From: Methanoregula sp.
Lineage (GTDB): Archaea; Halobacteriota; Methanomicrobia; Methanomicrobiales; Methanospirillaceae
Length of the DNA stretch: 40,423 nt
NCBI GenBank assembly: GCA_022711635.1
Contig: JAKLEQ010000006.1
Span: 1-40,423, forward strand
Direction of reading: 5' to 3'
The notes beneath the pieces are model-generated. The model did no database searches. It worked only from the letters and a program-made list of their open reading frames with translations, and was not told where the DNA came from. Within the stretch, counting starts at the first letter, position 1; every line of letters starts with the position of its first letter. The translations under genes were made by a program, and so were the position numbers. Shown piece after piece: positions 1 to 40,423 of the stretch.

Positions 1-804
1 AAGGACTTCATCATCGCAAAGCAGGTGATGACACTCCTCATCAAGGGGGCTGCCGCAAAACGCGGGGAGTATAAGGTTCTCTCGTTTACGGAAGATTCCG
101 TGTACAACGGCCTGCGCCAGATCTATCTTGACGCTCTTAAGGACGAAGCGAAGAAGGAGAAGAAGCTGCCGGTCAACAAGCTCATCGAGATGCTCTTTCT
201 CCTCTACCTGCATTTCCACGAAGACCTCAATGAACTCCCGTGGAACCCGGTGACCAACACCGGCGTGTACATGAAGCTCCCGAAGCTCCGCAAGACCCAG
301 CTCTACTACCTGATGAAAGAGGGGAAAGAGGATATGGACGAGATGATCGAGCAGATGGAGATCATCCCACGGAGGTACTTCGTCCTCTCCAAGGCCATGT
401 TCTACGCGCGGGACTATTTCCTCGCAAAGACGCTCCCCGCCGACGAACTGATGCCGGTCATCAACATCCCGCAGATGAAGAAGTTCGACCACCTCGAGGT
501 CAAGGAGATGCTGACGACCCGCTGGACCCACACTGCATGGTACCAGTCCAAGGTCTTCGGCGATTCCATGCTCACCATCATGGACACGTCAATCGTCAAC
601 GACTGGAATGCAAATCCCGACCTCGATTATTACTATAACCTGTACCGGATCATCGGGAGGACGACCGATAACCTCCTGTCGTACATGACCATGACCGGCT
701 GGTTCGTCTGGGAGCCGGTGAAACACATGCAGGATGCCCTGCAGAAAAAGGATGAGTACGAACAGAAGGCGCTCCGCCGCATCTTCGGGGACCTGATCCT
801 GTGA
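1..804 (+). CDS. Hypothetical protein, 5' end probably outside window
   Basis: The frame is open from base 1 to the stop at 802-804. The first internal start candidates are GTG at 25 and ATG at 28, giving about 259 residues, but no stop separates them from the window edge, so the true start may lie upstream. The protein is charged and soluble, with no signal peptide or membrane segment. The N-terminal part is Lys/Glu rich and the rest is mostly helical with many aromatic residues (several Trp, Tyr pairs). I do not recognise a family or catalytic motif. The TPR gene follows 44 bases later on the same strand and may be co-transcribed. Coding is well supported by length and composition; function is unknown. 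Confidence 0.75.
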   Translation, partial: KDFIIAKQVMTLLIKGAAAKRGEYKVLSFTEDSVYNGLRQIYLDALKDEAKKEKKLPVNKLIEMLFLLYLHFHEDLNELPWNPVTNTGVYMKLPKLRKTQLYYLMKEGKEDMDEMIEQMEIIPRRYFVLSKAMFYARDYFLAKTLPADELMPVINIPQMKKFDHLEVKEMLTTRWTHTAWYQSKVFGDSMLTIMDTSIVNDWNANPDLDYYYNLYRIIGRTTDNLLSYMTMTGWFVWEPVKHMQDALQKKDEYEQKALRRIFGDLIL

Positions 805-847
805 CCGAGAACACAAACCTCCCGTACCGGGGAGAGGGGCGATTCCG

Positions 848-1306
848 ATGCCCGTGAAAGAAGCGGTTGAATGGGTGAAGAAAGGCAAAGCGTACGCCGC
901 ACGGAAGCGGTTTAAGGAAGCGCTGAAGGCGTATGACCGGGCCATTGCCCTCGACCCGGCCTATGCGGCGGGATGGTTTGCAAAGGCAGAGATCGCTGCC
1001 GAACAGGGACAGTTTGCGGAAGCGCTCGCCCTCTGCGACAAGGCGCTCGCCCTCGACCAGAACTTTGCCGAGGCTTGGTCCAAGAAAGGGCTCTGCCTCT
1101 TCTCGCTCGAACGGTTCCCGGAGGCTATCGCTGCCTGTACCCGGGCGCTCGCCCTGAATGCGAATGATCCGACCGCATGGTACATCAAGGGGGTCTCTCT
1201 GGATGAGATGGGGAGACCGGCCGAGGCCCAGGAAGCGTTCGGGAAGTCCCTCGAGCTCGAGATCATCCTCGACATGGAGGCAGAGAAGAAACGGACGGGC
1301 AGATAA
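848..1306 (+). CDS. Small tetratricopeptide (TPR) protein
   Basis: This 152-residue protein is almost wholly TPR. Three to four 34-residue helix-turn-helix units are visible, each with the pattern A-Y/L-x-x-A-L-A-L-x-P/N (for example AYDRAIALDP near residues 26-35 and ACTRALALNA near 95-105). TPR units form superhelical protein-protein interaction surfaces; no enzymatic domain is present. The start is ATG 848, with a purine-rich GGAGAGGGG about 8 bases upstream that can act as ribosome binding site. There is no signal peptide, so it is likely cytosolic. The C-terminus is a short Lys/Arg-rich tail. The partner is unknown, and the upstream hypothetical gene is the nearest candidate by operon logic. 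Confidence 0.85.
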   Translation: MPVKEAVEWVKKGKAYAARKRFKEALKAYDRAIALDPAYAAGWFAKAEIAAEQGQFAEALALCDKALALDQNFAEAWSKKGLCLFSLERFPEAIAACTRALALNANDPTAWYIKGVSLDEMGRPAEAQEAFGKSLELEIILDMEAEKKRTGR

Positions 1307-1423
1307 CCGGCAGAAGGCCCGGTTATTTCAACGCTCTAAAAGCGCTGCAGTGGGGTTGGCTCCCGGCAGCCTGCAGTCAACATCATTTTCATTTTTACGA
1401 CGGGGAAATGTGTACGTACGAAA

Positions 1424-1466
1424 CTATTAAATGAGGTCAGGGTGACAACTCGTTACCAAAGGAGAA
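1424..1466 (+). promoter_or_regulatory. Ferritin promoter and SD site
   Basis: An archaeal TATA-like box (ctattaaat, 1424-1432) sits about 40 bases upstream of the ferritin start, and a strong SD (aaggag, 1459-1464) lies just before ATG 1471. A near-palindromic tgtacgtacg lies immediately upstream of the TATA box (1411-1420), at a position where an archaeal regulator could act. The binding role is inference. Confidence 0.55.
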
Positions 1467-1470
1467 GAAC

Positions 1471-1959
1471 ATGTTGAGCAAGAATATGGAAGAAGCCCTG
1501 AACAAGCAGATCAACCGTGAGCTCTACTCCTCGTACCTCTATCTGGCCATGTCCTCGTACTTCAAGAGTATGAACATGGACGGGTTCGCGAAATGGATGC
1601 GGATTCAGGCGAACGAAGAGAAAACGCACGCGATGAAGATCTATGATTACGTCATCGCCCGCGGTGGGAAGGTCTCCCTTCTCCCCATCGAAGCCCCCAA
1701 GGCGAAATGGGCCTCGGCCGGAAAAGTTTTCGAAGAGGTCTATGCGCACGAGCAGAAAGTCACCGGGATGATCAACGCCCTCGTCGATCTCGCCGCGAAA
1801 GAGAAGGACCACGCATCGTTCGAGATGCTCCAGTGGTTTGTCAAGGAACAGGTCGAAGAAGAAGAACATGCGAGCGGGATCCTTGCCCAGATCCGAATCG
1901 TCGGCGACATCCCCGGCCACCTCTTCTGGCTCGACCACCAGCTGGGAAAACGGGAATAA
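1471..1959 (+). CDS. ftnA: Ferritin (non-haem iron storage)
   Basis: This 162-residue protein has the standard ferritin length and fold pattern. It oxidises Fe(II) at a diiron ferroxidase centre and stores the Fe(III) mineral inside a 24-subunit cage. The ferroxidase ligands known from E. coli FtnA are all visible at the same numbering: Glu17, Glu50, His53, Glu94 and Gln127, with Glu130 as a possible third-site ligand. The N-terminal NRELYSSYLYLAMSSYF helix is classic. The start is ATG 1471 with SD aaggag. It lies between a TPR gene and a response-regulator gene and has its own promoter. Expected role: iron storage and protection against oxygen in a strict anaerobe. Confidence 0.96.
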   Translation: MLSKNMEEALNKQINRELYSSYLYLAMSSYFKSMNMDGFAKWMRIQANEEKTHAMKIYDYVIARGGKVSLLPIEAPKAKWASAGKVFEEVYAHEQKVTGMINALVDLAAKEKDHASFEMLQWFVKEQVEEEEHASGILAQIRIVGDIPGHLFWLDHQLGKRE

Positions 1960-1961
1960 GA

Positions 1962-1975
1962 TTTTATTTTTATAC
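1962..1975 (+). terminator. T-rich terminator of ferritin, overlapping next promoter
   Basis: A T-rich run (attttatttttata) directly follows the ferritin stop. Oligo-T tracts terminate archaeal transcription. Its distal part (tttttata) is also placed to act as TATA box for the regulator gene starting at 2011. Confidence 0.5.
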
Positions 1976-2010
1976 AGCGCCACGCTAATAAGTTATCAGG
2001 AGCAGGTCGT

Positions 2011-3393
2011 GTGACACCCCTTTCTGTCCTTGCAATCGATGATGAGCGCGACCTTCTCGAACTGATCAAGCATTACCTTGTACGGTTCGGGGACATGCAG
2101 GTAGAGACATCCGTTTCCACCAAGGAAGCGTTAACCAAGGTATTAAAATCAGAATACGATGTCATCATCGTCGATTACTACATGCCGGAGATCACCGGGA
2201 TCGAGTTCCTCAAGATCCTGCGGGCAAAGGGGGACACGACTCCCGTCATCATCTTCACGGGCGTCGGCAGGGAACTTGCGGCGATCGAAGCCCTGAACAA
2301 CGGTGCCGATTTCTTCCTGCAGAAAGGCGACGATCCCAAGAACCAGTTCCGCGAACTCGTGCACATGATCCGGCAGGCCAAGGAACGCCGGTCTGTCGGC
2401 AAGTCCATGGGAACATCCCAGAGGATCATCTCGGATGTCATGAGCTTTACCCCGGAACCCATGATGGCCATCGACCGCGAGGGGATCGTGATCGCATGGA
2501 ACGGGGCGATGGAGGAACTGACCGGGGTTACCGCCGAGATCATGATCGGAAAGACCGACAAGGCGTATTCCGAGCTCTTCTTTGGCAAGAAACGGCCGAT
2601 GCCCATCGATCTCATCTTCTCCTCGGATGCCGAGCTCGCGCAGTGGAACTACAATGTCGTGAGCCGGGAAAAAGGCGTCACGATCGCGTGGACCAGGGTT
2701 ACGCGACCCGAAGAGAAGGAGAAGATCTACTGGATGCGGGCGATGCCCCTGCGGGATGGGAAGGGATCGTTCATGGGCGCCGCGGGATCGGTGCGGGACA
2801 TCACGGAGATCGCCGCTACCCTGATTAAGGAGCCGGTCCCCTCGATCACGGGGGAGGATCAGGCTGCTCCCGCAACAACGGCCGGCACCGGGGGCTTTTT
2901 GAACCGGATCACCGGCAAGGCAAAGAGCGAGTACCGGGCCGGGGTCAAGTCCTACTACAACGACGGGAATTACGACGAGGCACTCTCCCACTTCGACAAG
3001 GCGCTGGAGATCGATCCCACCCTCTCCCATGTCTGGAACGAACGGGGGTTGTGCTTAAAGGATATGGGCAAGTACGAGGATGCGCTGAAAAGTTTCGAGA
3101 AAGCGCTCGAGATCACCCCGAACGATGAAGAGTACCTGTACGATTACGGCGAAGTACTCGAGATCCTCGGGATCCTCCTGCGCCAGCGGAAATTTCTGGA
3201 AAATTCCATCAAGACGTTCGCCAAGGTGACCGAGATCAACCCGAACAATGCGAGCGCGTGGAACCACATGGGGATCTGCATCAAGGAGTCCGGACGGGAA
3301 GAGGAGTCCCGGCAGGCATTCGAACGCGCACGGACGATCCAGAGGATGAAGAAGGACAAGATGTTCCGGCGCAAGAGGGAGACCCTCGCGTAA
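2011..3393 (+). CDS. Receiver-PAS-TPR response regulator (copy 1)
   Basis: This 460-residue protein has three parts. A CheY-like receiver spans about 5-120, with Asp10/Asp11, phospho-acceptor Asp56 (VDYYMPE), Thr83 and Lys105. A PAS domain lies at about 134-270 and ends in GSVRDITE, typical of PAS/PAC. After a Pro/Ala/Thr-rich linker come TPR repeats at about 305-450. There is no DNA-binding or kinase domain, so output is presumably through TPR-mediated protein contacts. The start is GTG 2011, favoured by the SD tcaggag just upstream and because the receiver begins immediately after it. It is closely related along its whole length to the next gene, so the pair arose by tandem duplication. The partner kinase is not evident; the histidine kinases of the window lie 15-20 kb away. 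Confidence 0.9.
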   Translation: MTPLSVLAIDDERDLLELIKHYLVRFGDMQVETSVSTKEALTKVLKSEYDVIIVDYYMPEITGIEFLKILRAKGDTTPVIIFTGVGRELAAIEALNNGADFFLQKGDDPKNQFRELVHMIRQAKERRSVGKSMGTSQRIISDVMSFTPEPMMAIDREGIVIAWNGAMEELTGVTAEIMIGKTDKAYSELFFGKKRPMPIDLIFSSDAELAQWNYNVVSREKGVTIAWTRVTRPEEKEKIYWMRAMPLRDGKGSFMGAAGSVRDITEIAATLIKEPVPSITGEDQAAPATTAGTGGFLNRITGKAKSEYRAGVKSYYNDGNYDEALSHFDKALEIDPTLSHVWNERGLCLKDMGKYEDALKSFEKALEITPNDEEYLYDYGEVLEILGILLRQRKFLENSIKTFAKVTEINPNNASAWNHMGICIKESGREEESRQAFERARTIQRMKKDKMFRRKRETLA

Positions 3394-3402
3394 GGCGTGG
3401 AA

Positions 3403-3455
3403 ATTTTTTAACCGAAAAATTTTTTTCATTTTTTTCGATTTTTTCCGGATTTTCC
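3403..3455 (+). terminator. Multiple oligo-T terminator
   Basis: Four or more T6-T7 runs (3404-3409, 3420-3426, 3429-3435, 3439-3444) follow the first regulator gene. This is a strong archaeal intrinsic terminator and suggests the second regulator is transcribed separately. Confidence 0.75.
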
Positions 3456-3585
3456 CCGTTTCTCTCTCCCTCACGTAATCGAATAGTAGATATACGAGGG
3501 GGATGAAAAGAATTCTTTACGGAATAATTGCTCTCGGGAGAATCCGGAACACACCCGCGTGACCAAAAGAACGGGATTCCATACA

Positions 3586-4989
3586 ATGCTCAGTGTCCTT
3601 GTTGTTGACGACGATGCGGCCCTTCTGGAAGCAATGCGTGTCTTCCTCTCCCGCACCTCCGATGTCCATGTCCAGACCGCCCAGACGTCGCATGACGCGC
3701 TCTCCGTGCTCTCCACGTCACGGTTCGATGCCATTGTCCTTGACTACGATATGCCCGAGATCGACGGGCTGGAGATCCTCCGCATTATCCGGTCCCGCGG
3801 GGATACAACCCCCGTCATCCTCTTCACCGGGGTCGGCAGGGAGCATGCGGCGATCGAGGCTTTGAACCTGGGCGCTGACTTCTTTGTCAAGAAAGGCGAC
3901 AATCCGGAGGTCGTGCTGCGCACGGTACTGGACAGGATCGAACAGGCTGTCGAGGGGAGGGTTGGCGGCCGGCCGATCGGGGCAGCCCAGAAGATGCTGA
4001 CCGATGTCGTAGACTTCTCGTCGGACCCGACGTTCGCTATTGACGCTAAGGGGAAGATCATTGCATGGAACGAGGCGATCGAGCAGTTGACCGGCATCGA
4101 GAAGTCCGCGATTGTCACAAGGGGCGAGGGAGGATATTCTGAACCGTTCTTCGGGAAAAAGAGGAAGATGCTTCTCGACATGGTCTTTGAGACGGACGAG
4201 ACGATCCAGAAGCAGAACTACCTCATCGTCTCCCGGGTGAAACGCGGGCCGATCATTGCCGTGACGAAAGGGACCCGCCCGGACGGCAAAGAGTGGACGC
4301 TCTGGATGAAGGCGCAGGCGCTCTACGATGTCCGCGGGAATTACATCGCAGCAGTCGGGACGGTCCGGGATATCACGGCAACGGTAAAAGACCTGCCGCT
4401 TTCCCCGGGGAGGGCAGCCGGGGACGAGCCGGTTGCAGAGAGCGCGGCGTCCGGCCCGTCAGCCGCCCCGGCACCGGCCCCTTCCGGGGGTCTGCTGGAC
4501 CGGATCCTCGGCAAAGCACAGTCCGCGTATAAAGAAGGCGTGATCCTGTTCGCCCGGGAACTGAAGTACCGCGAGGCGATCGCGGCGTTCGACCGGGCGA
4601 TTGCCATCAATCCCGGCCTCGCCTATGTCTGGAACGACCGCGGGGTCTGTTACCGGGAACTTGGGGAATACGATGAGGCGCTCAAGTCCTTCCTCCGGGC
4701 AATCGAGCTCTCGCCCGAGAACGTGGAGATCCTCTACGATCTTGGGGAGACGCTGGAGAAGATCGGCGCCATGCAGCGGGACAACAAGTACCTGGACGCA
4801 GCCCTGCAGACGTTCAAGATGGTCACCGACAAGCTCCCGAACAACGAGAGTGCCTGGAACCATATCGGCGTCTGCCTCAAGGAGATGGGAAGACCGGAGG
4901 AGTCCCGGATCTTCTTCGACCGTGCCCGGGATGTCCGGCTCTGGAAGAAGGACACCCCCGTCCAGCGAAAACGGGATGAATACCTGTAA
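3586..4989 (+). CDS. Receiver-PAS-TPR response regulator (copy 2)
   Basis: This paralogue of the preceding regulator has the same order: receiver (Asp8-Asp10 acidic pocket, phospho-acceptor Asp53 in LDYDMPE, Lys103 of KKG), PAS with a GTVRDIT end, an Ala/Pro-rich linker, then a GLLDRILGKA hinge and TPR repeats. An in-frame GTG at 3559 exists. ATG 3586 is preferred because the receiver starts directly there (MLSVLVVDDD) and matches the other copy in length. The strongest identity between the copies is in the receiver phosphorylation region, the hinge, and the last TPR (NNESAWNHIGVCLKEMGRPEES). It probably signals by protein interaction. The cognate sensor is unknown, and the two copies may integrate different inputs through diverged PAS domains. 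Confidence 0.9.
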   Translation: MLSVLVVDDDAALLEAMRVFLSRTSDVHVQTAQTSHDALSVLSTSRFDAIVLDYDMPEIDGLEILRIIRSRGDTTPVILFTGVGREHAAIEALNLGADFFVKKGDNPEVVLRTVLDRIEQAVEGRVGGRPIGAAQKMLTDVVDFSSDPTFAIDAKGKIIAWNEAIEQLTGIEKSAIVTRGEGGYSEPFFGKKRKMLLDMVFETDETIQKQNYLIVSRVKRGPIIAVTKGTRPDGKEWTLWMKAQALYDVRGNYIAAVGTVRDITATVKDLPLSPGRAAGDEPVAESAASGPSAAPAPAPSGGLLDRILGKAQSAYKEGVILFARELKYREAIAAFDRAIAINPGLAYVWNDRGVCYRELGEYDEALKSFLRAIELSPENVEILYDLGETLEKIGAMQRDNKYLDAALQTFKMVTDKLPNNESAWNHIGVCLKEMGRPEESRIFFDRARDVRLWKKDTPVQRKRDEYL

Positions 4990-5093
4990 AAATCAGGTAT
5001 GAGTCACGCCGAACGCTCCATTTCTTTTCTTTTGAACCCAACACGCGGGTATATAGGACTCTTCAGCGATAGTGATCCTTGCAGGTTGGAACC

Positions 5094-6200
5094 ATGAAGA
5101 GTCCGGTCTATTTTGCGAGCCTCCGCGCGCGGGACGAGAAGACGAGCACCGTTGCCAAGATCCGCACGCTCTTTGACCGTGCGGAATTCGCATCCCTGGT
5201 CGAAAAGGGTGACAGGACCGCAATCAAGCTCCACTTCGGCGAAACGGGGAATGACTCGTACATCAGCCCGGTCTTCGTGCGGCAGGTGGTCGATCGGGTC
5301 GTATCCTGCGGGGCCCGCCCGTTCCTGACCGACACGAACACCCTGTATCTCGGCAGCAGGTCGAACGCTGTCGACCATATCACGACCGCGATCCTCCACG
5401 GGTTCGACTACGCGGTTGCCGGGGCCCCGGTCATCATCGCGGACGGGCTTGCCGGCCGGAACATCACCCGTGTCCCGGTCAGCGGGAAACACTTTAAGAC
5501 GGTCGCGATCGCAGGCGACATTGCCGCGGCGCAGTCCATGATCGTCCTGACACATTTCAAGTGTCACATGGTCTCAGGGTTCGGCGGGGCGATCAAGAAC
5601 CTCGGGATGGGCTGCGCACCCCCGGCGGGAAAGAGGGAACAGCACAAGGCATACCCGTTCACGATCCCGGAGAACTGCACTGCCTGCGGCAAGTGCACGA
5701 CAGCCTGCCCGAAGGAGGCAATCACGATCCGGGATACGAAATCGTGCATCGACCGCAGCCTGTGTATCGGCTGTTTCGAGTGCATGACCGTCTGTCCCGA
5801 GCACGCGATCGATATCGACTGGGAGACCGAGATTCCAAAGTTCATTGAACGGATGGTGGAGTACGCGGAAGGGGCGGTTATGGGCAAGAAAGACCGGGTC
5901 GGCTACATGAGCTTTGTTACCCGGATAACCCCGGACTGCGACTGTGTTCCCTGGAGCGATACCCCGATCGTGCCGGACATCGGGATCCTCGCATCGAAGG
6001 ACCCGGTCGCGATCGATGCGGCAGCGTTTGACCTCGTCAACAAGCAGGCGGGATTTGACGCGTCCGCTCTCCACGCGCACCATGAAGCGGGCGGGGACAA
6101 GTTCCGGGGGACCTGGGAAAATACGGACGGGTACCTCCAGGTACGGTACGCGGAGGAGCGCGGACTTGGGTCCGGAACGTACGAGCTCATCCCGATCTGA
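5094..6200 (+). CDS. DUF362 protein with two [4Fe-4S] ferredoxin clusters
   Basis: This 368-residue protein begins with a DUF362 domain (HFGETGNDSYISP near 47-59, a family hallmark). It carries an inserted bacterial-type ferredoxin module with two complete CxxCxxCxxxCP motifs: Cys195/198/201/205 and Cys224/227/230/234. The C-terminus returns to DUF362 (DPVAIDAAAFDLV). It is predicted to be a cytosolic electron-transfer protein; the substrate is not known for this family. The start is ATG 5094. An in-frame TTG at 5079 is less likely because the SD-like gcaggttgga lies between them. It is a single-gene unit with its own T-run terminator. All eight cluster ligands are intact, so it should be functional. 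Confidence 0.9.
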   Translation: MKSPVYFASLRARDEKTSTVAKIRTLFDRAEFASLVEKGDRTAIKLHFGETGNDSYISPVFVRQVVDRVVSCGARPFLTDTNTLYLGSRSNAVDHITTAILHGFDYAVAGAPVIIADGLAGRNITRVPVSGKHFKTVAIAGDIAAAQSMIVLTHFKCHMVSGFGGAIKNLGMGCAPPAGKREQHKAYPFTIPENCTACGKCTTACPKEAITIRDTKSCIDRSLCIGCFECMTVCPEHAIDIDWETEIPKFIERMVEYAEGAVMGKKDRVGYMSFVTRITPDCDCVPWSDTPIVPDIGILASKDPVAIDAAAFDLVNKQAGFDASALHAHHEAGGDKFRGTWENTDGYLQVRYAEERGLGSGTYELIPI

Positions 6201-6219
6201 TCGGAGATCGCAGGTATCG

Positions 6220-6248
6220 TTTTTTTTCAATTTCCGATAGGATTTTTT
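6220..6248 (+). terminator. Oligo-T terminator after DUF362 gene
   Basis: T8 at 6220-6227 and T6 at 6243-6248 lie 20-48 bases past the stop codon, which is typical of archaeal termination. Confidence 0.65.
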
Positions 6249-6296
6249 CAGAATTATGGGAAAAAAGTCATCAGCGTTTCACAAAAAACAGAAAGG

Positions 6297-6416
6297 TTTA
6301 TAATGGGATGGAAAGCAAGCGCTTATTACTGCCATTGATTAAAATTATTTTGTTTGAGCAGTGCTCAGACCAGAGTTCGATCATCTCTCTTAAGTTAAGG
6401 GATTTGTTCACAGGTG
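6297..6416 (+). promoter_or_regulatory. Promoter and SD of glutamate synthase-type gene
   Basis: The 220-base gap before the gene is AT-rich. A TATA-like ggtttataatg occurs at 6295-6305, and an SD (aggtg, 6412-6416) lies 7 bases before ATG 6424. If transcription starts about 25 bases after the TATA box, the leader is about 95 bases. I saw no GGAA-N6-TTCC operator here, unlike the amt promoter. Confidence 0.45.
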
Positions 6417-6423
6417 TGTATCC

Positions 6424-8013
6424 ATGAATCTTCGACAGCCTAATGCAAATGAGGCAACGGGCACGGTCAACCGGTCGCGGGACGTCGTTCCGATGTCCGG
6501 TCTCTGCTCCCGGTGCGTTGACGGATGCAAGGGCAGCTGCGAGATCTGGCTCTCATCGTTCCGGGGCAGGGAAGTCCTGTACCCCGGCCCGTTCGGCGAG
6601 ATCACAGCAGGTGCTGACAAGAATTACCCGATCGACTATTCCCACCTCAATATCCAGGGGTATGCCGTTGGGGCAAAAGGGCTCCCCAAGGGAAGCGACA
6701 TCGGTCCCGATACAGCGGTTTTCTCTTCCGTGGACACCGGGACCGAATACGGCTGGAGCAAGAAAGTCAGGATGAAGCTCCCGATCTTTACCGGCGCGCT
6801 CGGCTCGACCGATATCGCCCGGATCAACTGGGAACACTTTGCCATCGGCGCCGCGATCTCCGGCATCACGCTCGTCTGCGGCGAGAACGTCTGCGGTGTT
6901 GACCCGGCGTTAAAGCTCGACAAGAAGGGCAAGGTAACCGACTCGCCCGAGATGGACCGGCGGATCAACATCTACAAGAAGTTCCACGAAGGGTACGGGG
7001 AGATCCTCGTCCAGATGAATGTGGAAGACACCCGGCTCGGGACTGCTGAGTACGTCGCGTCCAAGCACAACCTCGACACCATTGAGCTCAAGTGGGGACA
7101 GGGTGCAAAGTGCATTGGCGGCGAGATCAAGGTCAAGTCACTCGAACGCGCCATCGAACTCAAGAAGCGGGGCTACATCGTGCTGCCCGACCCGACCCTG
7201 AAGGAGAACCAGGCTGCCTTCAAGGCCGGCGCGATCAAGGAGTTCGAGCGCCACTCCCGGCTCGGGTTTGTGACAAAGGAAGGATTCCTCCATGAGATCG
7301 ACCGGCTCCGCGATATCGGCTTCAAGCGTGTCACGCTGAAGACCGGTGCGTACTCCATGGTCGAGCTCGCGATGGCGATGCGGTACTGCTCGGAGGCGAA
7401 GATCGACCTCCTCACCATCGACGGCGCACCGGGCGGGACCGGCATGAGCCCGTGGCCGATGATGAACGAGTGGGGCATACCGTCGTTCTACATCCACTCC
7501 CTCGCTTACGACTTCGCGACCAAACTCGAGAAAAAGGGCATGCGGGTACCTGACCTCGCGTTCGCGGGCGGTTTCTCCGATGAGCCCGGCGTCTTCAAGG
7601 CGCTCGCCATGGGAAGCCCCTACGTGAAGGCCGTCTGCATGGGCCGCGGCCTCATGATCCCCGGCATGGTCGGGAAGAACATCGAGAAGTGGTTAAAAGA
7701 GGGCGACCTTCCCAAGAGCGTCTCCAAGTACGGCAACGCGAAGGAAGAGATCTTCGTCTGCTACGAGGAGCTCAAGGAGAAGTACGGCAACAGGATGAAG
7801 GATATCCCGATGGGTGCGATCGGCATCTACACCTACGCCCAGAAGTTCCGGACCGGGCTGCAGCAGATCATGGCGGGCTCGCGGAACTTCCGGATCTCGA
7901 CCATCGGCAGGAACGACCTGATGGCGCTGACCGAGGAAGCAGCGGCAGTCTCGGGCATCGAGTACGTCATGGCGGCCCGGTACGACGAGGCCATGGGCGC
8001 ACTGCTCGACTGA
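6424..8013 (+). CDS. FMN-binding glutamate synthase-family protein
   Basis: This 529-residue protein matches the FMN-binding domain of glutamate synthase large subunits (GltB domain 2), a TIM barrel that makes glutamate from 2-oxoglutarate and ammonia at FMN. Visible marks are TIDGAPGGTGMSP (FMN phosphate loop), KWGQGAKCIGGEIK and GAIGIYTYAQKFRTGLQQIMAG. The N-terminus has a four-Cys cluster (Cys28, Cys31, Cys35, Cys39), which could bind Fe-S or Zn. I do not see the classical [3Fe-4S] spacing of bacterial GltB. No amidotransferase domain is fused, so the ammonia source or partner subunits must be encoded elsewhere. The start is ATG 6424 with SD aggtg. A decayed copy of its C-terminus follows. 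Nearby amt-glnK fits a nitrogen role, but the exact reaction in this archaeal subgroup is inferred. Confidence 0.88.
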   Translation: MNLRQPNANEATGTVNRSRDVVPMSGLCSRCVDGCKGSCEIWLSSFRGREVLYPGPFGEITAGADKNYPIDYSHLNIQGYAVGAKGLPKGSDIGPDTAVFSSVDTGTEYGWSKKVRMKLPIFTGALGSTDIARINWEHFAIGAAISGITLVCGENVCGVDPALKLDKKGKVTDSPEMDRRINIYKKFHEGYGEILVQMNVEDTRLGTAEYVASKHNLDTIELKWGQGAKCIGGEIKVKSLERAIELKKRGYIVLPDPTLKENQAAFKAGAIKEFERHSRLGFVTKEGFLHEIDRLRDIGFKRVTLKTGAYSMVELAMAMRYCSEAKIDLLTIDGAPGGTGMSPWPMMNEWGIPSFYIHSLAYDFATKLEKKGMRVPDLAFAGGFSDEPGVFKALAMGSPYVKAVCMGRGLMIPGMVGKNIEKWLKEGDLPKSVSKYGNAKEEIFVCYEELKEKYGNRMKDIPMGAIGIYTYAQKFRTGLQQIMAGSRNFRISTIGRNDLMALTEEAAAVSGIEYVMAARYDEAMGALLD

Positions 8014-8057
8014 ACCCTCCCACCGGTTTCCCGCAATCTCCGACACGAAAAATGAAC

Positions 8058-8080
8058 GCCGGGGGAACCCGGCCATTTTT
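8058..8080 (+). terminator. Stem-loop plus T-run terminator
   Basis: A perfect 6-bp stem (gccggg 8058-8063, cccggc 8068-8073) closes a GGAA tetraloop and is followed by a T5 run at 8076-8080. It sits 45 bases after the glutamate synthase-type stop and looks like a bacterial-style intrinsic terminator. Confidence 0.65.
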
Positions 8081-8115
8081 TCTTCCGTTATTTTTTGGTA
8101 AGAAAACCCCGGCCT

Positions 8116-8494
8116 TCTGTCTGTATCGGCCACGGGCTCCGCCTCTCGGCGATAGTCGGGAAGACCATCACGTTCTGGCTGGAGAAGAAGGACCTCCCCG
8201 GGAATGGAGCGGGATACGGGAACCGGATGGAAGAGATCTTCGTGACCTGCGAGGAACTGAAACAGAAGTACGGCGTGAGGTTTTCCGACAACCCGGCCGG
8301 GCAATCGGCGTGTATACGTGCGCCCGGCAATTCCGGTTCGGGCTCCAGCAGATTATGGCCGACAGCAGGAACTTCTCTTGTGCATCGGTCGTACGTAGCG
8401 ACATCATGACGCTCACGCGGGAAGCGGAAGAGGTCTCCGGCATCTCCTATGTCATGGATGCGTACGCGATGCACCGATGGGCATCCTGCGGGAC
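8116..8494 (+). pseudogene. Decayed C-terminal duplicate of glutamate synthase-type gene
   Basis: Translation across two frames reproduces the last 125 or so residues of the preceding protein. CIGHGLRLSAIVGKTITFWL matches CMGRGLMIPGMVGKNIEKWL without gaps, and EEIFVTCEELKQKYG matches EEIFVCYEELKEKYG. After a frameshift near 8296-8303, AIGVYTCARQFRFGLQQIMA matches AIGIYTYAQKFRTGLQQIMA. A second frameshift near 8465-8477 recovers MGILRD against the terminal MGALLD. There is no start codon or promoter. Identity is only about half, so this is an old duplication or the remnant of a second, diverged copy whose 5' part was deleted. It cannot make a functional protein. Confidence 0.85.
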
Positions 8495-8516
8495 GAGGCA
8501 GGACCAGATCCCGGTA

Positions 8517-9752
8517 TTATTGCCGTTGCTGCCGGTCATATGCCGGGCGGGGTGCGGGAGCGGCAGGTGGCGTGCCGGGCCCCTTCCGGGGAGAGGGCTT
8601 TCCGCAAGGTGCTGCCTCCTGAGGAGTGAACGCCTTCAAGACCGAGAGGGTTATCCGTGTCCCAAGAGACGGCTGGATGGTCTCGAGCCAGAGGAAAAAT
8701 CCGACTTTCGGCGGAGTCGGGCGCTCGAACTTGAAATGCCCGTCCTTTGCCTGGACCATCTTCAGGTATTCCTTTTTACTCTTTGAACGGAGGTAGATGA
8801 TCAGTTCGTTCCCGGGGAGGTCCGTTGCAATGACCGCTTTCGAATAGGCGCGGAAGAATTCGGAGAACTCGATCTTTTTTCCCCGGACGGTCATCCCGTA
8901 GGAGTCGCAGACGGCCTTGATCGCCTGCGGGTAGATCGCCCCGTACAGGATCTTCTTGACCAGCATGTCGGTCGACTGCACACCCGCGTGCCGTGCTGCC
9001 GCCGGTCCTTCGCCTGAGATGCGCCCGAAGATCCGGTTCCTCAGGTCATCGTGGAACTTTTTGTAATCGAAAGGCCGCCGGAACGTGAGCCGTGTTGCCG
9101 GAATGAGTTTTTCATGGTTCTCCGGCCGCGTATACAGGATCCGCGGCCGGTAGTGCTTGACCATCGCCTTGAGCTGCTCGCAGGAACTCGTGTGGATGAT
9201 GGCGTTCGTTCTATCCTTCGAAAGCCTCTTGATGACGGAATAGTTGGAGAGGTCGAATGAGGAGATGAGGAGAAACGGGGTATTCTTCTGGTCGTAGAGG
9301 TACCCGAGCAGGTTCTTCTTGTACTCGATCTCCTGCTCGAACTCCTTGAGATCGGAGGGCGAGGTCACGACTTCCGCAAACGCGACCTCGTTGTCGCTGG
9401 TCACAAGCAGCAGATCGAACTCCGCAAGGTCCTGCCCATTGCCTCGGATCACGATGTCGCCGTATTTCGAATAGAATATCCCGTTCTGCCCGTACTTTGC
9501 CAGTTCCCGTTCCTTTGGTGCGTCAGCCCCTTTCCGCGCAAGGAACCGGATCGTGCCGGATCTCTTTGAGATATCGAGGAACATCTCGTAGATAATTGCT
9601 TCGAACCAGCGGCCCTCGGCAGTCCGCATGGGTTCGATGTCGGGGGAGAAGAGTTTCTTTCGCTCGGCGTGGTTCATGTGTCGCGTGGCATTGAGCGCAA
9701 TTGCCGCTGTCGGCTTGAAGTGCCGGAAATTCTCATTCAGCCACGGGATCAT
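8517..9752 (-). CDS. Hypothetical protein with PD-(D/E)XK nuclease-like core
   Basis: This 411-residue soluble protein belongs to no family I can name. The N-terminal half has a layout reminiscent of PD-(D/E)XK enzymes: GRWFE (Glu51), then AEFDLLLV (Glu111/Asp113), then VAFAEVV with Glu127-x-Val129, where a Lys would be expected. That substitution makes catalysis uncertain. The middle region (about 155-190) alternates strands and helices, and the C-terminal 40 residues are Pro/Ala/Arg rich and probably disordered. The start ATG at 9752 is preceded by an AT-rich promoter region. The gene ends 23 bases from the glutamate synthase pseudogene, convergent with it. It could be a nuclease-fold protein in DNA repair or transcription; this is inference from motif spacing only. 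Confidence 0.75.
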   Translation of the reverse strand: MIPWLNENFRHFKPTAAIALNATRHMNHAERKKLFSPDIEPMRTAEGRWFEAIIYEMFLDISKRSGTIRFLARKGADAPKERELAKYGQNGIFYSKYGDIVIRGNGQDLAEFDLLLVTSDNEVAFAEVVTSPSDLKEFEQEIEYKKNLLGYLYDQKNTPFLLISSFDLSNYSVIKRLSKDRTNAIIHTSSCEQLKAMVKHYRPRILYTRPENHEKLIPATRLTFRRPFDYKKFHDDLRNRIFGRISGEGPAAARHAGVQSTDMLVKKILYGAIYPQAIKAVCDSYGMTVRGKKIEFSEFFRAYSKAVIATDLPGNELIIYLRSKSKKEYLKMVQAKDGHFKFERPTPPKVGFFLWLETIQPSLGTRITLSVLKAFTPQEAAPCGKPSPRKGPGTPPAAPAPRPAYDRQQRQ

Positions 9753-9894
9753 GATGCACTACCATCTCTCTTTATCCAGTAAATAACAATGGGAAATGAT
9801 TCCGGAGTCTTTTATTTTTTATTGATAAAAGAATATTTTTTTAAATCTGTTGTACGGCAAGTAACCTTCGGACAGTTGCCGGTAGATTTTCTTG

Positions 9895-9901
9895 AAAAAA
9901 A
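9895..9901 (-). terminator. T-run terminator of amt-glnK
   Basis: Seven A residues on the plus strand give a U7 run on the transcript about 85 bases after the glnK stop, the only such tract directly downstream of the operon. Confidence 0.5.
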
Positions 9902-9983
9902 GACCGGTTTTCCGGCAGCGAACCCGGTGGATGCGATTGTGCACGAGAGAGGTGTGTGCTGACCCGTCCTGCTCGCAGATGAT

Positions 9984-10316
<333 letters not shown>

Positions 10317-10325
10317 TCATCCACC

Positions 10326-11522
10326 TCAGGCGCGTTCACCGTGCTGGGATATATCCAGCCCGACATATTCTTCTTCCTCGCTCACCCGCAACCCAATCGT
10401 CCGGTCGATGGCGAACGCGATGATGAGCGTGACACCAAACGAGTAGACGAGTGCGGCAAATGCCCCGGCAGCGTTTGCGATGAACTGCTGGACATTGCCC
10501 TCGATCAGGCCTGAGTACCCGTTGACTGCAGCAGCCGCAAAGATACCGGTTGCAAGCGCCCCCCACAGGCCGCCCATGCCGTGGACAGCCCATGCATCAA
10601 GGCTCTCATCGAGCCCCCTGCGGATGCGCCAGAGCATTGCGCCATAGCAGATAAGTCCGGCAACCGCCCCGATGATGATCGCTGTCATCGCACCGACATA
10701 CCCTGCAGCAGGCGTAATCGCAACGAGACCCGCGATCGCACCGGATACGAGACCCAGCGATGCCGGTTTGCCGTGGTACCAGCTTGCAAACATCCAGGCA
10801 AGCGCCCCGGCTGCCGCAGCCGTGTTGGTCACGACAAAGGCATTCGCGGCGATGCCGTTTGCAGCAAGCGCACTGCCCGAGTTGAACCCGAACCAGCCGA
10901 ACCAGAGCAGCGCGGTACCAAGGAGCGTCATCGGGATGTTTGCCGGTTCCATCAGGTGCTCGCCAAATCCGGTCCGTTTGCCGACAACGATAGCCAGCGC
11001 AAGCGCGGCAAATCCCGAGCTGATGTGCACAACCGTGCCTCCGGCAAAGTCGAGCGAGCCGAACTGCGATGCCCAGCCACCACCCCATGCCCAGTGGGCG
11101 AGCGGGTCGTACACGATGGTCGTCCAGATCAAGGCGAAGATGATGAACGACGAGAGCTTGACGCGTTCTGCAACGCCCGAAGTCACGATCGCCATCGTCA
11201 CCGTTGCAAAAACCAGCTGGAAGATCATGAACAGCAGCGGGGGATAGGTCCCTTCGCCGGCATCCATGCCGACACCGTTCAACCCGAGGAAATCCAGGTT
11301 GCCGATGAAGCCGCCAATATCCGGGCCAAAGGCAAGCGAATACCCGACAACTACCCACTGGATACTCACCAGTGCAAACGCGACGAATGCAAGAGCGATC
11401 GTCGCGAGGTAGTTTTTCTTGCGGACAAGACCGCCGTAAAAGAAGCCGACCCCCGGCGTCATCAGCGCTACGAGCGCTGTCGATGCGAGGATCCAGGCTG
11501 TTGCTCCAGTATCAAGTACCAT
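10326..11522 (-). CDS. amt: Ammonium transporter Amt
   Basis: This 398-residue integral membrane protein has about 11 hydrophobic segments and the Amt family signature ([13 protein letters not shown], near 158-170). The twin pore histidines appear as VVH and AVHGMGG, and the cytoplasmic C-terminal tail that contacts GlnK is present ([12 protein letters not shown]). It conducts ammonia/ammonium inward when nitrogen is scarce. The first segment starts directly after the N-terminus, so no cleavable signal is obvious. The start ATG 11522 has the SD aaggag (11529-11534) with 6-base spacing. It heads an operon with glnK. Upstream lie a structured leader, an NrpR-type operator and a TATA box, together indicating nitrogen-regulated transcription. 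Confidence 0.96.
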
Positions 11523-11560
11523 GATTTTCTCCTTTTTTATCCACTTCAGATTTCAGGGAC

Positions 11561-11624
11561 ATACTCCCATGTTCGATAAACTCCTCCGGAGGAAAAATCC
11601 GGCCGGCAGTTTCCATGGGAGTAT
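11561..11624 (-). ncRNA. Nested stem-loop in the amt 5' leader
   Basis: Three co-linear helices nest here. P1 is an 11-bp perfect inverted repeat (atactcccatg 11561-11571 with catgggagtat 11614-11624). P2 is aaact 11578-11582 with agttt 11608-11612. P3 is ccgga 11586-11590 with tccgg 11598-11602, closing a 7-base loop. The element lies between the predicted transcription start (about 11645) and the amt SD, so it would be transcribed in a leader of about 120 bases. A structured regulatory leader is inferred from geometry; no known riboswitch class was recognised. Confidence 0.6.
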
Positions 11625-11648
11625 TCTGTGGCGATCCAAGTCGCTGGA

Positions 11649-11664
11649 AGGAAGTTGTCTTCCT
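11649..11664. promoter_or_regulatory. NrpR-type operator of amt-glnK
   Basis: The sequence AGGAAG-TTGT-CTTCCT is a perfect inverted repeat containing GGAA-N6-TTCC (11650-11663), the published operator consensus of the euryarchaeal nitrogen repressor NrpR. It lies between the TATA box (11668-11675) and the expected start site of the minus-strand amt transcript, where repressor binding would block initiation. nrpR itself is not in this window. Confidence 0.8.
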
Positions 11665-11667
11665 ACA

Positions 11668-11675
11668 CTTATAAG
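11668..11675 (-). promoter_or_regulatory. TATA box of amt-glnK
   Basis: CTTATAAG, a palindromic TATA box, sits about 150 bases upstream of amt and 5 bases from the operator. Transcription would begin near 11645 on the minus strand. Confidence 0.65.
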
Positions 11676-11780
11676 CTTAACTCTTATTCTCTCCCCCAAC
11701 GAGAACGAGAAATGCTGTTCCTGGTTCTCCGCGAGCGGTCAATGCAACGGAACGCGCAGATCCGTACAGCAACCCCCAGG

Positions 11781-11800
11781 TATAAGATTCTTGAAAGAAT
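11781..11800 (+). promoter_or_regulatory. Leaderless promoter of nrdJ with inverted repeat
   Basis: TATAAG (11781-11786) lies 27-32 bases before ATG 11813, the spacing expected for a leaderless archaeal transcript, and no SD precedes the start. A perfect 6-bp inverted repeat attctt-ga-aagaat (11787-11800) abuts the TATA box and is a candidate operator. Confidence 0.55.
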
Positions 11801-11812
11801 AACGTCCGGCAG

Positions 11813-13456
11813 ATGAGGCTGACTCCCATCGCCCGTGCGCTCTTGAAGAGCCGCTACTTCCTCCCGGACGAGACATTTGCTGATCTCTGTTCACGGGTAG
11901 CGGGAAGCGTTGATACACCGGGGGCTGGACAATTCCGTGCTGCAATTGAGGACCTCCTGTTCATCCCCAATTCCCCGACCCTCATGAATGCCGGGACGAC
12001 GTCCGGCCAGCTCTCGGCATGTTTTGTCCTCCCGGTCGAAGACTCGCTGCAGGGGATCTTCTCGACCCTCGCAGCGATGGCACAGATCCACCAGAGCGGG
12101 GGAGGGACCGGTTTTTCGTTCAGCCGCCTCCGTCCTGCCGGCGACCCGGTCTCGACGACCTGCGGCGCTGCGAGTGGCCCCCTCCCGTTCATCCGGGTCT
12201 TCGATGAAGCCACGAATGCGGTAAAGCAGGGAGGAAAACGACGGGGGGCAAACATGGCGGTGCTTGACAGTTCCCACCCGGACATCGCATCGTTCATCAC
12301 CGCGAAGAACCAGGGCGGGCTCTCAAACTTCAACCTCTCGGTCGGGTTCGATGCACATTTTTTCCAGTGCCTCGACCGGGGACAATCGTACGACCTCATC
12401 AACCCAAGGGACGGTTCGGTCAGGGCATCCATCGACCCGGAGGATCTCTGGGATACGCTCTGTTCTGCTGCCTGGCAGTCGGGAGATCCCGGTGCCCTCT
12501 TCCTGGATACGATCAATGCGAAAAACACGGTGCCCGGCCTAGGCCGCATCGAAGCGACGAACCCCTGCGGCGAGCAGCCGCTCCTCCCGTTCGAGAGCTG
12601 CAATCTCGGGAGCATCAACCTCTGCCGATGCATCGTCCGGGGAGAACTCGATGATGAACGGCTGAGGGATACCGCACGCCTTGGCGTACAGTTTCTCGAT
12701 GCCGTAATCGATGTCAACAGGTTCCCGCTGCCGCAGATACGGGACATGACGCTGCAGACCCGGAAGATCGGCCTTGGCATTCTCGGGCTTGCGGATGCAC
12801 TCATTGCGCAGGGTATCCCATACGAATCAGACGAGGCCCTCCGTTTTGCCGGCCGGACAATGGAGATGATCGCGCGGGAGGCACGGGACACGTCACGGGA
12901 ACTGGGAGAAGAGAAAGGATCGTTTCCGGCAATAGACCGGAGCATTTTTACCGGCCCGATGCGGAATGCCACCACGACAACCATTGCCCCGACGGGATCC
13001 CTCCACATCATTGCGGGCACGAGCAGCGGGATCGAACCGGTCTTCGCCCTTGCCGGGACCCGGAGGATCGGGGCGACCCGGGTAGAACAGGTCCACCCGC
13101 TCTTAAAAAGATACCTTGCCCACCGCCGGCACCGCCATGATATCCTGGCGCTGGTAAAGCGGACCGGCTCGCTCCAGACCGCCCCTGTTGCGGACGAGGT
13201 ACGGGATCTCTTCAGGACCGCGACCGAGATCTCTCCCGAACACCACGTCCGCATGCAGGCAGTAGTCCAGGACCATGTCGACAATGCCGTCTCAAAGACG
13301 GTCAACCTTCCCGAAAAAACGGATGCCCGGGAGATATCCCGGCTCTTCCTGCTCGCCCGATCGCTCGGGTGCAAGGGCATAACGGTGTACCGGGTTAACT
13401 GCCGCCCGGACCAGGTCCTTGTCCGGGGATGCGAGATGTGCCGGGTCGATTCGTGA
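11813..13456 (+). CDS. nrdJ: Class II (B12-dependent) ribonucleotide reductase
   Basis: This 547-residue enzyme makes deoxyribonucleotides from ribonucleotides using adenosylcobalamin as radical source. Active-site elements are all visible: FIPNSPTLMNAG near 50-61, Cys70 (SACFVLP), SGGGTGFSFSRLRP, the radical-site NPCGEQ (Asn250, Cys252, Glu254), and Cys263 in ESCNLGSINL, which pairs with Cys70 during turnover. A C-terminal GCEMC (Cys540/Cys543) can serve as the shuttle dithiol. No N-terminal ATP-cone is present and the protein is short for the family, so allosteric activity control by ATP/dATP is probably absent. The start at 11813 agrees with a TATA box 27-32 bases upstream (leaderless). 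It is divergent from amt. Confidence 0.94.
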   Translation: MRLTPIARALLKSRYFLPDETFADLCSRVAGSVDTPGAGQFRAAIEDLLFIPNSPTLMNAGTTSGQLSACFVLPVEDSLQGIFSTLAAMAQIHQSGGGTGFSFSRLRPAGDPVSTTCGAASGPLPFIRVFDEATNAVKQGGKRRGANMAVLDSSHPDIASFITAKNQGGLSNFNLSVGFDAHFFQCLDRGQSYDLINPRDGSVRASIDPEDLWDTLCSAAWQSGDPGALFLDTINAKNTVPGLGRIEATNPCGEQPLLPFESCNLGSINLCRCIVRGELDDERLRDTARLGVQFLDAVIDVNRFPLPQIRDMTLQTRKIGLGILGLADALIAQGIPYESDEALRFAGRTMEMIAREARDTSRELGEEKGSFPAIDRSIFTGPMRNATTTTIAPTGSLHIIAGTSSGIEPVFALAGTRRIGATRVEQVHPLLKRYLAHRRHRHDILALVKRTGSLQTAPVADEVRDLFRTATEISPEHHVRMQAVVQDHVDNAVSKTVNLPEKTDAREISRLFLLARSLGCKGITVYRVNCRPDQVLVRGCEMCRVDS

Positions 13457-13502
13457 GAAGACCACCCGTTCTGCGTCCGTGAAAATTCCTGCCGTTAAAA
13501 GG

Positions 13503-13521
13503 GCGAAAGTTATCTTTTCGC
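13503..13521 (+). promoter_or_regulatory. Inverted repeat upstream of flavoprotein gene
   Basis: gcgaaa (13503-13508) and tttcgc (13516-13521) form a perfect 6-bp inverted repeat with 7 bases between, 32-50 bases upstream of ATG 13553 and overlapping the AT-rich gttatctttt that may act as promoter. It could be an operator; this is inference. Confidence 0.35.
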
Positions 13522-13552
13522 ACAGTGAACAGGAGTACGGAGTGGCAAAAAC

Positions 13553-14128
13553 ATGAAAGTCGTCGCCTTCAACGGGAGTGCCCGCAAGGATGGCAACACG
13601 GCCGTTCTTGTGAACACGGTATTTAAGGAACTGAAAAAGGCAAAGATCAAAACCGAACTCGTGCAGCTCTCCGGAAAAAAGATCCGGGGCTGTCTTGCCT
13701 GCGGGAAATGTTTCGAGAACAAGGATGGGAGATGCGTTATTGGAAACGACATCGTCAACGAATGCATCGGGAAGATGGCGGAAGCCGACGGCATCATCCT
13801 CGCTTCCCCGACGTACTTCACGGACGTTTCGGCAGAGATGAAGGCCCTCATCGACCGGGCGGGGTATGTCGCCCGCGCGAACGACAACATGTTCCGGAGA
13901 AAGGCCGGCGCTGCGGTCGTTGCCGTCCGGAGGGCGGGCGGGATCCATGCATTCGACACCCTGAACCACTTCTTCTTCATCAACGAGATGGTCGTGCCCG
14001 GTTCGTCCTACTGGAACATCGGCATCGGCCTCGCACCCGGAGATGTGAAAAACGACGAGGAAGGGCTGGAAACGATGCGGACGCTGGGCCGGAACATGGC
14101 CTGGCTCCTGGAAAAGATCCAGGACTAA
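13553..14128 (+). CDS. Iron-sulfur flavoprotein (Isf-like, flavodoxin fold)
   Basis: This 191-residue NADPH-dependent FMN reductase-like protein starts with the phosphate-binding [11 protein letters not shown] (7-17) of flavodoxin-fold FMN proteins. It carries a compact cluster motif Cys47-x2-Cys50-x2-Cys53-x7-Cys61, which matches the archaeal iron-sulfur flavoprotein pattern CX2CX2CX4-7C that binds [4Fe-4S]. [20 protein letters not shown] near 84-103 is the usual FMN-contact segment. Isf proteins move electrons from ferredoxin and help remove O2 or peroxide in methanogens. The natural partner of this one is not shown by context. The start is ATG 13553, with weak SD-like ggagt upstream. It ends with a T7 terminator. 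Confidence 0.9.
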
Positions 14129-14137
14129 AATCTACGC

Positions 14138-14144
14138 TTTTTTT
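14138..14144 (+). terminator. T7 terminator of flavoprotein gene
   Basis: A T7 run lies 10 bases after the stop codon, in the convergent gap facing the next minus-strand gene. Confidence 0.55.
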
Positions 14145-14286
14145 GCACAATCCCGATCAGCAGGATCTCCTGGCATGGGTTGCGCCGCACCATGACCGGC
14201 GTTTTCCACAAGAAAACGCCAGCATCACATATCAAAAAATCGCTCTCCGGGAACTCACAGGAATCTTAACGTTTACCGGGGCATCA

Positions 14287-14418
14287 GTCATGCCGTGGCA
14301 TGACGGGTGGGAGAAGATATCCCACGGGAAATCATCGACATGCAGTGCCCCCGCAGCTTTGGCATAGCGAAGATGCCATCGGCATCCTCTCATGTCCGCC
14401 ATCTCGCCCGGAGGGCGA
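14287..14418. repeat. Cluster of four perfect stem-loops in convergent gap
   Basis: Four perfect inverted repeats occur within 132 bases: gtcatgcc-gt-ggcatgac (14287-14304), gtggga with tcccac around a 7-base spacer (14307-14325), gatgcc-atc-ggcatc (14372-14386) and tcgccc-gga-gggcga (14404-14418). They lie in the 384-base gap between two convergent genes, which has no credible ORF. They may mark a structured RNA or regulatory/termination structures, or be relics. I do not recognise a known RNA family. Confidence 0.5.
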
Positions 14419-14512
14419 ACAACCCCCCTCGCGATATCCACAGGAAGCCGTGCCTCGCCATTTGAATACTACATTCACGGGATCGTGAAGTTCCAGAAGA
14501 GCGAAAAGATTT

Positions 14513-15259
14513 TTACCCCTTCACGACAACCGATGCCGCCGTATCGAACGGGTTCTGGCGCAGCGCGAGGTTGAAAAGGTACGGGTAATGGCCCTTGAGA
14601 TATTCCATGTATTTCAGCCATTCGGGGACGAGACGCTCGTAGACCCGCCCGATGTCGCCGGAGAGGTGGGCGAGATCGGTTGCAGGAAGATGATCGATGT
14701 CCTCCCGTGCCTTCAGTTCTTCCGCAAGGTGGGTCACCGCAAGGATCAGGTCGGTGAACGACTCGTGTTCGAAGATCATCGGGTTCTCAAGGAGACGGAG
14801 CAGGAAGTCCTCGTTCCTCATAAGGATCTCCTTGAGTCCCTTCCGGTCAACGCGGTCCGCAGGAACCCTGCATTTCCGCGTGAGGACGCAGTTCGTAACT
14901 TCGCGAAACCGGCTGCTGTCCCATTCCTGCCCGACAATAAGCTGGTTCCGGATCGTATCGACACCTTCATCGGCACGGGAGATCGTTGAAAGGAGCGGGG
15001 TACCAAGGGTCGAGAAGAATGTCCCGATCACCATATTCAGCTTCTCCATCCGTACCTGTCTCTCCCGGGATTCGAGCAGCCGGTCGATGATCAGGGTTAC
15101 GATCAGGATCTCGATGGGGATGAACGCGAGATCGCTTACAAAAAAGATGAGGATGTGTTCCTCATCATGGAAGATCAGGAAATGAATCCCATACAGGACA
15201 AGGGAAAGAGCCACGAGCCCGATCCCCGCGAGAACCTTCCAGCGTGTCTCCTCTTTCAT
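14513..15259 (-). CDS. Membrane protein of unknown function, two N-terminal helices
   Basis: This 248-residue protein has two membrane segments near residues 8-28 and 36-58, then a short basic stretch (RLLESRERQVRMEKL) that probably marks the cytoplasmic side. About 180 residues of soluble helical domain follow. Glu/Asp-rich amphipathic helices and Leu-rich motifs such as EDFLLRLLENPMIF suggest an all-helical cytoplasmic module. I do not recognise the family; similar architecture is known among uncharacterised archaeal membrane proteins. The start ATG 15259 is preceded at about 27 bases by a TATA-like gtattttttatcc on the minus strand, consistent with a leaderless transcript. Confidence 0.75.
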   Translation of the reverse strand: MKEETRWKVLAGIGLVALSLVLYGIHFLIFHDEEHILIFFVSDLAFIPIEILIVTLIIDRLLESRERQVRMEKLNMVIGTFFSTLGTPLLSTISRADEGVDTIRNQLIVGQEWDSSRFREVTNCVLTRKCRVPADRVDRKGLKEILMRNEDFLLRLLENPMIFEHESFTDLILAVTHLAEELKAREDIDHLPATDLAHLSGDIGRVYERLVPEWLKYMEYLKGHYPYLFNLALRQNPFDTAASVVVKG

Positions 15260-15845
15260 GGCTGAATGGTTTGTATGCGGGGGATAAAAAATACCGGCAG
15301 AAAAGATTGGGACGGGCCGGCGGGACGTTAAGGGTATGCCAGAGGTTTTCCCCCTGTCGTTTCCCTATCATTTAATACCTGGGGGCGGGATGATCCTCCA
15401 TGGCACGGCAACGAAAAACTGAATCCCGCACCGATCCTCCGGAAGAACGCCACATCGGCAGGGGCAGGAGCAGGGACCGGTCCCGGCAACTGGACAGCGC
15501 ACGCCACCATGAGGAATCCCATCCCCTGCCCCATCCCCCCCATAAGATCCTCGCCCGGCCCACCGGCCTTCCGAAGCACCACCCCCATACCCGCCCTCCT
15601 GAGGAGGCACTCGACATCGATCACGGGACGCACGAGGACCGGCCGCGCCCGGGGAAACTGATGAAGAAGGAGACGATACGGAAAAAACCGTGACCTTAAA
15701 AATATTTTTCCTTTTTGCTTCACCCTACTGGGGCGATCCCTGACCGGGTACTGTCTCAGTCCTGGCCTCTGCCGAACGGGGCCCCGCCTGCTGCTTTTTT
15801 TTAACCACCGGGATTCATACGCTTGGACAGCGATATCATCCGGGT
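15260..15845. other. 586-base gap without a convincing gene
   Basis: Frames on both strands are open for 60-190 codons here, but their translations are Arg/Pro/His or Gly/Trp biased, as expected from antisense reading of GC-rich DNA, and none has a recognisable domain. The gap holds T-rich tracts near 15693-15720 and 15790 that could act as terminator or promoter for the peptidase gene. It also holds an AT-rich tcatttaatacc near 15369-15380. A decayed gene is possible; I cannot support one. Confidence 0.5.
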
Positions 15846-17210
15846 ATGGTACCCGGCGGCCCGTCAGAAGGCGAGATCGCGGCAATGGCCGCAACCGTCA
15901 GGAAGCTGATACCGGAGATCATCGCGGATCTTGAAGGACTCGTTGCCATCCCCTCAGTCGCGTTCCCGGGTCATCCCCCGGAGCCCGTGCGAAGAGCCGC
16001 TGCTGCAACCGCAGCGATCCTGCGGAAAAGCGGTCTTGCGGGGGCCCGGCTTGTCGAAATTCCCGGCGGTTACCCGTTCGTATTCGGGGAGATCCCACCC
16101 CCGCCCGGTGCCCCGACCGTCCTGTTGTATGCCCATTACGATGTCGTGCCGGCAAAACAGCAGGACGGCTGGGAGACTGACCCGTGGACACCCGTTGTCA
16201 GGGACGGGAGACTGTACGGGAGGGGCGCTGCCGACAACAAGGCAGGGATAGCTTCCATCGCCGGCGCGATCCGGGCTCTCGACGGAACCTGTCCGGTCGG
16301 GGTAAAGGTCGTCATCGAGGGCGAGGAGGAGACGTGCAGCCATCTCGAAGCATACGTAAAGGATCATCCGGACCTGTTCCGGTGCGATGTCTTTGTCATC
16401 ACGGACATGGGGAAGATAATCGCCGGTGAACCCGTCATCAGCACGACACTGCGGGGCGAAGTCTCCTGCATCGTTACGGTCCGCACGCTTGCCCGCGCCG
16501 TCCATTCCGGGATGTTCGGGGGAGCGGCCCCGGACGCACTCGTTGCGCTCATCCGGATCCTTGCGACATTGCACGACGCGAAGGGCGATGTCGCCGTCGC
16601 CGGCCTTTCTTCATCTTCCTGGACCGGGGCGGAATACCCGCCTCACCTCTTCCGCCGGCTCGCCGGCATTCTCGATGGTGTCCGTACCATCGGCTCGGGA
16701 CCGATCAGCACGCAGGTCTGGGCAAAGCCCTCGGTCACCGTGATCGGGATCGATGCCCCGTCCGTCAGGGACGCGACCAACATCCTGATCCCCGAAGCAC
16801 GGGCAAAGGTGAGCATGCGTATCGCGCCGGGTGCCGACCCGCAGCGTGAGATCCGGCTGCTGGAGTCCCACCTCCGGGCCGCCGCTCCCTGGAACGTCCG
16901 GGTCGAGATCGGCAATGCGGGGGGGTCCGCCGGGTTCATCTGCCCGATCCGGGGTCGTGCCGTCGATCTGGCGAAAAAAATTCTTGAATCGGTCTATAAC
17001 CGCCCGGCACGGGAAGTCGGCGCCGGGGGATCCATACCGCTCCTCTCCTGGCTGCAACAGGCGGTCCCGGGCGCGGAATTCATCCTCTGGGGGTGCGAGG
17101 ATGACGAGCATTCGCAGATCCACGGGGCGAACGAGAGCGTCGATATGAGCGAACTGGAACGGATGATCGCTGCGCAGGCGTTCCTTCTGCAGGAACTCGG
17201 GAAGACCTGA
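15846..17210 (+). CDS. M20 family metallopeptidase (ArgE/DapE/carboxypeptidase type)
   Basis: This 454-residue zinc hydrolase acts on peptide or acyl-amino-acid bonds. The dinuclear metal site of M20 is complete: His97-x-Asp99 (LLYAHYDVVPA), bridging Asp130 (GRGAADNKAG), catalytic/ligand Glu160-Glu162 (EGEEE), Asp187 and C-terminal His426 (SQIHGANES). The lid/dimerisation domain spans about 200-330, with the usual AVHSGMFGGAAPD. There is no signal peptide, so it is cytosolic. Length and motifs resemble the dipeptidase branch rather than ArgE or DapE proper; the substrate cannot be read from sequence. The start is ATG 15846, with no clear SD. It stands alone on its strand, with about 185 bases before the next gene. 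Confidence 0.92.
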   Translation: MVPGGPSEGEIAAMAATVRKLIPEIIADLEGLVAIPSVAFPGHPPEPVRRAAAATAAILRKSGLAGARLVEIPGGYPFVFGEIPPPPGAPTVLLYAHYDVVPAKQQDGWETDPWTPVVRDGRLYGRGAADNKAGIASIAGAIRALDGTCPVGVKVVIEGEEETCSHLEAYVKDHPDLFRCDVFVITDMGKIIAGEPVISTTLRGEVSCIVTVRTLARAVHSGMFGGAAPDALVALIRILATLHDAKGDVAVAGLSSSSWTGAEYPPHLFRRLAGILDGVRTIGSGPISTQVWAKPSVTVIGIDAPSVRDATNILIPEARAKVSMRIAPGADPQREIRLLESHLRAAAPWNVRVEIGNAGGSAGFICPIRGRAVDLAKKILESVYNRPAREVGAGGSIPLLSWLQQAVPGAEFILWGCEDDEHSQIHGANESVDMSELERMIAAQAFLLQELGKT

Positions 17211-17362
17211 AAACCGGACCCGCCGTTGTGCCGCAGGGTCCTTGCCCCTGCCATGATTTACCGGCAAATACCGGTCGCACCGGGCCACACCCCCGGAAGG
17301 ACCGCCCGTGCACGACCAAGGATTCCGCAGCCATCCTTTCATTGCCCAGCGGATATCTTAGC

Positions 17363-17370
17363 TTTAAATA
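17363..17370 (+). promoter_or_regulatory. TATA box for leaderless sensor gene
   Basis: tttaaata lies 26-33 bases before ATG 17396, the classical spacing for leaderless archaeal transcription. No SD precedes the ATG. This supports M1 over the later in-frame Met10. Confidence 0.6.
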
Positions 17371-17395
17371 AAAAATCGTCAGAATATTTCATACG

Positions 17396-19588
17396 ATGGC
17401 GTTTCCGGTCTTTTCTCGAAAAATGACCGCGGCGCTCGTTCTTCTTCTCATCCTTGTCTTTCTCACCGGCACCTGGCTGCACGTGACCAGCCTCGATACC
17501 GGATCCCCGTCCGGGCAACCCGTATTCTCCCCACCGGGCACCCTGCTCACGGTTCAGGAGCAGCGATGGATCGCGGACCACCGGGAGATCGTCGTCTGCC
17601 CGGACCCGGAATATCCCCCGTTCGAATTTTACGATGATGCGGGCCAGTACTCCGGGATCACCGCCGACTACCTCCGGATCATCGAGAACAAGACCGGCCT
17701 TATCATTATCGATACCCGGCAGGCCGGCTTTTCCACGTGTGTCGACATGGTCCGTTCGCATGAGGCAGATATCCTTGGTGCGGTTTTCACTTCCGATCTC
17801 CGGAGGGATTACCTGAACTATACGGACCCGTACTACCAGCCGCCGCTCGTTATCGTCACCCGCGATACCGGTTCGCCGGAGATGACGCTCGATAACCTGA
17901 ACGGGACGACGATTGTCGCAATCGAGGGGTATACCGTCCATGAACTTTTGAAAAAACAGTACCCGGGCATCACCGTACGGATCGTCCCCAACATACCTGC
18001 CGCACTCCGGGGTGTCTCGCTCGGGCTTGCTGATACGTACGTAGGGGATATCGCAACCACGAGCTGGTATGCACGACAGGAAGGTCTCACCAATCTCCGG
18101 GTAGCCGGCGAGTACCGGCCTCCCGATCCGCGGCAGTTCCGGCTGGCCATCGGTGTCCGGAACGATGAACCAGTCCTCCGGGACATCCTGAACAAAGGGC
18201 TTGCCATGATCACCCCGGAAGAGAAGGAGGCGGTCATCAGCCGCTGGATATCCTCGGACCTCCAGCCAAGACCCTTCGACACTCGTATCTTCCTCATCCT
18301 GATCGCCGGGTCGGGGCTCCTTCTCCTGATTGTCGGGGTTACCCTTGCCTGGAACCGTTCGCTGAAACGTGCCGTCGACGAGAAGACCCGCGAGCTCCTG
18401 CAGGAACTCGAGGAACGGAAGAGAGCACAGGAGCTGCTGCGGGAGAGCGAGAAGAAGTACCGCACCATCATCGAGACCATCCAGGATGTCTACTACCGTA
18501 CTGACTGTACCGGCACGGTTGTCATGGTCTCTCCCTCCGCTGCTGCACTGTTCGGGTATGATTCAGCGGACAACATGATCGGGCGCAATATCACCGAACG
18601 GTACAACAATCCCGATGACCGGAAGGTGATCGCTTCCGCGATCCGGACGAAGGGGTTCATCCAGGACTTCGAAGTGGTCATGACACGGACAGACGGCTCG
18701 CTGATAACCGTCTCCGCAAACAGCCACCTGTACACCCATCCGGACGGCACACCTGCCGGAATTGAAGGGCTGCTCCGCGACATCTCCGCCCAGAAACTTG
18801 CCCGGGAAGAGATGGTCAAAAAGAACGAGGAGCTGCGGGCAGCCTACGCGCAGCTGGCAGCGGCACAGGAGGAGCTGAACCGGAATTTCGGGGACCTCGC
18901 CCGGAGCCAGGAAGCCCTGAACCAGGCGCGGATGAAGTTAAACCTCCTCAACACCGTCGCCCTGCAGGACATCCAGAACGCTATCTTCTCCCTCTCCGGG
19001 TACTTCGAGCTGGAGAAGGATATCCCGAAAGATGCAGCACTGCAGGATTTTCTCGAAAAACAGATCCGGATCGTCCGGACCATCACCGAATCGCTGGAGT
19101 TCATCAAAAAATACCAGAACCTCGGGCTCACACCGCCCCGCTGGCAGAACGTGTACCAGACGTTCCTCCTTGCCATTTCGCACCTTGACTTTTCAGCAAT
19201 CCGGCGCGAGGTGGATGTCGGGGACATCGAGATCTATGCCGACGCGCTCCTCGAGGAGGTCTTTGTGACCCTTGCGGAAAATGTCCTTATCCATGGAAAG
19301 CACGCGACCGGAATCCGGTTCTTCTTCCGGGAGGGGGACGAAGGGCTCGTGTTTGTCTTTGAGGATAACGGCACCGGCATCCCCCTCGGGGAGAAGGCGA
19401 AGATCTTCGAGCGGAGGAGCGACTACCAGAAAGGCATGGGCCTCTTCCTCGCACATGAGATACTCTCGGTCACCGGCATCTCCATCCGGGAGTGCGGGGA
19501 GCCGGGGACCGGTGCCCGGTTCGAGATCACCGTACCGAAGGGAGAATACCGGTTTTTTAAAAGTCCGAACAACCCGGGCGTCCCGTGA
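17396..19588 (+). CDS. Extracellular solute-binding domain - PAS - histidine kinase homologue lacking phospho-His
   Basis: This 730-residue membrane sensor has TM1 at about 11-30, a family 3 solute-binding domain at about 64-286 outside the membrane (typical CPDPEYPPFEFYDD start), and TM2 at about 297-318. Inside are a coiled coil, a PAS domain (about 353-468), a second coiled coil, and a kinase region. The HisKA-like helix reads NTVALQDIQNAIFSLSGYFEL. The aligned position of the phospho-accepting His, seen as TRHDIINEV in the receiver-kinase at 22892-24121, is Gln524. The ATPase part keeps the N-box (ENVLIHG), G1 (EDNGTGIP) and G2 (KGMGLFL). It probably senses amino acids or similar polar ligands. 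It may be a pseudokinase, or may work in heterodimers. Confidence 0.9.
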   Translation: MAFPVFSRKMTAALVLLLILVFLTGTWLHVTSLDTGSPSGQPVFSPPGTLLTVQEQRWIADHREIVVCPDPEYPPFEFYDDAGQYSGITADYLRIIENKTGLIIIDTRQAGFSTCVDMVRSHEADILGAVFTSDLRRDYLNYTDPYYQPPLVIVTRDTGSPEMTLDNLNGTTIVAIEGYTVHELLKKQYPGITVRIVPNIPAALRGVSLGLADTYVGDIATTSWYARQEGLTNLRVAGEYRPPDPRQFRLAIGVRNDEPVLRDILNKGLAMITPEEKEAVISRWISSDLQPRPFDTRIFLILIAGSGLLLLIVGVTLAWNRSLKRAVDEKTRELLQELEERKRAQELLRESEKKYRTIIETIQDVYYRTDCTGTVVMVSPSAAALFGYDSADNMIGRNITERYNNPDDRKVIASAIRTKGFIQDFEVVMTRTDGSLITVSANSHLYTHPDGTPAGIEGLLRDISAQKLAREEMVKKNEELRAAYAQLAAAQEELNRNFGDLARSQEALNQARMKLNLLNTVALQDIQNAIFSLSGYFELEKDIPKDAALQDFLEKQIRIVRTITESLEFIKKYQNLGLTPPRWQNVYQTFLLAISHLDFSAIRREVDVGDIEIYADALLEEVFVTLAENVLIHGKHATGIRFFFREGDEGLVFVFEDNGTGIPLGEKAKIFERRSDYQKGMGLFLAHEILSVTGISIRECGEPGTGARFEITVPKGEYRFFKSPNNPGVP

Positions 19589-19672
19589 CCGTGGCAGAAA
19601 GTTTTCCTACAATACCCCGGATACCGGAAGAGGACCGAAAAACCTCTGACCACGCGGTACCTACCATGATCC

Positions 19673-20230
19673 ATGCAACCGCAGGGCACTATCCGGACTG
19701 AACGGCTGGACCTCGTTCCCGCGACCCGGGAGATGCTCGCAGCCGACCGTGGCGATCGCGGGCACCTGCGCCGGGTCCTTGGTGCAGCTATCCCCCCGTC
19801 ATGGCCGCCCTCCCTCCTCGATGATGCGACCTGCGCAGAATTCCTGCGGCTCATGACGGACGGGACGGATGACAATTTCCGGGTGTGGTACTGGCTGCTG
19901 CGCGGGAACCACGGGAGGGGCCAGACCCTGATCGGGAGCGGGGGGACATCCTCCTGCCCGCAGGAACCGGGCACGGTTATGATCGGGTACTCTGTTGCGG
20001 GAGGGTTCGAGGGATCCGGGTACGCCACTGAGGCAGTGCGGCATATGATCCCGGTGATCTTCACCTTCCCGGGCATCCGGCGCATCGTTGCGACCACCTT
20101 TCCGGAACTGAAGGGATCGATCCGCGTTCTTGAGAAGAACGGGTTCGTTCCGGTACCTGCACACCATGCCGGAACCGGGATTGGCGAGGGGACGATCGCA
20201 TTTGTCCGGGAACGACCGGGTTGCCGTTAA
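19673..20230 (+). CDS. GNAT family N-acetyltransferase (RimJ/RimL-like)
   Basis: This 185-residue acetyltransferase opens with TIRTERLDLVPATREML, the standard beginning of the RimJ/RimL branch. It holds the acetyl-CoA pyrophosphate loop near 116-122 (GSGYATEAV, a variant of Q/RxxGxG/A) and the C-terminal RVLEKNGFVP strand-helix. It transfers acetyl from acetyl-CoA to an amine, typically a protein N-terminus or small molecule; the target is unknown. ATG 19673 is chosen because the nearby ATG at 19665 runs into a stop. It lies between the sensor gene and the chemoreceptor, with no obvious functional link. Confidence 0.9.
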   Translation: MQPQGTIRTERLDLVPATREMLAADRGDRGHLRRVLGAAIPPSWPPSLLDDATCAEFLRLMTDGTDDNFRVWYWLLRGNHGRGQTLIGSGGTSSCPQEPGTVMIGYSVAGGFEGSGYATEAVRHMIPVIFTFPGIRRIVATTFPELKGSIRVLEKNGFVPVPAHHAGTGIGEGTIAFVRERPGCR

Positions 20231-20382
20231 TCCCCTCTTCCGACCATGGCTCCCTGATATCATTGTTCCGTCGCTGGAACGGGTCACCGTGATTGAAGGG
20301 ATCGTGAAGATATCATGGGTTCGCCACGCGCCGTGACGGGGACTTCTGGCAATGCAAGTCTGCTTCGCAAATAAATTCTTTT

Positions 20383-20465
20383 TTATAATGCATCATCCCA
20401 CGAATCTTATCGCTCAAGCATTACGCAAAGCAATTCAGGTGCACCGTTCGGTGCGCGTTGGTGAG
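20383..20465 (+). promoter_or_regulatory. Promoter, hairpin and SD before small ORF
   Basis: TATA-like tttataat lies at 20383-20390, a perfect hairpin gcaccg-tt-cggtgc at 20441-20454, and an SD-like ggtgag at 20460-20465, followed by ATG 20470. The predicted start near 20410 gives a leader of about 60 bases containing the hairpin. Confidence 0.45.
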
Positions 20466-20469
20466 AACA

Positions 20470-20622
20470 ATGGAGATGTCGTCACGAAGAATCATGGCGG
20501 AGAACCTGGACATGGTCATCAACCTGCAGGTCCCCCCTACTGTCCAGCGGGCAAACCTCCTGTACCAATGGTTCAGGACAAATCCGGTTGTTGAATCGGG
20601 GAGGATGATCGTATGCCGGTAA
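20470..20622 (+). CDS. Small 50-residue ORF upstream of chemoreceptor
   Basis: ATG 20470 opens a 50-codon frame ending at TAA 20620-20622. It has an SD-like ggtgag and an upstream TATA box. The translation looks protein-like rather than antisense-like: an amphipathic N-terminus ([18 protein letters not shown]), then [20 protein letters not shown]. There is no signal peptide or Cys motif. It ends 64 bases before the chemoreceptor, so it is probably the first gene of that transcript. The role is unknown. Alternative in-frame starts are ATG 20476 and ATG 20494. Confidence is limited by the short length. Confidence 0.5.
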
Positions 20623-20686
20623 GCTTACGAAGACGAACCTGTGGGGTAGTCCTGAAGGGAGATCCCACGGGAGCGGAGGATTTCGA

Positions 20687-22795
20687 ATGAAACTCATCGA
20701 TGACATGAAGATCGGAAAGAAGCTGATCGCCGGCTTCCTGATCCTCGTCATCATCGCGGTCATGATCTCCGCGATCGGCTTTTTTGCCATGGGCAAGATG
20801 TCCTCGAACGCCGACACGATGTATGACGAGAACCTGCAGAAACTGGACGCCCTGACGAGTGCAGATGCAAGTTTCCTCAACATGCGGGTGAATACCTACA
20901 AGCTGGTCTGGGCAACGGACGAAGCTGCCGAGAAGCTCCCGGAGAGCGCAGCGGAGCTCCAGAACATCCAGGACAAGATCCAGGACTACAAATCCCTGAC
21001 CCTGAGTGAAGACGAGAAGGTCCAGCTCGCCATATTCGATGAAAACTTCCCCCAGTACGCCGCGGCGTATCAGACGGTTGCCGAAAGTCTCAAGGCAGGG
21101 GATACCAAGGGGGCCATTGCCGGGATAAAAGCCGACGGATTCAAAGTCCCGCGGGATGCTGCGGAAGACGCCCTCAAGACCCTCCAGCAGTACAACCGGG
21201 ATGAGGCGAAGTCCTTAAAAGAGCAGATCAAGTCGGATTACGAGAGCACATCCCTCCTGTTCGCCATTATCACCATTGTTGCAATTTTTCTCGGAATCGG
21301 GCTCGGGCTCTACCTCACCCGGAGCATCACGGGGCCGATCGATACCGTGGCACGGAACTTAAAGGAGCTGGGCAACGGCCACTTCGGGAACCGGTTGAGA
21401 CTGGCCCGGAAGGACGAGATCGGGGAGATGGCGGCAGCGATGGACCAGTTCTCGGACGACCTCCAGAACCAGGTCGTGGGAACAATGAAGAAGATCGCTG
21501 TCGGCGACCTGACAACGAACGTCCCGGTCAAAGACAGTAAGGACGAGATCGGACCGGCACTTGTCCAGATGACGGCGGCAATCAACTTAATGGTCCACGA
21601 TGTGAATGCGCTCGGGAGAGCGATCGACGAAGGGAAGGTCAACACCCGCGCTGATGCAACGAAACACCAGGGGGACTACCGGAAGATCGTCGAGGGCGTC
21701 AATAATGTCTGTAACAATTTCTACAATCCGATGAAAGAGGCAATACGGGTCTCGGGGGAGTATGCACAACAAAACTTTACTGCCCGGTTCGATGAAACGG
21801 TGAAGGCCGAAGGTGACATGGTCAAGTTCAAAAACGCGCTGAACAATGTCGGGGAATCGGTCTCGAAGGCAATCAGGAACGTCAACGAACAGACGGCAAA
21901 CCTCTCCGCGGCATCGCAGGAAGCTGCAGCGAGCCTCAATGAGGTCTCGACCGGCGCGAGCCAGATCGCGAGCGGCACCCAGAAGGTCAACGAGAATGCC
22001 GAGCGGTCCAGCCTCGGAATCGCGCAGGTCCTCAAGGCAATGGAGGACATGAGTGCGGGTGTCGAGCAGGTCACCTCCAACATGGAGAATGTCTCCAACC
22101 AGTCAAAAGAGACCAACGAGGCGTCAAAGACCGGGGCAGCCATCGTTGGAAACGTCGGGCAGAGTATGGAGGAGATCTCCCAGTCCACGGATACCGTCGT
22201 TCAGATTGTGAGGGAGATCGAGACTCAGATGGCCGACATCACCAAGATCGTGGAGCTCATCCGTGATCTCGCCAACCAGACGAACCTCCTGGCGCTCAAT
22301 GCCGCCATCGAAGCGGCCCGGGCGGGCGATGCGGGACGCGGGTTTGCGGTCGTTGCATCCGAAGTCAAATCTCTTGCCGAGGAGTCCCGGGTCAGCGCCG
22401 AGAAGATCGAGCAGATGATTTCGGAACTGAACACCGCAACACGGAGCGCAGCCGCGGCCACGGAAGGGTCAAAGGAACTCGTGGCCAGGGGGGCACAGAT
22501 GTCAAAGGAAGCTCTTGAGGCCTTCAACAGGATCCGGGAAGGTGCGGAGAACGTTGCCGGAGCAGCATCCGAGGTGGCTGCAGCTGCACAGGAACAGGCG
22601 GCGGCAACCGAAGAGATCACGGCAAGTATTCACGAAGTGAGGACCCAGGTCGAGAGCACCAGCCGCGAGGCGAGCAATTCGGCAGCGGCAACGGAGGAGG
22701 CGACCGCATCCATCAACGAGATCAACAAAGTCGTGGAAAACCTCAACCGTATCGTCGAAACCGTGTCCCGTGAGATGGCAAAATTCACCGTATAA
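20687..22795 (+). CDS. Methyl-accepting chemotaxis protein with tandem HAMP units
   Basis: This 702-residue transmembrane chemoreceptor has TM1 at about 13-36, a four-helix-bundle-like sensor at about 37-188 and TM2 at about 189-211. A run of HAMP-like units follows: the canonical one ([22 protein letters not shown]), a second ([20 protein letters not shown]), and two further divergent ones to about residue 395. The signalling coiled coil follows, with the invariant hairpin tip near 525-560 ([18 protein letters not shown]). The Ala/Glu-rich flanks carry likely methylation sites. It controls CheA; no che or archaellum genes are in the window. The start is ATG 20687 with SD gcggagga. A T6 run at 22828-22833 ends the gene. 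Confidence 0.95.
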
Positions 22796-22891
22796 AATGT
22801 GATGTAACCTGAACTACGGAATCCCCATTTTTTATCTTCGGAGATTCCAGGATGAGCCTTACGTCCCACCATACCATCCTTAAAAAAAACT

Positions 22892-24121
22892 ATGATCAGA
22901 ACCGGAATCGAACCTGAAAAGAGCCTCTCCGTCCATCAGCAGCAGGGATTCCGGAGGACGGTCATCTATTCTGTCCTGTATGTCGATGACGAGGAGTTTC
23001 TTCTCGATATCGCCAAACGTTTTCTGGAAAAGGACGGCAGGATGGCGGTAACGACGCTTACGTCAGCACATGCTGCGCTCGCCCGGATCCAGGAGGAATC
23101 GTTCGATGCCATCATCTCGGACTACCAGATGCTGGATATGGACGGCATCACACTCTTAAAAGAGGTCCGGTCCCGCGTTCCCGATCTCCCGTTCATCCTC
23201 TTCACCCACCGGGGGCGCGACGAGGTGGCGGGGGCAGCATTCAAAAACGGCGCGGATTTTTACATCCAGAAAGGCGGAGACCCCACGGTCCAGTTCGCCG
23301 AGCTGACACAGGCAATCCGGCTCGCTGTCGGATACCGCCGCGTAAAACAGGCACTCCGCGAAAGCGAGGACCGGATGTGCCGGGCGCACCGCCAGATCTC
23401 GCTGGCAGCTGCTATCACCCGTCACGACATCATCAACGAGGTCACGACGATCCAGGGTTACCTTGGCCGGGCAGAAAAGGAGGAGTCCTGCCCTGAAACG
23501 AAGAAATATTTCCGAAAAATCCGGTCGGCAGCAAAGGCAATCCGGGACCATGCCGGTTTTTCCCGGATCTTCGAGAGAGCCGGATTCGAGGACCCACAGT
23601 GGCTGGATGTCATAACCGTGCTTGAACAGCAGCCGGTCCCTGATGGCATACTGATAGAGGCGGATCTTCCAAAAATCGAAATTTTCGCAGATCCGCTGCT
23701 CGGGAAGGTCTTCTTCAATCTCATGGACAATGCCGCCCGCCACGGGGGCTGTGTCCACACGGTCCATTTCAGCGGCACTGAGAGTCCGGATGGATTCCTG
23801 ATCCGTGTTGCAGACGACGGGAGCGGGATTTCAGACGACCGGAAAGAGCGGATCTTCGATCGGGGATTCGGCAGGAATACCGGCATGGGACTCTTCCTCG
23901 TCCGGGAGATCCTCGCGATCACCGGCATCTCGATCCGGGAGAACGGAGAGGCCGGTGGCGGCGCATCTTTCGAGATTGTTATTCCCCGGGGGAGATACAG
24001 GATCCGGCATCCTGACCGGATATCATCCGAATCCCTGCCTGACCAACATCCCGTTTCCGGCCTGCAGGTCGTCACGGATGGCGATCCGCCCCCGGATCCG
24101 AAACGATTTTCTGCTTCTTAG
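22892..24121 (+). CDS. Receiver-histidine kinase hybrid (intact phospho-sites)
   Basis: This 409-residue soluble protein has an N-terminal receiver at about 25-145 (Asp32/Asp33, phospho-acceptor Asp77 in SDYQM, Thr105, Lys127). A short helix (ALRESEDRM) leads to a kinase core. The phospho-accepting His178 sits in TRHDIINEVTT. The ATPase has an N-box (MDNAARHG), G1 (ADDGSGIS) and G2 (NTGMGLFL). The receiver may regulate the attached kinase, or relay phosphate to it. The C-terminal 35 residues are Pro/Asp rich. The start ATG 22892 precedes a spacer before the receiver; no nearer Met exists. Its ATPase is clearly related to that of the Gln524 sensor at 17396-19588, including a shared TGISIRE motif, so the two could interact. 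Confidence 0.93.
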   Translation: MIRTGIEPEKSLSVHQQQGFRRTVIYSVLYVDDEEFLLDIAKRFLEKDGRMAVTTLTSAHAALARIQEESFDAIISDYQMLDMDGITLLKEVRSRVPDLPFILFTHRGRDEVAGAAFKNGADFYIQKGGDPTVQFAELTQAIRLAVGYRRVKQALRESEDRMCRAHRQISLAAAITRHDIINEVTTIQGYLGRAEKEESCPETKKYFRKIRSAAKAIRDHAGFSRIFERAGFEDPQWLDVITVLEQQPVPDGILIEADLPKIEIFADPLLGKVFFNLMDNAARHGGCVHTVHFSGTESPDGFLIRVADDGSGISDDRKERIFDRGFGRNTGMGLFLVREILAITGISIRENGEAGGGASFEIVIPRGRYRIRHPDRISSESLPDQHPVSGLQVVTDGDPPPDPKRFSAS

Positions 24122-24207
24122 AAGTGAGATTCCGGAATGCCGGAAAGACCCTGACCGGTGCCGGAAGAAAAAAAACGCTGAAATAGTCGCGCCTTCAATA
24201 GGAAGAT

Positions 24208-24663
24208 ATGCGCATCGGGCCCTGGGAGGTGATCAGGTCAACGATCCTCGACCGGCTTTCCGGGCTGAGAGGCGGGGACGCACTCGTCACCCGGGTTTTT
24301 ACCACGATCGGGTACGCGTTTATCAGCGCCCTTTGCATCCTCGCTGTCGGGTTCCTCATGTACCTGGTCACGCTCATCCCGGTATTCCCCCCGGTACTCC
24401 CCACCCTCGTCATCCTCGTCATCGGGTTTGTCCTTGCGGGTACAACGATCACGTATGACGAAGTACCGTTCGCGACACCGAGACTATTGATGATCGCTGC
24501 CGGGATCATCTATTTCATGGTGCTCCTGACGACGAATGCCATCTTCCAGCTCGTCTGGTTCCTCCAGTTCCTCGGATTTTTCTTCTACTTCTTCTTCATG
24601 ACCGTCTTTCTTACCATCGTGTACTGGTTCTTCACCGATTTCTATGCACGGTTTTCCGGGTGA
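24208..24663 (+). CDS. Small integral membrane protein, four helices
   Basis: This 151-residue protein has hydrophobic segments near 33-58, 63-80, 93-116 and 118-143. The last is unusually rich in Phe/Tyr (FLGFFFYFFFMTVFL). The N-terminal 30 residues are charged and probably cytoplasmic. I do not recognise a domain. The start is ATG 24208 with an SD (aggaag) 4-9 bases upstream. It stands alone between the receiver-kinase and the DUF2769 gene. Confidence 0.75.
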   Translation: MRIGPWEVIRSTILDRLSGLRGGDALVTRVFTTIGYAFISALCILAVGFLMYLVTLIPVFPPVLPTLVILVIGFVLAGTTITYDEVPFATPRLLMIAAGIIYFMVLLTTNAIFQLVWFLQFLGFFFYFFFMTVFLTIVYWFFTDFYARFSG

Positions 24664-24852
24664 CCGGGAGCCGGCGGTCCTTTCCGGCAGATCTTTCCCG
24701 CGGACCCGTGCCGGGGGCGATGTGGTCCTTTACCCCAAGAACACGGATCAGATCACCTCCGGATTCCTCCAGCCAGGATCGTTCAGCCGGATGATACCCC
24801 CGGCACGCCGGCAGAAGAAGGATATTAATCCTCCTGGCACGATTCCTTCCTT

Positions 24853-25098
24853 ATGAGCACCACCACGCTCGTTGTGGATGGTTCTGAGGAGAACCAGAGG
24901 ACCTGCAGCAAGTACTGCGGGGCATGCCCGACCTACAAGCGCAATATCCTGGGACGATACCAGCCCGCTGCGCTGTTCTGTTCCCACGGAGTATCGGCGG
25001 CACCGTCGAAGATCAAGACGATGGGGTGCTTCTGTCCCGCCTGCGAACTCTTCACGAAACACCGGCTTGTCATCGGCTATTTTTGTGCAAAACGGTAA
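24853..25098 (+). CDS. DUF2769 cysteine-rich small protein
   Basis: This 81-residue protein matches the DUF2769 pattern seen in methanogens: a TCSKYCGACPTYKR motif near 17-30, FCSHG near 42-46, GCFCPAC near 58-64 and a terminal YFC. The eight or so cysteines probably bind zinc or an Fe-S cluster. The function is not known. A TATA-like atattaatcc at 24824-24833 sits about 25 bases before ATG 24853, indicating a leaderless transcript. It is convergent with the following membrane protein gene. Confidence 0.85.
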   Translation: MSTTTLVVDGSEENQRTCSKYCGACPTYKRNILGRYQPAALFCSHGVSAAPSKIKTMGCFCPACELFTKHRLVIGYFCAKR

Positions 25099-25236
25099 GG
25101 TGCATCTTCCGGAATCGTGCCGGCGTTTTTTAGGTCATCCGTTCTCCGCGATCTGAAATGCGACTCACGTCCCTCACGCCGGAAGAGCCGACCGGCTCCG
25201 TTTGGCAGGATACGAATCCCTGCAGAGTTTTCGCAT

Positions 25237-25254
25237 GCGCGATCCAGATCGCGC
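25237..25254. repeat. 8-bp perfect inverted repeat in convergent gap
   Basis: gcgcgatc (25237-25244) and gatcgcgc (25247-25254) flank two bases (ca). A second, weaker repeat, gagccg-ac-cggctc, lies at 25185-25198. Both sit in the 190-base gap between convergent genes. A role as a bidirectional terminator or protein site is inference; no T-run adjoins either. Confidence 0.45.
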
Positions 25255-25288
25255 CCCTGTTTATTAAAAAGGTCGAAAAAAATTCCGG

Positions 25289-25861
25289 TTACGGGACCGG
25301 GAGAGCAGATGTTGTGACGGAAGCGATGAAGAAGTACGATGCGACGAGGATTAGAATAATCAACGGTAGCATGACCGCGATGAAGACCGCGAGGATCGCC
25401 CGCGCCATGCTGATCTCCTGCAGTTCGTTGAGCCCGACGACAGCGAGGTACAGCGACCAGAGCGTGAAGAGAAAACCGATGACCGGGATCCACCCGAAGA
25501 GAAACTCCGGCGTGCCCCCGTACACGACCGCTTTTGCCGTCATGAAAATTCCTTTCCTCCCCCCAAGGACCGCAACCCAGAAGTGGAGCCACACGCCAAA
25601 GACGATCGATCCGGCAAATACGCCGATACCTGCGATGATGAAGACAGCTAATGGCAGGGGAATTCCCACCATCCCCGGTGCGGGAAGAGGACCGGCCATT
25701 GGCATGAGTGCAGATACGAGCGCTGAGAAGAACGCAAAGACAAGAGCCAGTGCTAAAAGATACGGGAGAACGATGCCTGGCCCATCGTCCCTGGCATTCC
25801 GGAATGTAGCGGTGGGATCGGCCAGGAAGCCCCGGGCCTTTTCAAGGAAGACACGTATCAT
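25289..25861 (-). CDS. Yip1-family membrane protein
   Basis: About 190 residues. The N-terminus reads MIRVFLEKARGFLADPTATFR, a typical Yip1/YIP1-like archaeal opening, followed by five hydrophobic segments with a conserved GGRKGIFMTAKAVVYGGTPEFLFGWIP-type middle. The family function in archaea is unknown. The start at 25861 is preferred over a 26-residue longer upstream option because the family consensus starts there. A TATA-like gtttaaag (25886-25893, plus-strand orientation) lies about 28 bases upstream, suggesting a leaderless mRNA. Confidence 0.8.
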   Translation of the reverse strand: MIRVFLEKARGFLADPTATFRNARDDGPGIVLPYLLALALVFAFFSALVSALMPMAGPLPAPGMVGIPLPLAVFIIAGIGVFAGSIVFGVWLHFWVAVLGGRKGIFMTAKAVVYGGTPEFLFGWIPVIGFLFTLWSLYLAVVGLNELQEISMARAILAVFIAVMLPLIILILVASYFFIASVTTSALPVP

Positions 25862-26001
25862 ACAGCATTGGTTGGCCGGCAGAATGTTTAAAGGGGGACA
25901 CACGCCGGACGGGGTCCCGTTCCGAAAAAGCCGCGCCATCTCCCCGGCGTCGCGGTGCTTCCCCCCACAACAGATATAATCCCGGTACCAAAGTGAATGG
26001 T

Positions 26002-26415
26002 ATGAAGTTCGACCGGCGGTACTGGATCCTCATCGGCGCTGCCATATTCTTTGCGACGGTGTCCTCCGCGTCCACGGTCTACCTTGCATCGGTCCAGGAA
26101 GGGTTCATGGAGTGCAACTCAGTCGCTGCCGCATGTTTCATAAGGATCGGCATGGTCCCCTGCATGGTCCTCGGCATCCTCTCCCTCATCCCCGTCATGG
26201 TTGTCATCCCGTACCTCCTTCGCCAGAATGAACAACCGGGACTCCTTTCGATCCTGATCCTTTCCTGTTTTGTCGTGTATACGGCGTTCGATGCCACAAA
26301 CAACGTCTCCGCCATCCTCGGGTTCCAGCAGTCGTACCAGATCGCCCATTCCGTGCTCAGCACGACGAACAATGCGACCGGAACAGTCATCGGCACCGGG
26401 GAGTCGCTCTGCTGA
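26002..26415 (+). CDS. Small membrane protein, unknown function
   Basis: About 137 residues with segments near 9-29, 44-71 and 80-102. The first may be a signal-anchor, and two Cys (CNSVAAACF) lie just after it on the presumed outer side. The C-terminal 35 residues are polar, rich in Asn/Thr, and end in Cys. I chose ATG 26002; an in-frame GTG at 25993 adds three residues. No family is recognised. It is divergent from the Yip1-like gene, sharing a 140-base promoter region. Confidence 0.7.
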   Translation: MKFDRRYWILIGAAIFFATVSSASTVYLASVQEGFMECNSVAAACFIRIGMVPCMVLGILSLIPVMVVIPYLLRQNEQPGLLSILILSCFVVYTAFDATNNVSAILGFQQSYQIAHSVLSTTNNATGTVIGTGESLC

Positions 26416-26520
26416 AATGGTCGTGGCGGTGAAGAGGGAAGAGGAGATGAGTTGGCCTGCTCTTCGGAAAAAGCCCGTTGAGGATCCATGGAGCGATCCG
26501 CCGGAAAGGGAACAATCAGG

Positions 26521-26859
26521 TCAGTAAGCCGTCGGAAACGCCGGCCCGGTCCGGCTCAGCTCGACGATCTCCCTTGTATTGGCAAGCAGCCCCTCAAAAT
26601 ACTCTTTTACCCAAGGGGCGCCCGAATACTCCTCGAACGGGCGGTACGATCCCTGCACAGAGCCGTCCACCTTTATAAATTTCAAGAGCCCGATCGGCGA
26701 CCCCCCGTTCTTTATGAGCTGGTTCAGGGCCTCGAGCGGCCGACGCTCTGTGCTGAAAACAAACTTTGTTTCCGTATCGAACGCGACCGCGATCGCGATC
26801 AGCCACGCGCCTTTTGCCTCGGCGAGCATCTCGTTGACAAGGTCAGCAGTCTTCGTCAT
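26521..26859 (-). CDS. Hypothetical small soluble protein
   Basis: 112 residues if started at Met 26859 (121 if started at ATG 26886). No signal peptide or membrane segment is present. It has alternating strand/helix character, with Gly/Pro turns near KNGGSPIGLLKF and an aromatic cluster GAPWVKEYFEGLL. The shorter start is favoured because a TATA-like cataaata (26889-26896, plus orientation) lies about 30 bases upstream, matching a leaderless transcript. No family is recognised. Confidence 0.65.
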   Translation of the reverse strand: MTKTADLVNEMLAEAKGAWLIAIAVAFDTETKFVFSTERRPLEALNQLIKNGGSPIGLLKFIKVDGSVQGSYRPFEEYSGAPWVKEYFEGLLANTREIVELSRTGPAFPTAY

Positions 26860-27096
26860 ACCCGTACTGGAGAAATTGCAGGCCATCCCATAAATACCTC
26901 ATGAACAAAAATGCCGAGGAGGATCCGGCTCTTCCCCATGCCGGGACCCGGCCGGGCCCGGATCCTGCCGGATAAGACGGCGGGGTGCGGGTGTCGTGCG
27001 GGATCGGGGTGGATCAGGACCATGACAGGATATGGGTGGAGATATGAAATAAAAATAAAAAAATATTAATACTCGGGGCGGGATCTCATTCCCTAT

Positions 27097-27513
27097 ATGG
27101 CGCGCAAGGCACAACTTTTACGGAAGTCCGGCGGGAAAGAAAAATCCCGGAACCCCGGGAAGGAGACGGGAAAACAACGGGCGGTACCCTCTTCCCGCCG
27201 GAAAACCCTGCCCGCCCTGCCTGACTCCCGCCACGAGTGCCTTATTATCGGGAGCGAGGGGTCCTGCGAGGACTGGCAGGAGATCCTTGCAGACTACCCG
27301 ATGATCGATTCCGTACAGCGGGAGGACTTCCCGGAGCATGGCGCCAGTTTTGTCTACCTGGCCCATTTCTACCGTACCGCGGATATGGCGAAGGAGAACA
27401 CCTGCGCGCAGAAGCAGTTCCGGCAGTTCTTCCAATCGATCGGGTACACGTTCGATTCCGCGGGAACGTTCAAGTCCCGGTGGTTCGAGGGAATCGGTGT
27501 CCGTACCGGCTGA
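27097..27513 (+). CDS. Hypothetical protein with basic N-terminal tail
   Basis: 138 residues. The first 45 are Lys/Arg rich (SGGKEKSRNPGKETGKQR) and probably disordered. The remaining 90 form a compact domain with HECLIIGSEGSCEDWQEIL and a Cys/Phe-rich end. The start is ATG 27097, preceded by a very AT-rich promoter (27050-27068). A nucleic-acid-binding role is suggested only by the basic tail. No family is recognised. Confidence 0.65.
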   Translation: MARKAQLLRKSGGKEKSRNPGKETGKQRAVPSSRRKTLPALPDSRHECLIIGSEGSCEDWQEILADYPMIDSVQREDFPEHGASFVYLAHFYRTADMAKENTCAQKQFRQFFQSIGYTFDSAGTFKSRWFEGIGVRTG

Positions 27514-27606
27514 GAACCCGCGGCATTTTCTTTTATAACCGTTTTCCTGACCGGATTCCTCCTGCAACAGAAATCATTATTGCCACCTCCCGGTAAGGAT
27601 TCCCGC

Positions 27607-27897
27607 ATGCCTGTCTATATCATGCTCGGGAACCTGACCCATGCCGCCTTCGACACGATCGGGACGATCGATGAGCGGGACAAGAAAGCAGCGACGATCA
27701 TCGAAGGACTCGGGGGAAAGCTCATCTCCCTGTACTATACCCTCGGCCAGTACGACTTTGTCCTGATCTTCGAGATGCCGAATAAGGAGATGCTCATTAA
27801 GTTCCTTGCGATCATGGGGAAGTACGGGACGGTCCGGACCGAGACCATGGAGACCATCCCCGCATCGATGCTCTATACGGCCGGGAAAGAGATCTAA
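27607..27897 (+). CDS. GYD domain protein
   Basis: This 96-residue single-domain protein of the GYD family (ferredoxin-like alpha/beta fold) shows MPVYIMLGNLTHAAFDTI at the start, then LYYTLGQYDFVLIFEMP, the segment that names the family, and a KYGTVRTETMETIP end. GYD proteins form oligomers and have no assigned enzymatic role. ATG 27607 is the family-consistent start; an in-frame start at 27580 would add nine residues. No SD is clear. Confidence 0.88.
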   Translation: MPVYIMLGNLTHAAFDTIGTIDERDKKAATIIEGLGGKLISLYYTLGQYDFVLIFEMPNKEMLIKFLAIMGKYGTVRTETMETIPASMLYTAGKEI

Positions 27898-28029
27898 AGC
27901 GTCCCCAAATCGATGCCGGGCTGCCCTTCGCGGCCCGTCAAGAGCGGTGAGCATCCGCCCGCCTGGTGTAATCCGGTTGGAGGTTGCGGGTGCCATGGGA
28001 TCATTCCGATCCTCCACGCAGGGACGGAG

Positions 28030-28067
28030 TATTCCGGCATACTGGAGTGCCATTCTGAGCCGGAATA
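28030..28067. repeat. 9-bp perfect inverted repeat in convergent gap
   Basis: tattccggc (28030-28038) and gccggaata (28059-28067) are separated by 20 bases, in the 222-base gap between the GYD gene and the convergent dipeptidase gene. The arms could form a stem at the ends of both transcripts. No T-run follows, so intrinsic termination is only a guess. Confidence 0.45.
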
Positions 28068-28119
28068 TACCGGGCGACTATCCCCCTGAACGGATACCCC
28101 GTCCCGGCGAAAAAATGAT

Positions 28120-30015
28120 CTAACTGGGTTTCAGGGTCCACCGCTCCTGGTCCCGCGGCGGAAGCAGGCCCTTGCCCTCCAAAAGTCCGATGATTGTCTG
28201 CGTGATGTTCATCCGCTGGGTCGTCCCGATCACCGTCAGCTCGTTCCCCGGTTCGGTGTAGACGGTCTCGTTTACGTACGCGAGGCCGATAACCTCCTGG
28301 AGTTCCTCATCCTCATAGATTCGCGGGCCGTACTGGTACCCGGTCTCCTGCAGCCACCAGTCCGGGTATCCCGACAGGGTTGTCGTGCCGTTGGTAAAAT
28401 CCTGGACCATCAGGTTGCTGTACTTCACGACCAGCTGGTCGGAGAAGGCCCACCATGCATTGAGGTTCTTCTCCGCATTTGAGGTGCTGTAGTTGGTCAG
28501 GTACGCACGGGCGGCGTCCCCGCCCTGCGCGGTAAGGATCTCCTGCGCGTTCTTCTCGATTCCCGGCTGATCGGCGAACTGCCGGTCCTCGATTGCCTGC
28601 CGGTTGATCCGTATGTCGGCGATCATCGCGTTGTAGTTGAGCGTCGCCCAGTTGGTGACAAAGTTCCACGCCCACCATGCATCGCCGCGGCTGAAGGTTG
28701 ACCGGTCGGTCTTCTGCCACGCTTCGGGCACGCTCGTAACGCCGGCATAGAACGGGATGTAGACCGTCTCGGAGGGCGGGGCGAACCCGAACCAGGTTAT
28801 CCCCCCGATTGGGTCAGGCAGATACGAGCGGCCCTGGTTGATGTAACTGTACCCGCAGAAGATTTCGGAGACCGCCCGTGGCCAGGCGCCGGGTTTGACT
28901 TCGCCGGCCTCGAACTGGCCGTGGTCATCGAACTCTCCCCGCCAGCGGTAGGGGTTCCCGAACGGGCCCGCGGCAGAGCCATTGGTCAGATCAAACACCG
29001 TCCCCTCGTAGTGGTCCCGGAAGAGCGCGAAGGCATCCGCGGTCGTCAGTTTCCTGTCCGGTACAACCGAGAACGGGTATGCCCGGGAGTACGTATCGGT
29101 CACGTACGGCGTGAAGTTCTGCGAGGGCGCGAGCCGGTGGTAAACACTCCAGAGCCGGGCAAGGGAGTAGTACGGGTGGGCGTATTCGCCATAGCTGACG
29201 GTCGTTAACCAGTCGAGGTCCCCCATCGATTCGTTCCACCAGCCGTTCTCCTTCGTGCCGTTGAAGAGGTTTGCCGAGTACATCTGGTCGGGATTTCCCG
29301 GGATCACCTCGCGGATCCGGAACGTGTTGGCGGTGACAAAGACCGTGCCGTCCGGCACCTTCTGGGCAACCCAGAACCCGCCAGTGCCGTCGGGTGTTCC
29401 GCCAGCCATCTCGATCACCCACGCTTCCTTGGGGTCGGCGAAGAGCAGGGTTTCCCCGGTGCCGTAGAAGCCGTACTGGTCGATGAGCTGACCGACCAGC
29501 GTTGCCGCCTCCTTTGCGGTCGTGCACCGTTCCAGCGCAATGTTGGAGAGTTCGGAAGAGTAGAAGAGCCTCTTTTTGGCATCCGCTGAAGGTTCGATCT
29601 TCCCTCCCGTCGTCACCTCACCGGCCATCAGCTGGTGCTCGTTCATGATCCCGTAACTGCCGGTGAAATAGGCATAGGTGTGGTTGACTTCCGGGATGTA
29701 CCCGAGCGGGGTTGTCTCGAAGTCCACGCCCTTGGCGGGTTCGTCAGACCCCGAAGTCGGGTCGAAGTAGACCGGGCGCAGGGATCCCGGGGAATGGTCT
29801 GCTGCAGGGACGTACGCGAGCACGGTGCTCTCGTCAACAAAGGCGTGACCGACGACGCCGGAGCCGAACCCGTCGTTCGTGTGCCCGACATACATCGACC
29901 CGTCTGCGGAGGCACCCGGGGTGATGATGAAACTCGTGCAGGCGAGAACCGGGGATATCGCCAGCATCACCGCGAGCAGAAACGCGAGCCATCGGAGAGG
30001 AGGGAGAAATGTCAT
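28120..30015 (-). CDS. Secreted C69-family dipeptidase
   Basis: This 631-residue Ntn-hydrolase is exported by a signal peptide (hydrophobic 10-25, cut between Ala25 and Cys26). Cleavage exposes Cys26 as the N-terminal nucleophile typical of family C69 (ACTSFIITPGAS). Further family marks are SYGIMNEHQLMAGE near 119-132, the TLLFADPKEAWVIEMAGG strand pair near 193-210, and YRWRGEFDDHGQFEAGEVKPG near 375. It cleaves dipeptides outside the cell, feeding amino-acid uptake. The start is ATG 30015 with no SD; an AT-rich attaaataa and a ttaaattg 22-50 bases upstream may be the promoter. Confidence 0.93.
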   Translation of the reverse strand: MTFLPPLRWLAFLLAVMLAISPVLACTSFIITPGASADGSMYVGHTNDGFGSGVVGHAFVDESTVLAYVPAADHSPGSLRPVYFDPTSGSDEPAKGVDFETTPLGYIPEVNHTYAYFTGSYGIMNEHQLMAGEVTTGGKIEPSADAKKRLFYSSELSNIALERCTTAKEAATLVGQLIDQYGFYGTGETLLFADPKEAWVIEMAGGTPDGTGGFWVAQKVPDGTVFVTANTFRIREVIPGNPDQMYSANLFNGTKENGWWNESMGDLDWLTTVSYGEYAHPYYSLARLWSVYHRLAPSQNFTPYVTDTYSRAYPFSVVPDRKLTTADAFALFRDHYEGTVFDLTNGSAAGPFGNPYRWRGEFDDHGQFEAGEVKPGAWPRAVSEIFCGYSYINQGRSYLPDPIGGITWFGFAPPSETVYIPFYAGVTSVPEAWQKTDRSTFSRGDAWWAWNFVTNWATLNYNAMIADIRINRQAIEDRQFADQPGIEKNAQEILTAQGGDAARAYLTNYSTSNAEKNLNAWWAFSDQLVVKYSNLMVQDFTNGTTTLSGYPDWWLQETGYQYGPRIYEDEELQEVIGLAYVNETVYTEPGNELTVIGTTQRMNITQTIIGLLEGKGLLPPRDQERWTLKPS

Positions 30016-30323
30016 GGTAACATTACATCGTGTACGAACAATTTAAGGTTGTATTATTTAATCTCCGGTTTTCCCTGCCGGACAGAGGCTGCAGGTACGC
30101 CGGCCCCCGCGGGAAACTCCCCGCATGGTAAAAATCCATTAATACCGTTCTTTCAAATTTTAGAAACGCCCCCCCTGTTTTATCTTCTCCTGCCCTGATA
30201 ACGTCGCATAACGGTCCGGCCAGAAGGTACGGATCCATCATGGAGAACGCCGGATCACGATAGTCTTCGGCTTGACGTCTGCAAAGAACGATTACGAATT
30301 CCTAAAAAGAGGAGACAGTACAT
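30016..30323. other. 308-base divergent intergenic region
   Basis: It carries the minus-strand promoter of the C69 dipeptidase (AT-rich 30037-30063) and upstream DNA for the next plus-strand gene. That gene has the SD gaggag just before ATG 30324. I see no complete ORF, RNA gene or long inverted repeat. A small attaatacc near 30138 may be a plus-strand promoter element. Confidence 0.5.
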
Positions 30324-30950
30324 ATGGACGATCTCACATCACGGGAAGACGAGAAGACAATGGAACGTGCCCGGGAACAGGGGCGCAGGGAAGAGATAGA
30401 GCGCGAGCGCGAGCGGGAACGGGCGATGGAACAGGGGAAGAAGATGGGCAAGGAAGAGGAACAGAAACGACAGAAGCAGAGAGGCGGGGGATCGGGACTG
30501 AAGCTCCTGCTCCTCCTCATCCTCCTCATTGTCATCATCGCGGTCATTGCAATCGTATCGTTATCGGTTACGGTTACCAACATCGCGCCGGGAGGCCCGC
30601 TGCCGTTCATGACCATGTACGGCGTCTCGTTCCCCGAGGGGCAGCCGATCAGCGTCGGGAACACGCAGGTCACCGTCCTGTCGTACGAAAACGAGCTGAT
30701 CTCGGACATTGGCGGCGACCGCCAGAAACTGGTCATCGGGGAGCAGCGGGTCATCGACCAGCGTCGTGCCACGATCTCGACCCTGGGCTCGGTCAGGCTC
30801 ATGGAGACCGATTTTCTGATGAATCTCACGTACAAAGGCGAAAGGGATAACCGGGCATACTTCGATATGGCAGTCTATACGTCGCAGCAGGTCCCCGACA
30901 TGCTCCTCCGGCTGCTGCTCCCGGACGCCATCGATGCGAGGCCGATATGA
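30324..30950 (+). CDS. Membrane-anchored protein with charged N-terminal helix
   Basis: 208 residues. The first 52 form a highly charged Arg/Glu/Lys helix (REEIERERERERAMEQ) that can be a single alpha-helix or coiled coil in the cytoplasm. A strong membrane segment follows near 59-82 (LKLLLLLILLIVIIAVIAIV), then an outer domain of about 125 residues. The start is ATG 30324, with SD gaggag spaced 10 bases. The stop overlaps the next start by four bases (ATGA), so the two genes are translationally coupled. Family not recognised; the outer domain resembles archaeal secreted beta-rich domains only in composition. Confidence 0.75.
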   Translation: MDDLTSREDEKTMERAREQGRREEIERERERERAMEQGKKMGKEEEQKRQKQRGGGSGLKLLLLLILLIVIIAVIAIVSLSVTVTNIAPGGPLPFMTMYGVSFPEGQPISVGNTQVTVLSYENELISDIGGDRQKLVIGEQRVIDQRRATISTLGSVRLMETDFLMNLTYKGERDNRAYFDMAVYTSQQVPDMLLRLLLPDAIDARPI

Positions 30951-31660
30951 GAGAGATCGCCCTTCCATCGTTATGCCGTGCCGTAGTGCCGGTCCTGCTG
31001 GTTGCAGCGGTCTGCCTCGCCGGGTGCACCGGTACGTCACCGCAGGGAACGCCACTACCGACAACACCGGCAACGGTCGCGACACCGCTACCGACAACGA
31101 TGGCATCACCCGGCCCGACGCCGGATCCGTTTCCGGATGCTCTTTCGCCAGGTACAAACGTCCCCTTCACCGGAGGGACCGGACAGGGCACGGCGACGGT
31201 ATACCGGTACCTGGTCAAGTCCGGCTATACCTGGGCGTCGCCATCATGGAACAGCCCGCGGGAACAGACCACAACCGATGTCCTTGGTGTCGGATTCGGG
31301 TACAACACCGCGACGCCGCGGGAAGGGAATGTCTTCCTGTTCGTCTTCCTCCGCGTCGCGAGCATCGGCAGCGGGGCGGTGTATGCTCCCTCGCCGGCCC
31401 AGTTCACCGTCTCGTTCAACGGGACATCGTACCCGTACTCTTCCGTACAGGGACCTGATGTGACCATTGATACCGTAACCGGAACGCAGTACGACTACCT
31501 GCTCGGGTACGGCGGGACGGGCGGATATGTCCAGCCCGGTGAGAGCAACCAGGCCGACGGGTTTCTCATCTTTGAAGTGCCGGCGGGATTTGTACCGGAG
31601 AGGACCTATGTCATCGGGAACCTCGATCCGAAGACCCGGGCGGTCTGGAGACTTGGCTGA
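30947..31660 (+). CDS. Lipoprotein of unknown function
   Basis: 237 residues with a lipoprotein signal: hydrophobic 12-24, then lipobox LAGC with Cys26 or so as lipid attachment site. A Thr/Pro-rich spacer (PLPTTPATVATPLPTT, containing a short internal repeat) leads to a beta-rich outer domain of about 150 residues. That domain is Gly/Thr/Tyr rich and distantly DUF4352-like in character, but the call is not firm. It overlaps the preceding gene by 4 bases. Both proteins would face the outside and probably act together. Confidence 0.8.
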   Translation: MREIALPSLCRAVVPVLLVAAVCLAGCTGTSPQGTPLPTTPATVATPLPTTMASPGPTPDPFPDALSPGTNVPFTGGTGQGTATVYRYLVKSGYTWASPSWNSPREQTTTDVLGVGFGYNTATPREGNVFLFVFLRVASIGSGAVYAPSPAQFTVSFNGTSYPYSSVQGPDVTIDTVTGTQYDYLLGYGGTGGYVQPGESNQADGFLIFEVPAGFVPERTYVIGNLDPKTRAVWRLG

Positions 31661-32179
31661 ACCGGGCCGGTCCCCATCCCTCTCTTTTTGGATTTTGCCG
31701 GTTTTGACCCGATTGCGCAGAAAAATACCGACGGGAAATGCCATGCATACCCGCAGGAGAATGAACCGGTTTTAATGACACCCGCCCCTACCATATCTCA
31801 TGAAATTATCACCCGTCTCTCTCCTCTATGCATTCGCTGCCTGCCTCTGTTTCCTTGCCGGCTTCTGCACGCACGGGCTACCGTTGTAATCCTGATCCTC
31901 CTCCAGAGACAGGATTCCTGCAAGACAACCTCTTCTGCTTCGGTACTTGACGGGCCGGTCACTACCCCGTGGTACGGAAAAAGCCGCCCGGCATACTGCT
32001 GCGATCCGGGCGGGCGAACGGGCATCCAGCCGGCAAGGTTTTTCACCAATCCCGGCGAATACTCGCATGCCTCCGATGTGAATGCCTGATCATCGTTACC
32101 AGAAGGGTTGGAAAGACACGCACAACCCATGACATTCCGGAGACGAATGAACGAGAAGATTGGAGAATGGTGAATCACT
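31661..32179. other. 519-base region with only a tiny signal-peptide ORF
   Basis: Apart from the 29-codon frame at 31800-31889, no frame gives a convincing protein. A T5 run near 31684-31688 may terminate the lipoprotein transcript. AT-rich gttttaatgac near 31769-31779 is a possible promoter. The 3' part leads to the SD (ggtga) of the DUF883-like gene. A degraded secreted protein is possible. Confidence 0.45.
31800..31889 (+). pseudogene. Short signal-peptide-like ORF, possibly truncated gene
   Basis: ATG 31800 opens 29 codons with a textbook signal sequence: a Lys-containing start, then a hydrophobic core LLYAFAACLCFLAGF with Cys, ending in TAA 31887-31889. The stop comes directly after the signal region. 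The other frames continue open for 60 or more codons, as if a frameshift had cut off a secreted or lipoprotein gene. A TATA-like ttttaatg lies about 25 bases upstream. It may be a remnant rather than an expressed peptide. Confidence 0.35.
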
Positions 32180-32509
32180 ATGACAGAGGATGTAAGTGCA
32201 CCGGTATCCGGAGCTGACCATATCCGGCTCCAGACCGCAGAAGCCCTGGAAGAAGCCGCACGCAAGCTCCGCAACGCGGACATGGCACACAGCGGCGAGG
32301 AAATCCAGAACATCCTGCACGGTGTGCAGGACAAGATGGAGCACCTGAAGGACGAGATCGGTGCCCGGTACCAAGAGATCGAGGCCGAGTACCACCAGCG
32401 GGTCGAACCGGTAGAAAACGTCATCTGCGATCACCCCATCCCCGCCGTGCTCGTGGCGCTGGGCGTCGGGTTCCTCTTCGGCATGCTCATCGGCAAATAC
32501 CGCGACTGA
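32180..32509 (+). CDS. DUF883/ElaB-YqjD-like membrane-tethered protein
   Basis: 109 residues: a long amphipathic helix (about 17-75) and a C-terminal membrane anchor HPIPAVLVALGVGFLFGMLIGKYRD. This layout, with a helical stalk and a Gly-rich tail anchor starting at a His-Pro, is the mark of the ElaB/YqjD/DUF883 group. In E. coli its members tether ribosomes to the inner membrane in stationary phase. Here the role is inferred. The start is ATG 32180 with SD ggtga. It is first of a tight three-gene unit. Confidence 0.8.
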   Translation: MTEDVSAPVSGADHIRLQTAEALEEAARKLRNADMAHSGEEIQNILHGVQDKMEHLKDEIGARYQEIEAEYHQRVEPVENVICDHPIPAVLVALGVGFLFGMLIGKYRD

Positions 32510-32518
32510 GGGGGCGCC

Positions 32519-32893
32519 ATGGAACAATCCGCCCCCGGGGAGGGCGAATCGGTAGAAGCGGAGTTTGCGACAACGATCAAGTACCTTGATCTCTACCTCC
32601 GGCAGAAGACCGATCTCTTCCTGCAGAACTATGTCTTCGATCCGTTTGAGGCGCTGGGCGTAAAGCTCATGTTCCTCGTCATCGTCCTTACCCTGTTCGG
32701 TGCAGGGACGCTGATCGTACTTGCAGGGATCATCCTCCTGCTCGAGACGAGGATGCCGTTGTATGCCGCCCTTCTCATCGTCGGTGTGGCGGTATTTCTG
32801 GTCGGGACCATCCTCGCCCGGTACTTCTTCTTTAAGAAGATCGTCCTCCCGACACCGACTGCAACGGAGATGGTGAACCGTGGAAAAGCGTAG
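32519..32893 (+). CDS. YqjE/phage-holin-like (DUF1469-type) membrane protein
   Basis: 124 residues with a charged N-terminal helix, two adjacent membrane segments near 51-75 and 81-105, and a short basic tail. This matches the YqjE-like holin-superfamily layout and follows the DUF883-like gene by nine bases, the same order as in bacterial yqjD-yqjE. Not a phage gene by context. The start is ATG 32519; the stop overlaps the next gene by 14 bases. Confidence 0.75.
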   Translation: MEQSAPGEGESVEAEFATTIKYLDLYLRQKTDLFLQNYVFDPFEALGVKLMFLVIVLTLFGAGTLIVLAGIILLLETRMPLYAALLIVGVAVFLVGTILARYFFFKKIVLPTPTATEMVNRGKA

Positions 32894-33260
32894 GCCGATA
32901 ACCGAAGATGACATCCTTCTTACGGAGCTGCTCCTCGCGCGGTCGTACGGGCGACTGAAACAGTCTGTCGTCCAGGCCTCATCCGATGCCGTTGGTTCCC
33001 TTGGTGCCACGGTCGGGGGAACCATCAGGAAGCACCCCTATGCCACGGCAGGGGCGGCAGTCGGGGCAGGAGCTATCCTGTACGGGCTCTTCCGGCTGAT
33101 GAACCGCGAACCGGCACGGGGGCACAGCGACAAAAAAACGTCGTTACGGGCCGATATGACCATGGAGGTCATCTCCCTGCTCGCCCCGGTCGTCATGCCC
33201 TACGTCACCGCATATCTCGAGGGGTACCTTAAAAAGCCGCATTCCCGGGACCGCCGGTAA
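32880..33260 (+). CDS. Third cassette protein, YqjK-like position, glycine-zipper helix
   Basis: 126 residues starting at GTG 32880, overlapping the preceding gene by 14 bases. It has a helical N-terminus, then a Gly/Ala-rich segment (YATAGAAVGAGAILYGLF, near 54-71) that can insert in a membrane, and a second hydrophobic patch near 98-115. No sequence family is recognised with certainty; position and size correspond to yqjK in bacteria. A T6 run (33292-33297) follows the unit. Confidence 0.7.
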   Translation: MEKRRPITEDDILLTELLLARSYGRLKQSVVQASSDAVGSLGATVGGTIRKHPYATAGAAVGAGAILYGLFRLMNREPARGHSDKKTSLRADMTMEVISLLAPVVMPYVTAYLEGYLKKPHSRDRR

Positions 33261-33291
33261 GACCCGCAGAGCCGGAAGGACCGGAAAAAAC

Positions 33292-33297
33292 TTTTTT
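33292..33297 (+). terminator. T6 terminator of three-gene cassette
   Basis: aaaaaac-tttttt at 33285-33297 lies 30 bases after the last stop of the cassette and probably ends the transcript. Confidence 0.5.
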
Positions 33298-33386
33298 GTA
33301 TCCGCGGGCACTTCCCCCGCGATCACGGCCCGTGTCCCCTCTCGGGGGCCGGCCGAATCACTACAGTATTGTCCCATGAAGACCAA

Positions 33387-33425
33387 AGGGTATCCTGAAC
33401 AAAATACCCTGCGATCCAATAAAAG
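33387..33425 (+). promoter_or_regulatory. Promoter and inverted repeat before ROK kinase
   Basis: A 7-bp perfect inverted repeat (agggtat 33387-33393, ataccct 33404-33410) lies just upstream of a TATA-like caataaaag (33417-33425), which is 28-36 bases from ATG 33453. An SD-like aggaagg also lies in between. The repeat is placed like an archaeal activator or repressor site. Confidence 0.45.
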
Positions 33426-33452
33426 ATCCAAGCCGGATCAGGAAGGGCCCCC

Positions 33453-34430
33453 ATGACGACACCCGATGAAAGGACAGGAAAGCATGCCTGCGTCATTGCC
33501 GTCGACCTGGGGGCGACCAACCTCCGGGTCGCACTCGTCACCGGGACGGGCATCGCGGAGAGGACCAGGACAGCACAGATGCCGGACAATCCCTCCGGTG
33601 CGGCGGCGATCACCGGCCTTCTCATCCGGAATATCCGTGCTCTCGCCCCGCAGGAAGAGATCGCGGCCTGCGCCGGGATCGGGATTGGGGCGGCAGGGCC
33701 GGTTGACAAAAACCATACAACGATCGTCCGGCCGCCGAACATTCCCCTCGAATCGGTCCCGCTCGCGGATCCCCTTACGGAAGAATTCGGCCTCCCGGTC
33801 CGGCTCGTCAACGACTGCTGTGCCGGCCTCCTCGGGGAGGCATACTTCGGTGCAGGGCGGGAGTACGGCACCTTCGTGTACCTGACCATCTCGACCGGCA
33901 TCGGGGCCGGGATCATCGCGAACGGGTCCGTCGTTGCCGGCCGGGACGGGAATGCCGGCGAGGTCGGCCATCTCTTCGTCGACAGCGACTACGGCCTCCC
34001 CTGCGGGTGTGGCGGGAAGGGGCACTGGGAGGGGTATGCGAGCGGCCGGTTCCTGCCCCGGTTCTACCACGCATGGCGGCGGAAAAAGGGGCTGACAGAA
34101 GAACGGGACGTCGTATCGGCTCCGGATGTCTTCCGCAGGGTACGGGACGGACCGGACCCTTCTGCCCACGGGTTCATCCGCGAACTCGGGAGGATCAACG
34201 CGCGGGCTATCTCCGATATCATCGTCGCCTACGACCCGGAGGCGATCGTGTTCGACGGTTCGGTCGTACTCAGCAATCCGGATCTGATCCTCCCCCCAAT
34301 CGAAGAGTATGCAGACCGCTACCTTCCGCTTCCCCGGCTTACCGTCAGCAGTCTCGCCGGCCATGCGCCGCTCCTCGGGGCATCGGTCATTGCCCGGGGA
34401 TACATGACCCGGTTCGGGCCGGTCGGGTGA
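33453..34430 (+). CDS. ROK-family sugar kinase
   Basis: This 325-residue protein has the actin/hexokinase fold. The ATP-binding start is VIAVDLGATNLRVAL (14-28), catalytic Asp121 sits in VNDCCAGLLGE, and STGIGAGIIANG and GNAGEVGHLFVD follow. The ROK zinc motif CxCGxxGCxE reads CGCGGKGHWE, so the third Cys ligand is His191, while Cys184, Cys186 and His173 remain. His can bind zinc, so activity is likely. It probably phosphorylates glucose or a related hexose, as archaeal ROK glucokinases do; the exact sugar is not readable. The start is ATG 33453. Confidence 0.9.
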   Translation: MTTPDERTGKHACVIAVDLGATNLRVALVTGTGIAERTRTAQMPDNPSGAAAITGLLIRNIRALAPQEEIAACAGIGIGAAGPVDKNHTTIVRPPNIPLESVPLADPLTEEFGLPVRLVNDCCAGLLGEAYFGAGREYGTFVYLTISTGIGAGIIANGSVVAGRDGNAGEVGHLFVDSDYGLPCGCGGKGHWEGYASGRFLPRFYHAWRRKKGLTEERDVVSAPDVFRRVRDGPDPSAHGFIRELGRINARAISDIIVAYDPEAIVFDGSVVLSNPDLILPPIEEYADRYLPLPRLTVSSLAGHAPLLGASVIARGYMTRFGPVG

Positions 34431-34493
34431 AGGAAGGATCCCCTTTATCACGGCGCCGGGCAGCGGGATGGAGAGCCGGTCAGACGCCACGAA

Positions 34494-34769
34494 TCAGAAC
34501 CGGACCTCGAACCCGGTATACTCCCCGGTCGGCTCGTCGCGGGCAACATCCAGCGAATCCACCCGGATGACCGGATCGCCCTCGGCACGGACCAGCGTTG
34601 CAAACCGCCCGAGCGCCTCATCGCTCCCCTCGGCAACGATCGTAACCGAGCCGTCCGGCATGTTCCGGACGAACCCGGCGACACCGATCTGCCGGGCGCA
34701 GTCGATGACAAAATACCGGTACCCCACACCCTGCACCCGCCCTGTTGCACGCGCAGTTATCCGCAGCAT
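34494..34769 (-). CDS. acyP: Acylphosphatase
   Basis: 91 residues, the usual size. It hydrolyses acyl-phosphates such as acetyl phosphate or carbamoyl phosphate. The catalytic pair is intact: Arg18 in the phosphate loop GRVQGVGYRYF and Asn36 in GFVRNMPDGSV. The start is ATG 34769, divergent from the TPR gene and convergent with the ROK kinase. Confidence 0.95.
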   Translation of the reverse strand: MLRITARATGRVQGVGYRYFVIDCARQIGVAGFVRNMPDGSVTIVAEGSDEALGRFATLVRAEGDPVIRVDSLDVARDEPTGEYTGFEVRF

Positions 34770-34916
34770 TGCGGGAAGGATGGTTGAGGCACCCGTTAAA
34801 CGTTTTCTTCAGGTTTTTCCCGCCGCGATTCCGGATTGTATCGTCAAAGAACCTTCTGATCCTATCGTCCCCCTGCTCCACGAACGTTCATACGGTTCCT
34901 CCGCCCAGTATCTCCC

Positions 34917-35681
34917 ATGGTTGAAAAGGGGGAAGCGGGGGATGAGGAGATCCGGCAGATGTACTGCCGGGCAACCGCCGATGTGTGCGCCGGCCGGTAT
35001 GCCGATGCCATCCCCGCCTTCGAGACGATCCTCGCCCGCGACCCCGGCAACCTGCCGGCGCTCGTCGCGCTCGCCGCAAGCCTCGACCGGCTCGGGCTCT
35101 TTGGCGAAGCCATCGTCTGCTGCGACCAGGCACTCCGCACCGATCCGCGGATGACCGATGCCCTCTTCATCAAGGGGCTTGCCCTCTTCCGCCTCGCCCG
35201 GTACACCGAGGCAGTCCCGTGCTTTGACGCTGCGCTCAGGATATCCCCCGATCACGCGGAGGCGCACTTCATGCGGGGCAATGCACTGTACCAGCAGGGT
35301 GACCTGACGGGGGCGATCCTGTCGTTTGAGGAGACGCTGCGGGTCCGTCCGAAGTATCCCAAGGCGCTCTACAACAAGGGCGTCGCCCTCGCAGATCTCG
35401 GAAGGCTCGATGAAGCGCTCGCCTGCTACGACGCATGCCTCGCGATGAACCCCGGCGTTGCGATCGTGCTGACCAACAAGGGCGTCGTGCTCGCCCGGCT
35501 CGGGCGTTACGCCGAGGCAAAAGAGGTCCTGCTCGAGGCGATCGAACACGACCCCGGCGACGCGACTGCGTGGAGCAACCTCGGGATCTGCTACAGCAGG
35601 ACTGGCCGGGACGACCTCGCCATGCAGGCGTTTTCGAAGGCACGCGAACTCGATGGCGCGAACGATCCCATCGTCCGGTAA
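34917..35681 (+). CDS. TPR repeat protein
   Basis: 254 residues with about seven consecutive TPR units filling the protein from residue 12 to the end (for example YTEAVPCFDAALRISPDHAE and LDEALACYDACLAMNPGV). No other domain, signal peptide or membrane segment. It forms an interaction scaffold; the partner is unknown. The start is ATG 34917, with no SD. A 10-bp hairpin stands right after the stop. Confidence 0.9.
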   Translation: MVEKGEAGDEEIRQMYCRATADVCAGRYADAIPAFETILARDPGNLPALVALAASLDRLGLFGEAIVCCDQALRTDPRMTDALFIKGLALFRLARYTEAVPCFDAALRISPDHAEAHFMRGNALYQQGDLTGAILSFEETLRVRPKYPKALYNKGVALADLGRLDEALACYDACLAMNPGVAIVLTNKGVVLARLGRYAEAKEVLLEAIEHDPGDATAWSNLGICYSRTGRDDLAMQAFSKARELDGANDPIVR

Positions 35682-35688
35682 CGTGTGC

Positions 35689-35714
35689 CCCCGGATCCAT
35701 CGGGGGATCCGGGG
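35689..35714. repeat. 10-bp perfect stem-loop after TPR gene
   Basis: ccccggatcc (35689-35698) and ggatccgggg (35705-35714) flank a 6-base loop, seven bases after the TPR stop and 70 bases before the convergent permease stop. It is the strongest simple hairpin in the window; without a T-run it may protect or process the mRNA end. Confidence 0.6.
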
Positions 35715-35783
35715 ATACCGTGGCAGCAGGAGGATCCGAAAAGATCGTCCCGAGATCCCGCACGTTTCCGGATCGCACCCGGG

Positions 35784-37088
35784 TCACGGGCCGGTACGCC
35801 GTGTTGCACGCCAGCCGGAGACCAGCAGGAGCACAACGCCGATACCGGTGAGCACCGCGCCGAGTGCCAGCACGGAACGATCCTGCACGCCAAGGAGGAG
35901 GACGCACAGGAGGATCCCCACAACCGGGAGGACCGGCAGCCGGCCAAGCGATCCGGGGACCCGGAACGCCCGGTCCGCCCCCGGGGAGTGGTAGCGCAGG
36001 GCGATCACCGCAGCATTGATCATGATGAAGGTGACAAAGAGCGTGAAATTGGTCACGTTTGCAATAAAGGCGATGTCGCCGAGGAAAATCAGCGCGACCG
36101 TGAGGATCCCGCAGGCGACCGTTGCGGCAATCGGCGTCCTCCTGCCCGGGTGGACGTAGGCAAGGCCGGCCGACAGGGACGAGGATACCGCCATACCGAA
36201 GAGGAGCCGGATCGAGGCGTACATCGACATGAGGACGGTGTTTGCCGTAGCGAAGAGCGCGATTACCGCGATGAGGGCGGCCCATTCCGGGCCAAGGGTT
36301 GCGGCCACGATGTCGGCAAACGGGGCACCGGACACGGCCAGCTGCTCCCAGCTCAGAACGGAAACGGCGGCAAGGGCGACGAGGATGTAAAGGACGGTGC
36401 TTATCGTAAGGGCGAGGAGAAGGGCTCTCGGGATCGTGGACTCGGGGACCTTCGTCTCCTCGGAGAACTTGACCATGGACTCGAATCCCTGGTAAGCGAA
36501 GAAGATCAGTGCCGCTGCAGCAAAGAGCCCGGGAATCCCCTGCGGCAGCTCCAGGTAGTTGACGCTTCCCAGGTGCGGCAGGCCGATTGCGATGATGATG
36601 ACAAGCCCGGCTGCCTCTATCAGCGTTGCGACAACAGCGACCCGGACGGTCTCGCGGATGCCGTACGCGAGAAGGGCGGTGAGGAGCACAAGGAGAACCA
36701 ATGCGGAGGCGAAAACGGGGACGCCGGTGAGGACGTTGAAGTACCCCCCAAATCCGAGGGCGACCGTGGCGGCGGCAAGGACCCCGGAGAGGAAGACCAG
36801 CCAGCCGGTCACGAACGCGAGACGGGCATCAAACGCGTTCCTGACATAGTCATACTCCGCGCCGGCCCTCGGAAACATCGAGGAGAGTTCCGCGTAGCTG
36901 AGCCCGGTGACGAGGGCCATCAATGCCGAAACCGCAAACGCCAGCCAGACCGCGTTGCCGCACAGCCCTGCCGCCTGCCCGATGAGGACGTACACGCCCG
37001 CACCCAGGATGATCCCTATCCCTGAGACCGTGACGTCGAACAGGTTCAGTTCCCGCCGGAGGGAGGCTTTTGGAGATTCTGCAGCCAT
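35784..37088 (-). CDS. APC-family amino acid permease
   Basis: 434 residues with 12 expected membrane segments. The APC opening is clear: LNLFDVTVSGIGIILGAGVYVLIG, then LSYAELSSMFPRAGAEYDYV and the conserved FFAYQGFESMVKFSEETKVPESTIPRAL-type region around segments 5-6. It imports or exchanges amino acids across the cell membrane. ATG 37088 is preferred over an in-frame TTG at 37124 because the SD AGGAGG lies between the two. It fits with the secreted C69 dipeptidase as an amino-acid scavenging function, by inference. Confidence 0.92.
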   Translation of the reverse strand: MAAESPKASLRRELNLFDVTVSGIGIILGAGVYVLIGQAAGLCGNAVWLAFAVSALMALVTGLSYAELSSMFPRAGAEYDYVRNAFDARLAFVTGWLVFLSGVLAAATVALGFGGYFNVLTGVPVFASALVLLVLLTALLAYGIRETVRVAVVATLIEAAGLVIIIAIGLPHLGSVNYLELPQGIPGLFAAAALIFFAYQGFESMVKFSEETKVPESTIPRALLLALTISTVLYILVALAAVSVLSWEQLAVSGAPFADIVAATLGPEWAALIAVIALFATANTVLMSMYASIRLLFGMAVSSSLSAGLAYVHPGRRTPIAATVACGILTVALIFLGDIAFIANVTNFTLFVTFIMINAAVIALRYHSPGADRAFRVPGSLGRLPVLPVVGILLCVLLLGVQDRSVLALGAVLTGIGVVLLLVSGWRATRRTGP

Positions 37089-37116
37089 ACCGTGAACGCT
37101 GAGGCGTTCGCCTCCT
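37089..37116 (-). promoter_or_regulatory. Permease translation-initiation region with competing hairpins
   Basis: The SD AGGAGG (37111-37116) is 22 bases from ATG 37088, too far to work unaided. A 6-bp hairpin gaacgc/gcgttc (37094-37109) would loop out 16 bases and leave about 6 bases of spacing. A competing stem gaggc/gcctc (37101-37114) would instead bury part of the SD. The two cannot form together. A switch is inference from geometry. Confidence 0.5.
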
Positions 37117-37282
37117 GATCCCAAAAAGAGTCAGGATGGAACATGGTGAAAAAATGCGGCCATCCCCCGGAATCAGCGCATCACCTCATGGGGGCGCCGG
37201 TGGGCCCGGATGCGGAGAAGAAGCCAGCATGATTGAGAGAAAGCAGAATAATCGGGTATAACGTTGGCAAGACAAAGCGATA

Positions 37283-37296
37283 ATGATATATATCAT
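37283..37296. promoter_or_regulatory. 14-bp palindrome with TATA core
   Basis: atgatatatatcat is a perfect palindrome in the 360-base gap between permease and the small secreted protein gene. It contains a TATA-like core, and caaatattta follows at 37311-37320. It may be the plus-strand promoter or an operator overlapping it. The rest of the gap holds no ORF I can support. Confidence 0.4.
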
Positions 37297-37451
37297 GGAA
37301 TGATTTTGCACAAATATTTATCAAGCGATACGACGAGGATGAAGTATACGCCGGGGTGCAGTACAGCGGGCGGAAAAATGCCCGTACAAATTTTCACTGC
37401 AATACACTCACGATCACGGGATCCCTGCAGGCCGGCCGGAGCCATGATACC

Positions 37452-37814
37452 ATGAAGAACCAGGTACTGTTTGCAGGAATACTCCTGCTCCTGATTGCAA
37501 TCCTCCCAGCGGCTGCGTCGCCGGTCGTCGGGATCCACGATGACGGGATCTGCTATGTCCTTGATGCGGACGAAGATCTGGTCCCCGCAACATGCCAGAC
37601 GATTGCCGCGAACCCGTCCGGTGTCGCCGTCCTCGCCTGCGAGGCGAAACTTACGGACGGCGCCGCCCCTGCGGACAGCGTTATCATCTACGATGCCGTC
37701 ACCGGCGGATCCTGTTCAACGGCGCTCGGCCTGACCACCCGGTGGCAGGAAGTGATCACGTCCGATGGCATCGCCCTGCTGGTCTGCAACAACCAGTACG
37801 CCGAGATGCTCTGA
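37452..37814 (+). CDS. Small secreted protein, Cys-containing
   Basis: 120 residues. Signal peptide 1-22 (hydrophobic core GILLLLIAILPAAA, likely cut after an Ala near 22-23), then a 95-residue acidic domain with four Cys (CYVLD, TCQTI, ACEAKL, SCST and a late VCNNQ), which may form disulfides. No family recognised. The start is ATG 37452. Its 3' end overlaps the C-terminal read-through of the YCII pseudogene on the opposite strand. Confidence 0.75.
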   Translation: MKNQVLFAGILLLLIAILPAAASPVVGIHDDGICYVLDADEDLVPATCQTIAANPSGVAVLACEAKLTDGAAPADSVIIYDAVTGGSCSTALGLTTRWQEVITSDGIALLVCNNQYAEML

Positions 37815-38194
37815 CCGGATCCCCGTAAAAACTACCGGGCTGCAGAGGCGGGGCTTTTCCATGTATTTCGATGCACGGCCGGAAACCTGTTGTCCCGCCA
37901 AAGACAACGTGCGGCGCTGAGCCGGCGATCTCCACGGCCTCTTTTTCCGACGGGATATTCACGATCGCATACCCGGAGAGATCCCCCGGGCGTTTGACAA
38001 ACTCCCCGGCACCGTGCTGTGAGACCACGTTTCCGGCGTCTTGAAACGGGCTTGCCGATTCCAGTATTCCATTCTTTGCAAGCCCGGCAATCCATTCACG
38101 CCTCCGGCGCATCTGGTCCGCTTTCTCGCTCGATTCCCGGGCTTAAGACCGTACGGTCAGGGTCCCCGCCTGCAAACAGGAGCATGTACTTCAT
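37756..38194 (-). pseudogene. Frameshifted YCII/DGPF-family gene
   Basis: ATG 38194 starts a YCII-like N-terminus (MKYMLLFAGGDPDRTVLSPG) that reaches a stop about 32 codons later. In the adjacent frame the domain resumes at SSEKADQM, followed by EWIAGLAKNGILESASPF, the DGPF-like region GDLSGYAIVNIPSEKEAVEI and RPCIEI. A one-base change near the CCCGGG run (about 38140-38150) explains the break. The resumed frame also lacks a normal stop after RPCIEI and runs on to 37756, into the opposite gene. It is a pseudogene unless the shift is a sequencing error. Intact family members bind small ligands and are of unclear function. Confidence 0.8.
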
Positions 38195-38309
38195 GCCACC
38201 GTCTTCTTCGCCGCTGATGAAAAAATCTCCCACGCCGGCATTTTTTTGGCGGAGGCGGTACGGAAATGCATCCCCCGTGTTTTTTTATGAAAACGACGAA
38301 GATCCAACC

Positions 38310-38903
38310 ATGCATGAGCTCCTCAGGGTCTTTACCGACAGGAAAGGCCTGACCTGGATCGCGGTGACGGCGTTCTTCTCTATCCTCGTCCTCATCCCGT
38401 TCAACCAGTACCACGCGGAGATCGCGGGGATCACGCTGCGCCCGGCTGCCGTCCTCCCGCCGGTCTGCGGCATCCTCTGGGGGCCCGCGGGTGCATGGGG
38501 CCTCGGGTTCGGGAACATCGCCGGCGACTTCTTCGGGGGCTCGTGGTCGGCAATGAGCATCTTCGGGTTCATCATCAACGTCCTGTACCCTTATCTTGCC
38601 TACCGGATATGGCACCGGATGATGCAGGGGCACCCGATGCGCCTCGACATCTTCGCCATCGGATGTTTCTGGATGACGGCCTTTGCGGTCACCCTTGCCT
38701 GCATGGTTCTCCTGGCAGCATGCGGCACAATCTTCTTCGCGCGACCGTTCGAGAGCAAGTTCATCAGTTACTTTGGGAACAACATCTTCTGGGTGATGCT
38801 TGCCGGCCCGGTTCTGCTCGCGCTCATCTTTGAACCGGCGCGCCGGAACGGGCTCGTGTACGGGGACGCGTGGGACCGGCAGGGGGAGACCGGAAGGATG
38901 TGA
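38310..38903 (+). CDS. ECF transporter S-component-like membrane protein
   Basis: 197 residues with five to six hydrophobic segments. The ITLRPAAVLPPVCGILWGPAGAWGLGFGNIAGDFFGG stretch (segments 2-3) has the Gly/Pro-rich style of ECF S-components, which bind a vitamin or metal and dock on an EcfT/A module. No EcfA or EcfT gene is in the window. The start ATG 38310 is supported by a TATA-like ttttttatga 21-29 bases upstream, so it is leaderless. A longer in-frame start at 38019 is unlikely. It is convergent with the nitrogenase-like gene, 21 bases apart. The substrate is unknown. Confidence 0.65.
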   Translation: MHELLRVFTDRKGLTWIAVTAFFSILVLIPFNQYHAEIAGITLRPAAVLPPVCGILWGPAGAWGLGFGNIAGDFFGGSWSAMSIFGFIINVLYPYLAYRIWHRMMQGHPMRLDIFAIGCFWMTAFAVTLACMVLLAACGTIFFARPFESKFISYFGNNIFWVMLAGPVLLALIFEPARRNGLVYGDAWDRQGETGRM

Positions 38904-38924
38904 CGATTCTGCGACCGGTCTTCC

Positions 38925-40142
38925 TTACCGTCCTTCGCCCTTTTCCCGTAACCCCGGTGCTTTTTTCCGTATGAGCCGGGCCAGGTTCTCTGCGCCGGAG
39001 AACCCGGCGGTCAGCTCGCTCCCGTGCATGATATCGATATGGTCGATGGAGAGCTCTTTTGCAAGCGGCAGCTCGAGCATCCCGCCGATCAGGAGATCGA
39101 TGTTGTGTTCCCGGAGTTTCTGCATGATGAGCTCGTGACCGGGCCCAATCAGGACCTCGCCGGTGGGTATTCCCATGCCACGGATTTTTTCCCCAGAAGC
39201 AGGATCGGCGTCCACGATGACGAGCCGGGGGACAACTTGGTATTCTGCGAGGAAGCGGACCATGGAGATGGCCCGGGTAGGTCCACTGACAAGTGCAATG
39301 CGCCGGGACGCAAGGAACCTGCAGTCCGGGGCATTGGCGTGGCCGGCCGGGAGGCTGCCGGGTGCCGGAACCCCGAGGGCATCCGCAACGCGTTCGAGGA
39401 ACCGGAGCGAAGAGCGGTACCCTGTGGGGATCTCTTCAACGATATACGGCGTGCCGCAGAGAGTTTTGAGGAGTCCTGCCGCGTCCTTTCCGGACGGTTC
39501 GCAGACGACGATGTTGAGGGCTGCATCGCCCAGCCGTTCCAGGTCGGCCCTCCATGATCCGGCGGTGAGTACCGCGCTCACCGAAACGCCGATCATTGCG
39601 AGCAGGGAGCGCATCTCTGCAAGGTCGGGACCGGCCCGGAACATGCCGACAAGGTTGACCGACCGGGGGGCAGGGACGGAGGGCTTGTGTGCGAACTCGC
39701 GGACAAGCTGGCACAGGGTCTCCCGGTACCCCGCATGCAGATCGCCTTCGAAACCACCGGCAGCGATGGGGACTATCCTTGCCCGGGTCCGGGTATCCCG
39801 GACAGCACTGCCGACGTCCTCCCCGATAATCTCGGAAGAGCAGCAGGAGAGGACGAACAGAAGGTCCGGCGAGAGTGTCCGGTCCAGGGAGCGGATCGCC
39901 TCCGAAAGTTTCCCTTCGGCCCCGAAGATTACATCATGCTCGTTGAGCGCCGTGGTGTAGATCTCCGAGGGACGGTCGCCCCGCATGCCGAGGATATAGT
40001 TGATATGGTAGACGCAGCCTTTGGGCCCGTGGACAAGGACGACGCTCCGCTGGATCGTACCGAGAGCCTTGATGGCCCCGAAAAGTTTGCAGGTCGTGCG
40101 GGGAATTTGTGCGGCAGGGGCACAGGAGGATGTTTCTGCCAT
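38925..40142 (-). CDS. Nitrogenase component 1-like protein (NifD/E-type)
   Basis: 405 residues of the nitrogenase MoFe-like superfamily. Three Cys occupy the P-cluster-like positions: Cys18 (TTCKLFGAIKAL), Cys43 (VHGPKGCVYH) and Cys100/101 (SCCSSEIIGED). EHDVIFGAEGKLSEAI matches the family helix after the second ligand. I see no equivalent of the FeMo-co ligand Cys275, but His373 (MHGSEL) aligns in place with the His442 region. The start ATG 40142 has a strong SD (ggaggg); the frame extends upstream only by chance. It is shorter than NifD/NifE and has no NifH or second subunit beside it here. It does not match the CfbD pattern, so the reaction is unknown. Confidence 0.85.
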   Translation of the reverse strand: MAETSSCAPAAQIPRTTCKLFGAIKALGTIQRSVVLVHGPKGCVYHINYILGMRGDRPSEIYTTALNEHDVIFGAEGKLSEAIRSLDRTLSPDLLFVLSCCSSEIIGEDVGSAVRDTRTRARIVPIAAGGFEGDLHAGYRETLCQLVREFAHKPSVPAPRSVNLVGMFRAGPDLAEMRSLLAMIGVSVSAVLTAGSWRADLERLGDAALNIVVCEPSGKDAAGLLKTLCGTPYIVEEIPTGYRSSLRFLERVADALGVPAPGSLPAGHANAPDCRFLASRRIALVSGPTRAISMVRFLAEYQVVPRLVIVDADPASGEKIRGMGIPTGEVLIGPGHELIMQKLREHNIDLLIGGMLELPLAKELSIDHIDIMHGSELTAGFSGAENLARLIRKKAPGLREKGEGR

Positions 40143-40284
40143 CGTCCCTCCGGTAACAATTACTCCGGGGGCTGCATGATAAGCTGTTCGCTCCCTGCAA
40201 GGCCGGAAGTGTGCTGCCGCCGGCTCCCGCTGACAGGAACGACGGGATTGGCAAGACGTATCTTCTGAAAGATCCCATGAAGAC

Positions 40285-40423
40285 ATGATCATGGCACAAC
40301 GACAGAAGTGCGAATACTGCGAAAAGGACGCTATCGGCTTCCAGTCCTTCGGGTGCTGCTGCGCGTATGTCTGCAGGGACCACGCGGACACCCTCCTCCT
40401 CGCGCTCAGGCCGGGGGAGAAAC
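40285..40423 (+). CDS. Small zinc-finger-like protein, 3' end outside window
   Basis: A frame open from ATG 40285 (or ATG 40291) to the window edge, at least 44 residues. It is Cys-rich in a finger pattern: KCEYCEK, then GCCCAYVCRDHAD, a C-x2-C ... C-x4-C-x2-H arrangement like a B-box or AN1-type zinc site. It is divergent from the nitrogenase-like gene, with a 142-base shared intergenic region. Function unknown; the C-terminal part is cut off. Confidence 0.65.
   Translation, partial: MIMAQRQKCEYCEKDAIGFQSFGCCCAYVCRDHADTLLLALRPGEK

Follow-up and report, generated by a model that had tools for sequence, protein, structure and literature searches.

The amt-glnK locus and its promoter

The stretch of DNA analyzed here (the window) comprises 40,423 nucleotides of a Methanoregula sp. 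genome (contig JAKLEQ010000006.1) and contains an ammonium transporter gene, amt, followed by a gene for a PII-family regulator, glnK (Table 1). The position of the TATA-like box puts the predicted start of amt transcription near 11645, and a TATA-like box occupies the same place, ahead of the operator, in most related amt promoters. Counted from this predicted start, the leader is about 120 nt long and contains a hairpin, followed by the Shine-Dalgarno sequence, which is largely unpaired in the predicted leader fold, and the ATG.

The motif GGAA-N6-TTCC next to the TATA-like box, which has no other exact match within the 40-kb window, is the operator consensus of NrpR and is present at the glnK-amtB operon of Methanococcus maripaludis (PMC2723118). 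It immediately follows the TATA box in most of the recovered Methanomicrobiales amt promoters, spanning most genera of the order, and the NrpR domain (PF01995) was detected in all 8 of the 8 genomes of the genus examined, with an E value of 1.1e-89 in the genome to which the window belongs. Judging from these sequences, NrpR control of amt1 is likely and ordinary, and amt is a probable member of the NrpR regulon across most genera of the order.

Table 1. Coordinates of the features of the amt-glnK locus in the window
Feature	Position	Strand	Evidence and remarks
glnK, PII-family regulator, directly after amt	9984..10313	(-)	closest to P-II family models (E 5e-36), with scores under their equivalog cut-offs
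amt, ammonium transporter, 398 aa	10326..11522	(-)	TIGR00836 match of 457.6 bits, exceeding the cut-off
Shine-Dalgarno AAGGAG of amt, outside the hairpin	11529..11534	(-)	sequence
Whole leader hairpin, between amt promoter and start codon	11561..11624	(-)	inverted-repeat search and leader fold
Outer 11-bp perfect arms	11561-11571 with 11614-11624	(-)	sequence not conserved; pairing conserved as outer stem
Middle helix AAACU/AGUUU	11608-11612 with 11578-11582	(-)	leader fold; inner part of the covarying outer stem
Apical core CCGGA-UUUUUCC-UCCGG	11586-11602 (stem 11586-11590 with 11598-11602)	(-)	leader fold and comparison
GGAA-N6-TTCC, NrpR-type operator, after the TATA box and ahead of the predicted start	11650..11663	(-)	consensus from PMC2723118
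TATA-like box CTTATAAG of the amt promoter	11668..11675	(-)	sequence

A three-helix hairpin in the amt leader

A first-pass annotation of the window had proposed a structured amt-glnK leader between the predicted start and the amt Shine-Dalgarno sequence, built of three nested helices of 11, 5 and 5 bp at 11561-11624. The repeat search and the leader fold together recovered all three helices and placed the hairpin in this interval, on the minus strand. The accompanying argument, that an 11-bp repeat is unlikely by chance, is borne out for the leader, where an inverted repeat with perfect arms of 11 bp or more and a spacer of 3-60 arose in 33 of 20,000 dinucleotide shuffles, but not for the 40-kb window, where 2 such repeats were observed against 1.05 expected; the repeat is unusual for a leader and not for the window as a whole. 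The second of the two window repeats, the only one besides that of the leader, lies at 27127 and 27192. The leader folds with a z score of -1.95 on the mRNA strand, compared with -3.5 on the opposite strand. The single window sequence by itself would not convince, and the real evidence is comparative.

A similarity search located the leader DNA only once in its own genome, and a tandem or mobile repeat was rejected on that ground. The scan of the window against Rfam 15 yielded no family above the gathering score, and the searched literature, mostly free of subscription papers, held no description of this element or of any other structured cis-regulatory RNA for an archaeal ammonium transporter, in agreement with the initial statement that no described RNA element was known for archaeal amt.

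A conserved core in Methanoregula-type genera

The amt upstream regions were taken from 108 genomes of the same family and from further named genomes. Within these regions, a 17-nt apical core was identified in 59 copies preceding amt genes; its bearers belong to two Methanoregula-type genera, namely, the window's genus and a large Methanoregula genus, and include Methanoregula sp. PtaU1.Bin051, UBA247, UBA471 and OWC_0058. The core, with the family consensus CCGGA-YUUNNNA-UCCGG, sits atop an outer stem of free sequence, 63-193 nt from the amt start codon, and all copies are in the sense orientation relative to amt (58:0). The information content of the stem columns is 1.3-2.0 bits compared with about 0.1 in the flanks, the exception in the flanks being a conserved A two bases past the core. 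The filter used to collect the copies demanded GGA or AGA, the loop UU, and UC, so that the invariance of those letters is partly built in; the consensus was unchanged in a looser first pass and in a pattern-free alignment. The asymmetric loop has a fixed length of 7 nt, its positions 4-6 vary freely, and 18 different loops were found. The 11-bp helix to which the first-pass annotation had drawn attention shows no sequence conservation among relatives and is the least conserved part of the hairpin; conservation lies instead in the inner 5-bp stem with its loop.

A covariance model was built from 33 leaders and searched against the 108 family genomes, where it matched solely amt leaders down to an E value of 1.1e-5 per genome; the window hairpin is matched at 11564-11624 with 30.1 bits (E 3.3e-6). 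Matches away from amt start near E 1e-5 to 1e-4 and fall in coding or unrelated places, and a wider regulon beyond amt was accordingly rejected. When 232 genomes of the order were searched, the model matched amt leaders of the two genera alone, and its best match outside them (E 1.2e-5) lay in an unrelated place. The element, as sampled by these genomes, is lineage-restricted and confined to Methanoregula-type genera. Its absence from relatives with a conserved amt gene, which had been named beforehand as evidence against it, holds outside the two genera, in that other Methanomicrobiales genera have amt with leaders devoid of the element, but not within them. Some Methanoregula amt genes lack the core (for example, loci L099, L101, L264 and L270-L273).

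Several other amt leaders (loci L231 and L233 of Methanomicrobium, and L236, L096, L102 and L254) fold with z scores of -4 to -5.4 relative to shuffles, with about -5 in Methanomicrobium and -4.4 in a Methanospirillaceae genome, and their sequences are unrelated; all except L254, which has a variant of the core, come from other genera. Across the order, amt leaders may commonly be structured, each lineage having elements of its own. A separate observation is a short upstream ORF that begins AUG-CAR (Met-Gln) and is present in about 17 Methanoregula amt1 leaders some 26-34 nt before the start codon; several of these ORFs end at or beside the amt start, and they might be due to chance or might represent a glutamine-codon leader peptide.

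Comparative evidence for RNA structure

Conservation of the outer stem was assessed with a swap test, in which the core was forced to fold and the 5' flank was paired either with its own 3' flank or with the flank from another species. For 42 copies whose flanks were under 60% similar, own flanks yielded -19.8 kcal/mol and swapped flanks -15.7 kcal/mol (Wilcoxon, 1e-6; permutation, 0 of 20,000), and the effect was gone when the center was shifted by 15 to 75 nt. Across all 59 copies, the mean number of outer-stem pairs was 13.9 with own and 8.8 with swapped flanks. In a model-fitted alignment of 59 model matches, including a few that were weak or fell outside amt leaders, 70 cells were changed on both sides compared with 43.7 in shuffles, and the covariation score was 0.195 compared with 0.120 in shuffles, with the maximum at the true register. 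Because relatedness inflates the shuffle control of the covariation count, it is the swap test with shifted centers that carries the weight. RNAalifold applied to alignments detects the 5-bp core alone, missing the outer stem because its register shifts from species to species.

The search for compensatory changes in relatives that the first-pass annotation had advised gave a positive answer: pairing is kept in the swap test, and covariation is in register. On these alignments, the pairing of the outer stem is maintained by covariation while its sequence drifts, and we consider it very probable that this is a genuine, conserved RNA element. The strand test comparing G-U with A-C was neutral, and therefore we infer the RNA strand from position, orientation and loop asymmetry.

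A second copy between glnA and amt2

The same hairpin was found between glnA and amt2 in many of these genomes, including the genome of the window (contig C1), where the order is glnA, hairpin, amt2, glnK (locus L300); GlnA was named by its sequence and not by a family scan. One Methanoregula locus (L303) joins both settings in the order glnA, hairpin, amt2, TATA box and operator, hairpin, amt1, glnK. The motif GGAA-N6-TTCC was not found in most of the amt2 gaps, and in most cases, the operator is recognizable at amt1 only. In many copies of the glnA-amt2 gap, a stretch of A-runs and T-runs follows the glnA stop codon; this AT-rich stretch ahead of the amt2 hairpin might serve either as a promoter or as a terminator. 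The link of the hairpin to amt in both settings is consistent with an element of the amt message.

Candidate functions of the hairpin

Protein recognition is favored here because the paired stem and the A after it are conserved while the loop is partly variable. To the reading that the hairpin is a post-transcriptional cis-element, most likely protein-binding, that would control the translation or stability of amt mRNA made from an NrpR-controlled promoter, we assign an about even chance. NrpR, bound at GGAA-N6-TTCC, would gate the transcription of amt1; on top of this, the hairpin would add a second, post-transcriptional and amt-specific control, whereby a trans-acting factor, most likely a protein, would recognize the apical stem, the loop and the internal loop and, once bound, would alter the translation or stability of the amt message. 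A fixed paired stem that is closed by a partly variable loop and stands on a stem free in sequence marks a protein-binding hairpin akin to the iron-responsive element (IRE) more than a small RNA (sRNA) target or an aptamer, and the amt hairpin has the architecture expected of that class, its apical part being fixed and its lower stem covarying. Against this reading as a whole stand the neutral G-U test, the Methanoregula amt genes and the other genera that lack the core, and the amt2 copy, which could be transcribed from a promoter of its own or lie behind a terminator. Two internal pairings were also considered and set aside: pairing of the core loop with the Shine-Dalgarno sequence seemed good in the window's genus but fails against swapped sequences, and a test for loop partners in the rest of the leader gave no support either.

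A nitrogen-regulated sRNA could pair with the hairpin loop and thereby stabilize or repress the amt mRNA, in line with the UU retained in the exposed loop and with the sRNA control of nitrogen mRNAs known in a methanogen, Methanosarcina mazei, where sRNA154 stabilizes the nifH, glnK1 and glnA1 mRNAs (PMC11549558). Pairing in trans, however, predicts the reverse of the observed pattern, in which loop positions 4-6 are free and the paired stem is most fixed, and no partner RNA is known from this lineage, making such a target unlikely. That the hairpin passively protects or spaces the message, with no regulatory partner, would fit the free sequence of the outer stem and the strong unrelated structures in the amt leaders of other genera but leaves the near-invariant 17-nt core and the fixed 7-nt loop unexplained, and we regard it as rather unlikely. 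A riboswitch, in which the hairpin and the internal loop would bind a nitrogen metabolite, for example, glutamine, and switch translation or RNA stability, is suggested by the association with amt and the glnA-amt2 gap and by the conserved core with the conserved A in the internal loop; the element is, however, small and simple for an aptamer, neither a second structure nor Shine-Dalgarno masking was found in the leader, and Rfam, which includes the bacterial glnA and Downstream-peptide families, has no match in the window, so that this function, too, appears quite unlikely. Finally, a second repressor site in the transcribed region, bound as DNA by NrpR or another dimer, is improbable: the half-sites are palindromic with fixed spacing, the G-U test was neutral, and two operators are indicated for M. 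maripaludis nif by the title of a reference cited in PMC2723118, but the core reads CCGGA-N7-TCCGG in all copies, without GGAA-N6-TTCC and with a spacing unlike it, the asymmetric spacer and the 58:0 orientation are not predicted for a dimer site, the covarying outer stem has no role in one, and the distance to the start codon ranges from 63 to 193 nt.

The protein-bound cis hairpin, if correct, suggests dual control of methanogen ammonium uptake, by NrpR at the promoter and by the RNA hairpin on the message, and makes post-transcriptional nitrogen control directly testable via the hairpin. The element is compact, covarying, tied to one gene and located beside both paralogues of amt. Its nearly fixed tip, together with the pairing that its stem has kept in about 40 dissimilar relatives, points to an RNA element, not described before, that would control the uptake of ammonium. 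Few structured cis-regulatory RNAs are known in archaea.

Resemblance to anticodon arms

The core pattern search also picked up two tRNAs, tRNA-Leu(UAA), with CCGGA-CUUAAGA-UCCGG, in many of these genomes and, less often, tRNA-Gln(UUG), in a few, with the tRNA identities assigned by ARAGORN at four Leu loci (L280, L281, L282 and L299) and one Gln locus (L288). The anticodon arms of these two tRNAs have the same CCGGA/UCCGG stem as the amt core, which likewise combines a 5-bp stem with a 7-nt loop and has Y32 and U33 in 59 of the 59 copies (U33 being required by the filter) and A38 in 53 of the 59, the window copy having C at position 38; U34 is retained in the leader loop as well. Position 37 is C in 27 copies, A in 20 and U in 12, and positions 35-36 are variable, so a purine at 37 and a defined anticodon are not kept. 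No tRNA was detected by ARAGORN in the tested amt leaders; elsewhere in the window, it reported a 93-nt tRNA-Cys (12542-12634, minus strand), antisense in a B12-dependent ribonucleotide reductase gene and probably a false positive.

The resemblance may be a coincidence of stable 5+7 hairpins or true mimicry. It would be a long shot that the hairpin in both settings, the amt leader and the glnA-amt2 gap, is a decoy anticodon arm, copying tRNA-Leu(UAA) or tRNA-Gln(UUG) and read by a tRNA-binding protein (a synthetase, amidotransferase or modification enzyme), in analogy to the thrS operator of Escherichia coli; if true, the decoy arm would couple archaeal ammonium uptake to tRNA charging or the glutamine state.

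Comparison with known regulatory systems

The glutamine riboswitches of the glnA and Downstream-peptide families form structured leaders on nitrogen genes, among them ammonium transporter genes (PMC2864571), and the amt hairpin resembles them in this respect; they are bacterial, have another structure, and lack an Rfam match in the window. With sRNA154 of M. mazei, the likeness is post-transcriptional nitrogen control in a methanogen, but sRNA154 is a trans-encoded RNA, unlike the cis hairpin of the amt leader. The NrpR system of M. maripaludis (glnK-amtB, nif and glnA) is matched by the operator consensus at the amt promoter and by the NrpR domain in the genomes; that operator acts on DNA at the promoter, whereas the hairpin described here is a separate leader element.

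The operator of Escherichia coli thrS is an anticodon-arm mimic bound by ThrRS. The amt hairpin is similarly a leader hairpin that resembles an anticodon arm, its core equaling tRNA-Leu(UAA) at all constrained positions, but it has neither a fixed anticodon nor purine 37, and no synthetase gene lies downstream. The IRE is a protein-binding mRNA hairpin. The amt hairpin differs from it in sequence, in the loop and in its archaeal host, and the likeness, which is one of architecture alone, comprises a short fixed upper stem and loop, an internal loop or bulge, a lower stem of free sequence, and a place in the mRNA leader of a transport or storage gene.
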